Part shown: positions 1 through 64,000 of the stretch, one piece after another
Numbering within the stretch: position 1 is the stretch's first letter
How the letters are laid out: each line of letters starts with the position of its first letter
Assembly (NCBI GenBank): GCA_003221515.1
Contig: QHSI01000097.1
Span: forward strand, 62,001 to 126,000
Source: Candidatus Rokuibacteriota bacterium
Lineage (GTDB): Bacteria > Methylomirabilota > Methylomirabilia > Rokubacteriales > CSP1-6
Direction: 5' to 3'
DNA: 64,000 nucleotides
Position numbers and translations under genes: made by a program
Notes under the pieces: model-generated
What the model saw: the letters and a program-made list of their open reading frames with translations, nothing else
Told to the model about the DNA's origin: nothing
The model's database searches: none

Positions 1-1
1 C

Positions 2-295
<294 letters not shown>

Positions 296-739
296 GTGGA
301 TCCCGTCCGGGTCGCCGAGCTCGAGCGGCGGCTCGGCTACCGCTTTCAGGATCTGGCGACCCTCGAACGGGCGCTGACCCACGCCTCGTACGCCAACGAG
401 CACCCGCCGGAAGCGGATCACGTGCCCCTGGCGCTGCTCGGCGACGCGGCGCTGGCCCTCGTCGTCACCGACCATCTGATTGCCGCGGATCCTGCCGCCA
501 CGGTCGGCATCCTCACGCCTCGGCGCGCCGAGCTGGTCGCGGGAGCGCGCCTGGCGCGCTGGGCCGCCGAGCTCGAGGTCGGTCCGCTCCTGCGCCTGGG
601 GCGCGGCGAGGATCAGGCGGGCGGCCGCGCGCGCGAGTCGATCCTGGCGACGACGCTCGAGGCGCTGCTCGGCGCGATCTATCGCGAGGCGGGGCTCGTC
701 GCGGTCCGTGACGTGGTCGGCCGTCTGGCCGCGTGGTAG
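296..739 (+). CDS. RNase III-like protein, catalytic-site degenerate, no dsRBD
   Basis: 147-residue protein starting at GTG 296, directly abutting the fabF stop. RNase III fold markers are visible: the [10 protein letters not shown] helix, [15 protein letters not shown] and [14 protein letters not shown]. Canonical RNase III is ~220-250 residues with a C-terminal double-stranded-RNA-binding domain; this protein stops right after the nuclease domain. Against E. coli Rnc the metal-binding acids read E38 to V43, E41 to A46, D45 kept as D50, E65 to V70, D114 to T119 and E117 kept as E122. It is therefore unlikely to be a normal RNase III. It could be an RNA- or ribosome-binding pseudoenzyme, comparable in principle to the RNase III-like mitochondrial ribosomal proteins, or a gene in decay. 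The reading frame is intact. Confidence 0.8.
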
Positions 740-742
740 CCT
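737..742 (+). promoter_or_regulatory. -10-like TAGCCT, 6 nt before ATG 749
   Basis: TAGCCT overlaps the stop codon of the RNase III-like gene and ends six bases before ATG 749. No Shine-Dalgarno sequence fits in the gap. The spacing matches other starts in this window and would put the transcription start at or near the ATG (leaderless mRNA). No convincing -35 hexamer is seen. Confidence 0.4.
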
Positions 743-748
743 GACCTC

Positions 749-1933
749 ATGCGCTGGTGGCCGACGCGTGCGCGACGACGATCCGCGCCACGCCCTCCGG
801 AAGACTTGCTCGTCACGGAGGAGATGCTGCGCCGCAGCGTCGAGGACGTTCTGGTGGTGCGCGACCGGCAGCTCCGCGGCGGGATCTTCGTGTTCCGCGG
901 CATCCTCACCATGCAGCCCGGCCGCGCGCTGGACGTGCTGATCGAGCGTTTCCGGCCGATCGGCTACACACCGTTCCTGCGCGAGGAGGCCGGCGCGGTC
1001 AGCGTCCAGGCGTGGCCGCTCACCGAGACCGTGTTGCCGCGAAGGGTCTTCCTCAACGTACTTCTTTTCGTGGTGACCTGCCTGTCGACCCTCGCCGCGG
1101 GCTTCTCGTTCGCGGGCTCGCCAACGTTCGACGCCCTGCGCTCGTCGACGTCCGCGGCCCGATTCCTGGTCGGCGTGCCGTTCGCGGCCACGCTGATGGC
1201 GATCCTGAGCGTGCACGAGCTCGGCCACTACTTCACAGCGCGGCACTACCGGGCGGCGGTGAGCCTGCCGTATTTCATTCCAGCGCCGCTCGGCTTCGGC
1301 ACCTTCGGCGCGATCATCCTCATGCGCTCACCGGCCCGGAACCGCAACTCACTGTTCGACATCGCGGCGGCCGGCCCGCTGGCCGGACTGGCGGTGGCGT
1401 TTCCGGCGATCCTGCTGGGCTTTGCGTGGTCTTCGGTGGTGCCGGTGCCGCCCGGCGGCTACGTGGCGTTCGGCGATTCGCTGCTCACGTGGGCGCTTAC
1501 ATACGTGCGCTTCGGGCCCATTCCGCCCGGGCACATGGTTTTCACGCATCCGATCGCCGATGCGGCGTGGGCCGGATTCCTGGTCACGGCGCTGAACCTG
1601 TTTCCGGTGGGCCAGCTCGACGGTGGCCGCATCGCCTACGCCCTGTTCGGGCGACACCATCGGGTCATCGGCAAGGCGACCGTGGCGACGCTGCTCGTCG
1701 TCGGCGTCGCATCGTTCCTCTGGGGCCTGTCCGCGCCGGGTAACGACGCCGTGTCGGCGATGGCCGCGTCCCTGAACTGGTTCGTGTGGGCGGCGCTGAT
1801 CTTCTTCCTGGTCGGCTTCCACCACAGCCCGCCGCTCGACGACCTCTCGCCGATCTCGCCAGGCCGCCGGGTGGTCGGGATCGTCTGCCTCGTGCTGCTG
1901 ATCGTGATGACCCCCCCGTTCGTAATTCACTGA
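749..1933 (+). CDS. Site-2 protease family (M50) membrane metalloprotease
   Basis: 394 residues. A cytoplasmic-looking N-terminal ~95 residues is followed by several hydrophobic segments. The zinc-site motif HELGH is at residues 156-160 inside a membrane helix. The second M50 motif, LNLFPVGQLDGG, spans about 282-293 and supplies the third ligand Asp. Domain order and the PFIPAPLGFGTFGAII-type loop resemble the plastid/cyanobacterial EGY/slr1821 branch rather than RseP, because no PDZ domain is present. Such proteases cleave transmembrane substrates within the bilayer; the substrate here is unknown. The start follows a TAGCCT box by six bases, so translation may be leaderless. Confidence 0.9.
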   Translation: MRWWPTRARRRSAPRPPEDLLVTEEMLRRSVEDVLVVRDRQLRGGIFVFRGILTMQPGRALDVLIERFRPIGYTPFLREEAGAVSVQAWPLTETVLPRRVFLNVLLFVVTCLSTLAAGFSFAGSPTFDALRSSTSAARFLVGVPFAATLMAILSVHELGHYFTARHYRAAVSLPYFIPAPLGFGTFGAIILMRSPARNRNSLFDIAAAGPLAGLAVAFPAILLGFAWSSVVPVPPGGYVAFGDSLLTWALTYVRFGPIPPGHMVFTHPIADAAWAGFLVTALNLFPVGQLDGGRIAYALFGRHHRVIGKATVATLLVVGVASFLWGLSAPGNDAVSAMAASLNWFVWAALIFFLVGFHHSPPLDDLSPISPGRRVVGIVCLVLLIVMTPPFVIH

Positions 1934-1980
1934 ACTCCCGCGAGAGACTTGCCCTCGTTGGGAAGCCGCCGCCGACGAAA

Positions 1981-3063
1981 TCACCCGCCGGCGATGGCTT
2001 GCTGCATGAGCGCGTGGTCGGCGAGGACGAGCGTGGCCATCGCCTCCACCATCGGGACCGCCCGCGGCAGTACGCAGGGATCGTGGCGCCCGCGGCCCTG
2101 GATCGTCGTGTCCTCGTGCGCGACGCTCACGGTCCGCTGCTCGCGCAGGATCGTCGCGGTGGGCTTGAACGCGACGCGGAAGTAGATCGTCTCGCCGTTC
2201 GTGATCCCGCCCTGCACCCCGCCCGAACGGTTGGTGCGGGTCCGCACCCGGCCGCTCTCGATGTAGAACTCGTCGTTGTGCTCGGAGCCGCGGAGATCCG
2301 TGCCGGCGAATCCGGTGCCGATCTCGAAGCCCTTACTCGCGGGCAGGCTCATCACGGCCTTCGCCAGGTCTGCCTCGAGGCGATCGAACACCGGCTCGCC
2401 CCAGCCGGCCGGACAGCCGCGCACGGCGCACGTGACGACGCCGCCGAGCGAGTCGCCGTCCTTGCGCGCGGTCTCCACGGCCGCGATCATGCGCTCCGCG
2501 GTCGCGAGCTCGGGACAGCGGATCGGCGTTGCGTCGACCTGCTCGCGCGTGACCTTCTCGACATCGCAATCGACGGACAACGCCGCGACCTTCGAGACCC
2601 AGGCGACCACGGTGACGTTCCAGCGCACGGCCAGGAGCTTGCGCGCGATGGCGCCGGCGGCCACGCGTCCCGCGGTCTCCCGCGCGCTGGTGCGACCGCC
2701 GCCACGCCAGTCGCGGAACCCGTACTTCGCTTCATAGGTGTAGTCGGCGTGGCTCGGCCGATACTTCTCCATGACCTCGCGATAGTCGCCCGGGCGCATG
2801 TCGAGATTGGGCATTTCCAGGCTGATCGGCGTGCCGAGCGTTTGACCCTCGAAGACCCCCGACAGGATCTTCACGATATCCGTTTCCCTCCGCTGGGTGA
2901 CGATGGCGCTCTGGCCCGGCACGCGCCGGTCGAGATCGGGCTGGATGTCGGCTTCGGACAGCGCCAGGCGCGGCGGGCAGCCATCGATCACGGCGCCGAC
3001 GCCGGTACCGTGCGACTCGCCCCATGTCGTCACGCGGAAGAGACGGCCCCAGGTGTTACCCAC
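1981..3063 (-). CDS. aroC: Chorismate synthase
   Basis: 360 residues, normal length. It converts 5-enolpyruvylshikimate-3-phosphate to chorismate using reduced FMN, the last shikimate-pathway step. Visible signatures are the N-terminal [28 protein letters not shown], the [15 protein letters not shown] block and the [13 protein letters not shown] stretch. It starts at GTG 3063, preceded by TATTCT with a six-base gap and no Shine-Dalgarno. It is transcribed divergently from the exported protein at 3267. A second shikimate-pathway gene, aroK, lies at 21373. Confidence 0.97.
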
Positions 3064-3069
3064 GCGTCG

Positions 3070-3075
3070 AGAATA
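3070..3075 (-). promoter_or_regulatory. -10-like TATTCT for aroC
   Basis: Read on the minus strand, TATTCT is followed by six bases and then GTG of aroC. This is the same geometry as at 749, 13993 and 43989, suggesting a leaderless transcript. Confidence 0.45.
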
Positions 3076-3160
3076 CTCCGTATCGGCGGACCTCGTCGAA
3101 TCGGGGGAGCGGCGCGCGCGCCCGCGCGGCGAGAGCGCTCGCGCGGCCCACCTCTGTAGG

Positions 3161-3207
3161 CTGAATGCTTACAGTTGTGAGCCTGAATGCGTACAGGATA
3201 TTCAGGC
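3161..3207 (+). repeat. Operator-like direct repeats with dyad
   Basis: CTGAATGCTTACAG (3161-3174) and CTGAATGCGTACAG (3183-3196) differ at one of 14 bases and are offset by 22 bp, about two helical turns. The second copy also pairs with a downstream ATTCAGGC (GCCTGAAT 3181-3188 / ATTCAGGC 3200-3207). The cluster lies about 60 bp before ATG 3267 and between two divergent genes. This looks like a binding site for a dimeric or tandem regulator; the regulator is unknown. Confidence 0.5.
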
Positions 3208-3266
3208 ATTCCTCCGATTGCCTCTGCCCGGTCGGGCGTCTAGGGTTCGAGCGACTAGGGGGTCGT

Positions 3267-4295
3267 ATGAAGATCCGCCACGTGCTCGGCCCGCTCCCGT
3301 TGATCCTCTTCGCGAGCACCGCCTTCGGGCAGGATGAGCCGATTCGAAATCCCCTCACGCTCACGTGGGGCGAGCCGATCGAGAAAAAGCCGGGGCTGAC
3401 CCTGCTCGACGAGAAATGGTTCCCGCCCTTCGATGACAAGCTGTTCCTCCCCTTCCGGGGGCCTGGCGAGAGCGCGGCCAAGACGGCGATGGCGCAGGCT
3501 CTCGTCCCGGGAACCGAGGAGTGGAAGTCCCGTCCCTACCTCGCGGACCGCGGCGACGGCGTCCACACGTCGCTCTTCGGAACCTACGTCAGGAAGAATG
3601 AGCTCTTGGTCTACCTCTTCTACGAGTACACCAGGAACCGCGACGCCGAGTACAAGCCCAGCGAGCTCGGCTTCGCATCGGACCAAGAGTTCCGGGCAAA
3701 GAAAGAGGAGCACGAGTTCCTGATCTTCGCCGCCTACGGCATCACCAACAGCCTCGCCGTAGAGCTCGAATCCGCCGTGTTCACGCAGGCCAGCCAGAGC
3801 AGGGCTTCCGGCGATACGTCGGCGATGCCCCGGACCTTCAGCGAATCGGGCGTGGGTGACACCGAAGGCCAGATCCGCTATCGCTGGTTCGAGGAAACCG
3901 AGGTGAGGCCGGAGCTCCTCAGTTACTTCGGCGTCGTGTTTCCCCTGCAGCACAACAAGAAATTGATCGGGACCCGCGACTGGGAGTTCACCGCCGGCGT
4001 CAACGTCACCAAGGGCTTTTCCTTTGGCACCTTCATGGTCAAAATTGGCGGTTTCTATTCGACAGGGGAAGAGAAGCTCGAGCTCGGCGAATATGGGATC
4101 GAGTACGTGAAGAGGCTCAGCGACAAGTGGCGCCTGGTCGGGGCGGTCGAAGGCGACCAGGACGAGGTTCAGGCGATCCTCGAAATCCAGTACCAGGTGA
4201 GGCCCAACATCACGATCAAGCTGAACAGCGGATTCGGCCTCACCTCCAAGGCCCCGGAGTTTGCGCCGGAGGTCGGCGTCCTCTTCTCCTTCTGA
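3267..4295 (+). CDS. Exported protein, probable outer-membrane beta-barrel
   Basis: 342 residues from ATG 3267, chosen because AGGGGG precedes it and because it yields a clean signal peptide ending near STAFGQ. The mature part has alternating polar/hydrophobic strands rich in aromatic residues and ends in GVLFSF, a C-terminal Phe as in many barrel proteins. No catalytic motif was recognised. It resembles the broad class of putative outer-membrane transport or MetA-pathway barrel proteins, but the substrate cannot be told. The upstream repeat cluster at 3161-3207 suggests dedicated transcriptional control. The 3' end converges with the MFS gene, 27 bp apart. Confidence 0.65.
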   Translation: MKIRHVLGPLPLILFASTAFGQDEPIRNPLTLTWGEPIEKKPGLTLLDEKWFPPFDDKLFLPFRGPGESAAKTAMAQALVPGTEEWKSRPYLADRGDGVHTSLFGTYVRKNELLVYLFYEYTRNRDAEYKPSELGFASDQEFRAKKEEHEFLIFAAYGITNSLAVELESAVFTQASQSRASGDTSAMPRTFSESGVGDTEGQIRYRWFEETEVRPELLSYFGVVFPLQHNKKLIGTRDWEFTAGVNVTKGFSFGTFMVKIGGFYSTGEEKLELGEYGIEYVKRLSDKWRLVGAVEGDQDEVQAILEIQYQVRPNITIKLNSGFGLTSKAPEFAPEVGVLFSF

Positions 4296-4322
4296 TCCGG
4301 GCGTCTCTGCGTCCCTCGAAGG

Positions 4323-5603
4323 CTACCGAGACGGCTGCTCGCGGAGCGGCGCTCGCTCCCCCCGATGTGCAACAGTCGGCCCGCCGGCGTCGACTCGGCC
4401 GAGGAGCACGAGGCCGACGATGAAGAAGAGACCGACCGCGACGATCGCCGCGCGCTGATTGCCCGAGAGGAGCCACGACACCGCGCCGAAGACCACGGGG
4501 CCCAGCACCGCGCCGGTCTTGCCGACCAGCGAGTAGAAGCCGAAGAACTCCGCTTCGCGCTCCGGTGGGATCAGCGTGGCCATGAACGTGCGGCTCGCGG
4601 CCTGCACGGCGCCGAGCCCGGTGCCGGCCAGGATCGCGACCACCCAGAAGTGCCACTTGGCCTGGACCAGGAACGCCAGCACCGTGACGGCCGCCCATTG
4701 CACGAGCGTCAGGCGCACGACGAACCGCGGGCCGCGCGTGTCGGTCGGCCTCGCCCACACCGCCGAGCCGATCAGCGCCGTGATCTGCACCAGCATGAAC
4801 AGGGCGATGATCTCGGTGAACGAGAAGCCGAGCGTCTTGGCGGCGAAGATGCCCGCAAACGTGACGACCGTGTTCACGCCGTCCTCGTAGATCAGGTATG
4901 ACATGAGGAAGCGGCGCATCTGCAGCCGTTCGGGGGACGTGAGGATCTCGCGGAGCGTGACGAGCGTCGCGCGGGCGCCGTGCACGGCGGCGACCCCGAG
5001 CCGCATGGGATGGCGAGTGTCAGCCGGCAGCACGACGAACGACGGCAGCGAGGCCAGCGCGAACAGGACGGCGGCGGCGAGGAAGCACCCCCAGTAGGCG
5101 TGGGCGGCCGCGAAGGGGTAGGCGGCCAGGAACGCCACGAGCGATCCGGCGTAGCCGACGGCGAATCCCGCCGCCGAGACGCGGCCGAGGCGCTCGGGCG
5201 GCGCGATCCGCGGCAGGTACGAGTTGTAGTAGACGACCGCGGCCTCGTAGGTCACGACCCCCACGACCGCGAGCACCCAGCCCCACAGCACCATGCCCGT
5301 GCTCACGGTCGCCATGAGCGCGGTCGTGACGATGCACACCACCGTGAAGCCCATGAGGAACGTCTTGCGGGCGCCGGCGTGGTCGGCGACGCCGCCGAGC
5401 AGCGGCGAGGTGAGCGCGCCGATCACCATCGCGGTCGAGATCGCCGTGCCCCACAGAAAATCTCCGTGGCCGGTCGCGTTGCCGACGACTGCGTTCGCGT
5501 AGTAGGCGGGATAGATGGTGGCGAGGACGACCGCCGCAAAGGCGGAGTTGGCGAAGTCGTACAGCGTCCACGCGACGATCGTGCGTGACGGAGACGACGG
5601 CAC
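4323..5603 (-). CDS. MFS transporter, UMF1/Atg22-like
   Basis: About 426 residues with 12 predicted hydrophobic segments. The N-terminal TLYDFANSAFAAVVLATIYP is characteristic of the UMF1/Atg22-type effluxer family of the major facilitator superfamily. The GTG at 5603 is chosen because it sits just before the conserved segment. An in-frame ATG at 5651 would add 16 residues and overlap the divergent GS-like start at 5650. Substrates in bacteria are mostly unknown; amino-acid or drug export is possible. It is divergent from the GS-like gene with essentially no spacer. Confidence 0.88.
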   Translation of the reverse strand: MPSSPSRTIVAWTLYDFANSAFAAVVLATIYPAYYANAVVGNATGHGDFLWGTAISTAMVIGALTSPLLGGVADHAGARKTFLMGFTVVCIVTTALMATVSTGMVLWGWVLAVVGVVTYEAAVVYYNSYLPRIAPPERLGRVSAAGFAVGYAGSLVAFLAAYPFAAAHAYWGCFLAAAVLFALASLPSFVVLPADTRHPMRLGVAAVHGARATLVTLREILTSPERLQMRRFLMSYLIYEDGVNTVVTFAGIFAAKTLGFSFTEIIALFMLVQITALIGSAVWARPTDTRGPRFVVRLTLVQWAAVTVLAFLVQAKWHFWVVAILAGTGLGAVQAASRTFMATLIPPEREAEFFGFYSLVGKTGAVLGPVVFGAVSWLLSGNQRAAIVAVGLFFIVGLVLLGRVDAGGPTVAHRGERAPLREQPSR

Positions 5604-5636
5604 GGCGGCAGGATGACACAGGCGGGGCCGGTACGC

Positions 5637-5642
5637 TACTAT
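5637..5642 (+). promoter_or_regulatory. -10-like TACTAT, 7 nt before ATG 5650
   Basis: TACTAT ends seven bases before the start codon of the GS-like gene, and no Shine-Dalgarno is present. Same geometry as other probable leaderless starts in the window. Confidence 0.45.
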
Positions 5643-5649
5643 CCGCGTC

Positions 5650-7020
<1,371 letters not shown>

Positions 7021-7024
7021 CGAC

Positions 7025-7171
7025 GTGACCGAACGCGAGTGGATCTTGCTGAATCCGGGACCGGCGAACGGGGTCTCGAACATGGGGACCCTCACGCCGC
7101 GCGACATGCGCGGAGTCGTCGAGGCCTTTGGCGCGGCGCTGGCCGAGCTTCGCGCGGGAAGCGGGCGATGA
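7025..7171 (+). pseudogene. Remnant of class V aminotransferase (internal deletion)
   Basis: A 48-codon open frame starts at GTG 7025, four bases after the GS-like stop, and its TGA overlaps the next ATG (ATGA). The first half, EWILLNPGPANGV, matches the very N-terminus of class V aminotransferases of the 2-aminoethylphosphonate or alanine-glyoxylate type (LLNPGPxN). The second half, NMGTLTPRDMRGVVEAFGAAL, matches their last ~25 residues (GxMGxxTxxDxxxxxEALxxxL). Roughly 300 residues including the PLP lysine are absent. I read it as an in-frame internally deleted gene, or an assembly collapse; it cannot be an active enzyme. Family assignment rests on the two short motifs. Confidence 0.6.
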
Positions 7172-7932
7172 GCGGCCGGCTGGCCGGCAAGGTCGCGCTC
7201 ATCACGGGCGCGGGCATGGGCATGGGACGTGAGACCGCAGTGCTCTTCGCCGAGGAGGGCGCGCGGGTGATCGTGGGCGACATCGACGCGGCCGCGGCAG
7301 GTGAGACGGTCGCGCGCGTCGAGAAGGCCGGCGGCCAGGCGCTCGCGGTCACCGGCGACGTCGCCGTCGAGGCCGACGTGCAGCGCATGGTCGAGGACGG
7401 CGTGCGGCGCTTCGGCGCGCTCCACGTCCTTCACAACAACGCCGGCGTGCTGTGGAAGGACCGCGACCGCTCGGTGCTGGAGACCGACGGGCACTGGTGG
7501 GATCGCGTCATGGCCATCAACCTCAAGTCGGTGTTCTGGACGACGAAGTACGGCATCCCGCACATGCGGCGAGCCGGGGGCGGCTCGATCGTCAACATGG
7601 GCTCGGTCTCGGCCCTGGCCGGGTTCACGCGGGCGCAGGACGCCTACACCGCCGCCAAGGGCGGGCTGATCTCGCTGACGAAGTCGCTGGCGATCCAGTT
7701 CGCCAAGGACAAGATCCGCTGCAACGTGATCCATCCGGGCATCGTCGACACCCCCCTGCAGGCGCCGTATCTCACCGACGCGATCCGCAAGGAGTTCGCG
7801 ACGGGGATCCCCCTCGGGCGAATCGCGCAGCCCCGCGAGATCGCGTACGTCGCCCTGTTCCTGGCGAGCGACGAGTCGTCGTTCATGACGGGCGCCGAAC
7901 TGGTCGTCGACGGCGGCTTCACCGCCGGCTAG
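7168..7932 (+). CDS. Short-chain dehydrogenase/reductase (SDR)
   Basis: 254 residues, typical classical SDR length. NAD(P)-binding TGAGMGMG near residues 13-20, the acidic GDID after strand 2 (favours NAD), HNNAGV, catalytic Ser in NMGSVSALAG, YTAAK (Tyr/Lys) and IHPGIVDTPL are all present. ATG 7168 is chosen because it overlaps the preceding remnant (ATGA) and gives the standard N-terminus. The substrate is unknown. The operon places it beside amine-ligating and dimethylglycine dehydrogenase-like enzymes. Confidence 0.93.
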   Translation: MSGRLAGKVALITGAGMGMGRETAVLFAEEGARVIVGDIDAAAAGETVARVEKAGGQALAVTGDVAVEADVQRMVEDGVRRFGALHVLHNNAGVLWKDRDRSVLETDGHWWDRVMAINLKSVFWTTKYGIPHMRRAGGGSIVNMGSVSALAGFTRAQDAYTAAKGGLISLTKSLAIQFAKDKIRCNVIHPGIVDTPLQAPYLTDAIRKEFATGIPLGRIAQPREIAYVALFLASDESSFMTGAELVVDGGFTAG

Positions 7933-7947
7933 CGGGAACCTCCGCCC

Positions 7948-10377
7948 ATCAACCCTGCGCGGGTCGTCGTCATCGGCGGCGGCGTTGCCGGCTGCAGCAT
8001 CGCGTACCACCTCGCGGTCGCCGGCTGCGCCGACGTGCTCCTGCTCGACCGCGGCGAGCTGACCGGCGGGTCCACCTTCCACTCGGCCGGGCTGGTCGGT
8101 CAACTCCGCTCGACCATCGCGTTGACGCGCATCAACATGGCCAGCGTCGAGCTCTATCGGCGGCTCGCGAGCGACACCGGCCGCGACGCGGGCTGGCAGG
8201 AGGTCGGGAGCCTACGTCTGGCGTCGTCGAAGGAGCGGCTGCTGGAGCTCAAGCGTCAGGTCGGCTGGGCGCGCACCTTCGGGCTGCCGCTCACGCTGAT
8301 CTCGCCCAGAGAGGCGCGCGAGCTGTTTCCGCTGATGACCGTCGACGGCGTCGAGGGGGCGGCCTACTTGCCCACGGACGGCCGGATCGATCCGGCGTCG
8401 CTGGCGAGCGCGCTCGCCGACGGGGCCCGCCAGCGCGGCGTCACCATCCGGACCGGCGTGAACGTGCTCTCGATCGGGGTCGCGCGCGGCCGGGTCAACG
8501 AGGTGGTGACCGATCGCGGGCCCGTGCGCTGCGAGCTCGTCGTCAACGCGGGCGGGATCTGGTCGTACGAGATCGGCCGCATGGTCGGCCTGACGGTGCC
8601 GGTCATCCCGATGGCCCACCAGTACCTGGTGACCAAGCCCATCGCCGGCGTCACGCGCGAGATCCCCACGATGCGCGACCCCGACCGGCTCGTGTACTTC
8701 CGTGAAGAGGTGGGCGGGCTCCTGATGGGCGGCTACGAGCGCTCGCCGCTGCCCTGGGGGCTCGACGGGATCGCCCGCGACTTCACGCACAGGCTCCTGG
8801 CCCCGGACTGGGAACGGTTCGACGGCCTGATGGCGCAGGCGGTCTCCCGGGTGCCGGCGATCGGCCGCGCCGAAGTCATCACGATGATCAACGGCCCGGA
8901 GGCGTTCACTCCGGACGGCGAGTTCATTCTGGGCGAGGCGCCCGAGGTCGGCGGCTTCTTCGTCGCCGCCGGGTTCTGCGCGCACGGCATCGCGGGCGCC
9001 GGTGGCGTCGGCCGGGTGATGGCCGAGTGGATCCTCTCGGGACGCGCGCCGATGGACGTGTGGCGCATGGACCTGCGCCGCTTCGGCGCGCACTACGCCG
9101 ACCGCGGCTATGCGCGCACGCAGGCCTTCGAGACGTACTCCACCTATTACGACATCCACTATCCCGGCGAGGAGCGGCGTGCCGGGCGGGGGCTGAAGCT
9201 TTCGCCGGCCCACTCGCGTCTCGAAGCGCTCGGCGCGGTCTTCGGTGAGAAGGCTGGCTGGGAGCGGCCGAACTGGGTCGAGACCAACGCCATCGGGTCG
9301 CCGCGGAGCTGGACGCCGCCGGCGTGGGTCGAGCGTCACTGGTCGACGGCGATCGAGGCCGAGCACGTCGCGACGCGCGAGCGGGCCGTGCTCTTCGACG
9401 AGACTTCGTTCAGCAAGCTCGAGGTGTCCGGCTCGGGCGCGCTCGCGCTGCTCCAGCGGCTGGCCGACAACGACCTCGACAAGCCCGTGGGGACCGTGAC
9501 CTACACGCAGCTCCTCAACGAGCGTGGCGGGATCGAGTGCGATCTCACGGTCACCCGCGTGAGCCGGGAGCGGTTCATGCTCGTCACCGGGAGCGCCTTC
9601 GGGCTCCACGATCTCGCGTGGGTCCGCGCCCACGTGCCCGACGACGGCTCCGTGACGCTCGAGGATGTGACGGCGCGCTACGCGTGCTACGGCCTCTTCG
9701 GGCCTCGATCCCGCGAGATCCTCGCGCGCGCGACGCGCGACGACGTGGCCGACGCGGCCTTCCCGTACCTGAGCGCGCGCTGCCTCTCGATCGACGGCGC
9801 CAGCGTGCTCGCGTTTCGCGTCACGTACGTGGGCGAGCTCGGTTGGGAGATGTACGTCGCGACGGCTGACGGCGCCGCCGTGTGGGACGCGCTCTGGCGT
9901 CACGGGGCGCCGCTCGGGCTGCTTGCGGGTGGCTACCGCGCGATCGACTCGCTGCGGCTGGAGAAGGGCTATCGCTACTGGAGCGCCGAGGTGACGCCGG
10001 AGCACACGCCGCTGGAAGCGGGGCTCGCCTTCTGCGTCAAGCTCGACAAGGGCGAATTCATCGGCCGCGAGGCGCTGAGGACGCAGAAGACGGCGGGCCT
10101 CACCCGGAAGCTCGTGTGCCTCACGCTCGACGATCCGGCGGCGATCGCCCTGGGTGGCGAGCCGATTCTGTCCGGCGAGGCGACGATCGGCCGGGTCACC
10201 AGCGGTGGCTACGGCTACACGGTCGGCGCGTCGATCGCGTACGGCTACGTGCCCGTGGCGCAGGCCTCCGTCGGAACGCGGCTCACCGTCGAAGTGTTCG
10301 GGAATGCGGTCGGCGCGACCGTCCGTCGCGAGCCGCTCTACGATCCCCAGGGGAAGAAGATCAAGGGAGGTGGTTGA
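7948..10377 (+). CDS. Dimethylglycine/sarcosine dehydrogenase-like flavoprotein
   Basis: About 809 residues in three parts: an FAD-binding DAO domain (1 to ~360), a central FAO-type linker (~365-420) and a C-terminal folate-binding GcvT-like domain pair (~430-805). The Rossmann motif VVVIGGGVAGCSIAYHL lies right at the N-terminus. GGSTFHSAGLVGQLRS contains the His that carries covalent FAD in rat/human DMGDH. Such enzymes demethylate dimethylglycine or sarcosine and hand formaldehyde to tetrahydrofolate. There is no ATG/GTG/TTG between the in-frame SDR stop (7930-7932) and the Rossmann motif. The best candidate start is ATC 7948; GTG 8035 would delete the FAD site. This may be a rare start codon, a point change, or a sequence error. 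Confidence 0.85.
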   Translation: MNPARVVVIGGGVAGCSIAYHLAVAGCADVLLLDRGELTGGSTFHSAGLVGQLRSTIALTRINMASVELYRRLASDTGRDAGWQEVGSLRLASSKERLLELKRQVGWARTFGLPLTLISPREARELFPLMTVDGVEGAAYLPTDGRIDPASLASALADGARQRGVTIRTGVNVLSIGVARGRVNEVVTDRGPVRCELVVNAGGIWSYEIGRMVGLTVPVIPMAHQYLVTKPIAGVTREIPTMRDPDRLVYFREEVGGLLMGGYERSPLPWGLDGIARDFTHRLLAPDWERFDGLMAQAVSRVPAIGRAEVITMINGPEAFTPDGEFILGEAPEVGGFFVAAGFCAHGIAGAGGVGRVMAEWILSGRAPMDVWRMDLRRFGAHYADRGYARTQAFETYSTYYDIHYPGEERRAGRGLKLSPAHSRLEALGAVFGEKAGWERPNWVETNAIGSPRSWTPPAWVERHWSTAIEAEHVATRERAVLFDETSFSKLEVSGSGALALLQRLADNDLDKPVGTVTYTQLLNERGGIECDLTVTRVSRERFMLVTGSAFGLHDLAWVRAHVPDDGSVTLEDVTARYACYGLFGPRSREILARATRDDVADAAFPYLSARCLSIDGASVLAFRVTYVGELGWEMYVATADGAAVWDALWRHGAPLGLLAGGYRAIDSLRLEKGYRYWSAEVTPEHTPLEAGLAFCVKLDKGEFIGREALRTQKTAGLTRKLVCLTLDDPAAIALGGEPILSGEATIGRVTSGGYGYTVGASIAYGYVPVAQASVGTRLTVEVFGNAVGATVRREPLYDPQGKKIKGGG

Positions 10378-10378
10378 G

Positions 10379-11497
10379 ATGCGGATCGAAACCGTCGCGG
10401 TTCACGCCGGCACGCGCGTCGACCCCGCGACCGGCGCGGTGACGCCCGCCATCCATCCGTCGACGACCTTCGAGCGCGACGTGGACGGCTCATACCCGCG
10501 CGGGTTCGTCTACTCGCGCAACAGCAACCCCAACCGCGAGGCGCTCGAGGAGTGCCTGGCCGCGCTGGAGGGCGGGCAGGCCTCCGCGGCCTTCGCGTCG
10601 GCCTCGGCCGCGACCTCCGCGATCTTCCTGGCCCTGCAGCCGGGGGACCACGTTGTCGCGCCGCTGGACGCCTACCACGGCACCCTGCGGCTCTTGCGCG
10701 AGACCTTCACGCGCTGGGGGCTCGAGACCACGTTCGTCGACATGAGCGACCTCGACGCCGCCCGCGCCGCCATCCGGGCGAACACGCGGCTCGTCTGGGT
10801 CGAGACGCCGTCCAATCCCCTGTGGAAGATCAGTGACGTCGTGGCGATCGGCGAGCTCGCGCGCCGGGTCGGCGCGCGCTACGTCTGCGACAACACGACG
10901 GCGACGCCGGTCCTCCAGTCGCCCCTCAGGCTCGGGGCCGACCTGGTCCTGCACGCCACGACGAAATACCTCGGCGGTCACGGCGACGTGCTGGGCGGCG
11001 CCGTGGTCACCCGAGCCCGCGACGAGTTCTTCGAGCGGATTCGCGCCGTTCAGGCCTCCGGTGGCGCGGTGCCCTCGCCGTTCGACTGCTGGCTGGTCCG
11101 GCGCGGGATCCGGACGCTGCCGTACCGGGTGCGCGCCCACTCCGAGAACGCGCTGCGGGTCGCCACGTTCCTGCACAGCCATGCGCGCGTGGAGGCCGTC
11201 CACTATCCCGGGCTTGCCTCACACCCGGCGCACGACGTGGCCCGCCGGCAGATGACGGCCTTCGGCGGCATGCTCTCGGTCCAGGTGAAGGGCGACCGGG
11301 CGCGGGCCATGGACGTGGCCGCGAAGCTTCGGGTGTTCACGCGGGCCACGAGCTTCGGCGGAACGGAGAGCCTGGTCGAGCACCGCGCCTCCATCGAGGG
11401 AGCGGGCACACGAACGCCGGAGAACCTGCTGCGCCTCTCGATCGGCCTCGAGCACTCCGACGATCTGATCGACGATCTCGGACAGGCGCTCTTATGA
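10379..11497 (+). CDS. Cys/Met-metabolism PLP enzyme (cystathionine gamma-synthase/lyase family)
   Basis: 372 residues from ATG 10379, preceded by AAGGGAGG and one base after the flavoprotein stop. Family features are VHAGTRVDPATGAVTPAIHPSTTF at the N-terminus, YSRNSNPNR, DNTTATPVLQSPL and the PLP-Schiff-base lysine in HATTKYLGGHGD. It catalyses gamma-replacement or gamma/beta-elimination on Cys/homocysteine-type substrates. Which reaction cannot be decided from sequence alone. It is co-transcribed with the upstream amine genes. Its stop overlaps the start of a decayed SDR. Confidence 0.92.
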   Translation: MRIETVAVHAGTRVDPATGAVTPAIHPSTTFERDVDGSYPRGFVYSRNSNPNREALEECLAALEGGQASAAFASASAATSAIFLALQPGDHVVAPLDAYHGTLRLLRETFTRWGLETTFVDMSDLDAARAAIRANTRLVWVETPSNPLWKISDVVAIGELARRVGARYVCDNTTATPVLQSPLRLGADLVLHATTKYLGGHGDVLGGAVVTRARDEFFERIRAVQASGGAVPSPFDCWLVRRGIRTLPYRVRAHSENALRVATFLHSHARVEAVHYPGLASHPAHDVARRQMTAFGGMLSVQVKGDRARAMDVAAKLRVFTRATSFGGTESLVEHRASIEGAGTRTPENLLRLSIGLEHSDDLIDDLGQALL

Positions 11498-11719
11498 GTC
11501 TCTCGGGACGCGTCGCGCTCGTGACCGGTGGCGCCCGCGGTATCGGCCTCGCCATCGCGCAGCGTCTCGGCGCCGGCGCTTCGGTCCATCGCCCTCGCCG
11601 CGGACGTGACACGCACTGCGGACGTCGAGCGGGCGGTGGCCGCCGCCCATCGGCAGTGGGGCCGGCTCGACATCGTCGTCAAAATACCGCGCGGACGGCG
11701 CCAGGCGTGTCCAGGCCTT
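11494..11719 (+). pseudogene. SDR gene remnant with deletions and frameshift
   Basis: ATG 11494 overlaps the preceding TGA and opens SLSGRVALVTGGARGIGLAIAQRLGA, a perfect SDR N-terminus with a TGGARGIG cofactor loop. About 25 codons in, the homologous reading moves to another frame. There the next SDR segments are readable (RSIALAADVTRTADVERAVAAA, then WGRLDIVV, which should be followed by NNAG). The rest of the domain, including YxxxK, is gone. Two lesions, an internal deletion with frameshift and a 3' truncation, make this a clear pseudogene. It is the second remnant in this operon. Confidence 0.75.
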
Positions 11720-11748
11720 GATCGGCCTATGATATCGTAGGAGACGCG

Positions 11749-11979
11749 ATGGCTCGGGAACGCCAGGTCGACGCCCTCATGAAAAAGCTCCTGCAGTCGA
11801 TCGAAGCCTCGTTGGCGGCCGCCGACGCCGCGCGCGACGCCGTCCAGGAGATCCTGCGACGGGGCGCCGACACCGGCATCTTCTTCGCGGGAAGCAAGAA
11901 GGGCGTCACCGTCTCGTCCGAGCTGACCGCCCAGGACAAGGAGTTTCTGCGGGCGGTCTCCATCAAGCCCGATCGCTGA
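11749..11979 (+). CDS. Small hypothetical protein, 76 aa
   Basis: The start at ATG 11749 is supported by TAGGAG eight bases upstream. The protein has an amphipathic, probably coiled helix in its first ~40 residues (charged and Ala/Leu-rich). A compact tail with GIFFAGSKKGVTVSSELTAQDKEFL follows. There is no signal peptide or membrane segment and no recognised family. It precedes two other small genes in the same direction. Confidence 0.6.
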   Translation: MARERQVDALMKKLLQSIEASLAAADAARDAVQEILRRGADTGIFFAGSKKGVTVSSELTAQDKEFLRAVSIKPDR

Positions 11980-11987
11980 ATCCCGCC

Positions 11988-12224
11988 ATGCGGTTGCTGC
12001 CCATCATCCTCTGGGTGGCGGTGGCCATCGTCCTGCTCCTCCCGCTGCTGCGCCGTGTTCTCGCGGCCTCGCCCCGACCGCGCCGCTCGCTTCCGGACGA
12101 GCTCGTCAAGGATCCGGTGTGCCAGACCTACGTCGTGAAGTCGCGGGCGATCCGCCGCGGGGAAGCCGACCAGGTCCGCTACTTCTGCAGCGAAGAGTGC
12201 GCTCGCCTCGACGCGGGTCGTTGA
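11988..12224 (+). CDS. Membrane-anchored YHS/PP0621-like small protein
   Basis: 78 residues: an N-terminal transmembrane helix (about residues 3-27), then a short treble-clef-like domain. This domain has DPVCQTYV and YFCSEECARLD, so three cysteines are spaced as in YHS/TRASH metal-binding modules. It resembles the PP0621-type small membrane proteins. A role in metal handling or as an assembly accessory is possible but unproven. It starts eight bases after the preceding gene. Confidence 0.7.
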   Translation: MRLLPIILWVAVAIVLLLPLLRRVLAASPRPRRSLPDELVKDPVCQTYVVKSRAIRRGEADQVRYFCSEECARLDAGR

Positions 12225-12234
12225 CTCGACTCGC

Positions 12235-13052
<818 letters not shown>

Positions 13053-13056
<4 letters not shown>

Positions 13057-13970
13057 GACGGCCGTCGATCGCCGCCCTGCTGCTGGCCCTCGTGGTCTCC
13101 GCGACACTCGGCGGCGCGGTCGTCCAGGAGACCCGAGCGGCGTCCGAGTTCGACGGCGCCGCGGCGCTGCGTCACATCGAGCGTCTGGCGGCCATCGGAC
13201 CACGGCCCGCCGGGTCGCCGGCCGGGGCGCGGACGCGTCGCTACATCGTCGACGCGCTCAAGGCGGCGGCGGTCTCGATCCGGGTGGAAGCCTTCGAGGC
13301 CGACACGCCCCACGGCCGGCTCGCGATGGCCAACGTGGTGGCGGTCCTGCCCGGCCGGCGGCCGGACGTGATCTTGATCGGCGGCCACTACGACACGAAG
13401 TGGTTCCGCGAGCTCATGTTCGTGGGCGCCAACGACGGCGGCTCCAGCACGGCACTCCTGATCGAGCTGGCGCGCCGGCTGCGCGAGCGACCGCGCGAGT
13501 ACACGTACTGGATCGTCTGGTTCGACGGCGAGGAGGCGCGCGAGACGTGGACCGCGACCGACAGCCTCTACGGCTCGCGCCGGATGGCGGCCGAGCTGGC
13601 CCGGGCGCGACGGTTGCCACGCGCGGTGATCGTGGCCGACATGATCGGCGACCGCGATCTCGGCATCCGGCGCGAGGCCGCGTCGACGCGCTGGCTGACC
13701 GATACGATCTGGGCCAGCGCGGCGCGGCTCGGCCACGGCGCGCACTTTCTGGCCGACGCTCTCGCCGTCGAGGACGACCACGCGCCGTTCCTCCGGCTCG
13801 GGGTGCCGGCGACGCTGCTGATCGACTTCGACTTCCCTCCCTGGCACACTCCGGAGGACACGCTGGACAAAGTCTCGGCCCGCAGCCTCGCGGTCGTGGG
13901 CAGCGTGCTCCTCGACGCGTTGCCCGCGATCGAGGAGGGTCTCACGCGCGCGGGCGCGCCGCGCCCGTGA
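13053..13970 (+). CDS. Exported M28 family zinc peptidase / glutaminyl cyclase-like
   Basis: 305 residues from ATG 13053. A hydrophobic signal peptide (~1-29) precedes an M28 domain. Zinc-site residues are in GGHYDTKW (His, Asp), GANDGGSST (shared Asp), FDGEEA (Glu), DMIGDRD (Asp) and WHTPEDTLD (His). The DMIGDRDLGIRRE segment and WFRELMFVGAND insertion resemble secreted glutaminyl-peptide cyclotransferases (Qpct-like) more than aminopeptidases. The two activities cannot be separated from sequence alone. Acts in the periplasm or outside the cell. Confidence 0.88.
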
Positions 13971-13980
13971 GCGGCGAGCG

Positions 13981-13986
13981 TATAAT
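13981..13986 (+). promoter_or_regulatory. TATAAT box, 6 nt before ATG 13993
   Basis: A perfect -10 hexamer ends six bases before the AhpD-like start codon. No Shine-Dalgarno is present, so a leaderless transcript is likely. No good -35 match lies 16-18 bp upstream. Confidence 0.55.
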
Positions 13987-13992
13987 CGCCTC

Positions 13993-14399
13993 ATGCCACG
14001 CGTGAAAGAGATCGAGGATCCCGGCAGCGATCCGACCCTGAAGGACACGTTCGCGAAGGAGACCGACACCTTCGGCTACGTCCTCAATACCACCAAAATC
14101 CAGGCGCACACGCCCGGCATCATGAAGGCCGCCAAGCAGCTCGGCGCGGCCGTCGAGCGCTCGGGTCTGCTGCCGCCGCAGCTGCTCGCGCTGGTCTATC
14201 TCCGCGTGGCGCTCATCAACGGCTGCCCCTTCTGAATCGACATCAATGCATCCCGTGGGATGCAGGCGGGGGCGTCGGAAGCCATTTCTCCGAAGCGCAG
14301 ATCGTCGAGCTGACCGCCGCCGCCGCCCTCGAGAACTTCCGCTCGAAGTTCAACGTCGCGCTCGGCATCGAGGCTCAGGGGTTCTGCATGCTCAAGTAG
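13993..14399 (+). pseudogene. AhpD-like/CMD-family gene: candidate selenoprotein, internally deleted
   Basis: The N-terminal 80 codons are intact and read like a carboxymuconolactone-decarboxylase/AhpD-family redox protein up to INGCPF (Cys78). The next codon, 14233-14235, is TGA exactly where the second Cys of the CxxC motif belongs. Reading on gives IDINASRGMQAGASEA, as expected for the family. A hairpin fitting a bacterial SECIS follows (14247-14264). After ~14282 the family's C-terminus continues only in another frame (HFSEAQIVELTAAAALENF, then FNVALGIEAQGFC, TAG 14397-14399). About 50 residues are missing in between; TCGGAAGC / TCCGAAGC flank the junction. I infer a former CxxU selenoprotein now broken by deletion. 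The alternative is a Cys-to-stop nonsense mutation plus deletion. Confidence 0.65.
14247..14264 (+). promoter_or_regulatory. SECIS-like hairpin after in-frame TGA
   Basis: TGCATCCC (14247-14254) pairs perfectly with GGGATGCA (14257-14264). The apical loop begins with G (GT, or CGTG if the last pair opens). The loop G at 14255 is 20 nt after the TGA. This fits the bacterial SECIS description: a stem-loop shortly downstream of UGA with a G early in the loop, about 16-37 nt away. Such elements recruit SelB-Sec-tRNA in known selenoprotein mRNAs. Function here is inferred. Confidence 0.5.
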
Positions 14400-14563
14400 T
14401 CCCGAAGCAGGACGGACGCGGAGCGCCAACCCCCTTGCTGCTGGACGTAGAGCAGGGGAGCATTGCGCGAGAGCATCGTGCTGGCGAACGTGTGCCGCAG
14501 TTGTTCCGGCGAGCGATGCGGGCGCCCTCGCCACGCTACGCGGACGATTGCGCAGTTAACGAG
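14375..14563 (-). pseudogene. Tyrosine recombinase (integrase) C-terminal fragment
   Basis: On the minus strand, VAWRGRPHRSPEQLRHTFAS, then YVQQQGGWRSAS and LLRDYL, ends at TGA (14377-14375). This is the catalytic C-terminus of phage-type integrases: LRHTFAS is the box II Arg region, the QQGGW motif follows and RDYL carries the likely nucleophilic Tyr. A stop codon lies just upstream in frame and the rest of the gene is absent. The fragment overlaps the end of the broken AhpD-like gene. It marks past insertion or excision of a mobile element. Confidence 0.7.
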
Positions 14564-15110
14564 TCAAGTCTTGGCCCTGAATGATGCCAGTCACTACAAA
14601 GTCGGTTTCAGCGGGTCGGCCAAACACCGTCACCACGTCACCGAGCTGCAACAGCCCTCGGATCTTAGCGCTGACCCCGCGTAGCACGAGTGTGACCGCC
14701 TTGCCATCGGCGACCCGGACCACTAGCAGGGCCCCGGCCAGCGACTCAATGCGGCCGTGGATGCGCTGGGACCGCGCCAACGGAACATCCGTCGGCTCAG
14801 ACACAGCTTCGGGCGGGTAGATCACCTGGGCGGCGATCTGATCAGAACGGGCCCCTTCGAATCCGACCAAGGTCACGGCAGCCCCTCGTTCCACCGTTGG
14901 TATGCGTGACACTGTACGGAGGTCGGCGTAGTAGACGGGCCCCTCGTCGCTCTTGACCACCGCCACGGCCGTGTCAGGGTTGAGTCTCGCCGGCTCGAGG
15001 AGCTTTCCAGAGATAACGCGGAAATCGTTTGGTGCTGCGAGAGCCTGCACCAGCAGGTACGGAGCAAACAGAGCAATGGTGAGAACGCGGAGAGCGACCA
15101 TACTTCTCAT
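14556..15110 (-). CDS. Exported hypothetical protein, OB-fold-like repeats
   Basis: 184 residues from ATG 15110, preceded by GGGGAG. A signal peptide (~1-27, ending ALAA) is followed by beta-rich sequence. Short strands such as GAAVTLVGFEG and DVVTVFGRP suggest one or two OB-like barrels, as in small periplasmic DUF5666-type proteins. No enzyme motif is seen. The coding region looks less GC-rich than the surroundings by eye and abuts the integrase fragment, so it may have been acquired. Confidence 0.6.
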   Translation of the reverse strand: MRSMVALRVLTIALFAPYLLVQALAAPNDFRVISGKLLEPARLNPDTAVAVVKSDEGPVYYADLRTVSRIPTVERGAAVTLVGFEGARSDQIAAQVIYPPEAVSEPTDVPLARSQRIHGRIESLAGALLVVRVADGKAVTLVLRGVSAKIRGLLQLGDVVTVFGRPAETDFVVTGIIQGQDLTR

Positions 15111-15219
15111 AGCGAACTCCCCGAGCCAAGCCGATAGACAGCCTATCGCTTCAGTGAGTGCGGACGTCGCGCGAGCGGACCCGGCAGCCGGTTTGCATCG
15201 CAAGGCGATGAGGGGATCG

Positions 15220-15747
15220 ATGCTAGACCAAACCAGAGGAGGCTCGCTCGTGCTCATACCCTACGCTATCGTCGCGCTGTTCGTGCTCTTACTTGCGGGG
15301 CCATCCGACGCTCAGGTGCACGTAGACATCGGGATCCACCTGCCTGCGCCTCCGCAAGTTGTGATTGTTCCTGGCGTCCCGGCGGTGCACTACGCGCCAG
15401 CCGCGCCGGCCAACTTCTTCTTGTACGGTGGCCAATATTGGGTCTTCGTCAATGGCGGTTGGCACGTGAGCCGTCACCACGACGGTCCATGGATTGTCGT
15501 TGGTCCTCAGTTCGTGCCTCGCCCACTCCTCCTCGTGCCAGTGAGGTACTATCACGTGCCTCCTGGACACTGGAAGCAGTGGAATCATCAGGCGGCGCCT
15601 CGATGGGAGCGTGAGTGGGGAGGCGAATGGGCGGACAAGAGGGGCTGGAAGGGCCGCGACGACGATGACCGCGGAGATGGTCGCGGGAGGGGCCACGGAG
15701 CGGATCGCGGCGAGGGTCGCGGGAAGGGCCACGCCAAAGGCAACTAG
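15220..15747 (+). CDS. Exported WxxGxW-like, His/Gly-rich C-terminal protein
   Basis: About 175 residues; ATG 15220 is chosen because AGGGG precedes it, while ATG 15208 would add four residues. The N-terminus is hydrophobic (signal peptide ending near SDAQ). The core reads YGGQYWVFVNGGWHVS, then GPWIVVGPQFVP and VRYYHVPPGHWKQW, typical of small exported YXWGXW/WxxGxW-repeat proteins of proteobacteria. The tail is a highly charged D/R/G/H-rich repeat that may bind metal or polymers. Divergent from the preceding exported gene. Confidence 0.65.
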   Translation: MLDQTRGGSLVLIPYAIVALFVLLLAGPSDAQVHVDIGIHLPAPPQVVIVPGVPAVHYAPAAPANFFLYGGQYWVFVNGGWHVSRHHDGPWIVVGPQFVPRPLLLVPVRYYHVPPGHWKQWNHQAAPRWEREWGGEWADKRGWKGRDDDDRGDGRGRGHGADRGEGRGKGHAKGN

Positions 15748-15841
15748 CAAAACTCGGACAGCCCCGGTCAAGTTGCTTCCCGCGCGCGAATCTGACACCA
15801 TCGAGCGCGTATGAGGCGCAAGGTTTCAGCGTGATTTCGCG

Positions 15842-16993
15842 TTGAGGCTGGCCGGGCCTCAGATCCTTCAGCTGGCGATGTTCCTCGGATCCTTCGCGTG
15901 GTCATTCGTGTTCGTGAGCCTGCCCTTCCACATCCAGCGTCTGAGCACGACCGATCCGGTGTCGACGCTGCGCTGGACGGGCTGGATCCTCGGCATCTCG
16001 TCGCTGGTCACGGTGGCCACCGCGCCGTTCTGGGGAAGGTTCGCGGCGCGTGGCGATCCCAAGACCGTCTACGTCGCGGTCGAGGCGCTCCAGGGCGTCG
16101 GCTTCTTCGGCATGGCGCTCGCGCGCACGCTTCCCGAGCTCTTCCTCGCCCGATTCGTCCTCGGCGGGATGGGCGCGGCATCGACGGTGGCCTACATCAT
16201 CGTCGGGCGCACGGGGCAGGGCAGCGAGGTGCGGCGCAGGATCGCCACCCTGCAGTCGGGCATGACGGTGGGGCAGGTGATCGGGCCCCTCATCGGCGCG
16301 ATCGCGGCGGCGCGCTTCGGCTTCCGCGCGTCGTTCGTGGTGGGCGGCGCGATCCTGCTCGCCTGCGCCGCGATGGTCCACTGGCTGGTGGAGCCGCCGC
16401 CGCAGGCGGCGGCCGCGCCGCGCCCCGACGCACGCCCGGTGCAACCGCGCGAAGTCGGGATCGTCGCGCTGATCGTGCTCGGCGCCTCGATTCAGGTGTT
16501 CTTCTTCACCTCGATCCTGCCGCGCGTCCTGCCGGATTTCGGCATCGGGTCGGCCGAGACCCTCGAGATCGGCGGGACGCTGATCTTCGTGTCGGGCGTG
16601 GCGGCCGCGCTGGGCGCCATGGCGGTGCCGCGTCTGGCCGATCTCTTCGCCGAGTCGCGGCTGATCGGCGTGCTCCTCGTGACCTCCTCGCTGTGGCTGG
16701 CCGCCTTCGCCGCCGCCGGCTCGGTCTGGCTGTACGGGACGCTCCGGTTCCTCCAGGTGCTGTCGATCGCTCCGGTGTTCCCGCTGGTCGTCGCGCGCGT
16801 CGTCCAGCACGCCGGCGGCGGCGCCATCGGGTTCATCAACTCGGCGCGAATCGCCGCCGGGTTCATCGGGCCGGTGCTGGCCACGACGCTGCTCACGTGG
16901 ACCTCGCCGGCCGCTCTCTACCTCCTGCTGGCGGCGATCGGCCTCGCGTGCGTGCCTCTCGTCCGGATGCGGGAGGCTGGAGCTCGGGCGTGA
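15842..16993 (+). CDS. MFS transporter
   Basis: 383 residues with about 12 hydrophobic segments. The loop-2/3 motif is GRFAARGDPKTVY and helix 4 has FLARFVLGGMGAASTVAYIIVGRTG, as in drug-efflux or sugar-type MFS carriers. The likely start is TTG 15842; no better Shine-Dalgarno-supported start exists. Its last codon overlaps GTG 16990 of an ABC ATPase gene, implying translational coupling between an MFS permease and an ATPase. The substrate is unknown. Confidence 0.85.
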   Translation: MRLAGPQILQLAMFLGSFAWSFVFVSLPFHIQRLSTTDPVSTLRWTGWILGISSLVTVATAPFWGRFAARGDPKTVYVAVEALQGVGFFGMALARTLPELFLARFVLGGMGAASTVAYIIVGRTGQGSEVRRRIATLQSGMTVGQVIGPLIGAIAAARFGFRASFVVGGAILLACAAMVHWLVEPPPQAAAAPRPDARPVQPREVGIVALIVLGASIQVFFFTSILPRVLPDFGIGSAETLEIGGTLIFVSGVAAALGAMAVPRLADLFAESRLIGVLLVTSSLWLAAFAAAGSVWLYGTLRFLQVLSIAPVFPLVVARVVQHAGGGAIGFINSARIAAGFIGPVLATTLLTWTSPAALYLLLAAIGLACVPLVRMREAGARA

Positions 16994-18087
16994 GCGACGG
17001 CGCGCGCCCCCTCGTCGACATCCGGCTCGACGGCATCGACACGCGCGGCGGCGTGGCGCCCGGCGTCAGCGGTGTCGCGATCCACGTTCGCTACGGAGAG
17101 TTCTTCACCCTCCTCGGGCCGCCGAAGTCCGGCAAGTCCGACGTCCTGCGCGCGGTCGCGGGCTTCCTGGCGATGACGCGTGGCCGCGTGCTCGTCGACG
17201 GCCAGGACATCTCGAAGATCCCGCCGCATGCGCGGGGGGTCGGCTACGTGTTCCAGGACGGCGCGCTCTGGCCACATCTCTCCGTGCGGGAGCACGTGGC
17301 CTTCGGCCTCCGCCAGCAGCGCGTCGCCACCCCTGACATCGAGCGACGGGTCGCGACCGTCCTCGCCCGACTCCAGCTGGACACCGTCGTGACGTCGAAG
17401 CCCGGCGACCTTTCGCTCGAGCAGCGCCGCCGGCTCGCGCTCGCGCGCGCGCTCGCCGTGGAGCCGCGCGTCCTGTTGCTGGACGAGCCGCTCGCCAACG
17501 TCGACCCGACGGCGCGCAAGGGCCTGCGGCTCGAGCTGGCGAAGCTCCATCGAGATCTCGCCGTGACCACGCTGCACGCGACGCGCAACGCGGCGGACGC
17601 GCTGGCGCTCTCCGACCGACTCGCGGTGATGGACGGAGGCCGCGTGCTCCAGGTCGGTGAGCCCTCCGAGCTCTACCATCGGCCCCACAGCCGCGCCGTC
17701 GCCGAGGCCCTCGGGCCCGCCAACTTCCTCACGGTGCGCGTCGTGGAGGTCCGCGAGCTCGGCGTGGTCGTCGAGACGGAGGGCGGGGATCGGGTGCCGG
17801 TCGCCGGCATCGGCGCCTATCGCGTGGGCGACCGCGGGCTCCTCGTGCTGCGGCCGGAGACGTTGTCGCTGACCGAGTCGGCGATGGCGCGGGGGCCGGG
17901 GATTCCGGGCCACGTCGCCTTGCGCATCTTCGAGGGCGGCCGCCACCTGTACGAGATCGAGATCGGCGCCAGCGCGCCGGTGCGTGTGGAGCTGCCGTCG
18001 GTGGGCGAGAGCCGGATCTTCCGCCTCGGTGACCGCGTCCGCGTCGAAGTCTCCAGCGACACCGTGGTGTTAGTCCCCGCGAGCTGA
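16990..18087 (+). CDS. ABC-type ATPase, PotA/CysA-like, with altered signature and switch
   Basis: 365 residues. An ATPase domain (~1-235) is followed by a TOBE-like regulatory domain (~240-365). The Walker A is GPPKSGKSD, the Q-loop GYVFQDGAL and the Walker B VLLLDEPLANVD. The signature is LSLEQ (141-145) instead of LSGGQ. The switch-His position of the THDQ motif reads T-R199-N. PotA-family proteins energise polyamine, iron or sulfate import with membrane partners, but no permease or binding-protein gene is adjacent; the partner gene is an MFS transporter. Activity may be altered or regulatory. Confidence 0.85.
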   Translation: MSDGARPLVDIRLDGIDTRGGVAPGVSGVAIHVRYGEFFTLLGPPKSGKSDVLRAVAGFLAMTRGRVLVDGQDISKIPPHARGVGYVFQDGALWPHLSVREHVAFGLRQQRVATPDIERRVATVLARLQLDTVVTSKPGDLSLEQRRRLALARALAVEPRVLLLDEPLANVDPTARKGLRLELAKLHRDLAVTTLHATRNAADALALSDRLAVMDGGRVLQVGEPSELYHRPHSRAVAEALGPANFLTVRVVEVRELGVVVETEGGDRVPVAGIGAYRVGDRGLLVLRPETLSLTESAMARGPGIPGHVALRIFEGGRHLYEIEIGASAPVRVELPSVGESRIFRLGDRVRVEVSSDTVVLVPAS

Positions 18088-18128
18088 GAGGCGCCAAGCG
18101 ATGTCGAGGAGCGGCCCCCATGGAATAA

Positions 18129-18893
18129 TCAAAGCGAGTACACGTGGTTTTGCTCGAGGATCGAGATGCGGCCGCCTTCGATCCCCGCCAGCTCGTCGGC
18201 GACTTCCTCGTGGAACTGCGGCTTGACGTGGAAGATCCACACCGGAATCGACGGCGGCAGCTTGTCCAGCTCGCGCCGGATCAGCGCGGGCGTCATGTGC
18301 TTGGCGACCTCCGCCAGGGGACCCAGCCGGTTCGGAAACGCGCACTCGAGAATCACTGCGCGAATTCCCGGTAGGCCGCGCGCGGCGTCCCAGAGCGCTT
18401 CGGTCGGCCCGGTGTCGGCTGAATAGATGAGGCCGGTGGAGCCGTCGTGCACGACGAAGCCGGTGGTGGGGACGGTGTGGTTGACGGCGACGGGCGTCAC
18501 CCACACGTCGCCCACGCGCTGCTCGACGTCCGCGAACAGCGTGCGGTACTTGACGACGGGCACGTCGGCGCGGGGGATCTTGGTGAAGTCGGGCCAGAGC
18601 ACGTCGTTGAAGACTCCGCGGCGGACCGCGTTCACCACCGCGTCGATGCCCGAGATGGTCACCGCCGCGCCCTCTTCGCAGAATCCGAGCGTCTCGGTGA
18701 GATACACGAGGCCAGCGAGGTGATCGAGGTGCGAGTGCGACACGAGCGCGTGCTCGATCGCCAGCTGCTCGGGCACGGTCAACGCGCCGGTGACGCTGCC
18801 GGCGTCGAGGAGGATCTTGTCGTTGACGAGGAACGCCGAGGGTCGATGTCCGAGTCCTTCGCCGCCGAAGGCGCCGAGTACCCGAATCTTCAT
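18129..18893 (-). CDS. MBL-fold hydrolase, class II cyclic-nucleotide phosphodiesterase-like
   Basis: 254 residues. Metal motif SHSHLDHLAG, a downstream VNHTVPTTGF His, YSADTGPTEALW (Asp) and a terminal FHVKPQFHEEV His define a metallo-beta-lactamase fold. The arrangement, especially ECAFPN after the DTGPT block, matches PF02112-type cAMP phosphodiesterases (class II) rather than glyoxalases. A role in cyclic-nucleotide turnover is likely but not certain. It converges with the ABC ATPase gene. Confidence 0.82.
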   Translation of the reverse strand: MKIRVLGAFGGEGLGHRPSAFLVNDKILLDAGSVTGALTVPEQLAIEHALVSHSHLDHLAGLVYLTETLGFCEEGAAVTISGIDAVVNAVRRGVFNDVLWPDFTKIPRADVPVVKYRTLFADVEQRVGDVWVTPVAVNHTVPTTGFVVHDGSTGLIYSADTGPTEALWDAARGLPGIRAVILECAFPNRLGPLAEVAKHMTPALIRRELDKLPPSIPVWIFHVKPQFHEEVADELAGIEGGRISILEQNHVYSL

Positions 18894-18936
18894 CGCTTCG
18901 CGATACTAGCATACGTTGTAAGATGACCCGAAGAGC

Positions 18937-19608
18937 ATGAGCGACGAGACGTTCGACTATCCGACGATGGCGCGCGCGCTGATCGTGGGCGACAAGGATA
19001 CGGTGGCCCGCAAGACCCGCGAAGGGCTCGACCTCTCGCTCGATCCGAAGGCGCTCATCTTCAAAGGGCTGATTCCGGGCATGGACGTCGTCGGCGAGAA
19101 GTTCCGCCGGAACGAGTACTACGTGCCCCAGGTGCTGCTCTCCGCGCGCGCCATGTACGCCGGGCTCGACCTCTTGAAGCCGCTCATCACCGCGTCGGCG
19201 CGGGCCGGCGACTACCTCGGGGTCGTCGTGATCGGCACCGCGCAGGGCGATCTGCACGACATCGGCAAGAACCTCGTCGCGATGATGCTCGAGGGCGCCG
19301 GCTTCAAGGTCGTGAACCTCGGCCGCGACGTCGCGCCCGAGGTGTTCGTGAAGGCGGTCGGCGAGCACAACGCGAACATCGTCGGCATCTCGGCGCTGAT
19401 GACCACCACCATGCCGGCCATGAAGCGCACGATCGACGCGCTGATCAAGGCCGGCCTGCGCGCGCAGGTGAAGGTGATGATCGGCGGCGCGCCGGTGAGC
19501 CAGGCGTTCGCCGACGAGATCGGCGCCGACGGCTACGCCCGGGATTCCACGCTCGCGGTGGTGAAGGCCAAGGCCCTCGTCGGGGTCGCGGCGGCGGCCG
19601 CCTCGTGA
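18937..19608 (+). CDS. Corrinoid (B12-binding) methyltransferase protein, MtbC/MtaC type
   Basis: 223 residues: a helical cap domain (~1-85) followed by a Rossmann-like cobalamin domain. DLHDIG supplies Asp105, His107 and Gly110 of the DxHxxG motif that coordinates base-off cobalamin. Later GISALMTTT and KVMIGGAPVS are the other two cofactor-contact motifs. It would shuttle a methyl group between two methyltransferases. The 3' end overlaps the methyltransferase at 19605 by four bases and a reactivation-domain gene follows, forming a self-contained module. Confidence 0.93.
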   Translation: MSDETFDYPTMARALIVGDKDTVARKTREGLDLSLDPKALIFKGLIPGMDVVGEKFRRNEYYVPQVLLSARAMYAGLDLLKPLITASARAGDYLGVVVIGTAQGDLHDIGKNLVAMMLEGAGFKVVNLGRDVAPEVFVKAVGEHNANIVGISALMTTTMPAMKRTIDALIKAGLRAQVKVMIGGAPVSQAFADEIGADGYARDSTLAVVKAKALVGVAAAAAS

Positions 19609-20525
19609 AGGCGCGCGGCTGGGACGTGCTCGAGCGGGTGCGGGCCGGCGAGCGGCTCGTGTTCGACGGCGGCTACGGCACGATGCTGTTCGCGGCGGGC
19701 CTGGCGAACGGCGCCTGCCCCGAGCTGTGGAACGACACCCACGCCGACGTCGTGCGGGCCATCCACCAGGGCTACTTCGACGCCGGCAGCCAGATCGTCG
19801 AGACGAACACCTTTGGCGGCACGCGCCTGAAGCTCGACGAGTACCGGATCGGCGATCGCACGCGCGAGCTGAACGCGAAGGGCGCCCGGCTCGCCCGCGC
19901 CGCGGCGCCGGCCGGCGGGTACATCGCCGGATCGATCGGCCCGACCAGCCGCCTACCGCTCGACTACGCACTCGATGCGGGCGTCACCGACGAGGAGTAT
20001 CTGGAAACGTTCCGCGAGCAGGCCGAGGCCCTCGCCGAGGGCGGCGTGGATCTCTTCGCGGTCGAGACCATGATGTTTCCCCAGGAGTGCACCGCGGCGG
20101 TGCGCGCCTGCAAGGCGGTCGCCGACCTGCCGGTGATGGCCACGATGTTCTTCCAGTACGAGGAGAACAACGACCGCGATCGCACGATGTGGGGCGAGAG
20201 CCCCGCGGAAGTCGCGAAGAACCTGATCGCCGCCGGCGCCGACGTCGTCGGCATGAACTGCGGGCGGGGCCCCGACCGCGCGATCGTGATCATCCGGGAG
20301 ATGCGACAGGTGACCGACGCGCCGCTGGTCGCCTATCCGAACGCCGGCCTCCCGGTCACGACGGGCGACACCGTCACGTACGAGCTCGGGCCCGAGGAGA
20401 TGGCGCGCGAGTATCCGGCGCTCCTCGACGCCGGCTGCGACATCGTCGGCGCGTGCTGCGGCTCGAACCCCGAGCACATCCGGCGCATCCGCGACGTCGT
20501 GCGAGGACGAAGCCCGCGCAAGTGA
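19605..20525 (+). CDS. Homocysteine S-methyltransferase-family protein (BHMT/MetH N-domain type)
   Basis: 306 residues, a single TIM barrel. Zinc ligands are visible as Cys219 in GMNCGRGP and Cys284-Cys285 in GACCGSNPEHI. DGGYGTML at the N-terminus and ETNTFGGTRLKLDEY contact the thiol substrate in MetH and BHMT. In this cluster it probably methylates homocysteine (or another thiol) from the corrinoid protein encoded just upstream, or demethylates a donor in the reverse sense. GTG 19605 overlaps the upstream stop, and the stop overlaps GTG 20522. Confidence 0.9.
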   Translation: MKARGWDVLERVRAGERLVFDGGYGTMLFAAGLANGACPELWNDTHADVVRAIHQGYFDAGSQIVETNTFGGTRLKLDEYRIGDRTRELNAKGARLARAAAPAGGYIAGSIGPTSRLPLDYALDAGVTDEEYLETFREQAEALAEGGVDLFAVETMMFPQECTAAVRACKAVADLPVMATMFFQYEENNDRDRTMWGESPAEVAKNLIAAGADVVGMNCGRGPDRAIVIIREMRQVTDAPLVAYPNAGLPVTTGDTVTYELGPEEMAREYPALLDAGCDIVGACCGSNPEHIRRIRDVVRGRSPRK

Positions 20526-21259
20526 AGCGCTTGCGCGCGCAGCTCTCCGCCGATCCGCGCGTCCTGACGTCCCTGCCGCTGGAGATCGACCCCGACGAGG
20601 TGCTCCGCTTCCAGGGGTACAAGAAGTCGGGTGAGCCTCCGGGCCCGGACGTGCGCGCGCTCTTCGACGAGGCGCTCGCCCTCGGACGGCGCCTCATCGA
20701 CCCCCGCGCGGTGCTCCGCTGGCTGCCGGTCACGGCGCGCGGCGCCGACACGATCGAGGCCGGCGGCGTCCTGCTGACGATTCCGGACGTGGGGCGCCTG
20801 TGGGGGCCGGTCGACTGGATCGCCGCCGCCGTGTGCACGATCGGCGATGGGCTCGAGAACCGCGTGGCCGAGCTCTGGACGGCGCGCGAGCTGCCGCTGG
20901 CCGCGATGCTCGACAGCGTCGGGTCCGGCGCCGTCGAGAGCCTCGCCGAGCACGTCAACGACCTCTTGTGCCAGGAGACGATCGCGCTCGGCCTGCCGGT
21001 CACGAACCGAGTGAGCCCGGGCTACGGGCGATGGGACGTGTCGGACCAGCGGGCGCTGTTCGCCCTGTGTGGGGGCCAGGCGATCGGCGTGCGCCTCAAC
21101 GAGGCGTGCTTCATGACGCCCGTGAAATCGATTTCTCTACTCGCCGCGGCCGGCGCCGGAGCGCGGGTCGACCACTACTTCAGCCAGTGCGCGCGCTGCT
21201 GGATGGCCGGATGCGCGTATCGGCGCACCCCCGCCGGTGGGACGGTCCGCCATTCATAG
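20522..21259 (+). CDS. MetH reactivation-domain-like protein (stand-alone)
   Basis: 245 residues from GTG 20522. The C-terminal half has RVSPGYGRWDVSDQRALFAL and GVRLNEACFMTPVKSISLL, the SAM/cobalamin-contact motifs of the methionine synthase activation domain. A C-x2-C-x4-C cluster follows in QCARCWMAGCAY. Stand-alone versions occur, for example beside the split MetH of Thermotoga. Its job would be to remethylate inactive cob(II)alamin on the corrinoid protein with SAM and an electron donor. The Cys cluster near the C-terminus is unusual and might hold an Fe-S centre or zinc. Confidence 0.88.
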   Translation: MKRLRAQLSADPRVLTSLPLEIDPDEVLRFQGYKKSGEPPGPDVRALFDEALALGRRLIDPRAVLRWLPVTARGADTIEAGGVLLTIPDVGRLWGPVDWIAAAVCTIGDGLENRVAELWTARELPLAAMLDSVGSGAVESLAEHVNDLLCQETIALGLPVTNRVSPGYGRWDVSDQRALFALCGGQAIGVRLNEACFMTPVKSISLLAAAGAGARVDHYFSQCARCWMAGCAYRRTPAGGTVRHS

Positions 21260-21293
21260 GCGCGCCTCGGCCGGCGGGGCCCCAGCCCCGCGA
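21259..21293 (+). repeat. GC-rich intergenic repeat, copy A
   Basis: GGCGCGCCTCGGCCGGCGGG followed by GCCCCAGCCCCGCGAC; a near-identical copy lies at 33632-33669. It starts at the last base of the reactivation gene. It contains a GGGGCCCC palindrome and could fold. The flanking CATTCATAGGCGCGCC (21251) and CACTCATAGCCGCGCC (21314) are also near-duplicates. Looks like a REP-type dispersed element. Confidence 0.6.
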
Positions 21294-21372
21294 CGGCCTG
21301 CGGCGCGCACGACCACTCATAGCCGCGCCGTCGCGCTGTCCTTCGAGCACGATCTGATACGATGCCAGGGAG

Positions 21373-21897
21373 ATGTCGAAGGACAACATCGTGCTGGTGG
21401 GATTCATGGGTGCCGGAAAATCGGTGTGTGGTCGGCTGCTCGCCCGACGGCTCGGGCGGTGCTTCGTCGAGACCGACGACATGATCACGGCCCGCGAGGG
21501 TCGCTCGATCCCCGAGATCTTCGCCGAGCCGGGTGAGGCGCGGTTCCGCCAGCTCGAGGCCGAGACGCTCGACGCGCTCGCGCTGAAGTCGGGCGAGGTC
21601 ATCGCGACCGGCGGCGGGACGCCGTGTCGCGAAGGTCGGATGGATCAGCTGCGCGCCCTCGGCACCGTCGTGTGGCTCGACGGCAACCTGAGCGAGCTGC
21701 ACGCCCGCGCGACCCGGGTCGGCAACCGGCCGATGCTGGAGGGCCGCTCGATGGCGGAGATCGAGGAGCTCTACCGTTCCCGCCGGCCGTTCTACGGGCA
21801 GGCCCACGTCACCGTCGACACCACGGGGCTCGGCGTCGACCAGGTCGTCGCCCGAGTCCTGTCCGCGCTGCGAGGCGCGCATGCCACACGAGTTTAG
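21373..21897 (+). CDS. aroK: Shikimate kinase
   Basis: 174 residues, normal length. Walker A GFMGAGKS, the shikimate-binding ETDDMI Asp, the PGEARFRQLE Arg/Glu block, ATGGGTPC and the lid NRPMLEG are all present. It phosphorylates shikimate for the aromatic pathway, as aroC at 1981 does its last step. A GGGAG lies before ATG 21373. Its last 17 bases overlap the start of the homocysteine methyltransferase-MTHFR fusion. Confidence 0.96.
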   Translation: MSKDNIVLVGFMGAGKSVCGRLLARRLGRCFVETDDMITAREGRSIPEIFAEPGEARFRQLEAETLDALALKSGEVIATGGGTPCREGRMDQLRALGTVVWLDGNLSELHARATRVGNRPMLEGRSMAEIEELYRSRRPFYGQAHVTVDTTGLGVDQVVARVLSALRGAHATRV

Positions 21898-23731
21898 CCG
21901 CCGGCTCGAGGCGGCGCCGCTCCTGTGCGACGGCGCCATGGGCACGCTGCTCTACGCGCGCGGCGTGTCGCTGGACGCGTGCTTCGACGTGCTCAACCTC
22001 AACAACCCGCGGGTGGTCCAGTCGATCCACGCCGACTACATCGCCGCCGGCGCCGACTGCATCGAGACCAACACGTTCGGCGCGAACCGGTTCAAGCTGG
22101 CGGTGCACGGCATGGACGGCCGGGTGCGCGAGATCAACCGCCGGGGGGTGGCGCTGGCGCGCGACGTGCGTGAGAGCTCCGGGCGCGACGTGCTCGTGCT
22201 CGGGTCGATCGGACCGCTCGGCAAGTACCTGGCGCCGCTGGGCACCGTCACCACCGAGGAGGCGCAAGCGGCGTTTCTCGAGCAGGCCGAGGCCCTCCTC
22301 GAGGGTGGCGTCGATGCGTTCGTGGTCGAGACGATGTCCGATCTGGACGAGGCCGCCCTGGCGGTGACCGCCGTGCGTTCGATCACCGACCTGCCGATCG
22401 TGGCACAGGTCGCGTTCACCGACGACGGAGCCACGTTCACCGGCCGCTCCGCCGCCGAGGTCGGGCGATTTCTAAGGATGCTGCCGATCCAGGCCCTCGG
22501 CGCCAACTGCTCGGTCGGCTCCAGCACGCTCTTCGAGGTGCTCGAGCAAATGCAGCCGGAGGCCGGCGGCCTGCCGCTCGCCATCCAGCCCAACGCCGGC
22601 CTGCCGAGCCGGATCGGCGAGCGCCTCATCTATCTGTCCTCGCCGACCTACATGGCCGAGTACGCGGATCGGATGGTCGACGCGGGAGCTCGGCTGGTGG
22701 GCGGCTGCTGTGGCACCACGCCCCAGCACATCGCCGCGATGCGGACGATGCTCGACCAGAAGCGGCCGGGTCGCGGCGGCGGCGCGCGCCCGACGGTGAC
22801 CGTCCGCCCCGCCGCGGTCAGCGAGTCGCCCGGCCTGCACGTGGCGCGTCCCCCCACGCTGCTTGGACGCAAGCTGGCGGCGCGGGAGTTCGTCGTCACG
22901 GTCGAGCTCGATCCGCCGCGGGGTCACACGGTCGAGAAGCTCGTCCAGGGCGCGAAGCTCCTCAAGGAGCGGGGCGTCGACATCGTCGACATCAACGACG
23001 GCTCGCTCGGACGTGTCCGCATGGCGGTGCTGCCGACCGCGCTCCTGGTCCGCGAGGCGACGGGGCTCGACATCAACATGCACTTCACCTGTCGCGACCG
23101 AAATCTCATGGGGATCCAGGCCGACCTGCTGGGCGCTCACGCCCTCGACGTCCGCAACATCCTGGCGATGACCGGCGACCCGCCGCGCGCGGGCGACTAC
23201 GCCAACGCGACGGCCGTCTTCGACGTCGACGGCGTCGGGCTCATCGAGATCCTCCGACGGATGAACGAGGGGCTCGACGCCACCGGCAGCAGCATCGGTG
23301 AGCCGACGTCGTTCTGGGTCGGCGCCGCGTTGAACCCGGCGGCGGCGGACGTCGAGCGCGAGGTCGATCGCTTCCACCGCAAGCTCCAGGCGGGGGCGCG
23401 CTGGATCCAGACGCAGCCCATCTACGACCTCGAGCTGCTCGATCGCTTCCTGGCCCGCGCGGGCGGCTCGCCCGTCCCGGTGTTCGTCGGGATCCTCCCG
23501 CTGCACAGCGCCCGCCACGCGGAGTTCCTGCACAACGAGGTCCCCGGGATCGCGATTCCCGACCTGGTGCGTCGGCGGCTTCGCGAGTCGGGGGACGGCG
23601 CACTCCGCGCCGGCATCGAGATGGCGCAGCGGCTCGTCCGCGACGTGCGGACTCGCTACGCGGGCGCCTACCTGATGCCGTCGTTCGGGCGCTTCGAGGT
23701 CGTGGCCGAGGTGCTCGATGTCCTCCGTTGA
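21881..23731 (+). CDS. Bifunctional homocysteine S-methyltransferase / methylenetetrahydrofolate reductase
   Basis: 616 residues in two domains. The N-terminal barrel (~1-290) has DGAMGTLLYARG, ETNTFGANRFKL and the zinc motif GGCCGTTPQHI. The C-terminal MTHFR domain (~325-610) has VELDPPRGH, NDGSLGRVRM, MHFTCRDRN, NILAMTGDPP and WIQTQPIYD. The fusion links formation of methyl-THF to homocysteine methylation, as in YitJ-type proteins. Unlike cobalamin MetH it has no B12 domain, so the upstream split corrinoid system is a second methyl-transfer route. Overlaps aroK and the amidase by 17 and 14 bp. Confidence 0.94.
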   Translation: MPHEFSRRLEAAPLLCDGAMGTLLYARGVSLDACFDVLNLNNPRVVQSIHADYIAAGADCIETNTFGANRFKLAVHGMDGRVREINRRGVALARDVRESSGRDVLVLGSIGPLGKYLAPLGTVTTEEAQAAFLEQAEALLEGGVDAFVVETMSDLDEAALAVTAVRSITDLPIVAQVAFTDDGATFTGRSAAEVGRFLRMLPIQALGANCSVGSSTLFEVLEQMQPEAGGLPLAIQPNAGLPSRIGERLIYLSSPTYMAEYADRMVDAGARLVGGCCGTTPQHIAAMRTMLDQKRPGRGGGARPTVTVRPAAVSESPGLHVARPPTLLGRKLAAREFVVTVELDPPRGHTVEKLVQGAKLLKERGVDIVDINDGSLGRVRMAVLPTALLVREATGLDINMHFTCRDRNLMGIQADLLGAHALDVRNILAMTGDPPRAGDYANATAVFDVDGVGLIEILRRMNEGLDATGSSIGEPTSFWVGAALNPAAADVEREVDRFHRKLQAGARWIQTQPIYDLELLDRFLARAGGSPVPVFVGILPLHSARHAEFLHNEVPGIAIPDLVRRRLRESGDGALRAGIEMAQRLVRDVRTRYAGAYLMPSFGRFEVVAEVLDVLR

Positions 23732-25025
23732 GCTCGCCCGGCTCGGCGCGCGCAAGGCGGCCGAGGGCGTCCGGGCCGGCCGCGTGAGCCCCATCGATCT
23801 GGTCGAGGCATGCCTCGCGCGGATCCGTGGCCTCGACGATCGCCTGACCGCGTGGTCCTTCGTCGACGCCGACGGCGCGCGGGCCACCGCGCGCGAGCGC
23901 CAGCGCGAGGCGCGCGCGGGCCGCCTTCGCGGGCCGCTGCACGGCGTGCCGATCGGCGTGAAGGACATCTTCGACGTCGCTGGCATGCCGACCACCGGTG
24001 GCGCGCGGCCCTTCGCTCACACCCGGCCGGCGGTGGATTCGACGGCGGTGGCGCGGCTGCGCGCGGCCGGCGCGATCATCGTTGGCAAAACGGTCACGAC
24101 CGAGTTCGCGTATCGCGATCCGGCGCCGACGCGGAACCCGTGGAATACGGCCCACACCCCGGGCGGCTCGTCGGCGGGCTCGGCGGCGGCCATCGCGGCT
24201 CGCATGGTCCCGCTGGCCCTCGGCTCCCAGACGGTCGGCTCGGTGCTGCGGCCCGCCGCCTACTGCGGCGTGGTCGGGTTCAAGGGCACGCACGGGCTGG
24301 TGCCGGTCGCCGGCGTGATCCCGCTCGCGTGGTCGCTCGACCACGTCGGCGTGCTGGCGCCCTCCGTCACCGACGCCGCCCTCGCGATGAGCGTCCTCGC
24401 CGGCCGCAGCGTCGAGCCCCTACCGGTGAGCACGCCGCGCCTGGCGCTGGCGCCGGCACTGCTCCGGCGCGCCACGCCGGAGCTCGCGGCACACATCGAA
24501 AGCGTGGCCGACGCCCTCTCGCGTGCCGGCGCGACCGTGTCGAAGGTCGAGCTGCCGCCGTCCTTCGGCGAGATCCACGACGCGGGACTGGCCGTGCTCG
24601 AAGTCGAGGCCGCGGCGTATCATGAGCCCTGGTTCCAGACGAATGCCGACGACTACGGTCCGGAGATTCGCAGCCTCGTCCAAGCCGGGCTTCGCCGCCC
24701 GTCGACCGACTACGTGCGGGCCAATCGCGCCCGCCTCGCCTTCCGGGACGACGTGATGCCGCTGCTCGCCGCGCACGACGCGCTCCTCCTGCCCACCGCG
24801 CCGGGCCCGGCGCCGGCGGGGCTCGACTCGACCGGCGACGGCTCGCTGTGCGCGCCGTGGACCTCGGCCGGCGTTCCGGCGATCTCGCTGCCGAGCGGGC
24901 TCGCCGCGTCGGGGCTCCCGCTGGCGATCCAGCTCGTTCAGGCGGCCGGCGGCTCGGCGCGCCTCTTCGGGACGGCCGTCTGGTGCGAGCGCGTGCTCGG
25001 TTTCTCGCAGGCTCCCGCCGTCTGA
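23718..25025 (+). CDS. Amidase signature family hydrolase
   Basis: 435 residues. The Ser-cisSer-Lys triad is readable: Lys in IGVKDIFD, cis-Ser in the GGSSAGSAAAIAARM loop and nucleophile Ser in QTVGSVLRPAAYCG. Length and the missing GatA-specific features suggest a general amidase, not the tRNA amidotransferase subunit. The following gene, in the same direction, encodes a D-aminoacylase-like hydrolase, so the pair may process N-acyl or amide compounds. Substrate unknown. Confidence 0.9.
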   Translation: MSSVELARLGARKAAEGVRAGRVSPIDLVEACLARIRGLDDRLTAWSFVDADGARATARERQREARAGRLRGPLHGVPIGVKDIFDVAGMPTTGGARPFAHTRPAVDSTAVARLRAAGAIIVGKTVTTEFAYRDPAPTRNPWNTAHTPGGSSAGSAAAIAARMVPLALGSQTVGSVLRPAAYCGVVGFKGTHGLVPVAGVIPLAWSLDHVGVLAPSVTDAALAMSVLAGRSVEPLPVSTPRLALAPALLRRATPELAAHIESVADALSRAGATVSKVELPPSFGEIHDAGLAVLEVEAAAYHEPWFQTNADDYGPEIRSLVQAGLRRPSTDYVRANRARLAFRDDVMPLLAAHDALLLPTAPGPAPAGLDSTGDGSLCAPWTSAGVPAISLPSGLAASGLPLAIQLVQAAGGSARLFGTAVWCERVLGFSQAPAV

Positions 25026-25028
25026 CCT

Positions 25029-26624
25029 GTGTTCGACCTCAAGATCGAAGGCGCCGAAGTCATCGACGGGACCGGCCGTTCGGGGTCCCGGACAGACGTG
25101 GGCATCCAGGACGACAAGATCGTGGCGATCGGCGATCTGTCCCGCGAGCGGGCCGGGAACAACCTGCACGCGTCGGGCAAGGTCCTGGCGCCGGGCTTCA
25201 TCGACATGCACTCCCACTCCGACTGGCGGCTCTGGGAGAACCGCCGCGCGGAGTCGAAGGTGCGGCAAGGAGTGACGACCGAGGTCGTCGGCAACTGCGG
25301 CTTCTCGCCCGCGCCCGTGTCGGACGAGTTCCTGGAAGACCTGTGTGGGTTCGCGCTCCACATCCCGGCCGGCATGGATTTCCGCTGGCGGTCGGTCGGC
25401 GAGTACCTCAAGGCGTTCGACGCGAGCGGCACGGCGCTCAACGTGATCCAGCTCGTCGGCCACGGCACCCTGCGCCTGTCGGTGATGGGCTTCGCGCGGC
25501 GCGAGCCCACCGCCACCGAGCTCAAGCGCATGCAGAAGCTCCTGGCCGATGCGATCGAGGACGGGGCGTGGGGCCTCTCGACCGGGCTCATTTATGCACC
25601 TGGCTCCTATGCCACCACCGAGGAGATCGTGACGCTGGCGAAGGTGGCCGCGCGCCACCGCGGCTTCTACGCGAGCCACATCCGCGGAGAAGGCGCCACG
25701 CTGCTCGACGCGGTGCGGGAGGCGATCCACGTCGGGCGCGAGGCGGACCTGCCGGTGCAGATCAGCCACGTGAAGGCCGCCGGCCGGCCGAACTGGGGCA
25801 AGGTCGCCGACGCGCTCGAGCTGATCGACGCGGCGCGGGACGAAGGCCTCGACGTGATGGCCGACGTGTACCCGTACACCGCGTCGAGCACGACGCTGCG
25901 GACGCTCTTGCCCGACTGGGTCCTCGAGGGTGGGATCGACGCGATGCTCAAGCGCCTCGCCGATCCGACCGAGCGCGCCCGCGTGCGCCGCGAGCTCGAG
26001 GCGCCGGAGACGGGCCAGAGCCTGCTCGACCGCATCGGCTGGGAGAACGTCATGGTGTCCTCGTGCGTCCGGCGCAAGGACGCCGAGGGCAAGCGGATCT
26101 CCGAGCTCGCGGCCGCGCGTCGCAAGGACGCAATCGACGCCGCGCTCGAGCTGATCGTCGACGAGGGCGGCAAGGGCTCCATGATCCTGTTCCAGCTCCA
26201 CGAGGACGATCTGCGACGCGCCCTCGCCCATCCCTCGGTCATGATCGGCTCCGACGGCTCCGCGCTGTCGGTCAGCGGCCCCGGGGCCGCCGGCAAGCCG
26301 CATCCGCGGAGCTACGGGACCTTTCCGCGCGTCCTCGGCGAGTACGCCCGTGAGCAGCGCGTGCTGACCCTGGCTCAGGCCGTCCACAAGATGACGGGGC
26401 TCCCGGCGCGCCGCCTCGGGCTGCGAGACCGCGGGGTGATCGCGGTGGGACGGAAGGCCGATCTCGTGGTGTTCGACGCGCGGCGGGTCGCCGACCTGGC
26501 CACGTACGAAAATCCGCACCAGTATCCGTCGGGCATCGAGCATGTGCTCGTCAACGGTCGGCTCGTCATCAAGGACGGCGACCACACGGGGAGCCTCCCC
26601 GGGCGGCTGCTGACGCCGGCGTGA
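25029..26624 (+). CDS. N-acyl-D-amino-acid deacylase-family amidohydrolase
   Basis: 531 residues. An N-terminal beta-sandwich segment leads into APGFIDMHSHSD, the HxH metal motif. Later come VVGNCGFSPAP, LVGHGTLR, the STGLIYAPGSYATTEE stretch, ASHIRGEG, ISHVKAAG and a C-terminal GRKADLVVFD metal-fold closure. These match D-aminoacylase/N-acyl-D-glutamate deacylase enzymes that release D-amino acids. GTG 25029 begins four bases after the amidase stop, indicating an operon. Exact acyl and amino specificity is open. Confidence 0.9.
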   Translation: MFDLKIEGAEVIDGTGRSGSRTDVGIQDDKIVAIGDLSRERAGNNLHASGKVLAPGFIDMHSHSDWRLWENRRAESKVRQGVTTEVVGNCGFSPAPVSDEFLEDLCGFALHIPAGMDFRWRSVGEYLKAFDASGTALNVIQLVGHGTLRLSVMGFARREPTATELKRMQKLLADAIEDGAWGLSTGLIYAPGSYATTEEIVTLAKVAARHRGFYASHIRGEGATLLDAVREAIHVGREADLPVQISHVKAAGRPNWGKVADALELIDAARDEGLDVMADVYPYTASSTTLRTLLPDWVLEGGIDAMLKRLADPTERARVRRELEAPETGQSLLDRIGWENVMVSSCVRRKDAEGKRISELAAARRKDAIDAALELIVDEGGKGSMILFQLHEDDLRRALAHPSVMIGSDGSALSVSGPGAAGKPHPRSYGTFPRVLGEYAREQRVLTLAQAVHKMTGLPARRLGLRDRGVIAVGRKADLVVFDARRVADLATYENPHQYPSGIEHVLVNGRLVIKDGDHTGSLPGRLLTPA

Positions 26625-26628
26625 CGGC

Positions 26629-29171
26629 ATGAGGCTCGGGCGAATGGCTCCCGACCTCTTGACCCCGATCTCCGCCGCCGCGTCCGTGGAGGAGGGGCTC
26701 GCCGAGACGCTCGGGCGCGTGGTGCGCCTGAGCGGCGCGGCGGCCGGCGCGCTGGCCTTCCGCCCGCGGCGCGAGCCGCCCATTGTCGTGGCCAGTGGCG
26801 CCCGACGCACGCCCGCGGCGCTCCGGCGGTGGCTGGTGGCGCTCGCGGCCACGCCGGCGCGCGGCAGGCGGGGTGTTCGCGTCGTGCCGCCGGGTGGGTC
26901 GCGCGGGCGGCCCGCGGCGCTGCTCCGGATGCCGCTCGGCGCGCCAGGGCGACGGGTCGGTGAACTGGTGCTCCTCGGTCGGCCGGGCCGGCCGCGACCA
27001 GTCGCGTTGTCGCGGCCCGTGTCGCGAGAGCTCGGGAAGGCCATCGACCGGGTCTGGCGCCTCGAGCGGAGCGCGCGCCGCGCCTCCGTGCTGAGCGGGC
27101 TGATCGCGCGCCTGGCGGCGAGCCACTCGCTCGATGAAGTGTTCGCGGCGTTCGTCGACGGCGCCGCGAGGCTGGTGTCCTTCGACTCCATCGGGGTCTC
27201 GCTGCTCGACGCCGAGCGTGCGGCGTTCGAGGTCGTCGACGTCCTGGGTCGCGCCGCGCCGGCGATCCCGCGGCGCGACGCGCGCCTGCCCCTGGACGGC
27301 ACGCTGCTCGCTCGCGTCGTCACCGACGGCGTGCCCCTGCGCGTCGACGACCTCCGGCACGACCCACGGGCGGCCGGCAGTCGCGCCGCGTTCGCCGCCA
27401 GCGGCTATCGCGCGGTGGCGCTCGTCCCGCTGGCGACCGGCGGCGCCGTGTTCGGCGCGGTCACGCTCGCGTCGGCGCGCCCCGCCGCGTTCGACGACGC
27501 CGACGTCGAGGCGATCGCGGAGATCGCGCGCCCGCTGGCCGCGTCGATCGAGCGCCGGCGCTTCTCCGACGAGAGCCGGCGCCGGGCGCGCGAGACGAAG
27601 GCGCTTCTGGAGGCGGGCCGCGCCGTGACCGCGAGCCTCGATGTCGGCCGCACGATCCGCGTCATCCTGGAGGAGGCGCGCGCCGTCCTCGGTGTCGACT
27701 CCTGCAGCGTCTCGACCATCGATCCGCTCACGAACGACCTGATCCTGGTGGCGAGCCTCGACATCGCGCCGGAGATGACATCGACGGTCCGGCTCCACCA
27801 CGGCGAGGGGATCGCCGGGCTCGCCGTGCAGGCGGGCCGGCCGATGCAGAGCCGCGACACCTGGGCGGACGCGCGGGTGAGGTTTCCCGAGCTCCAGCGC
27901 GAGAGCGGGTTTCGCTCGATGCTCTCGGTCCCGCTGCGCCGCGGCGAGCGGATGATCGGTGCGATCAGTGTCTTCCGCCGGGACGTGCACGACTTCTCGG
28001 CGCACGAGGAGGAGCTGCTGGTGGCGCTCGCGGACCAGGCGGCGATCGCGCTCGAGCACGCCCGGCTCTACGCCGAGCTCGAGGGCATGGTGGTCGACCG
28101 GACGCGTGAGCTCGACGCCCAGCGGCGGTTCGTCGAGGTCGTGCTGGAGACGCTGCCACTCGGCGTGTTCGTGCTCGACGCGGAGCTGAACATCGTGCGG
28201 GTGAACCGCGCCGGGGCCCGGGCCCTGGGTTGCGAGCCGGACACTCGAGGCTCGCTGAGGCGGCTGTTGCCGGACGGCTCGGCGGCCGCGGTGCTCGCGT
28301 TCGTGCGCGAGGCGTTCGGGACGCGCCGGATCGGCTCGCTCGAGGCGGAGATCGTCGTCGCCGGTGACGTGAAGATCTTCCGGCTCGCGGCCGCGCCGGT
28401 GGAGCCGATGGGCGACGGCGGCACGCACGCGGTCCTACTGGTCGAGGACGTCACCGGCGCCAAGCAGCTCGAGCGTCAGATGCTCCTGATGGAGCGGCTC
28501 ACGACGGCCGGCCGGCTCGCGGCCGGCGTCGCCCACGAGCTGAACAACCCCCTGGCCACGATCGCCGGCTGCGCCGAGTCGCTCCAGGGGCGGCTGGCCG
28601 AAGCCGGGGCGGCGCGCGCCGGCGAGCTCGACGATTTCGCACGCTACCTCCGGCTCATCGAGGAGGAGGCGTATCGCTGCAAGGAGATTACCGGGAGCCT
28701 GCTGCAGTTCGTCCGCGATCCCGGAAGCCGGCGCAGCTCGATCGACGTGAACGCGGTCGTCATGAGGACGGTCGAGCTCCTGTCCCATCAGTCGCGGTTC
28801 GCGGACCGCCGCGTCGTCACCGAACTGGCGCCGGGGCTGTCTCCCGTCGCGGCGAACGAAGGTCAGCTCCAGCAAGTCTGCCTCGGGCTCGCGTCGAACG
28901 CCCTCGAGGCGATGGAGGGTCGAGGAACGCTGAGCATCAGGTCCCGGGTGGTCCGCGGCGAGGTCGAGATCGAGTTCGAGGACGAGGGCCCCGGCATTCC
29001 CCAGGAGAACCTGTCGCGCATCTTCGATCCGTTCTTCACCACCAAGCCGCCGGGGCAGGGAACCGGCCTGGGGCTCGCCATCGCCCAGGGCATCGTGACC
29101 GATCACGGAGGCCGGATCGAGGTCGCCTCGAGGCCAGGCGAGGGCAGCGTGTTCCGCGTGGTGCTGCCGCG

Positions 29172-29175
<4 letters not shown>
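26629..29175 (+). CDS. Soluble GAF-GAF-PAS sensor histidine kinase
   Basis: 848 residues with no clear membrane helix. A Arg-rich N-terminal segment is followed by two GAF-type domains (~160-310 and ~325-485; the second has [18 protein letters not shown]). A PAS-like domain (~500-600) comes next. The HisKA has [15 protein letters not shown] (His636) and the HATPase_c has [30 protein letters not shown]. This is NtrB-like architecture for an intracellular signal. The adjacent NtrC-type regulator at 29172 overlaps its stop codon, so they form a pair. The ligand of the GAF domains is unknown. Confidence 0.93.
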
Positions 29176-30536
<1,361 letters not shown>

Positions 30537-30599
30537 GGGCGAGTTTCAGCGTATCTGGAATTCCGGATGGCACGGCCCTCGCATCGTCTTCACGCCGAG

Positions 30600-31022
30600 A
30601 TGAAAGTGCTGTGTGCGTGGTGCCAGAGCGAGGGACGACCTGACGACCTGGGCGAGCGCGAGCCGCTCGACAACCCCGCGCCGACCCACTGCATTTGTCC
30701 CCATCACCGCGAGCGGCTTCTCGAGTTGCTTCCGTCGCGGTCGTTTCCGGATGTCGAATTGCTCGTCATCGTGAGCCCAAACGACACCGCGCTCTTCGAG
30801 GATCTGCAGGGGAGGTTCGCCGGCGTCCGCGGTGTGAGGGTGATCCTCGATCGCCGGCTGAGAGACCGCCGTCGCGATGGGTCGCCGGTGGCCGACGACC
30901 GTCGGCGCGTGAGAACGCGCCGGATTCGGAGCGGCGACGTCTCGCCGCTCGGCTACACGATCGTGCGATTCACGCCCGCCGCGGCCGCGCAGGCCGCGCC
31001 GTCCCCCGCCGCGCGCAAGTAG
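30600..31022 (+). CDS. Small cytosolic protein with CxxC...CxxH motif
   Basis: 140 residues from ATG 30600; an in-frame ATG at 30567 would add 11 basic residues. The N-terminus MKVLCAWCQSEGRPDDLGER and the later HCICPHHRERL give a C-x2-C...C-x1-C-x2-H pattern suited to zinc. The middle (LLVIVSPNDTALFEDLQ, then VRVILDRR) looks like an alpha/beta domain, followed by an Arg-rich tail. No named family recognised. It sits between the two-component genes and an RNA-binding protein. Confidence 0.65.
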   Translation: MKVLCAWCQSEGRPDDLGEREPLDNPAPTHCICPHHRERLLELLPSRSFPDVELLVIVSPNDTALFEDLQGRFAGVRGVRVILDRRLRDRRRDGSPVADDRRRVRTRRIRSGDVSPLGYTIVRFTPAAAAQAAPSPAARK

Positions 31023-31083
31023 ATCGAGCGGCGCCTCGTCTCGGCGCGCCACGACTTCCTGAGACGAAATTCCCTATGTGTAG

Positions 31084-31111
31084 TTGCGTCGAGGCGGCAC
31101 CCGTGTACACT
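31084..31111 (+). promoter_or_regulatory. Sigma-70-like promoter for RRM gene
   Basis: TTGCGT (31084-31089) and TACACT (31106-31111) with a 16-bp spacer. Transcription would start near 31118 and leave a leader of about 100 nt before ATG 31216, unlike the leaderless starts elsewhere. Long leaders are usual for cold-regulated RRM genes. Confidence 0.5.
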
Positions 31112-31215
31112 CTCAAGTGTCCGCCCGTTTTGACGGTGGACCTCGTCGCCGAGGAGACGATCCTTCCGCGGTCGGCGCGAGCAAGAGAGCGGAAGAGAGT
31201 CCGAGGGGGTCGACT

Positions 31216-31596
31216 ATGGCATCCAAACTGTACATCGGCGGTCTTGCGTACTCCACGACCAGCGACGGGTTGCGCGAGTTCTTCACACAGTCAGGCAACG
31301 TCTTGTCCGCGACCGTGATCACCGATCGATTCTCGGGCCAGTCGCGTGGCTTCGGGTTCGTCGAGATGGCCACGGCGGAGGAGGCTCAGAACGCGATCTC
31401 GCAGCTGAACGGCCGTGAGCTCGATGGCCGCCGGATCACCGTCGAGATCTCGAATCCGCAGGCGCCCCGCACGGGTGGGGGCGGTCGGCCGGGTGGTGGC
31501 GGACGTCCCGGTGGTGGTGGTGGACGTGGCCCCGGTGGTGGCGGTGGGCGCGACAGCGGCTACGCTCATCGACCCTCCAAGCCGGTGAAATGGTAG
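31216..31596 (+). CDS. Glycine-rich RRM RNA-binding protein
   Basis: 126 residues from ATG 31216 (GAGGGGG upstream). A single RRM domain (~1-82) has RNP2 LYIGGL and RNP1 RGFGFVEM. The tail (~88-118) is Gly/Arg/Pro-rich and ends in KPVKW. This is the bacterial/cyanobacterial Rbp type, often cold-inducible, likely acting as an RNA chaperone. The tail is low complexity made of GGG, GGP and RPG units. Confidence 0.95.
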   Translation: MASKLYIGGLAYSTTSDGLREFFTQSGNVLSATVITDRFSGQSRGFGFVEMATAEEAQNAISQLNGRELDGRRITVEISNPQAPRTGGGGRPGGGGRPGGGGGRGPGGGGGRDSGYAHRPSKPVKW

Positions 31597-31633
31597 TACG
31601 CGCCGAGCGCCGTCGAGGCGCGAGGCGAGTCTA

Positions 31634-31661
31634 ATATCCGTCTAAGGATATCCGTCTAAGG
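31634..31661 (+). repeat. Tandem 14-bp repeat
   Basis: ATATCCGTCTAAGG occurs twice in perfect tandem (31634-31647, 31648-31661) between the RRM stop and a strong hairpin. It is AT-richer than its surroundings. Function unknown. Confidence 0.8.
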
Positions 31662-31672
31662 AAAGAATTACA

Positions 31673-31706
31673 CGATGGGGTCAGCCGGTGTCGGCTGACC
31701 CCATCG
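31673..31706. terminator. Bidirectional hairpin terminator
   Basis: A perfect 15-bp stem CGATGGGGTCAGCCG / CGGCTGACCCCATCG with a GTGT loop lies between the convergent RRM and DUF169-UroD genes. There is no long U tract on either side, only TCGTTCTA on the plus side and AATTCTTTCC on the minus side. Confidence 0.7.
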
Positions 31707-31711
31707 TCGTT

Positions 31712-33598
31712 CTAGCGATCCGGCGCCGCGACCGCCCCCTCCGCGCCATCGAAGAGCCGGTCGTACCTTCCGTACTCCCGCGCCGCGTCCATGAACCACT
31801 TCACGATCTCCGGCTCCGAGCGCGGCGGGATCTCGCACGAGGTCGACAAGATGAACGCCGACTGACGGGCCGCGGCGTCGATGCAGCGCCGCACGTCCGC
31901 GACCATCGCCTCTTTGGACGTCTTCTCGAACTTGGTGGCGTCGACGTTGCCGATCGCCACCACTCGGCCCTTGGCCACGTCCATGAACCGCTTGAGCTGA
32001 TCCACGTAGAGCTTCGGGTCGCCCTGCTGGTCGAGGTCGAACGAAACGGTCGAGAAGCCGCACTGGATCAGGTCCTCGTAGATCGGGTAGGTGGTCCCGC
32101 AGATGTGCGTGGTCACGCCGACCTTCTTGGCCTTGAAGTAGTCGACGAGCGCCTTGTGGTACGGCGCGACGAAGTCCCGGTAGTTGTCGGGTGAGATGAG
32201 GCTGATCGACGCGGTCGGCTCCGAGAACGAGAGGCCGATGCCCGTCTTGACGATCGCGTCGCCCCACAGCTTGCAGAAGTCGGTCGTGACGCGCATCAGG
32301 TCGTGGATGAACTGCGGATCCTCGAACGTGTCCAGGAGCATCGTCTCGGGATTCCGCAGGAGCATCGCGATCGTCCACGGACCCACCGCGACCGCGCCGA
32401 TGGCGGTCGGCGGCTTCGCCTTCACGAGCGCCTCGCATTGCTCGAGGAAGCCCGGGAGACGCGCCGTCTTGTACGGATCCGGTATCGCCAGGCGCGCGAG
32501 CTTGGCCTTGTCGTCGTGCAGCACGTGCTGGTCGATCGACGGCACCACGTAGTCCGAGTACTTCACCCGGCACCCGAAGGCCTCGGCCTCTTTCGCGAGG
32601 TCGTTGTACGCGAGGACGACGTCGGGCTGATACCGCTCGAAGTAGTTCATCATCGCGGTGATCGCCCTGGGCACGTTCGTGCAGTATTCTTCGATGGACA
32701 ACCCGTCGAGGGTGCCGGCGAACGACGCGACGATTGGATAGGCCGGCACGCGATCGGCGAACGAGCGCCGGTAGGCCGCGACGACCCGATCGCGGTTCGT
32801 GAACTGCGACCGGCCGTGCTCGACCTCCCAGATCCGGTTGGCCTCCAGATACTTCGGCGGCAGCTTGGCCTCGTACTCCATGAACTGCGTGATCGGATAG
32901 CGGATGCCGCCGTCGTGCGTGCCCTTGAGCCCTTCGATCATCTCTTCCATCTGCCCCCAGGGGATCGTGAAGGCCATCTCGTGGTCCTGGGTCTGGCCGA
33001 AGATGCGGTCGCCCGAGCAGGGGAGGATCACCTGCGGCTGATCGGTCCGCATCGTGGTCACGATGATCTCCGAGCAGTCGATACGGCCGCCGAACGACGA
33101 GGTGAGCTTGCCGCCGCGCTTCCAGAGGGCCGCCTGGGTCAGGCGCATGACCTGCGCGGGATTGGCGTAGATGCAGACCAGGTGGGGCTCGAAGGTCGTG
33201 CGGTCGAGCGGCGCCACCAGCAGCGTCGCGAACTCACCCGGCGCGAACTTGTCGACCGCGGCTTCCGAGCGCTGGCCGGCCGCCTTCGTCTCGGTGTACA
33301 TGCCCTCGCACAGCGTGCCCGAGTTGTGCAGATGGGTGGGCTTCTCGAACCCGAGGGCCGCGATGCCGAGCGAGCACAGATGGTCCTCGCGGGTGAGCGC
33401 GATCATCCAGCCATAGCGTCGCGCCATGTCGATGACCTGGCAGTTCATGCTGAGCTTCTTGAAGTCGCGGGCCGGCCGCCGGGCCTTGTCGGGGATCGGC
33501 TCGCCGGGCCTGAGCATCCGGATCGCCACCGGGAACGTCTGGGGCCGGATGTAGAACTGCAATTCCCGATCAGCCGTCTTGACGTCGATCATGAGCAC
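31712..33598 (-). CDS. DUF169-UroD (MtaA/CmuA-like) fusion protein
   Basis: 628 residues. The N-terminal ~1-235 matches the DUF169 pattern: PVAIRMLRPGEPIP, a Cys-containing CQVIDMARR, REDHLCSLG, YANPAQVMRLTQAALW, FGGRIDCSEI and ILPCSGDRIFGQTQDHEM. The C-terminal ~265-610 is a uroporphyrinogen-decarboxylase fold of the corrinoid-methyltransferase kind. It has VGPWTIAMLL, EPTASISLISPDNY, THICGTTYPI (His/Cys zinc-site candidates) and IGNVDATKF. True HemE motifs are not evident, so methyl transfer to or from a corrinoid or thiol is the better guess. No corrinoid gene is adjacent; the nearest is at 18937. Confidence 0.85.
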   Translation of the reverse strand: MLMIDVKTADRELQFYIRPQTFPVAIRMLRPGEPIPDKARRPARDFKKLSMNCQVIDMARRYGWMIALTREDHLCSLGIAALGFEKPTHLHNSGTLCEGMYTETKAAGQRSEAAVDKFAPGEFATLLVAPLDRTTFEPHLVCIYANPAQVMRLTQAALWKRGGKLTSSFGGRIDCSEIIVTTMRTDQPQVILPCSGDRIFGQTQDHEMAFTIPWGQMEEMIEGLKGTHDGGIRYPITQFMEYEAKLPPKYLEANRIWEVEHGRSQFTNRDRVVAAYRRSFADRVPAYPIVASFAGTLDGLSIEEYCTNVPRAITAMMNYFERYQPDVVLAYNDLAKEAEAFGCRVKYSDYVVPSIDQHVLHDDKAKLARLAIPDPYKTARLPGFLEQCEALVKAKPPTAIGAVAVGPWTIAMLLRNPETMLLDTFEDPQFIHDLMRVTTDFCKLWGDAIVKTGIGLSFSEPTASISLISPDNYRDFVAPYHKALVDYFKAKKVGVTTHICGTTYPIYEDLIQCGFSTVSFDLDQQGDPKLYVDQLKRFMDVAKGRVVAIGNVDATKFEKTSKEAMVADVRRCIDAAARQSAFILSTSCEIPPRSEPEIVKWFMDAAREYGRYDRLFDGAEGAVAAPDR

Positions 33599-33631
33599 CG
33601 CCTCCCGGTGTGCAGCGTACTACAGTTTGTG

Positions 33632-33669
33632 GGCGCGCCTCGGCCGGCGGGGCCCCAGCCCCCGCGACC
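33632..33669 (+). repeat. GC-rich intergenic repeat, copy B
   Basis: Second copy of the element at 21259, matching 35-36 bases with one extra C, located between the divergent DUF169-UroD and malic enzyme genes. Contains the same GGGGCCCC palindrome. Confidence 0.6.
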
Positions 33670-33762
33670 GCCGGCAGCGCGTACTCCCTCGCGAAATCCG
33701 CTACAACAGAGGTAGAATACGCCCGCTTCGGCGGGTTCACTCGTCGCGCAGAGGAGGCTCCC

Positions 33763-35202
<1,440 letters not shown>

Positions 35203-35273
35203 CCCCGGTGACGGCCGGGGAGCTGACGGGCTGCGCAGACCTTCCGGCAGCGGCAACGAGTGAGGGAGAAGAC

Positions 35274-37229
35274 ATGGCTCAAGCGAAAGTGAAGGCCGAC
35301 GTGCCGATCGAGGCGCTCCTCAAGGAGAAGCGGAAGTTTCCCCCGTCCAAGGCGCTCGTGAAGGGCGCCGTGATGAACCGCAAGGCGATCTACGCCGAGG
35401 CGCAGCGGAACCCCGTCAAGTTCTGGGAGCAGCGCGCCCGCGAGCTCCACTGGTTCAAGCCGTGGAAGAAGGCGCTCGAGTGGAAGCCACCCTACGCGAA
35501 GTGGTTCGTGGGCGGCAAGCTGAACGTCTCCTACAACTGCCTCGACCGCCACGTCGAGGGACCGCGCAAGACGCGGGCCGCGCTGATCTGGGAGGGCGAG
35601 CCCGGCGACTCCCGGGTCCTGACGTACTGGGACCTCTACCGTGAGGTCAATCGCTTCGCGGCGGCCCTGAAGGGCCACGGCGTGCGGAAGGGCGATCGGA
35701 TAACGATCTACATGCCGATGGTCCCCGAGCTGCCGATCGCGATGCTGGCCTGCGCCCGGATCGGCGCGGCCCACAGCGTGATCTTCGGCGGCTTCTCGCC
35801 GGAGGCCGTGCGCGAGCGGATCCACGACGCCGAATCGACGCTGGTCATCACCGCCGACGGCGGCTATCGTCGCGGCGGCACGGTGCCGCTCAAGAAGAAC
35901 ACCGACGAGGCGCTGCGTGGCGCGCCCGGTGTCAAGACCGTCATCGTGCTCAAGCGCACGGGCCAGCCGGTGGAGATGAAGAGCGGCCGCGACATCTGGT
36001 GGGACGACTTCGTCAAGGACGCGCCGGCGCGCTGCCCGGCCGAGCCGATGGACTCCGAGGATCTCCTCTATCTCCTCTACACCTCGGGATCGACCGGCAA
36101 GCCCAAGGGCATCATCCACACGACCGGGGGCTATCTGACCGGCGTCGCCGCGACGCACAAGTGGATCTTCGACCTCCACGATGACGACGTGTACTGGTGC
36201 ACCGCCGACATCGGCTGGGTGACCGGCCACTCGTACATCGTCTACGGGCCGCTGGCCAACGGCGCGACCACCGTGATGTACGAGGGCACGCCCGACTATC
36301 CGGACAAGGACCGGTTCTGGCGCATCGTCGAGAAGTACGGCGTCACCATCTGCTACACGGCGCCGACGGCGATCCGGACGTTCATGAAGTGGGGCGAGGA
36401 GTACCCGAAGCGTTGCGATCTCTCGAGCCTGAGATTGCTCGGCTCGGTCGGCGAGCCGATCAACCCGGAGGCCTGGGTCTGGTACTGGAAGGTCATCGGC
36501 GGCGGGCGCTGCCCGGTGGTGGACACGTGGTGGCAGACCGAGACGGGCCACATCCTGATCACGCCGCTGCCGGGCCTCACCACGCTCAAGCCCGGCTCCG
36601 CGACGCTGCCGTTCCCCGGCGTCGACGCCGAGGTCCTGGACGAGAAGGGGAGCCCGGCGAAGTCCGGCTACCTCGTGCTCCGCAAGCCCTGGCCGGGGAT
36701 GCTGCGCGGGATCTGGGGCGATCCCGACCGCTTCGTGAAGCAGTACTGGTCGAAGTACGACAACATCTACTTCACCGGCGACGGGGCCAAGCGCGACGAG
36801 GACGGCTACTTCTGGCTCCTCGGCCGCGTCGACGACGTCATGAACGTTTCCGGTCACCGCGTCTCCACCATGGAAGTCGAGTCGGCGCTGGTCGACCACA
36901 AGTCGGTCGCCGAGGCCGCGGTGATCGGCAAGATGCACGACATCAAGGGCCAGGCCATCGCGGCGTTCGTGACGGTGAAGAGCGGCATCGACGGCTCGCC
37001 CCAGCTCATGGACGAGCTGAAGGGCCACGTGGCCAAGAAGATCGGCGCGCTGGCGCGACCCGACGACATCATCTTCTCGGCCGAGCTGCCCAAGACCCGG
37101 AGCGGCAAGATCATGCGCCGGCTCCTGCGTGACATCGCCGAGGGGCGGGCGCTGGGCGATACCACGACGCTCGCCGACCCGGCCGTGGTTGCGTCGCTCA
37201 AGACGAAGTACGAGGAGCAGGAAGCGTAG
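35274..37229 (+). CDS. acsA: Acetyl-CoA synthetase (acyl-CoA synthetase, AMP-forming)
   Basis: 651 residues, normal Acs length, from ATG 35274 with GAGGGAG upstream. Motifs: [13 protein letters not shown], the P-loop-like [34 protein letters not shown] and the C-terminal acetylatable Lys in [11 protein letters not shown]. The WWQTETG motif, with Trp at the carboxylate pocket, favours acetate or other short substrates. It activates acetate for the citrate synthase and ethylmalonyl-CoA routes also encoded here. Leads into an MHS-family transporter 92 bp downstream. Confidence 0.95.
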
Positions 37230-37321
37230 CCGTCGTCCCCCGAGCCTTTGCGCGGCGATCGCGCACCGCGGCAAGGAACCGGGACCACGGGGCTCGAACC
37301 GACCGAACACAAAGGAGACCT

Positions 37322-38665
37322 ATGCGGGCGTCTAAAGTTCCACTCAACGAGCTCCGGCGCGTCGTCATCGCCGCCTCCGTCGGCAATATCATCGAGTGGT
37401 ACGACTTCTACATCTTCGGGAGCCTGGCCTCGATCCTCGCGGTCAAGTTCTTCGAGAAGGGTCACCCGGTGGCGGCCTTCCTCAGCACGGTGGCGATCTT
37501 CTCGGTCGGCTTCCTGATCAGGCCGCTGGGTGCGTTCGTCTTCGGCTGGCTCGGTGACAAGGTCGGGCGGAAGTACACCTTCATCGTCACGCTGACCGGC
37601 ATGGGCCTGGCGACGGCCTTGATCGGCTTCGTGCCGACCTACCAGTCGATCGGTCTCACGGCGGCCTTCATCCTGTTCGGCCTGCGTCTGATCCAGGGCC
37701 TCTGCCTGGGCGGAGAGTACGGCGGCGCCATCACGTACGTCGCCGAGCACATCGAGGACGAGCATCGCGGGTACTACACGGGCTGGCTGCAGACGTCGCC
37801 CACGCTTGGCATCGTCGTATCGCTCGCGACCATCATCGGGATTCGGGCCTATCTAGGTGTCGAGGCGTTCAACGACTGGGGCTGGCGGCTCCCGTTCATC
37901 ATCTCCCTCCTTCTGGTCGCGATCGCGATCTGGATCCGACTCTCGCTCGGTGAGACGCCCATCTTCCAGGACATGAAGGCGCGGGGCCGCACCACGACCA
38001 ACCCGTGGCGCGAGGCGTTTCTCAGCAACAACTTCAAGTACGTCGCGATCGCCAGCGTGGTCGTGCTGGGACAGGGCTGCGTTTGGTACAGCGGGCAGTT
38101 CTGGGCGCTCTACTTCCTGCAGACGGTGAAGAAGCTCGACGTGCTGACTTCCAGCTCCATCGTCGGCATCGCGCTGCTGATTGCCACGCCCACGCTGATC
38201 TTCTGGGGCTGGCTCTCGGACAAGATCGGCCGCAAGCCGATCATCCTGGCCGGCATGGCCCTGGCGTCGCTCACGTACTATCCGCTCTACTCCGCCCTGG
38301 GCACCTACGCGGATCCCGCGAACGTCAACTACGGGATGTCGATTCTCATCGTCGTGATCCTGGTCAACTACGTGGGCATGACCTACGGCCCGATCGGGGC
38401 GTTCCTGGCCGAGTTCTTCCCGAGCCGCATCCGCTACACCTCGGTGTCGGTGCCCTACCACATCGGCAACGGCTGGGGGGGCGGCCTGGTCCCGATCGTC
38501 ACGACCTCGATGTACCTCTCCACCGGCAGCGTGGGGTACGCGCTGATCTATCCCATCGCGGTGCCGGCAATCATGTTCCTCATCGCCATCTTCGTGATGC
38601 CGGAGACCCGCAAGCACAGCATCTGGGAGGAAGGGGCGATCGAGGCGACCCGTAGCCGCGCCTGA
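37322..38665 (+). CDS. MHS-family MFS transporter (metabolite:H+ symporter)
   Basis: 447 residues, 12 hydrophobic segments, from ATG 37322 with AAAGGAG. The N-terminal GNIIEWYDFYIFGSLA, GWLGDKVGRK and LRLIQGLCLGGEYGGA are diagnostic of the MHS branch (KgtP, ShiA, ProP). Substrates in that branch are small carboxylates, shikimate or betaines. Because it follows malic enzyme and Acs, acetate, propionate or a C4-dicarboxylate is the most likely cargo; this is inference. Confidence 0.93.
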   Translation: MRASKVPLNELRRVVIAASVGNIIEWYDFYIFGSLASILAVKFFEKGHPVAAFLSTVAIFSVGFLIRPLGAFVFGWLGDKVGRKYTFIVTLTGMGLATALIGFVPTYQSIGLTAAFILFGLRLIQGLCLGGEYGGAITYVAEHIEDEHRGYYTGWLQTSPTLGIVVSLATIIGIRAYLGVEAFNDWGWRLPFIISLLLVAIAIWIRLSLGETPIFQDMKARGRTTTNPWREAFLSNNFKYVAIASVVVLGQGCVWYSGQFWALYFLQTVKKLDVLTSSSIVGIALLIATPTLIFWGWLSDKIGRKPIILAGMALASLTYYPLYSALGTYADPANVNYGMSILIVVILVNYVGMTYGPIGAFLAEFFPSRIRYTSVSVPYHIGNGWGGGLVPIVTTSMYLSTGSVGYALIYPIAVPAIMFLIAIFVMPETRKHSIWEEGAIEATRSRA

Positions 38666-38688
38666 TCCTCGGTAGTCCTGTCGGCGGG

Positions 38689-38722
38689 CGGGGCGGCGGG
38701 CTCTTTTGGAGCTCCCGCCCCG
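38689..38722 (+). terminator. Hairpin after MHS transporter gene
   Basis: CGGGGCGGCGGGCTC pairs with AGCTCCCGCCCCG around a TTTTG loop, 24 bp after the transporter stop. The 3' side has only TCTGTATT. The rest of the gap to 38950 shows no gene, only the GGGAGG ribosome site of the next gene. Confidence 0.65.
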
Positions 38723-38949
38723 TCTGTATTCTCGACACGCCGCGATCCTGCCGCACTGCGCAAGAACCGCCCATTGGTGCAGACAAAATTGTCAGTGGAC
38801 GGTCAATCCGCCACCGCAGAAAGGGGTAGTCCCAATAGGCCGCCAGTGTTTTCGCTGAATTAAGGAGCACCCTCCCGCGTCTGATCTCGGGCACAGGGGT
38901 TGCATTCCTAGCGACGCCTGAGAGCAGCAATACTTGGGAGGCTGACAAC

Positions 38950-39363
38950 ATGGACAGCGTTCGGGAGCGGCTCGAGAAGGACCTTCGGACGGCAGTAGCC
39001 CGCCTGCGCCAGATGGGCGGCGGCGCGATGCTCGAAGAGCTACCGGGGGCGATCGGGGATAACTCGCCGTTCGCCGACGAGATGGACGAGATCCAGGCGA
39101 GCGAGAGCCGCGAAATCGGATTCGCGACCCGCGGGCTCCTGGTGGAGAGAGTCAACCGCCTGTCGGCAGCGCTCGATCGCCTGAACGACGGCGTGTACGG
39201 GACGTGTGCGGAGTGCGAGGAGCCGATTTCGCCGGCCCGCCTCCGGGCGATGCCTGAGGTTCTGACCTGCGTCCGGTGCCAGGACCAGATCGAGCGTTTC
39301 GGGCGTCAGCTCGAGCACGCGGGGATCGTGGAAGAGGTCGGCGCCGACAGCGACGACGACTAA
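38950..39363 (+). CDS. DksA/TraR-family zinc-finger regulator
   Basis: 137 residues: a coiled-coil N-terminal half and a C4 zinc finger YGTCAECEEPISPARLRAMP plus CVRCQDQ. DksA-type proteins insert into the RNA polymerase secondary channel. The coiled-coil tip carries acidic residues (DEMDEIQASESRE), consistent with but not proof of DksA activity. The gene is monocistronic: ribosome site TGGGAGG upstream and a strong terminator downstream. Confidence 0.92.
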   Translation: MDSVRERLEKDLRTAVARLRQMGGGAMLEELPGAIGDNSPFADEMDEIQASESREIGFATRGLLVERVNRLSAALDRLNDGVYGTCAECEEPISPARLRAMPEVLTCVRCQDQIERFGRQLEHAGIVEEVGADSDDD

Positions 39364-39385
39364 CTGAAAGCACGAAGCTTCCAGG

Positions 39386-39419
39386 CGGGGCCGGAAGGCG
39401 ATTCCGGCCCCGTTTTTTT
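39386..39419 (+). terminator. Rho-independent terminator of dksA-like gene
   Basis: CGGGGCCGGAA / TTCCGGCCCCG forms an 11-bp perfect stem with a GGCGA loop, followed by seven T. It is the clearest intrinsic terminator in the window. Confidence 0.95.
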
Positions 39420-39422
39420 ATG

Positions 39423-39428
39423 TAGGCT
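39423..39428 (+). promoter_or_regulatory. -10-like TAGGCT, 7 nt before GTG 39436
   Basis: TAGGCT ends seven bases before the plsC start, immediately after the terminator. Leaderless geometry as elsewhere, although AGGGG in the gap could also act as a very close ribosome site. Confidence 0.35.
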
Positions 39429-39435
39429 AGGGGCC

Positions 39436-40056
39436 GTGCGAACACCGATCCTCGACCTCGTCCGGCCCGCGTTCCATCGTCTCTGCCGGGCCTACTTCGG
39501 CCTGAAGCTGGCGGGGGTGGAGCACATCCCCGAGAGCGGGCCCCTGATCGTCACGCCCAATCATCAGACCTATGCCGATCCCGCGCTGGTCACGATTCCC
39601 ATCCGACGCCGCGTCTACTATATGGCCTGGAGCCGGCTCTTCGAGATCCCCGTGTTCAGCTGGGCGATCCGCCGGCTGCGCGCATTTCCCGTGCAGGTCG
39701 AGTCGACGGATTCATCGGCGACGCGCGAAGCCGTGCGCCTGCTCCGAGCCGGCCACGTGCTCATGATCTTTCCGGAAGGGGAGAGGACGCACACCGGAAG
39801 CGTGGAGCGATTCAGGCTCGGCGCCTTTCGGCTGGCGGCGTCCCTCCGAGTTCCGGTCCTGCCGGTCACGATCGCGGGCGGCCACGAGTCATGGCCGCCC
39901 GGGCAGGTGTTGCCGCGCCGGGGACGGATCACGATCACGTACCATCCACCCCTCGAGCCTGATACCTCGCTCGAGTCTCACCAGGCCGCCCGCGTGCTCG
40001 CCGAGCGGGCCCGCGGTGTCATCGCCGGCACGCCGGGGGCGGCGCCGGCGCGCTGA
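39436..40056 (+). CDS. plsC: 1-acylglycerol-3-phosphate acyltransferase (PlsC family)
   Basis: 206 residues. Acyltransferase block I is NHQTYAD (NHx4D form), block II follows around YYMAWSRLFEIP, block III is FPEGERTHTG and block IV is VLPVTIAG. It makes phosphatidic acid at the membrane from lysophosphatidate. The compact size and lack of an obvious N-terminal membrane helix suggest peripheral association. Other acyltransferases of the same fold (lysophospholipid, hemolysin-type) cannot be excluded. Confidence 0.88.
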   Translation: MRTPILDLVRPAFHRLCRAYFGLKLAGVEHIPESGPLIVTPNHQTYADPALVTIPIRRRVYYMAWSRLFEIPVFSWAIRRLRAFPVQVESTDSSATREAVRLLRAGHVLMIFPEGERTHTGSVERFRLGAFRLAASLRVPVLPVTIAGGHESWPPGQVLPRRGRITITYHPPLEPDTSLESHQAARVLAERARGVIAGTPGAAPAR

Positions 40057-40079
40057 TCCCCGCGGGCCTCGGGGCGACG

Positions 40080-41294
40080 TCAGGCCCGAGGCTCGTCCAC
40101 GCGGTAGCCTGCTTCGACCAGACGCTGCTTGATCGCGTCGATCTGCTTACGGCCCGTGGTCTCGAGCGTGAGCTCGACCTCGGTCTCGCCGATCTCCGCC
40201 CGGCGTGAGAACGCGCGGTCGTGCTCGATGCGCACGATGTTTCCCCGCTCGGCTGCGATGAGCGCTGTCAGCCGGGCCAGCGCGCCCGGCTGGTCACGCA
40301 GGATCACGTCCAGGCGGACGAGGCGGCCGTCCTTGACGAGGCCGCGCTCGATGATCCGCGCGATCATCGTGACGTCGATGTTGCCGCCGGAAAGCACCAG
40401 CACGACGTTCCGGCCGGCGAGCCCGAGCTTGCGGTTCAGCAGCGCGGCCAACGGAGCCGCGCCGGCGCCCTCGACGACGGTCTTCTCGATCTCGAGCAGC
40501 AGCAAGACGGCGTTGGCCAGCTCCTCTTCCGTCACCGTGACGACCTCGTCGACCCACCGGGCGGCGAGCGACAGGGTAAGCTCGCCGACCTGGCGTACGG
40601 CGATTCCGTCGGCGATCGTCGAGGCCGGCGGCAGCGTCACGCGCGTTCCCGTCTCGAGCGCGCGCTTCATCCCCGGCAAGGCGTCGGCCTGGACGCCGAT
40701 CACCCGGACCGCGGGGCGGAGCGACTTGATCGCGAGCGCGACGCCGGCCGCGAGCCCACCACCGCCGACCGGCACGACGACCGCGTCCAGGTCGGGACGC
40801 TGCTCGAGGAGCTCGAGGCCGAGCGTGCCCTGACCGGCGACGACGCGCGCGTCGTCGAAGGGATGCACGAAAGTGAGCCCGCGCTGGTTCGCGAGCTCCC
40901 GGGCGTGGCCGTACGCTTCGTCGTAGTTGGCGCCCCACAGAATGACCTCGGCGCCGTACCGCCGCGAGGACGCCACCTTGACCAGCGGCGCCCACTCGGG
41001 CATCACGATGACGGCCGCCATTCCGAGCCGCGCGGCGTGGAACGCGACGGCCAGCCCATGGTTGCCGGCGCTGGCGGCCGCGACGCCGCGTGCCTTCGCC
41101 TCCGCTCCCAGCTGCATGAGGAGATTGGCGGCGCCGCGCTCCTTGAACGAGCCCGTCATCTGGAGGTTCTCGAGCTTCACGAAGCAGTTCGCCCCGCTGA
41201 TCGCCGAGAGGGTCTGGGAATGGGGGCAGGGCGTCTCGTAGATCGCGCCCTTGAGTCGCTGCCGTGCCGCCTCGATGTCTCCCGTCGCGACCAT
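40080..41294 (-). CDS. ilvA: Threonine ammonia-lyase with C-terminal ACT domain
   Basis: 404 residues. The PLP domain has the Schiff-base Lys in GSFKERGAANLL, SAGNHGLAVAFHA, the phosphate loop VPVGGGGLAAGVA and VLSGGNID. The C-terminal ~75 residues form an ACT domain (LVRLDVILRDQPGALARLTALIA). It deaminates threonine to 2-oxobutyrate; the single ACT domain is the TdcB-like/short IlvA layout. The isoaspartyl peptidase gene lies four bases upstream in the same direction. Confidence 0.93.
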   Translation of the reverse strand: MVATGDIEAARQRLKGAIYETPCPHSQTLSAISGANCFVKLENLQMTGSFKERGAANLLMQLGAEAKARGVAAASAGNHGLAVAFHAARLGMAAVIVMPEWAPLVKVASSRRYGAEVILWGANYDEAYGHARELANQRGLTFVHPFDDARVVAGQGTLGLELLEQRPDLDAVVVPVGGGGLAAGVALAIKSLRPAVRVIGVQADALPGMKRALETGTRVTLPPASTIADGIAVRQVGELTLSLAARWVDEVVTVTEEELANAVLLLLEIEKTVVEGAGAAPLAALLNRKLGLAGRNVVLVLSGGNIDVTMIARIIERGLVKDGRLVRLDVILRDQPGALARLTALIAAERGNIVRIEHDRAFSRRAEIGETEVELTLETTGRKQIDAIKQRLVEAGYRVDEPRA

Positions 41295-41298
41295 GGCG

Positions 41299-42210
41299 TC
41301 AGAACGGGACGCGCGGCTCGGCCAGCGTGGGCGACATGATCGCGACGGGCATCAGCGGTGTCGAGTGCGCGTAGGCGGCGCGGCCGCGCCAGTCCACCAG
41401 GATGAGCCCACCCTGGCCCCGGCCTTCCTCGACCAGGAGATCGACGGCGACCTTCGCGGCGTAGTCGGGATTGTCAGCTTCCTTCAGATAGTGGAGCGCT
41501 CGACTACCGAGCACGACGCGGACGATGGCCTCGCCGTCGCCCGTGCAGGAGACGCCACCGATCGAGCTGTCGGCATAGGTGCCAGAGCCGATCAACGCGC
41601 TGTCGCCGACACGTCCGGAATGCTTGCCGGCGGTGCCGCCGGTGGAGGTGGCGGCGGCTACGGTGCCGTGACGGTCGAGCGCGACGGCGCCGACCGTTCC
41701 CCCGTCCGCCGCAGAGCTCCGCGCGGCGAGCTGAGCGTGGCGCCGCCGCTGGCGGTCGGTGACGAGCGACTCGGCGGCGCATTCGGCGATTCCCGACGAT
41801 CTGGCGAACTGGATCGCGCCCGGGCCGACGAGCAGCACGTGACGGCGGCTTTCGAGGACACGGCGCGCGAGCGTGATCGGGTTCGCGATGCGCGTGACGG
41901 CGGCGACCGCGCCGCACTCGAGCCGGTCGCCCTCCATGATCGAGGCGTCCATCTCGACCGTGCCATCGACGGTGAGAACCGAGCCGCGGCCCGCGTTGAA
42001 GCGGGGATGGTCTTCCAGGGACCGGACGGCGCTCTCGACCGCGTCGAGGGCAGAGCCGCCGCTGGCCAGCACCTGCCAGCCCGCTTGCGCCGCGGCCCGC
42101 ACACCGTGCCGAAGCTCGTCCGGCGCATCCGACAGGTCGGCGCCGGCCCCGCCGTGGACGATGATCGTCGGAACGCGCATCGCCGGAACACGGCCGGTGG
42201 ATGACGGCAT
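41299..42210 (-). CDS. Isoaspartyl peptidase / plant-type asparaginase (Ntn hydrolase)
   Basis: About 303 residues from ATG 42210, which has GTGAGG upstream; ATG 42180 is the other option. Family marks are IIVHGGAG at the N-terminus, FNAGRGSVLT and the autocleavage site DGGTVGAVALD, whose Thr becomes the N-terminal nucleophile. GRVGDSALIGSGTYAD and CTGDGEAIVR form the substrate pocket. It hydrolyses isoAsp dipeptides and/or asparagine. Divergent from the UDG gene, with overlapping 5' regions. Confidence 0.93.
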   Translation of the reverse strand: MPSSTGRVPAMRVPTIIVHGGAGADLSDAPDELRHGVRAAAQAGWQVLASGGSALDAVESAVRSLEDHPRFNAGRGSVLTVDGTVEMDASIMEGDRLECGAVAAVTRIANPITLARRVLESRRHVLLVGPGAIQFARSSGIAECAAESLVTDRQRRRHAQLAARSSAADGGTVGAVALDRHGTVAAATSTGGTAGKHSGRVGDSALIGSGTYADSSIGGVSCTGDGEAIVRVVLGSRALHYLKEADNPDYAAKVAVDLLVEEGRGQGGLILVDWRGRAAYAHSTPLMPVAIMSPTLAEPRVPF

Positions 42211-42239
42211 CGCCCTCACCGTGTCACAATCCACGCGGA

Positions 42240-42926
42240 TTGCAAGAGCCACTCGACCATCTGAACGCCCGCATCATCCGCTGCCGACTCTGTCCTCGAC
42301 TCGTCGCGCACCGCAAGGCGGTGGCGGCGCCGCCGCCCCGCCGCTACGTCGGGCAGCACTACTGGGCGAAGCCGCTACCGGGATTCGGCGACCCACGCGC
42401 GCGACTCCTCCTCGTCGGCCTGGCGCCGGCCGCCCACGGCGGCAACCGCACCGGGAGGATGTTCACCGGCGACCGCAGCGGCGACTGGTTGTTCGACGCG
42501 CTCCACCACGCCTCGTTCGCGAGCCAGCCGACGTCCACGCACGCCGGGGACGGCCTCGAGCTGAACGACGCGTACATCACCGCGGCGATCCGGTGCGCGC
42601 CCCCCGACAACAAGCCGACGCCCACGGAGATCGCGGCGTGCGAGCCGTATCTGCTGCGCGAGCTGCGCCTCCTCTCGCGGGTCCGCGTGGTCGTCGGGCT
42701 CGGGCGCATCGGCTGGCAGGCGTACTTGAACGCGCGGCGCGCCCTCGGTACTCCGCCGCTGCGGCCCGTTCCGAAGTTCGGCCACGGCGCGCTCGCGCGG
42801 TTCGACGACGGAATCGCGCTGATCGCTTCGTATCATCCGAGCCAGCAGAATACGTTCACGGGCAAGCTGACCCGCCCGATGCTTCGAGGCGTCTTCCAGA
42901 CCGCGCGCCGGATTCTCGACGCGTAG
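42240..42926 (+). CDS. Uracil-DNA glycosylase, family 5 (UDGb type)
   Basis: 228 residues from TTG 42240 (ATG 42201 would overlap the divergent gene further). Fe-S cysteines begin at CRLCPRL. Motif 1 is GLAPAAHGGNRTGRMFTGD, where family 5 has A/G rather than the catalytic Asn/Asp of other families. Motif 3 is SYHPSQQNT. It removes uracil and related deaminated bases in repair, fitting a GC-rich genome. Fourth-cluster cysteines appear near RCAPP and CEPY. Confidence 0.92.
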   Translation: MQEPLDHLNARIIRCRLCPRLVAHRKAVAAPPPRRYVGQHYWAKPLPGFGDPRARLLLVGLAPAAHGGNRTGRMFTGDRSGDWLFDALHHASFASQPTSTHAGDGLELNDAYITAAIRCAPPDNKPTPTEIAACEPYLLRELRLLSRVRVVVGLGRIGWQAYLNARRALGTPPLRPVPKFGHGALARFDDGIALIASYHPSQQNTFTGKLTRPMLRGVFQTARRILDA

Positions 42927-42942
42927 CGAGGGTCTGGAGGCA

Positions 42943-42997
42943 CCCTACGGCTTGATCGGGCGCGAAGCGTTGGCTTGATCGGGCGCCAAGCGTAGGG
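42943..42997. repeat. Tandem 22-23 bp repeat framed by inverted ends
   Basis: GGCTTGATCGGGCGCGAAGCGT (42949-42970) and GGCTTGATCGGGCGCCAAGCGT (42972-42993) are identical but for one central base. CCCTACG at 42943 and CGTAGGG at 42991 close the element as an inverted repeat, giving an 11-bp stem with one bulge. Lies between convergent genes. Confidence 0.7.
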
Positions 42998-43000
42998 GGG

Positions 43001-43028
43001 GAAATGGGGGGCCATTTCGGGGCGCCCC
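43001..43028. terminator. Double palindrome between convergent genes
   Basis: GAAATGG-GGGG-CCATTTC (43001-43018) is followed directly by the GGGGCGCCCC palindrome (43019-43028) and TTTGATTGATT. Probably terminates the UDG gene, and on the other strand the HtrA gene. Confidence 0.6.
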
Positions 43029-43038
43029 TTTGATTGAT

Positions 43039-43935
43039 TCAATGCAACAGAATCGTCGTCAGCACGTCGCCGCCGACGAGATACTCCTCGCCCTGCACGA
43101 CGATCGACAGATTGCCACCACGCAGGCCGGCGCGGTCGGCCGGGCTACCGTCGTACACGACCTCGACGAGGTACCCCGGAGCGAGCGGGAGCTTGAGGAT
43201 CGAGGACAGTTGGCCGTCGACCTCGCGGCCCTGCAGGCCGAGCCACGGGCGGACCACGCGACCCGTCTCGCGGAGCTCGCGCAGCACCGCCTTGGCGGCG
43301 TTGATCGGCAGGGCGAAGCCGATCGAGTTCGCCTCCTCGGAGATGAACGTGTTGATGCCCACGACGGCGCCACAGCGGTCGACCAGCGGCCCGCCGGAGT
43401 TGCCGGGGTTGATCGGCGCATCCGTCTGGATCATCGGCTGCTCCGCGAGGCCAGGCAGGAGACGATTGAGCCCGCTCACGATTCCCCGCGTCATCGTTTG
43501 CTCGAGGCCGATCGGGTTTCCGATCGCCACGACTTCATCGCCCACGCGCAGCGCGCCCGAATCGCCGAGGCGCGCGGCAGGGATCGGCGACGAGGACTCG
43601 ATGCGCAGCAACGCCAGGTCGGTCACCGTGTCCATCCCCACCAGCCGGGCCGACGCGCGCGAGCCCGAGTCGAGCGTGACCGAGAGCGAGGCGGCACCGT
43701 CGACGACGTGAGCGTTGGTCAACACTTGACCGTCGCGCTCGATCACGACGCCGGAGCCGACCACGGTTTCGAACCGGCGCTGGGGCTTGGCCTTGTTGAT
43801 CTTGGTGACCTGGATCGAGACGACGGTCGGCGAGACGCGCTCGAAGAGCGCCGCGAGGGAGTCCGTGCAGGTTTGCGCGACGGCGACTCCCGGCATCAAG
43901 ATCGCCAGGAGCAGGAGGGCGGACACGCGCATCAC
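43039..43935 (-). CDS. Periplasmic HtrA/Deg-type serine protease with one PDZ
   Basis: 298 residues from GTG 43935. Signal peptide ~1-21 (ending VAVAQ). Trypsin-like domain with His in TNAHVVDGA, Asp in TDLALLRI and Ser in INPGNSGGPLVD, then one C-terminal PDZ domain (~215-298). The single PDZ resembles DegS, but with a cleavable-looking signal. Envelope protein quality control. The start is five bases after TATGAT on the minus strand. Confidence 0.94.
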   Translation of the reverse strand: MMRVSALLLLAILMPGVAVAQTCTDSLAALFERVSPTVVSIQVTKINKAKPQRRFETVVGSGVVIERDGQVLTNAHVVDGAASLSVTLDSGSRASARLVGMDTVTDLALLRIESSSPIPAARLGDSGALRVGDEVVAIGNPIGLEQTMTRGIVSGLNRLLPGLAEQPMIQTDAPINPGNSGGPLVDRCGAVVGINTFISEEANSIGFALPINAAKAVLRELRETGRVVRPWLGLQGREVDGQLSSILKLPLAPGYLVEVVYDGSPADRAGLRGGNLSIVVQGEEYLVGGDVLTTILLH

Positions 43936-43940
43936 GCAGG

Positions 43941-43946
43941 ATCATA
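43941..43946 (-). promoter_or_regulatory. -10-like TATGAT for HtrA gene
   Basis: On the minus strand TATGAT is followed by five bases and GTG 43935 (eight to the next ATG). Divergent from the TATAAT at 43977; the two boxes are 30 bp apart. Confidence 0.45.
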
Positions 43947-43976
43947 GCACTACCGGGACGGATTCGCGCCGGGCGG

Positions 43977-43982
43977 TATAAT
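43977..43982 (+). promoter_or_regulatory. TATAAT box, 6 nt before GTG 43989
   Basis: Perfect -10 hexamer with the same downstream bases (CGCC) and six-base gap as at 13981. Leaderless start for the M16 operon is likely. Confidence 0.55.
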
Positions 43983-43988
43983 CGCCCA

Positions 43989-45296
43989 GTGCGCCTCGTC
44001 ACGCCGCTTCTCCTGATCGTCGCGCTGCTGGTCCCCACGGGGGCGCACGCGGCCGACCGCGTCGTCGCCGCCACCCTCGACAACGGGCTCCGCGTGCTGT
44101 TGCTGGAGGATCACCGCAGCCCCATCGTCTCGTTCCAGGTGTGGTACCGCGTCGGCTCGCGCAACGAGCAGCGCGGCGCCACCGGGATCGCGCACTTCCT
44201 CGAGCACTTGATGTTCAAGGGGACGCCGACTCACGGACCGAAGCAGTTCGCGCGGCTCGTCGAGGAGAACGGTGGGCAGGACAACGCGTTCACCTCCCAG
44301 GACGTGACCTCGTACTTCGTCAACATCGCCGCCGACAAGCTCGACCTCGTGATCGAGCTCGAAGCCGACCGGATGCAGAGCTTGACGTTGGATCCCAAGG
44401 AGATCGCCTCGGAGCGCGAGGTCGTCATCGAGGAGCGCCGGACGCGGACCGAGGACGACCCGGGCGGATTCCTCGGCGAGGAAGTCGGCTCGATCGCGTT
44501 CAAGGCGCATCCGTACGGCTATCCGATCATTGGCTGGATGGAGGACATCAAGCGGATCACGCCCGACGAGATCCGCGCCTTCTACAAGACCTACTACGTC
44601 CCGAACAACGCGATCGTCGTGGCCGTCGGCGACTTCAAGGCGCCCGAGACGCTCGAGAAGGTCCGGCGGCGCTTCGGCCGGATTCCGCGCGGGCCCGTGC
44701 CGCCGCCCGTCGTGGCCGTCGAGCCCCCTCAGAATGGCGAGCGCCGCGTGGCGGTGAAGAAGCAAGCCGAGCTCCCGATCGTCTATCTCGCATGGCACGT
44801 GCCGAGCCAACGCTCCAACGACGCCCCCGCCCTCGAGGTGCTGTCGACGATCCTCGCCGGGGGGCGCGCGTCGCGGCTCTACCGCGACCTGGTGTACCAG
44901 CGGCAGCTCGCGCTCGAGGCGGGGGGCGACTACTCCTACTTCGCCATCGACCCCAACCTGTTCTGGTTCTGGGCGACGCCAATGCCGGGCCAGACGGCCG
45001 AGACACTCGAGAAGGAGCTGATCGCCCACATGGACCGGCTCAAGAGCGAGCCGGTCACCGAGGAGGAGCTGGCCCGGGCCAAGAACCAGATCGAGGCGGC
45101 CATGGTTTTCCAGGAAGACTCGATCCACCGCCGGGCGTCGCTCCTGGCACGCTTCGAGGTGATCGGGGGCTTCGCGCTCAAGGACAGTTTCATCGCCCGG
45201 ATCCGCGCGGTCACCGCGGTGGACCTGACGCGGGTAGCGAGCACATGGTTCGCGCCGGACAAGAAGAGCATCGGCGTCCTGCAGCCGAAGGAATGA
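43989..45296 (+). CDS. M16 zinc peptidase, catalytic subunit
   Basis: 435 residues with a short signal peptide (ending AHAA). The inverted zinc motif HFLEH is at 69-73, and the third-ligand Glu lies in the VIELEADRM region ~75 residues on. Bacterial M16B peptidases form heterodimers with a catalytically dead partner, here encoded directly downstream with a four-base overlap. Probably periplasmic; substrates are likely small or unfolded peptides. Confidence 0.94.
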   Translation: MRLVTPLLLIVALLVPTGAHAADRVVAATLDNGLRVLLLEDHRSPIVSFQVWYRVGSRNEQRGATGIAHFLEHLMFKGTPTHGPKQFARLVEENGGQDNAFTSQDVTSYFVNIAADKLDLVIELEADRMQSLTLDPKEIASEREVVIEERRTRTEDDPGGFLGEEVGSIAFKAHPYGYPIIGWMEDIKRITPDEIRAFYKTYYVPNNAIVVAVGDFKAPETLEKVRRRFGRIPRGPVPPPVVAVEPPQNGERRVAVKKQAELPIVYLAWHVPSQRSNDAPALEVLSTILAGGRASRLYRDLVYQRQLALEAGGDYSYFAIDPNLFWFWATPMPGQTAETLEKELIAHMDRLKSEPVTEEELARAKNQIEAAMVFQEDSIHRRASLLARFEVIGGFALKDSFIARIRAVTAVDLTRVASTWFAPDKKSIGVLQPKE

Positions 45297-46603
45297 CCTC
45301 ACCGCGCGTCGTCCGGCTCGTCGTCCTGCTGCTGGGCGTCCTGTCGGCCTCGACCGCCAGCGGCGCGCCGATCGCCCACCGGGAGGTGCTGCCGAACGGG
45401 ATCGTGCTGCTCGTGGCCGAGCGGCCCGCGGTGCCGATCGTCGCGGTGCGCGTTCTCAGCCGGGCCGGCGCGGCCTTCGATCCGGGCGATCGCGCCGGGC
45501 TCGCCAACCTGACCGGCGCGTTGCTCACGCGCGGAACGGCGAAGCGGACGGGTCCCGAGCTCGACTCCGCGATCGAGTTCGTGGGCGGCAGCCTCGAAGC
45601 CGGCGCCGGCCGCGACAGCATCACGGTGTCGCTGGCCGTGCAGAAGAAGGACATGGCGCTCGGCCTCGATCTCATGAGCGAGGTCGTGCTGTCGCCGACC
45701 TTCCCGCAGGCCGAGGTCGCGCGCAAGATCTCCGAGATCCGAGCGGCGATCAAGCGCTCGGACGAGGATCCGAACGCGATCGCCGGGCGCGTCCTGTCAC
45801 GGTTGGTGTTCCCCGGCCACCCCTACGGCGTGCCGGTCGAGGGGACGCAGGAGTCGGTGGGGCGTCTGACCCGGGACGACGTCGTGAAGTTCCAGCAGGA
45901 GGTCATGCGCCCCGATACGACCGTGATCGCCGTCGTGGGCGCCGTCACCGTGGCCGAAGCGCGAGGGGAGATCATCGGGCGATTCGGCGCGTGGGCCCGA
46001 CCGACATCCGCGCCGCCGTCGATCACGGAGGCGACGGCCCCGCCGGCGCCCGGCGAAGAGACGGTGAAGCGCGAGCTCACCCAGGCCACGCTCATGTTCG
46101 GCCGGCAGGCCATCAGACAGACCGATCCGGATTATTTCCCGCTGGTCGTGGCCTCCTACGTGCTCGGTGGCGGCTCGGCGTCGCGGTTGTACTCGCGCGT
46201 GCGGGAGGAGTCCGGACTGGCCTATGCCGTCTACAGCTGGGTCCAGCCCTCGAGGTACGGGTCCGCGCTGTTCGTGACCTCGCAGACGCGGACGACCGAG
46301 GCGCCGAAGGTCATCGGGATGATCCGCGAAGAGCTCGCCCGCATGACCCGCGAGCCCGTCGCCGACAAGGAGCTGGCGCTCGCCAAGCAATACCTGATCG
46401 GCAGCTTCCCGCTCCGACTGGACACCTCGGGCAAGGTCGCCGACTTCCTGGTGGCAATCGAGGACCTCGGGCTTGGACTCGACTACGCGGATCGCTACCG
46501 CGATCGAATCGGGCGCGTGACCGCGCTGGACGTCCAGCGAGTCGCGGCCAAGTTCTTCCCGCCGGCGGCCTTCAGCCGCGTCGTCGTCGGCGAGGGCAAA
46601 TGA
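45293..46603 (+). CDS. M16 peptidase, non-catalytic partner subunit
   Basis: 436 residues from ATG 45293. Signal peptide ~1-24. The M16 fold is readable (LPNGIVLLVAERPAVPIVAV, then GLANLTGALLTRGT), but the HxxEH motif is absent. The C-terminal half keeps the substrate-binding GGGSASRLYSRVREESGLAYAVYSW stretch and its R/Y pair. This is the usual partner of the active subunit upstream. Confidence 0.93.
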   Translation: MTSPRVVRLVVLLLGVLSASTASGAPIAHREVLPNGIVLLVAERPAVPIVAVRVLSRAGAAFDPGDRAGLANLTGALLTRGTAKRTGPELDSAIEFVGGSLEAGAGRDSITVSLAVQKKDMALGLDLMSEVVLSPTFPQAEVARKISEIRAAIKRSDEDPNAIAGRVLSRLVFPGHPYGVPVEGTQESVGRLTRDDVVKFQQEVMRPDTTVIAVVGAVTVAEARGEIIGRFGAWARPTSAPPSITEATAPPAPGEETVKRELTQATLMFGRQAIRQTDPDYFPLVVASYVLGGGSASRLYSRVREESGLAYAVYSWVQPSRYGSALFVTSQTRTTEAPKVIGMIREELARMTREPVADKELALAKQYLIGSFPLRLDTSGKVADFLVAIEDLGLGLDYADRYRDRIGRVTALDVQRVAAKFFPPAAFSRVVVGEGK

Positions 46604-47169
46604 TCCGCGCCGGGGCGCTGGCGCTGGCCGCGTTGCTGATCGGGCCGCCGGTCGTCGCTGCGGCGTCGTTCACGCTCGGGCCCGAGGAGCGCACCGCCGC
46701 GCTCCAGATCGGCTTGCGCTCGGTCACGCTCGACACGTTCGACGCCGAGTGGCGCGTGGCCGGCCAATCGGGCGACTCGGTCACCGTGGTCACGCCGTTT
46801 CATCGTCTCGTCCTGGCCGGCCGCCACGCCGCGTTCAAGAACCAGCGGGTCAAACACGGCGAACCCGAGAAGCTCCTGCGCGAGCAGCAGGACCGGCTCG
46901 TGATCTGGGCAAGCCTCTACGGCTCGCGAGTGGATTTCGCGCGCTTCTACGCTCCGCGGCTTCTCGTGGGTGCGCGCGAGATCGAGCCCACCTTCGTCCA
47001 GAACGAGCGGACCGCGGTGCGGACCGAGGGCGGAGGCTATCTCGCGCGCTGCGTCTACGGCTTTCCGGTGAAGGACCTGACCCCGAAGGCGAACCTGCTC
47101 CTGGTCGTCCGCGACGCCGACGGCCGCGACGTCAGCCGCTTCACGATCGACCTCGCCACGATGAGGTGA
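46600..47169 (+). CDS. Exported hypothetical protein
   Basis: 189 residues from ATG 46600 (ATGA overlap). Signal peptide ~1-22 (ending AAAS). Beta-rich mature part with a WRVAGQSGDSVTVVTPFHRLVLAGRHAAF segment split by charged loops. No known domain recognised. It is coupled to the M16 pair upstream and to a membrane protein downstream, so an envelope role is likely. Confidence 0.75.
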   Translation: MIRAGALALAALLIGPPVVAAASFTLGPEERTAALQIGLRSVTLDTFDAEWRVAGQSGDSVTVVTPFHRLVLAGRHAAFKNQRVKHGEPEKLLREQQDRLVIWASLYGSRVDFARFYAPRLLVGAREIEPTFVQNERTAVRTEGGGYLARCVYGFPVKDLTPKANLLLVVRDADGRDVSRFTIDLATMR

Positions 47170-48050
47170 GCGCGGCCCCCGCGTCGAAGCGCGCGCTGCC
47201 GGCGCACGGCTGGTTCGGTCTGGCGGTCATCGTCGGCGCCGAAATCTCTTTGATGGCCGGCGAGCCGAGCGTCGCCGGCTGGTTCACGCCGATCGTGTGG
47301 ACCGGCTACGTCCTGTTCGTGGACGCGCTGGTCCGTCGCCTCACCGGCCGCTCCTACTTGACCTCCGACCGAGGCGAGGGCGTTCTGGTGGCGCTCGCGT
47401 CGGTCGCCTGCTGGTGGCTCTTCGAGCTCTACAACGCGCCGCGCTTCTGGCGTGGCGGCGCTGAATCGGTCGGGCTCTGGTGGCAATACCACGGTCTCGA
47501 GCCGAACCTCTTCCTGCGCCGCGTCGGCTATGATTGGTCGTTCGCCACGATCTTCCCGGCGCTCTTCCTCACCGCGGCCGCCCTGCGGGCGACGATCTTC
47601 CACGGGGCGCGCGTGCGCCCCCGGCGCCTCTCGCCGAAGACCCTCGGTCTCATGACGGCGCTCGGAGCCGTGAGCGTCGTGCTACCGCTCGTCATCGTGT
47701 CCGCGTGGCTCGTCCCGCTCGTGTGGATCGGCTGGGCGCTGGTCCTCGAGCCCCTGAATGCTCGGGCCGGGCGGCCGTCGTGGCTCGCCGATCTCGGGCA
47801 CGGCGACGCGTCGCGCCTGCTCGCGCTGCTGGGCGCCGGCGCCATGTGCGGCGTTCTGTGGGAGTTCTGGAACTACTGGGCCGCGACGCGCTGGACCTAC
47901 ACGGTCCCCTATCTCGGCGGCGTCAAGGTCTTCGAGATGCCGGTGCTCGGCTATCTCGGCTTTCCACCGTTCGTGCTCGAGTGCTACGCGATGTACCACT
48001 GGCTTCGCGGGCTCGTGGCCGCCCGGAGCGCGCCGACCCCGGTGCTATAA
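47166..48050 (+). CDS. Polytopic membrane protein, unknown
   Basis: 294 residues from GTG 47166 (GTGA overlap). Seven or eight hydrophobic segments, Trp-rich, with WWLFELYNAPRFW in the third helix region and a similar WEFWNYWAATRW near the end. This suggests an internal duplication. No catalytic motif recognised. Last gene of the M16 operon. Confidence 0.75.
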   Translation: MSAAPASKRALPAHGWFGLAVIVGAEISLMAGEPSVAGWFTPIVWTGYVLFVDALVRRLTGRSYLTSDRGEGVLVALASVACWWLFELYNAPRFWRGGAESVGLWWQYHGLEPNLFLRRVGYDWSFATIFPALFLTAAALRATIFHGARVRPRRLSPKTLGLMTALGAVSVVLPLVIVSAWLVPLVWIGWALVLEPLNARAGRPSWLADLGHGDASRLLALLGAGAMCGVLWEFWNYWAATRWTYTVPYLGGVKVFEMPVLGYLGFPPFVLECYAMYHWLRGLVAARSAPTPVL

Positions 48051-48051
48051 T
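48046..48051 (+). promoter_or_regulatory. TATAAT box before quinone oxidoreductase gene
   Basis: TATAAT overlaps the stop codon of the membrane protein gene. It lies 39 bp before ATG 48091, which has its own GGGAGG, so this transcript would have a conventional leader. Confidence 0.45.
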
Positions 48052-48090
48052 CCGCGGGCATCGATCCGCGACCTCAGGGAGGATACCCGC

Positions 48091-49059
48091 ATGAAAGCGA
48101 TCCGCGTTTCCACGCCCGGCGGCCCCGAAGTCCTGCGCCTCGAAGATGTTGCCGAGCCCGCGCCCAAGGCCGGCGAGGCGATCGTCAAGGTCGACGCGGC
48201 GGGGATCAACTACATCGACGTCTACCAGCGCTCTGGCCAGTACAAGCTCGCGCTCCCGCTGACGCTCGGCCTCGAGGCCGGCGGCACCGTCACGGCCGTC
48301 GCGTCGGACGTGACCGAGGTGAGGGTCGGGGACAAGGTCGCCTACACGGGCATTCCCGGCGCCTACGCCCAGTTCGCCGCGGTGCCGGCGCAGCGCCTGG
48401 TCACGCTTCCGTCCGGCGTGAGCACGAAGCAGGGCGGCGCCGCCATGCTGCAAGGGCTCACCGCGCACTACCTGGCGTGCTCGACCTATCCGCTGAAGAG
48501 CGGGGACACGTGCCTGGTGCACGCCGCCGCCGGCGGCGTCGGGTTGCTCCTGTGCCAGATCGCGAAGATGCGGGGCGCGCGCGTGATCGGGACCGTGTCC
48601 ACGCCGGACAAGGCGAAGCTCGCGCGCGAGGCGGGCGCCGCCGAAGTCATCGACTACAGCAAGCAGGATTTCGAGGCGGAGGTGAGGCGGCTCACCGACG
48701 GCAAGGGGTTGCAGGTCGTCTACGACGCCGTGGGCAAGACCACCTTCGAGAAGGGGTTCAACTGCCTGGCGCCACGCGGCATGATGGTGCTCTACGGTCA
48801 GGCGAGCGGTCCGATCGGCCCGTTCGATCCGCAAACGCTCAACGCCAAGGGCTCGCTCTTCCTGACGCGGCCGAGCCTCAACCACCACATCGTCACGCGC
48901 GCCGAGCTGGTCCAGCGCTCCAACGAGCTGCTCGGCTGGATCCGTGACGGCAAGCTCAAGGTGCGCACCGAGTTCGAGTTTCCCCTGAAGGACGCGGCCG
49001 AAGCGCATCGGGCGCTCGAGGCCCGCAAGACAACCGGGAAGGTGCTCCTGATTCCGTGA
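48091..49059 (+). CDS. Zinc-independent quinone oxidoreductase (MDR family)
   Basis: 322 residues, normal length. GroES-like N-domain without zinc cysteines, then a Rossmann domain with AAAGGVGLLLCQIAK as the NADPH loop and GTVSTPDKAKLAREAGA. The YxxxGQ-type MVLYGQASGPIGPFD is typical of Qor. Reduces quinones using NADPH. Starts after GGGAGG. Confidence 0.93.
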   Translation: MKAIRVSTPGGPEVLRLEDVAEPAPKAGEAIVKVDAAGINYIDVYQRSGQYKLALPLTLGLEAGGTVTAVASDVTEVRVGDKVAYTGIPGAYAQFAAVPAQRLVTLPSGVSTKQGGAAMLQGLTAHYLACSTYPLKSGDTCLVHAAAGGVGLLLCQIAKMRGARVIGTVSTPDKAKLAREAGAAEVIDYSKQDFEAEVRRLTDGKGLQVVYDAVGKTTFEKGFNCLAPRGMMVLYGQASGPIGPFDPQTLNAKGSLFLTRPSLNHHIVTRAELVQRSNELLGWIRDGKLKVRTEFEFPLKDAAEAHRALEARKTTGKVLLIP

Positions 49060-49088
49060 CCGCGCTAGAATAAGCGCGGAGGTACCCC

Positions 49089-50027
49089 ATGAAACCAAGA
49101 GCGCTCCTGCTCATGGCAGTACTTACACTGATGTCGCTGCTGTTCCTCGATACCGCAGCCGTGTTCGCCCGCGCCAGCAGTGGTGGGAGTCGCGGCTCGC
49201 GCTCCTATTCGTCACCCGCCACGCCGTCCAGTCCCTCGAGCCCCTCGCGGGTGACGACCCCGACGCCGTCCGCGCCCCAGCAGCAGCGGCCGGGCATGTT
49301 CGGTGGTGGCCTCATGGGCGGACTCGCCGGCCTGGCCCTGGGCGGGTTGATCGGCTCGATGCTGTTCGGTGGTCTTGGCGGCGGCTTCGGCGGCGGTGTG
49401 GGGCTCCTCGAGATGGTGCTCATCGGCGGCGCGGCCTTCCTCCTGTTCCGGATGTTCCGCGCACGCCAGCACCCCCATCCGGCGTACGCCGGGGCCGGCG
49501 GCGCCAGCGCGTACGGAGCCGAAGGGCAGAGCTGGCCGACCGGCGGTGGCGCCGCGACGCTGGAGGCTCCGGCGGGCGAGTCGGACCTCGACCGTGGGCT
49601 GGGTCACATCCGCGGCATGGACCCGAGCTTCGATGCCGACCGATTCACCGACTGGGCGAAGACCGCGTTCGTCGACGTTCAGGCCGCCATCGCCCGGCGC
49701 GAGCTGGGCGGGGTCCAGGATCGCCTCACGCCCCAGGAATTCGGACGCCTCCAGGCCCAGTGCGATCAGCTCCGGGGGGCGCGTCGGACCAACAAGATCG
49801 AGCGCGTCCAGATCGGGCGGGCGCAGGTGTCGGAGGCCTGGCAGGAGAGCGGCCAGGACTGGGTCACCGTGTGTTTCACGGTCTCGCTGGTTGACTACGT
49901 TGTCGACGACACCAGCGGCGCCGTCGTGGAGGGTTCGACCTCGCCGGAGAGCATCGAGGAGTACTGGACGTTCACCCGCCCGGTTGGCCCGAAGGCGTGG
50001 CGACTATCGGCGATCCAGACGGCGTAA
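49089..50027 (+). CDS. Tim44-like domain protein, membrane-tethered
   Basis: 312 residues. Signal peptide or anchor (~1-28), a Ser/Pro/Thr/Gln low-complexity linker (~30-75), a Gly-rich hydrophobic stretch (~76-125) and a C-terminal Tim44-like domain (~165-310). In this domain FADRFTDWAKTAFVDVQAAIARREL-type and WVTVCFTVSLVDYVVD strands are readable. Bacterial members are of unknown role at the inner membrane. GGAGG precedes the ATG. Confidence 0.85.
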   Translation: MKPRALLLMAVLTLMSLLFLDTAAVFARASSGGSRGSRSYSSPATPSSPSSPSRVTTPTPSAPQQQRPGMFGGGLMGGLAGLALGGLIGSMLFGGLGGGFGGGVGLLEMVLIGGAAFLLFRMFRARQHPHPAYAGAGGASAYGAEGQSWPTGGGAATLEAPAGESDLDRGLGHIRGMDPSFDADRFTDWAKTAFVDVQAAIARRELGGVQDRLTPQEFGRLQAQCDQLRGARRTNKIERVQIGRAQVSEAWQESGQDWVTVCFTVSLVDYVVDDTSGAVVEGSTSPESIEEYWTFTRPVGPKAWRLSAIQTA

Positions 50028-50045
50028 TCGCTCCGTAGGTGCGCG

Positions 50046-51674
50046 TTGAAGCGCGCCCTGAAGTGGCTGGTCGGAATCGCCGCGGCGGTCGTCCTTCTGG
50101 CGATCGTCGCGGCGATCGCGCTTCCCTACCTCGTCGATAACGCACGCGTCCAGGCCCTGATCGCTTCCAATGCCTCGCAGGCGGTCGGCCGGCCCGTCAA
50201 GTTCACGTCCCTGTCCATCGCTCTGTTCCCGCTCCCGGCGGTCGAGCTGCACAAGCTCGAGATCGCCGAGGATCCTCAGTTCGGCGCCGCGCCGTTTCTG
50301 ACGCTCGAGACGGGCCGGATCCGCCTCAAGCTGCGTCCCCTGTTCAGTGGACGGGTGGAATTCGGCGACATCACGCTCGAGAGGCCGCTGATCGCGATCA
50401 TCCAGAGCGCCGACGGCCGGCTCAACGTCGCGAGCCTGGGCCCAACGGGCGAGCCCAGGACGGCGTCACGTCCAGGAAAGCCGAGCGGCGCCGGCGCAGG
50501 AGGGACGATCGCGGCGATCGCGGCCCAGGTCAACATCAAGAAGGGAGCCGTGACGTACGTCGCTCGCGGCAAGGAAGGCGCCGGGACGCCCTACCGGGTC
50601 GAGGACCTCGACCTGACCCTCACCGGCCAGGGCATGCAGCTCAACTTCAAGGGAGCGCTCAAGGTGGTCCCCGGCGACCTCGCGGTCAAGCTCGCCGACG
50701 GCGTCGTCGCGCTCAACGGTGCCAGGGCGGTCTCCGAGGCGCCGATCCGCGGCCGCGTGACTCTCGAGGGCAAGGACGTCAGTCGACTCGTCGCCGCGGC
50801 CGCGGGCCCGACGCCCGCGATCTCCGGGCCCATCGCCGGCACGTTCTCGCTGGGCGGTACGGTCGCGGCGCCGAAGGTTTCGGGCAACGTAGAGATGGCG
50901 AAGCCATCGGTGACGCAGACGAACACGGCCTGTCCCGAGCCGAAGCAGCGCGTGCTTTCCCTGGGTGCCCTGAAGATTGCCGGCGCGTCGTACAGCGGCA
51001 ACCGATTCCAGAGCCGCCCGGTCACCACGTCGATCGGCAAGGGCACCATCAGCCTCAACCTGACGGCGACGCTCGAGCACGGTGTGCGCGTGCAGCTCGG
51101 CGACCTCGCGCTCAAGGAGATCCCGATCGAGCGCGTGCTGGTCGATTACCTGTGCCAGGGCTACGCGGTGTCCGGGCCGCTCGATCTCACGGGTGCCGTG
51201 GCGTTCGGCGCGGATCTCTTCAACACCCTCGACGGCGCGGGAGACCTCCGGATCGGTCCCGGCAAGGTCGTGGGTCCCCAGGCGCTCGCCCTGATCGGCA
51301 CGGTCGTGCGCGTGGGCGGCGCGGTGTCGTCGCTGCTCGCCACGGACCTGCCGTCCACGCTGTTCGCCTCGCCGGTCGACTTCGACTCGATCACGGGAAC
51401 GTGGAAGGTCACCAACGGCGTCCTCACCACGCGCGATCTGCTGTACTCGAGCCGCGCCATGAAGATCGGGGTCGCCGGGGAGTACGGCCTTGCGACCGGG
51501 CGCGTGAACGCGGACTTGAAGGTGAACCACGGGCGCGGCGAGATCCGGGCGAAGGTCACCGGCAACGCGGCGTCGCCGTCCGTACGGGTCGATCCGGCGT
51601 CGGTCGTCGGAGAGGGCGGCCGTCAGAAAGTCGAAGAAGGGATCCAGGACCTCCTCAAGCGCTTCAAGCGTTGA
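50046..51674 (+). CDS. AsmA-family envelope protein
   Basis: 542 residues from TTG 50046. One N-terminal transmembrane helix (~5-27), then the AsmA-type DNARVQALI...GRPVKFTSLSIALFPLPAVEL opening and long beta-rich repeats ending in a GxxxVNADLKVNHGRGEIRAKV strand. AsmA-like proteins are bridge-like lipid carriers between the membranes. Length fits the family. No Shine-Dalgarno of note before the TTG; coupling to the upstream gene is possible. Confidence 0.9.
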   Translation: MKRALKWLVGIAAAVVLLAIVAAIALPYLVDNARVQALIASNASQAVGRPVKFTSLSIALFPLPAVELHKLEIAEDPQFGAAPFLTLETGRIRLKLRPLFSGRVEFGDITLERPLIAIIQSADGRLNVASLGPTGEPRTASRPGKPSGAGAGGTIAAIAAQVNIKKGAVTYVARGKEGAGTPYRVEDLDLTLTGQGMQLNFKGALKVVPGDLAVKLADGVVALNGARAVSEAPIRGRVTLEGKDVSRLVAAAAGPTPAISGPIAGTFSLGGTVAAPKVSGNVEMAKPSVTQTNTACPEPKQRVLSLGALKIAGASYSGNRFQSRPVTTSIGKGTISLNLTATLEHGVRVQLGDLALKEIPIERVLVDYLCQGYAVSGPLDLTGAVAFGADLFNTLDGAGDLRIGPGKVVGPQALALIGTVVRVGGAVSSLLATDLPSTLFASPVDFDSITGTWKVTNGVLTTRDLLYSSRAMKIGVAGEYGLATGRVNADLKVNHGRGEIRAKVTGNAASPSVRVDPASVVGEGGRQKVEEGIQDLLKRFKR

Positions 51675-51679
51675 GGTGG

Positions 51680-52519
51680 CTAGCCGCTCGCGCTGAAACG
51701 CCCGCCACCAAGCTTGCCGTCCTCGACCAGGCCCACGAAAAACGCGTAGAGCTGGTCGTACTCTTCATAACGCTGCTCGCCCAGGCGCGCGACCGTATCG
51801 ACGCGCAGGGCCCGGTACATCGCCAATCGTCGTCGCAGGATCGGCCGCCACTCCTCCGAGAGATCCTCAGCATCGATCGCGTTGAATCCGGCGCGACCGA
51901 TCAGCACCCGATAGCTCTCTAGCGTCTGCAGCGTCGTCGCCGCCATCCATTCCCAGAGCCGCTCTCGCTCCCGGTCGCCGAGGCCCGGCCGCGCCACCCA
52001 GTCGGTGAACGCGAGCCGCCCGCCCGGGGCCAGCACGCGATGGCACTCGCGGAGCACCGCGGGCTTGTCGGCGATGTGCAGGAGGGCTTCCTGGCTCAGG
52101 CAGACGTCGAAGGCGCCGGAGCCGAAGGGGAGCCGCGTCGCGTCGCCCCGGACGACCGCGACCCGGGTCTCTCCGACGAGCCGGTTGAGACGGGTGGCGC
52201 CCAGCGCTCGTCCCGCGTGGAGCTCGAGCGCCACCACCTTCGATCCCCGGCGCCTCGACAGAAACCGGGCCGGTCCGCCCAGGCCGGCACACACGTCGAG
52301 GACGCGGCTCTGGGCGCCGACCCCGGCCCGACTCGCCAGGGCGTCCACTGCGGCGAGGCCTCCGTAGTGGTCCTGGTCGAACTCGAACAGGTCGTCGACG
52401 GTCGGGCCCTCCGGAAGTCCCCGGCCGCGCCGGGCGAGTGCGGCGAGCACTCCGGCCTCGCTGATGGGATGGTGGTCGTAGAACTCGCTCACGCGGCGGC
52501 CGGGGGTGCCTTGAAGCAT
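51680..52519 (-). CDS. SAM-dependent methyltransferase, dimethylglycine/sarcosine-methyltransferase-like
   Basis: 279 residues. LDVCAGLGGPARFL is the SAM loop, and FDQDHYGGLAAVDAL before it resembles the substrate-side segment of sarcosine/dimethylglycine N-methyltransferases and related C- or N-methyltransferases. Motif SQEALLHIADK and the C-terminal GGRLAFTDWVAR follow. The acceptor is uncertain. Converges with the AsmA gene six bases away and is divergent from citrate synthase. Confidence 0.85.
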   Translation of the reverse strand: MLQGTPGRRVSEFYDHHPISEAGVLAALARRGRGLPEGPTVDDLFEFDQDHYGGLAAVDALASRAGVGAQSRVLDVCAGLGGPARFLSRRRGSKVVALELHAGRALGATRLNRLVGETRVAVVRGDATRLPFGSGAFDVCLSQEALLHIADKPAVLRECHRVLAPGGRLAFTDWVARPGLGDRERERLWEWMAATTLQTLESYRVLIGRAGFNAIDAEDLSEEWRPILRRRLAMYRALRVDTVARLGEQRYEEYDQLYAFFVGLVEDGKLGGGRFSASG

Positions 52520-52578
52520 CAGCCCACGTATGGTAAAAGCAAACCCGGTTTCATCACACCTTAGACGAGGGAAGGCCC

Positions 52579-53709
52579 ATGGGTAGCGGCGGCCGAGGCG
52601 GTCTCGAAGACATCGTCGTATCGACGTCGGACATCTGTTTCATCGACGGACGCGAGGGGCGACTCGTCTACCGCGGCTACGACGTCAACGACCTCGTCGA
52701 GCACTCCTCCTTCGAGGAGGTCATCTTCCTCCTCTGGCACGGTGGGCTCCCGAGCAAGAAGGAGCTCGTGGCCCATACGAAGGCGCTCAGCGCCACCACG
52801 ACCCGGCGGTTGCCGCCCGGCATCGTGTCGCTCCTGAAGGCGTTTCCGAAGAAGACCACCCCGATGGAGGTCCTGCGTACCGGGATCTCGGCGCTCTCGG
52901 CCTACGATCCGGACGCCGCCGACAACTCCAAGGACGCCACCGCCCGCAAGGCCCTCCGGCTGACCGCGCAGATGCCGACGCTGGTCGCCGCCTGGGAGCG
53001 GATCCGCCGCGGCAAGGCGCCGGTGGTACCGAACCCGCGGCTGAACCTCGCGTCGAACTTCCTCTACATGCTGAGCGGCAAGAAGCCGACACCGCTGGCC
53101 GCCAAGACGTTCGACGTCGCGCTGATCCTCCACGCCGACCACGAGTTCAACGCTTCGACGTTCGCGGCGCGGGTGACAGCGGCGACGATGTCCGACCTGC
53201 ACTCGTCGATCGTCTCGGCGATCGGCGCGCTCAAGGGGCCGCTCCACGGCGGCGCCAACGAGCAGGTGATGCTGATGGTCCAGAAGATCAAGTCGCCGGC
53301 GAACGCCGACGCCTGGATCCGGAAGGCGCTGGCCGACCACGGCCGCGTCATGGGCTTCGGCCACCGCGTCTACCGGGTGGAAGACCCGCGCGCGAAGCAC
53401 CTGAAGCGGCTCGCGACCGAGCTCGGCCAGCAGGCCGGGGACACGAGCGCGGTGCAGATCCTGGACACGGTCGTGCGGGTGATCGGCGAGCAGAAGAAGA
53501 TCTTCCCGAACGTCGACCTCTACTCCGGCGCGGCCTACGCGTCGATGGGGATCGCCACCGACCAGTTCACGCCGATCTTCGCGATGAGCCGGGTGGTCGG
53601 CTGGGCGGCGCACGTGATGGAGCAGCACGCCAACAACCGGTTGATCCGGCCGCGCGCGGAGTACACGGGCCCGACGCACGCGACGTACGTCCCCATCGAT
53701 CGGCGCTAG
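52579..53709 (+). CDS. gltA: Citrate synthase (type II-like, short form)
   Basis: 376 residues. Key motifs: HADHEFNASTFAARV, GALKGPLHGGANE (catalytic His) and GFGHRVYRVEDPRAKHL, with the catalytic Asp-containing NVDLYSGAAY. It condenses acetyl-CoA with oxaloacetate; short forms in some bacteria also serve as 2-methylcitrate synthase, and no prpB or prpD is next to it. The start follows GAGGGAAGG. Confidence 0.95.
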   Translation: MGSGGRGGLEDIVVSTSDICFIDGREGRLVYRGYDVNDLVEHSSFEEVIFLLWHGGLPSKKELVAHTKALSATTTRRLPPGIVSLLKAFPKKTTPMEVLRTGISALSAYDPDAADNSKDATARKALRLTAQMPTLVAAWERIRRGKAPVVPNPRLNLASNFLYMLSGKKPTPLAAKTFDVALILHADHEFNASTFAARVTAATMSDLHSSIVSAIGALKGPLHGGANEQVMLMVQKIKSPANADAWIRKALADHGRVMGFGHRVYRVEDPRAKHLKRLATELGQQAGDTSAVQILDTVVRVIGEQKKIFPNVDLYSGAAYASMGIATDQFTPIFAMSRVVGWAAHVMEQHANNRLIRPRAEYTGPTHATYVPIDRR

Positions 53710-53716
53710 GGAGGCG

Positions 53717-54529
53717 GTGCGCGCCTCGCCGCGCGTGAGCCTCGTGATGTGCGTCTTCAACGGGCTCGAGGACACCCGCGCGTGCCTCGAGAGCCTGCGC
53801 GGTACGACCGAGCCGTTTCGCCTGATCGTCATGGACAACGGCTCGACGGACGGGACCCCCGAGTTCCTCGAGCGCTTCGCGTACCCGTATCCGCTGACCC
53901 ACGCACGGAGCGAATCCAACGCCGCCGTGATCGCCGCGCTCAACCGCGCCTGGCGGCTCGCCGACACCGAGTTCCTCTGCTTCTTGCACAACGACACGGT
54001 GATGGTGGAACCGGCGTGGCTGTCACGGCTCCTGGCCGCGCTGGCCGAGCCCGGGGTCGGGCTGGCCGGCCTCTACGGCGCCAAGCGCCTCCGCGGCGAC
54101 GGCCGCGCGGCGGGCCGCACGATCGTGCACAGCCTGGTGCCCACGCCGACGGTGCGCCCACCGTGGGAGGACGTGGTCTTCGTCGACTCCGTTTGCATGG
54201 CGATCTCGCGGGAGCTCATGTGCGCCGTCGGCGGCTTCGACGAAGGCTACGGCTTCTATCACGGCCACGACCGCGACCTGTCGCTGGCGGTCCTCGAGCA
54301 CGGCCGCCGGTGCGTGGTGGTCCACGCCCCGTTCGACCACCGTGGTGGTCGAACGCGCACGCGCGGCTTCGACGCCGACCCCGGCCGCGAGCGCGCCGAC
54401 CTGGCCCAGCGCCAGGCGGCGGTCACCCGCTTCGCCGCGAAGTACCGCCACCGCCTGCCGTGCGACGCGCGGGGGACCGGCGAGCGCCTGCGCGACTTCG
54501 CCAGGAAGATCGGCCGGAGGCGAGGATGA
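53717..54529 (+). CDS. Glycosyltransferase family 2
   Basis: 270 residues from GTG 53717, seven bases after gltA. GT-A fold: SLVMCVFNGLEDTRACLESL, VMDNGSTDGTPEFL and LHNDTVM at the metal-binding DxD position, here HND. AAVGGFDEGYGFYHGHDRD-type residues close the acceptor side. Likely transfers a sugar to a surface polysaccharide. Coupled to an Idh-type oxidoreductase. Confidence 0.9.
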   Translation: MRASPRVSLVMCVFNGLEDTRACLESLRGTTEPFRLIVMDNGSTDGTPEFLERFAYPYPLTHARSESNAAVIAALNRAWRLADTEFLCFLHNDTVMVEPAWLSRLLAALAEPGVGLAGLYGAKRLRGDGRAAGRTIVHSLVPTPTVRPPWEDVVFVDSVCMAISRELMCAVGGFDEGYGFYHGHDRDLSLAVLEHGRRCVVVHAPFDHRGGRTRTRGFDADPGRERADLAQRQAAVTRFAAKYRHRLPCDARGTGERLRDFARKIGRRRG

Positions 54530-55689
54530 GCGTGCTCCGGATCGGGATCGTCGGCGCCCGGTTCGCGGCCGAGCTGCACGCGACGAACTACCGGCCGCTC
54601 CGCGGCCAGCGAGTCGAGCTGACCGCGGTCTGCGCGCGCACGCCGGAGCAGGCCGAGGCCTTCGCCCGGCACCACGCGATCCCGCGTGTGTTCACCGACT
54701 ATCGGGCGCTCGTCGACTCGCCGGACGTCGACGTCGTCGACATCTGCGCCACAACCGACCGCCACCACGAGATCGCGATCGCGGCGGCGCAGGCCGGCAA
54801 GCACGTCATCGTCGAGAAGCCGCTGACCGGCGCCTTCTGCGAGGCAACGGAGCCGCGCGAGCGGATGCTGGCGGTAGCACTCGCCAACGCCGACGCGGTG
54901 CTCGAGGCCGTCGCCAAGGCCGGCGTCACGCTCTGCTATGCGGAGGATTTCGTCTACGCGCCGCCGGTGGCGAAGCTCCGCCGCCTGCTCGGCGCGAGCG
55001 GCGGCGCGATCCTCGAGCTGCGGGCCGAAGAGAGCCACTCGGGCTCGCACGCCGCCTACGCTCGGCGCTGGAAGAGCGCCGGCGGCGGCGCGCTCCTCCG
55101 GATGGGCTCGCACCCGATCGGCGCGGTGCTCCACCTCAAGCACTGGGAGGGTCTGCAACGGCGTGGGCGTCCCGTGCGGGTCCGCGCGGTCTTTGCGGAG
55201 GTCGCGAACCTCACGCGACTGCCCGCGGTCTCCGGGCTCACGCGCCATATGTCGACCAAGGCCGAGGACGTCGAGGACTGGTCGGTCGCCGTCCTGACGT
55301 TCGAGGACGGCACCATGGCCACGATCCACTCGAACGACATCACGCTGGGCGGCGTCCGCAACGTGGTGACCGCCTACCTGACCAACGCGGTCATCCAGGC
55401 GAACATCAACCCGAACAACACCCTGACCGTGTACGCGCCGGACGGGGCCGTGTGGGGCGACGAGTACATCACCGAGAAGGTCGAGACCAAGGCGGGCTGG
55501 CAGTTTCCGAGCCCGGAGGAAGACTGGATGCGTGGATATCCCCAGGAGCTGGAGGACTTCGTGGCCGCGATCAGCGAGCGCCGCGAGCCGCTGTCGGGCG
55601 GGCTGCTGGCGCGCGAGGTCGTGGAGGTGATCTACGCCGGCTATGTCTCGGCGGCGACGGGCCGCCGCGTCGAGCTGCCCCGGCCATGA
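54526..55689 (+). CDS. Gfo/Idh/MocA-family oxidoreductase
   Basis: 387 residues from ATG 54526 (overlap with upstream stop). NAD-binding IGIVGARFAAELHATNY, VDICATTDRHHE and the catalytic-region VIVEKPLTGAF (Lys) are clear. The later GGGALLRMGSHPIGAVLHL carries the His pair. Acts on a sugar or cyclitol; the neighbouring glycosyltransferase suggests nucleotide-sugar or saccharide modification. Confidence 0.92.
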   Translation: MSVLRIGIVGARFAAELHATNYRPLRGQRVELTAVCARTPEQAEAFARHHAIPRVFTDYRALVDSPDVDVVDICATTDRHHEIAIAAAQAGKHVIVEKPLTGAFCEATEPRERMLAVALANADAVLEAVAKAGVTLCYAEDFVYAPPVAKLRRLLGASGGAILELRAEESHSGSHAAYARRWKSAGGGALLRMGSHPIGAVLHLKHWEGLQRRGRPVRVRAVFAEVANLTRLPAVSGLTRHMSTKAEDVEDWSVAVLTFEDGTMATIHSNDITLGGVRNVVTAYLTNAVIQANINPNNTLTVYAPDGAVWGDEYITEKVETKAGWQFPSPEEDWMRGYPQELEDFVAAISERREPLSGGLLAREVVEVIYAGYVSAATGRRVELPRP

Positions 55690-56543
55690 TCCCCTTCGCG
55701 AAGGGGCACGGGCTCGGCAACGACTACATCGTCATCGACGAGGCAGATCTGAAGGCGCCGCTCTCCCCGAAGGCCATCGAGCGCATCTGCGATCGGAACT
55801 GGGGCGTGGGCTCCGACGGGATTCTGTTGTCGGTCCCGAGCTCGCGCGCCGATTTTGGATTGCGCATCTTCAACCCCGACGGGAGCGAGGCGGAGAAGTC
55901 CGGTAACGGGCTCCGCATCTTCGCGAAGTACCTCTGGGACCACGGCCGCGCAAAGAAGGCGACATTCACGGTCGACACCAAGGGGGGCGTCGTCGAGTGC
56001 CAGTGCCGGGTCGAGACCGGCCGGATGGGCTTCGTCACCGTGGAGATGGGCCGGGCGACCTTCCGCGCGCCCGAGATCCCGATGAACGGGCCGGACCGCG
56101 ACGTGGTGAGCGTGCCGCTCCAGCTCGCCGATGGCACCACGCTGGCCGTCACCGCGGTGTCGGTCGGCAACCCGCACTGCGTGACCTTCGTGGATCGCTT
56201 GGACGAGGGCGAGTGCCGCCGGCTCGGTCCGCTCATCGAGAACCACCCGGCGTTTCCGAACCGGACGAACGTCCAGTTCGCGAAGGTGTCCGGCCGCGGC
56301 TCGGTCGACATCCGCATCTGGGAGCGCGGCGCCGGCTACACGCTGGCCTCCGGCTCGTCCTCGTGCGGCGCCGCCTCCGCGGCGGTGAAGAACGGTCTCT
56401 GCGACCACGGTCGGGTGCGGGTCGGCATGCCCGGCGGCGAGCTCACGATCGAGGTGCGCCCGGACTGGTCGCTCCGACTGGACGGCCCCGTCGAGGAGGT
56501 CTATCGCGGGACCCTCACCGCAGAGTTCGCGGCGTCGCTGTGA
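55686..56543 (+). CDS. DapF-fold protein lacking both catalytic cysteines
   Basis: 285 residues from ATG 55686. Clear DapF family architecture: GLGNDYIVID, NPDGSEAE, the SGNGLRI loop, VGNPHCVTFVD and the second SGSSSCGAA loop. In DapF enzymes each loop starts with a catalytic Cys (CGNG and ACGSG/ACGTG). Here the residues are Ser72 and Ser222 (codons TCC). Two-base Cys chemistry for diaminopimelate epimerisation is therefore absent. It may be an isomerase with another substrate. Near-tandem operon with oxidoreductase and LOG gene. Confidence 0.85.
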   Translation: MIPFAKGHGLGNDYIVIDEADLKAPLSPKAIERICDRNWGVGSDGILLSVPSSRADFGLRIFNPDGSEAEKSGNGLRIFAKYLWDHGRAKKATFTVDTKGGVVECQCRVETGRMGFVTVEMGRATFRAPEIPMNGPDRDVVSVPLQLADGTTLAVTAVSVGNPHCVTFVDRLDEGECRRLGPLIENHPAFPNRTNVQFAKVSGRGSVDIRIWERGAGYTLASGSSSCGAASAAVKNGLCDHGRVRVGMPGGELTIEVRPDWSLRLDGPVEEVYRGTLTAEFAASL

Positions 56544-57124
56544 GCCGCCTCTGCGTCTTCTGCGGCTCGTCGGCAGGCGGTCGCCCCGGCTATGCCGACG
56601 TCGCGCGCCGTCTCGGCGCCGAGCTGGTGGCGCGGGGGATCGGCCTGGTCTACGGAGGCGGCAAGGTGGGGCTCATGGGCGTCCTCGCCGACGCGGTGCT
56701 GACCCAGGGCGGCGAAGCGATCGGCATCATCCCGGAGCCGCTGGTTGCTCGCGAGCTGGCCCACCGCGGTCTCACCGAGCTGCGCATCGTGGGCTCGATG
56801 CACGAGCGCAAGGCGACGATGGCCGCGCTGGCCGACGGGTTCATCGCGCTGCCCGGCGGCTTCGGCACCCTCGAGGAGACGTTCGAGATCCTGACCTGGG
56901 CGCAGCTCGGCATCCACGCCAAGCCGGTGGGCGTCCTGAACGTGGAAGGCTACTGGGACGGGCTCCGCCAGCTCGTCGGTCAGGCCGTGGCGGAAGGCTT
57001 CGTGCGGCCGGAGTACGCCGAGCTGTTGATGTTCGCCGAGACGCCGGCCGCACTGCTCGATCGGTTCGCCGCCTGGCGCCCGCCCGATATTCCCCGGGCC
57101 TGGCTCGATCCGAGCCGCGTGTAG
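56540..57124 (+). CDS. LOG family protein (cytokinin-riboside phosphoribohydrolase type)
   Basis: 194 residues from GTG 56540. The Rossmann-like GGGKVGLMGVLAD and nucleotide-hydrolysis motif PGGFGTLEETFEI are hallmarks of LOG/TIGR00730 proteins. They release N6-modified adenine or AMP ribose-phosphate. Bacterial role is usually purine salvage or hormone-like production. The 3' end is antisense to the membrane protein gene for 145 bp. Confidence 0.92.
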   Translation: MSRLCVFCGSSAGGRPGYADVARRLGAELVARGIGLVYGGGKVGLMGVLADAVLTQGGEAIGIIPEPLVARELAHRGLTELRIVGSMHERKATMAALADGFIALPGGFGTLEETFEILTWAQLGIHAKPVGVLNVEGYWDGLRQLVGQAVAEGFVRPEYAELLMFAETPAALLDRFAAWRPPDIPRAWLDPSRV

Positions 57125-58203
57125 CGCTCCATCAGCTCCGCCACGCGCGAAGCGCACGCCGAGCCCGCCAGCGCGGCGACCAGCGTGAGCGCCAGCGCGA
57201 GCGCCGAGTCCTCGATCGACGGCAGCGCGTGACTCAACGCCGGCAGGCGCCCGAGCGCGACTCCGGCGACCAGCGCGAGCGAGACGCCGAAGACGACGGC
57301 CGCGAGGCGCCGACGTCTCGACGGATTCGCGACGGCCATCAGCGCTCCCGGAACCAGCGGGATCAGACGCAGGGTCAGTGACCGCCCCGGGGTCGTGCCG
57401 TTGCGCCGGGCCATCTCATGGGCGACGGCGATGGGCGAAGACGGATCGGCGGCGATCGCTTCCTCGATGGCCGGTCTCGGCTGGAGCAGCGCAAATCCAA
57501 TATCACCGACCACGAGGATCGAGAGCTGCACGGCGAGCGCGCCCACGGTGAGCACGAGCGGGATGCTGCGGCTGCGCGCCACGCGGGCGACGAGACCGAG
57601 CGCGAACGTGAACGCCAGCGTGCCCAGGATCGCGTAGGTGAAGAAGAAGACTCCCCCGCGATGGAACGCCGTCTGGATCGACGGGTCGACCATGATGTAG
57701 AACGTGCCGAGCAGCAGGACGCCGCCGGCGGCGAGCGCGGCCCAGCGCCGCCCGCCCTCGTCGTACACCTCGAGCGCGATCAGCACGATGCCGAGGTTCG
57801 AGACCTGCGAGCCGGCGAGGGCCAGGAGGTGCGGCAGGCTCCAGAGGGTCACGTCGATCCCAAAGAGGCGGTGCCACAGGTCGTCGATGGGCGCGGCCAG
57901 GATGGCAATGGCGATGCCCCACCACGCCAGGTGAAAGCCACGCGTCCCGGCGAGGCCCACGACCGTCACGGCGTCTGGCGGCGGCGCTCTACGCCGCGTC
58001 CGCCACGTCTCCAGCGCCAGGACGCCGAGCGAGATCATCGCGGTCGCGGCGACGGCGGCGTACGCCATCACGTGGGGAGCGATCCAGAACGAATCGCGGC
58101 CGATCAGCAGGTGCCAGCGGATGTCCCAGCCCACGCCCCAGCCGCCGACGAGCTTCGCCGCGAGCAAGGCCCAGAGGGCTCCGCGCCGGAGGGTCATCCG
58201 CAC
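56980..58203 (-). CDS. Polytopic membrane protein, His/Trp-rich, unknown
   Basis: 407 residues from ATG 58203. About nine hydrophobic segments. Charged/aromatic pairs stand out: WDIRWHLLIGRDSFWIAPH, GFHLAWWG and DDLWHRLFGIDVTLWSLPHLL. They look like buried metal or cofactor ligands. C-terminal ~48 residues overlap the LOG gene on the opposite strand and look less ordered, so the true end may be near there. No family name recognised. Confidence 0.7.
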   Translation of the reverse strand: MRMTLRRGALWALLAAKLVGGWGVGWDIRWHLLIGRDSFWIAPHVMAYAAVAATAMISLGVLALETWRTRRRAPPPDAVTVVGLAGTRGFHLAWWGIAIAILAAPIDDLWHRLFGIDVTLWSLPHLLALAGSQVSNLGIVLIALEVYDEGGRRWAALAAGGVLLLGTFYIMVDPSIQTAFHRGGVFFFTYAILGTLAFTFALGLVARVARSRSIPLVLTVGALAVQLSILVVGDIGFALLQPRPAIEEAIAADPSSPIAVAHEMARRNGTTPGRSLTLRLIPLVPGALMAVANPSRRRRLAAVVFGVSLALVAGVALGRLPALSHALPSIEDSALALALTLVAALAGSACASRVAELMERYTRLGSSQARGISGGRQAANRSSSAAGVSANINSSAYSGRTKPSATA

Positions 58204-58229
58204 GGGCTCATGTTACACTTCGCGCCGCA

Positions 58230-58601
58230 GTGATTGCCTCGTGGTGCTGGGACCTCGTCGAGCCATACCTCACGCGCAATCTCGTCAACCGGGGCGTCGC
58301 GCGCCCGACCCGCCGGGAGATCCTCGAGGAATTCCTGCGCGTGTGGCCGGAGTTCACGGCGACGATCGGCGTGCAGGAGCCGTGGGCGGGAACGATCCGG
58401 TTCAAGTGGCTCGCGCGTCTGTCGTCGAGCGAGATGGAGTCGTTCCTGGAGGACCCGACCGGCTGGATCCGCGCCCAGTTTGGCGGGGGGAAGTTCAAGA
58501 TGAACCTGCATCACGGGATGCACTTCGTGAACACGCGCAACTTCAAGCCCGAGGGCGATCCACGCTGGAGCGACGCGCCCGCGCTCGATCTCGACGCGTA
58601 G
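58230..58601 (+). CDS. Hypothetical protein, 123 aa
   Basis: 123 residues from GTG 58230. Compact soluble-looking protein with many Trp and charged residues (VWPEFTATIGVQEPWAG, then DPTGWIRAQFGGGKFKMNLHHGMHFVNTRNF). TACACT at 58214-58219 lies ten bases before the start. No signal peptide or known domain. Confidence 0.6.
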   Translation: MIASWCWDLVEPYLTRNLVNRGVARPTRREILEEFLRVWPEFTATIGVQEPWAGTIRFKWLARLSSSEMESFLEDPTGWIRAQFGGGKFKMNLHHGMHFVNTRNFKPEGDPRWSDAPALDLDA

Positions 58602-58635
58602 CCGGGCGGATTTGCAGGGAAGGAGCGACGGAGAC

Positions 58636-58818
58636 ATGCCGAGTGACGAGACGCGACGCGTGCTGAAGCTCTTCGGCGTGGCGGTGACGAGCCTGGAGGA
58701 CGCGATCGATCAGGCCGCGCCGATGGACGAGATCATGAAGTGGGACCGGGAGCTCGCCGAGCGCACGCGCGAGACGCTCGCCCTCGTCGAGCGCCTGCGG
58801 AGCCGGCGCATCGCCTGA
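58636..58818 (+). CDS. Small hypothetical protein, 60 aa
   Basis: 60 residues from ATG 58636 (GGAAGGAG upstream). Helical, acidic/basic alternating, with a conserved-looking FGVAVTSLEDAIDQA core. The stop overlaps the next gene's ATG. Function unknown. Confidence 0.55.
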   Translation: MPSDETRRVLKLFGVAVTSLEDAIDQAAPMDEIMKWDRELAERTRETLALVERLRSRRIA

Positions 58819-59642
58819 TGGCGGCGCGCGTCGACGCGTCGGGCGTCGCCCTGCCGCTGGCGCGGCCGCCGCGGCGGATCGTGTCGCTGGTGCCGAGCAT
58901 CACCGAGACGCTGTGCGCGCTCGGGCTCGCCGACGCGCTGGTCGGCGTCACGGTCTATTGCGTCGAGCCCCGCGACGTCGTGGGCGGCAAGGTTCGCGTG
59001 GGCGGCGAGAAAGACCCGGACCTCGACAAGATCCTGGCACTCGCCCCCGACCTGGTCGTGGCCAACATCGAGGAGAACCTCCGCGAGCACGTCGACCAGC
59101 TGCGCGCCTGGTCGATCCCGGTCTGGGTCACGTATCCGCGTACGGTGGCCGAGGGCATCCGGCTGATCGGCGAGCTCGGTGAGGTGACCGGGACCACGGA
59201 GCGCGCGGCGCAGCTGCTGGGGGAGCTCGAGCCCCTGTACGCACGGGTCCGCGCCGCGCGCGCCGGACGACCGCCGGTGACGGTGTTCTATCCGATCTGG
59301 CGCAATCCGTACATGACGATCAACAGCGACACGTTCGTTCACGACATGCTCGACACGTGCGGGGCCAGGAACATCTTCTCGGATCGGTCGGAACGCTACC
59401 CGAGCGTCACGCTGGACGAGGTCGCGGCGCGGCGGCCCGACGTCATTCTGTTGCCCGACGAGCCCTTCAGGTTCAGACGCGCTCATCTCGCCGACTTCGC
59501 CCCGTATGCCGACGTGCCAGCGGTGCGTCACGGGCGGATCTACCTCGTCGACGGCAAGCCGTTCTCGTGGCACGGGCCCAGGATCGCGGACGCGCTGCGC
59601 ACGCTCCCTGGGCTGATCGGCGGGGGGGCTACTTCTTCCTGA
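58818..59642 (+). CDS. BtuF-type cobalamin/iron-chelate receptor-like protein
   Basis: 274 residues from ATG 58818. Periplasmic-binding-fold with one long backbone helix: RIVSLVPSITETLCALGLAD, VVANIEENLREHV and the second lobe VTVFYPIWRNPYMTIN. These are marks of the BtuF/FhuD cluster that binds cobalamin or siderophores. No signal peptide or lipobox is evident, so an atypical or cytosolic location is possible. No BtuCD-type genes nearby. Confidence 0.8.
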   Translation: MAARVDASGVALPLARPPRRIVSLVPSITETLCALGLADALVGVTVYCVEPRDVVGGKVRVGGEKDPDLDKILALAPDLVVANIEENLREHVDQLRAWSIPVWVTYPRTVAEGIRLIGELGEVTGTTERAAQLLGELEPLYARVRAARAGRPPVTVFYPIWRNPYMTINSDTFVHDMLDTCGARNIFSDRSERYPSVTLDEVAARRPDVILLPDEPFRFRRAHLADFAPYADVPAVRHGRIYLVDGKPFSWHGPRIADALRTLPGLIGGGATSS

Positions 59643-59778
59643 CCGGAAGGATCCAGTCGAGCCACGGCGCGGCCGCGACCATGAACAACCCGGGGATCGC
59701 CACACCGGCGACCATGCCGACGATCGACAGGAACACCACGGAGATCATCATCGCGCACGTGTCGAAGAGCAAGGTCAT
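59629..59778 (-). CDS. Small single-pass membrane protein, 49 aa
   Basis: Too short for most gene callers. ATG 59778 follows the RidA stop by three bases on the same strand. The protein has a long hydrophobic stretch (MMISVVFLSIVGMVAGVAI, then PGLFMVAAAPWLDWILPV) and a RKK end. Its 3' end overlaps the receptor gene by 14 bp. The RidA link and conserved-looking hydrophobicity support real coding; function unknown. Confidence 0.55.
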   Translation of the reverse strand: MTLLFDTCAMMISVVFLSIVGMVAGVAIPGLFMVAAAPWLDWILPVRKK

Positions 59779-59781
59779 GGC

Positions 59782-60243
59782 TCAATCTACCTCGAGCACC
59801 ATCTCGATCTCGACCGGAATATTGACCGGCAGCCCGCCCATGCCGACCGCGGAGCGCGCGTGCTTGCCGATGGCCTCGCCGAAGACTTCGACCATCAGGT
59901 CGGAGAAGCCGTTGATGACCTTCGGCTGATCGCCGAACCCTTCGGCCGAATTGACCATGCCGAGCACCTTGACCACGCGGCGGACCTTGTCGAGGCTGCC
60001 GAGATTCGCGCGCACGGTGGCCAGCAGGGAGAGGCCCACTTCGCGCGCGACCTGATAGCCCTGCTCGATCGTGAGATCCTTGCCGACCTTGCCCTGCGAC
60101 GTCGCCTTGCCGTCCCGTACGGGGCCGTGGCCCGAGACGAAGAGGAGATTACCCGTCCGGACGGCGCCGACGTAGTTGGCCATCGGGCTGCTGGGCTTCG
60201 GGAGCGTGATGTTCTTTTCCTTGAGTCGCGCTTCTGCGCTCAT
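59782..60243 (-). CDS. RidA/YjgF-family protein
   Basis: 153 residues. Family signatures are VRTGNLLFVSGHGPVRDG, the catalytic-region RRVVKVLGMVNSAEGF, with an Arg placed to bind carboxylates. The last part (SAVGMGGLPVNIPVEIEMVLEVD) forms the trimer strand. Such proteins hydrolyse reactive enamines from PLP enzymes such as the threonine ammonia-lyase at 40080. GAGGAGG lies before ATG 60243. Divergent from the NUDIX gene 25 bp away. Confidence 0.94.
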   Translation of the reverse strand: MSAEARLKEKNITLPKPSSPMANYVGAVRTGNLLFVSGHGPVRDGKATSQGKVGKDLTIEQGYQVAREVGLSLLATVRANLGSLDKVRRVVKVLGMVNSAEGFGDQPKVINGFSDLMVEVFGEAIGKHARSAVGMGGLPVNIPVEIEMVLEVD

Positions 60244-60268
60244 GGCGACGTGTCCTCCTCGAAGAATC

Positions 60269-61120
60269 GTGCACGATCACGAAGCGAATGACAGCGGCGA
60301 CGACATCGTGGCACACTGGCTCGTGCCCGTCAAACCGACGCCGGTGACTCCGGCCCTGGCCGCCACGCTGGTGCTTCTCCGCGATCGCTCTCACGGCGCG
60401 TCCGACGTCCTCCTGATCCGGCGTCACAGCGCGAGCAAGTTCGCCGCGGGTGACTTCGTGTTCCCGGGCGGCAAGATCGAAGTCAGCGACGGACCCGCCG
60501 ATGCCGCCGGCTGGTGCCGCGGCGTCGACGCGAGCCTGGCCGCCCGCGTTCTCGACCTCGAGGCGGCGCCCCACGCCGCCCTCGGTCACTGGGTCGGCGT
60601 GATCCGCGAGACGTTCGAGGAGGTGGGCATCCTGCTCGCCTGGGCGCCCGACGGCAGTCCCGCGCGCGTCGATGGCCGCCGTCTGGCCGAATACCGCCGC
60701 GCTTGCCAGGCGGACCACCGCACGTTCTGGGAGATGCTGCGCGCCGAGCGGCTCACGCTGGCGACCGACGGGCTCGTGTACTTCGCTCACTGGATCACGC
60801 CAGAGATCCAGCCGCTGCGCTTCGATACGCGCTTCTTCGCGGCCGCGATGCCGGCCGGCCAGGAGGCCATCGCGGACGAGCAGGAAATCACCGAGGTCAA
60901 GTGGCTGGCTCCGCGCGAGGCGCTCGACGCTCACGCCCGGGGTGAGCTGTCGCTCCGCAATCCCACCGTGAAGAACCTCGAGCTGTTCGACGGGGCGGCG
61001 TCGACGGCCGCCGCGCTCGATCGCGTGCGCGGGCGTCAGGTGAGGACCATCCTCCCGCGCGTGATCATGGAAGGCGACCAGCGCCGCGTCCTGCTCCCCG
61101 GCGAGCCGGGTTATTACTAG
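60269..61120 (+). CDS. NUDIX hydrolase with split box, NUDT19-like
   Basis: 283 residues from GTG 60269. N-terminal AATLVLLRD and SKFAAGDFVFPGGKIE open a NUDIX fold, but the box GxxxxxExxxxxxxREUxEExGU is interrupted by ~45 residues before RETFEEVGI. This insertion is the NUDT19/RP2-type arrangement, known to act on acyl-CoA. Start is not certain. Confidence 0.85.
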   Translation: MHDHEANDSGDDIVAHWLVPVKPTPVTPALAATLVLLRDRSHGASDVLLIRRHSASKFAAGDFVFPGGKIEVSDGPADAAGWCRGVDASLAARVLDLEAAPHAALGHWVGVIRETFEEVGILLAWAPDGSPARVDGRRLAEYRRACQADHRTFWEMLRAERLTLATDGLVYFAHWITPEIQPLRFDTRFFAAAMPAGQEAIADEQEITEVKWLAPREALDAHARGELSLRNPTVKNLELFDGAASTAAALDRVRGRQVRTILPRVIMEGDQRRVLLPGEPGYY

Positions 61121-61125
61121 ACATG

Positions 61126-61145
61126 GGGGGCCTCGAAGGGCCCCC
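61126..61145 (+). terminator. Short GC hairpin after NUDIX gene
   Basis: GGGGGCC / GGCCCCC with a six-base TCGAAG loop six bases past the NUDIX stop. No U tract. The remaining gap to 61269 is GC-rich without a visible gene. Confidence 0.5.
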
Positions 61146-61268
61146 AAGCCCCCAACGCTCGGATCGCCCCGGCGTCGCCGTGGCGCTCCTCGACGTTGCT
61201 CGGCGTCCCCGGGGCCGCGAAGGGCGGCTCCCCCCCAGAGTTTATGGCTGGCCGGCCCCTCGATAGCG

Positions 61269-62768
61269 CTAGCGGCTCCGGGTGAAGGCGTTGCTGAAGA
61301 CGTAGTCGGCCACGCGCCGGCCCTGGGCGATCCCTTCCGTCTTGTCGAAGGCCCAGTGGATCCCGAGATAGATGCGGCTCTGGCCGTTCTCTTCCTCGGC
61401 CTCCGAAAGCGACGAGAAGCTGCGCGGCAGGAGCGGGCGGACGTTCCCCTGGTTGTCGACCGTCTCGCCGTTGAACTCGTCCGAGACGAACGTGAAGGCG
61501 ATGTGGTCAGGCCCGTAGAAGTTGCGCAGGATCTGGAAGAGGGCGCCGCCGAAGCCGGCGTGGCCGGAGGGATACGCGGGGAAGGGCGGCGTGAAGTTCG
61601 GTCCGGTGAGGTTGCTGGCCGGCGCGCCCAGCGGCGAGTACGTGGGATCCTGCACGGTTCGCGGATTGCCGTCGCTGTCGCTCTCGCGGATGCCGGTGAT
61701 GGGGCGCCAGAACTCGTAGTGGTACTTCGACTCCCAGATGGCGATCCCGGCGTCGGCCATCGCCGTGTTGATCAAGGCCAGGAGGCGCGCCAGCTCGATG
61801 GCCCCGGTCTTCCGCTGCTCGGCGATCTGCATCGCGATCTTGTTGTAGAGCCGCGGCGGCGCGCAGAGGCTTGGGGTGGCGTCGTACGCCCAGTAGATGC
61901 CCGCGACGGTCTGATCGGCGGTGCGCGCGGTCGGCGTGACCACGCCGTCGCCGCCGACAGCCTTCACCTCGTTGAAGGCGGCGGTGTACTCCTGGCTGTC
62001 GAGATCGGGCGGCGGCGGCACCCGGAACTGATCGCCCGCCTGGAGCACGAACGGCGCGACCTCGCCCCAGTGGGCGCCCAGCGCGAGCGGGTTCTGACTG
62101 ATCGGATCCTGGCGCCACTTGCCGGGCTCATCGCTCGTGATGAAGTCGACGCCGACGCGAGGCTCCGGATGCCGGGAACCGTCGTCGGCGCGCCGCGCGA
62201 GGATGGCGGCAGCGGCCGCACGCCCGAGCTTGATCCCGTCGGTCTTGGCGGGCTCATCGCGGAGAACGGCGAGGTCGTCGACGAGCACCGCGTCCAGATC
62301 GGCCTGCTGCGAGGGAAAGAGGGCGACGAGCGTGTCGTGCGCGGCCAGCGCGATCGCGGCCTCCACCGAGGTGCCGTCGGGAGCGGGGCGAAGACCCGTG
62401 TAACCCTGGTAGCCGCCGACGATGGCGTTCATGGCGTCGAAGACCGCGATGTGCACGATGGCCATCGCCCGACTCGATCGCCCCGGTCCGACCTGTTCTC
62501 CGAAGACTCGGCTGTCGCCGGGCGGCACCGGTGTGTGGTCGAGGCCGCTGGCATCGATGGCGATCTCGTTCCAGTGGTGGAGCCGGTCCATGGCGCCCGC
62601 CCCGGGACGCCGGTGCTGTCGGAGATCGCGCAGGTTCGATCGAGCTCCGAAGCGTGGCCCGAAGACCTCACCGAGACCGCCGGGGAATCCATCGGCGCCG
62701 GCGCGCCCGGGCAGGCCGAGGGCGAGCGTCCCCAGCAGGAATGCGCGGCGTGTTGGTCGACTCATCAT
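61269..62768 (-). CDS. Vanadium-dependent haloperoxidase-related (PAP2-like) exported protein
   Basis: 499 residues. Twin-arginine-like SRPTRRAFLLGTLALGLPG leader predicts Tat export. The vanadate/phosphate pocket is readable: KYHYEFWRPITGIR (Lys, Arg), the PSGHAGFGG His/Ser loop in YPSGHAGF and RIYLGIHWAFDKTEG (Arg, His). Halogenating and phosphatase members share these residues, so activity cannot be fixed. Located beside the ccr-type gene but separated by a 114-bp gap. Confidence 0.9.
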   Translation of the reverse strand: MMSRPTRRAFLLGTLALGLPGRAGADGFPGGLGEVFGPRFGARSNLRDLRQHRRPGAGAMDRLHHWNEIAIDASGLDHTPVPPGDSRVFGEQVGPGRSSRAMAIVHIAVFDAMNAIVGGYQGYTGLRPAPDGTSVEAAIALAAHDTLVALFPSQQADLDAVLVDDLAVLRDEPAKTDGIKLGRAAAAAILARRADDGSRHPEPRVGVDFITSDEPGKWRQDPISQNPLALGAHWGEVAPFVLQAGDQFRVPPPPDLDSQEYTAAFNEVKAVGGDGVVTPTARTADQTVAGIYWAYDATPSLCAPPRLYNKIAMQIAEQRKTGAIELARLLALINTAMADAGIAIWESKYHYEFWRPITGIRESDSDGNPRTVQDPTYSPLGAPASNLTGPNFTPPFPAYPSGHAGFGGALFQILRNFYGPDHIAFTFVSDEFNGETVDNQGNVRPLLPRSFSSLSEAEEENGQSRIYLGIHWAFDKTEGIAQGRRVADYVFSNAFTRSR

Positions 62769-62882
62769 GGCGCTCTCCTCTTCATCGAGCCATCTCGGTC
62801 ACACCTGTCGGGCATTCGACACCGCACGATGCGATGCCAGCCTCCTTGATGGAGCCGGTCAGCGTGAGCCGCATGGCCTCCG

Positions 62883-64000
62883 CTACCTCTTGGCGCCCTG
62901 ACCGGGCTGGCGCGCATTCACCATCACCGCCATGTTCCCGTAGGGGTGCTTGTTCTCGAGCATGAGCTGGTGGCACTGGGGGATGTCGTCGAACGCATAG
63001 GTGTGGCTGAGGCACGGATCGACCTTGCCGTCGGCCACGAGCTTCGTGACGTCGGCGGCCTGCGCGTCGTTCGAGAGATGGCTGCCCTGGAAGCGCTTCT
63101 GGCGCATCCAGTGATAGCGCAGGTCCATGGTCGCAGTGTAGCCGGTGGTGCCAGCGCAGATCACCACCATGCCCCCGGTCGAGCAGACGAAGACCGACGT
63201 CGGCAGGGTCGCCTCGCCCGGGTGCTCGAAGACGAGCTTCGGGCTGACACGCTCGCCGAGGCCATCCCAGATCGCCTTGCCGAAGGCGCGCGCGCCCTTG
63301 GCCCACTCGCCGTACGCCTTCGCGTCCTCGGTGCTCGGCATCGGGCCCCAGTGCGTGAACTGATTGCGGTTGATGACCGCGGCCGCGCCGTGCTCCTGGC
63401 AGAACTTGCGCTTGGCGTCGTCGGAGACGACGGCGATGGCGCGGCCACCGAGCGCGCGCGTGATCTCGAGCGCCATGCTGCCGAGGCCGCCCGCGGCGCC
63501 CCAGACCAGGACGACGTCGCCGCGCTCGATCACGTGCGGCGGCCACCCCATGAGCATCCGGTACGCGGTGGAGGCGCAGAGGAGGAAGCATCCGGCCTCC
63601 TCCCAGGTCAACCGCGCAGGCTTCGGCACGCACTGGTGGGCCTGCGCGCGCGCGAACTGGGAGAAGCTCCCGTAGTTGGTCTGATAACCCCAGATGCGCG
63701 TGCTCTCGGCGAGCATCGGATCCTTGCCCGAGCGCACCCAGGGATCGTCGGGACGCCACCAGCCGCTGTGCACGATGACCTCGGCGCCGACCTGGACGTT
63801 CTTCACTTCGCGCCCGACCGCCCAGACGATCCCCGAGCAGTCGCTGCCACCGGCGTGGAAGTCTTCGGGCTCGCCTGCCCGCCGGCGCTCGGCGATGACG
63901 TCGAGCGGCGTGCCGAGCGCGGCCCACACGTTGTTGTAGTTGATGCCGGAGGCCATCACGTAGACCAGCACCTCGTCGGGGCCGAGCGTCGGCGTGGGGA
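62883..64000 (-). CDS. ccr: Crotonyl-CoA carboxylase/reductase-type enzyme, 5' end beyond window
   Basis: At least 372 C-terminal residues; the reading frame runs through position 64000. Signatures: [36 protein letters not shown], the Rossmann loop [14 protein letters not shown] and a later GSHLSND substrate-side loop. These are typical of crotonyl-CoA carboxylase/reductase, which converts crotonyl-CoA plus CO2 to ethylmalonyl-CoA with NADPH. The enzyme is key to the ethylmalonyl-CoA pathway. The plain reductase branch is not excluded. Confidence 0.9.

Follow-up and report, generated by a model that had tools for sequence, protein, structure and literature searches.

A conserved UGA-containing AhpD-like selenoprotein gene of Rokubacteria and a probably broken copy beside decayed mobile DNA

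The locus and its neighbourhood

The window analysed here is a stretch of 64,000 nucleotides (G000:C10:62001-126000) from a Rokubacteria MAG (Methylomirabilota) of 5.1 Mb in 191 contigs. When all genome contigs were scanned, the closest relatives with a name proved to be Candidatus Rokuibacteriota MAGs. The gene under study is read from 13993 as MPRVKEIED...LINGCPF, is followed by TGA at 14233-14235, and continues in the same frame with IDINASRGMQAGASEA. The features of the locus are listed below, with the evidence for each in brackets.

12235-13056, plus strand: SAM methyltransferase gene, conserved upstream neighbour (Pfam, synteny)
13053-13970, plus strand: M28 peptidase gene, conserved upstream neighbour (Pfam PF04389; synteny)
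13993-14282, plus strand: 5' part of the AhpD-like selenoprotein gene, codons 1-96, ATG at 13993 (residues 1-96 are 92% identical to those of L059, an intact syntenic orthologue; profile match 1-97)
14224-14226, plus strand: TGC, Cys78 of the CxxU motif (column C78 invariant in 28 aligned relatives)
14233-14235, plus strand: TGA, predicted Sec81, second position of the CPFU motif (TGA in all orthologues covering the site; Sec machinery in the genome)
14247-14264, plus strand: bSECIS-type hairpin, 7-bp stem UGCAUCC/GGAUGCA, loop CGUG at 14254-14257 (energy, geometry, conservation)
14282-14283, plus strand: deletion junction with frameshift, where L028 and L059 have 136 nt more (comparison with syntenic relatives)
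14283-14399, plus strand: 3' part of the gene, HFSEAQIVEL...QGFCMLK and stop, out of frame with the 5' part (profile match 140-180; 91% DNA identity to L059; dN/dS against L028)
14311-14313, plus strand: premature TGA stop in the shifted frame (reading frame after the junction)
14396-14518, minus strand: tyrosine recombinase remnant, C-terminal catalytic part, directly at the selenoprotein gene's end (similarity to the G029 integrase; Pfam)
14400-15768, no strand: 1.37-kb insertion, absent from L059, where the MFS gene directly follows the selenoprotein gene (syntenic comparison)
15842-16993, plus strand: MFS transporter gene, conserved downstream neighbour in several relatives (Pfam, synteny)

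The syntenic order in relatives is methyltransferase, M28 peptidase, selenoprotein gene and MFS transporter, and in G013 the MFS gene also stands directly after the selenoprotein gene. The insertion in the window begins at the stop codon of the selenoprotein gene. It contains two uncharacterised ORFs, one at 14556-15257 on the minus strand and one on the plus strand ending at 15747.

The UGA codon in orthologues

Searches of 57 family genomes, of all genome contigs in one scan, and of 95 phylum genomes found more than 40 orthologues. Besides Rokubacteria, their sources are a small number of MAGs with the labels Burkholderiales, Proteobacteria, or Dehalococcoidia/Chloroflexi. Wherever an orthologous match extends over the site, it contains a single TGA, which the alignment puts at the second position of CPFU; none has Cys there. 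The identity of the TGA-bearing orthologues is 66-92% in Rokubacteria and 39-63% in the MAGs with the other labels, with the Chloroflexota MAGs at 39-41%. About forty members, all from related soil and groundwater bacteria, keep both the UGA and the hairpin described below. The orthologues have an intact C-terminus with the conserved end ENFRSKFN-ALGIEAQGFC. No Cys-type orthologue was found that could act as a control without a hairpin, and the sole candidate inspected, L130, yielded no usable motif with the pattern applied. L088, L089, and L091, from MAGs labelled Burkholderiales or Proteobacteria, are close orthologues whose SECIS is a variant of its own, and represent either horizontal transfer or mis-binned contigs.

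An earlier note on this DNA, made from the letters alone, had proposed that TGA takes the place of the second Cys of an AhpD-type CxxC motif, and the TGA in the intact homologues, where TGC might have stood, bears this out. The note's alternative was a single-base nonsense change from TGC, that is, a dying Cys-type gene in which the hairpin arose by chance. The window copy is indeed broken close by, but the same TGA is present in intact orthologues, there is no Cys version, and the conservation of the hairpin goes well beyond coding needs. Since every orthologue covering the site has TGA and none has Cys, the nonsense mutation is excluded for practical purposes.

The SECIS-type hairpin

The sequence TGCATCCCGTGGGATGCA at 14247-14264 contains the inverted repeat TGCATCCC/GGGATGCA, which is perfect and has 8-bp arms as written. 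The innermost pair of this 8-bp version would leave a 2-nt loop, which is impossible, so the realistic hairpin has 7 bp. The earlier note was thus right about the presence and position of the hairpin, whereas the usable stem has 7 bp and closes a loop of 4 nt; it placed the loop G 20 nt from the TGA, where the loop begins 18 nt after the UGA and the G is its second position. The published limits for bSECIS elements are a stem of 4-16 bp, a loop of 3-9 nt with a G at loop position 1 or 2, a spacing of 16-37 nt, and an MFE of at most -7.5 kcal/mol (PMC13188914). The window hairpin lies within all of these, with 7 bp, CGUG, 18 nt, and -9.3 kcal/mol for the hairpin alone.

In 46 nt of context the folding energy of the hairpin is unexceptional (z = 0.26), and therefore the case for the hairpin rests on conservation and not on energy. 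Rfam matches to the hairpin region were all at chance level, and hairpins of single sequences are only moderately better than those of synonymous recodings. Stems of 6 bp or more stand where the hairpin should lie in 41 of the 42 distinct sequences, against 1.9 expected when the same peptides are encoded by random synonymous codons with the family's codon usage, a figure that is not a probability, as related sequences are not independent. For Ala in the 5' arm, GCA is used in 34 of 37 cases, compared to 3.6% of the Ala codons elsewhere in these genes, and the Ser codon is TCC in 37 of 39, compared to a background of 18%. Distant members whose stems are changed in sequence are a stronger point than the 41 of 42. 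Pairing is kept in the altered stems CTCCGTC/GACGGAG (L088), TTCCTTC/GAAGGAA (L089), and GCGTCG/CGACGC (L092), and likewise in L093; L054 has a shifted stem of 9 bp. Synonymous-site constraint and compensatory changes across homologues thus show the hairpin of the earlier note to be conserved.

Selenocysteine machinery of the host

The host genome contains a tRNA-Sec with anticodon TCA (69.8 bits), selA (567 bits), and selB (359 bits), all on contig C184 and no more than 5 kb apart. Its selD (L095, G000:C150:27763-28707; 339 bits) has an in-frame TGA in CAG-U-ASK, and the host SelD is probably a selenoprotein itself. The set of selA, selB, selC, and selD that a bacterial selenoprotein gene would need in its host, and for which the earlier note had advised a search, is thus complete. 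A second AhpD-like gene of the host, L008 (G000:C112:32584-33096, minus strand), has an in-frame TGA at CRYU and has distant TGA-bearing relatives among the family genomes. A further TGA-bearing CMD match is present at G000:C29:75350.

In-frame TGAs in selD and in other AhpD-like genes of the host could also be expected if UGA were read as an amino acid genome-wide, or were recoded here in another way. This is extremely improbable, because these TGAs lie in redox motifs of families known to use Sec, tRNA-Sec, selA, and selB are present, and most of its CMD genes have no TGA. The comparison of sequences supports the UGA of the window gene as a genuine selenocysteine codon.

Protein fold and predicted function

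Intact relatives encode a protein of ~180 aa with the AhpD/CMD fold. The AlphaFold model of an intact relative, made with 28 relatives, has a pLDDT of 91.7 and a pTM of 0.86. The Pfam CMD profile PF02627 gives the intact relative 53.1 bits and the window part 36.0 bits, both above the gathering cut-off of 23. The best Foldseek matches in the PDB are PA0269 (2ijc), Atu0492, Bmp8, and D. radiodurans AhpD, with 2ijc at E 2.8e-7 and a TM of 0.88 by target length.

PA0269 and Atu0492 (PDB 2ijc, 2o4d, 2gmy) and the Bmp8 debrominase (6ohi) share the fold and the position of the CxxC motif with the Rokubacterial family, but have Cys where this family has Sec. PA0269 is ~29% identical to the selenoprotein family. 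In Mycobacterium tuberculosis AhpD, a Glu and a His beside CxxC form a proton relay. PA0269 has its Glu 12 residues before the first Cys and its His 4 residues after the second, whereas in the present family position 66 (-12) is variable, mostly Ala, Ser, or Pro, and position 85 (+4 from Sec) is an invariant Asn. As the Glu and His of PA0269 are not kept, the classical AhpD peroxidase mechanism is uncertain for this family. A Cys-Sec redox pair is nearly certain if Sec is inserted, while peroxide as its substrate is a guess based on the fold.

The deletion and the state of the gene

The window copy lacks codons ~97-141, and its C-terminus is thereby out of frame. The family C-terminus is found in frame 3, with its stop at 14397-14399. 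The earlier note had described a break in homology followed by the family C-terminus out of frame, and the comparison with syntenic relatives identifies this break as a deletion of 136 nt. A different internal deletion of ~154 nt, including the Sec motif and causing a frameshift, is present in G044 (L128). In G027 (L072, 2853-3330), 81 nt, equal to 27 codons, are lost in frame between CGCTCTTC repeats. These different deletions indicate that damage to the selenoprotein gene recurs. No other intact copy was found in a search of the host genome.

The window copy is probably dead as a gene. Against L028, the dN/dS is about 0.08 for the 3' part (14283-14399) and 0.15 for the 5' part. The still low value in the 3' part means that the lesion either arose very recently or is an artefact of the assembly. 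The gene could thus be intact in the living organism, with the 136-nt gap as a metagenome assembly error or a minor strain variant, and the purifying selection visible on both flanks of the deletion and the origin of the sequence in a 191-contig MAG are in line with this. However, the junction lies in unique sequence, where no repeat was found to explain a collapse, the same gene has other internal deletions in G044 and G027, and the insertion and the decayed integrase beside it indicate a locus in decay. An assembly error or strain variant is therefore rather unlikely. A real lesion is the more probable reading, and with it the earlier note's view of a probably dead gene.

Mobile elements at the 3' end of the gene

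Over 41 aa, the recombinase remnant in the window shares 85% identity with an intact integrase of 399 aa at the same place in G029. Its Pfam PF00589 score of 27.0 bits is just below the cut-off of 27.1. G056 and G001 have related integrases downstream of the gene, and G002 and G027 have fragments of such integrases. A stretch of 49 nt from the gene's 3' coding end has an exact repeat in G029, 13.2 kb downstream and adjoining the MFS gene (L145, 594-642, and L154, 13057-13105). More diverged repeats of the 3' segment, 49-56 nt long and 86-95% identical, bracket inserts of 0.4, 2.8, and 4.3 kb in G014, G018, and G015, and G048 has a weaker repeat of 22 nt. The 3' end of the gene is duplicated in five relatives (L140, L141, L143, and L148 besides L145 of G029), with inserts of 0.4 to 13.2 kb that adjoin the MFS gene.

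This arrangement of repeats and integrases is what an attachment site in the 3' end of a gene looks like. A 3' duplicate (attR) was looked for in the insertion of the window and was not found, and the att repeat had no match in plasmid records. A deletion at the attachment repeat itself was considered and rejected, as the deletion lies 5' of the repeat. It seems reasonably likely that a family of tyrosine-recombinase integrative elements in Rokubacteria regularly uses the 3' end of the selenoprotein gene for attachment, that their integration and decay repeatedly damage the gene or cause its loss, and that the broken copy in the window, where an integrase remnant lies at the stop codon, is one such scar. 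Because no att repeat is left in the window, the link between an element and the deletion is one that we infer.

Proposed explanation

The window gene very probably descends from a functional selenoprotein gene encoding an AhpD/CMD oxidoreductase, with Sec81 inserted through SelB and the hairpin, and was broken by the 136-nt deletion. In relatives, SelB with Sec-tRNA(Sec) would read the UGA as selenocysteine on meeting the downstream hairpin. The predicted product is all-helical, with Cys78-x-x-Sec81 as its redox pair. This enzyme would most likely reduce a small peroxide or a similar substrate by way of a selenenylsulfide intermediate. In the window genome, the loss of codons and the shifted frame would leave a truncated product of at most ~106 residues. 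The gene would then be a pseudogene, or may look like one through an assembly error.

The stop-like codon of this Rokubacterial gene is, as comparison confirms, most plausibly selenocysteine, and the gene defines a widely conserved Sec-only subfamily whose members standard annotation would end at the UGA. The window offers a rare view of the probable loss of a selenoprotein gene, beside mobile DNA that appears to use the 3' end of that gene.

Relation to known selenoproteins

For a representative Methylomirabilota MAG, 63 selenoprotein genes were recently predicted, which would make it the largest bacterial selenoproteome (cited in PMC13188914). AhpD-like CxxU selenoproteins are already established (PMC1088965, PMC2398784, PMC9312934, PMC13188914), and those of the COG2128 (YciW) type are part of the Sargasso Sea and GOS selenoproteomes (PMC1088965, PMC2398784). 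The earlier note had likewise treated AhpD-like selenoproteins and bSECIS elements of this geometry as known. The family of the window gene is a subfamily of these known proteins. It has in common with them the CMD/AhpD fold, the CxxU motif, and a UGA with a bSECIS close downstream, and differs as a distinct NGCPFUIDIN subfamily centred on Rokubacteria. The profile of the peroxidase-related enzyme TIGR01926 scores 47.1 bits, below its cut-off of 81.8.

The nearest NCBIfam model, NF053654, GroundWater_YciW (seleno)protein, matches the full length (1-175 of 179) with the same Sec position, but its 144.1 bits for the intact relative are below the cut-off of 310. Among the 95 phylum genomes, genes over this cut-off are found only in G001, G021, and G025, where they coexist with the window-type gene as a separate paralogous group. 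Paralogues of the NF053654 type from the same phylum (L134, L135, L137, L138) have TGA at GCEFU, and a potential GCTGCC/GGCAGC hairpin follows it in nearly the same place. The score below the cut-off and the coexisting paralogues make the Rokubacterial genes an unnamed subfamily of a known kind.
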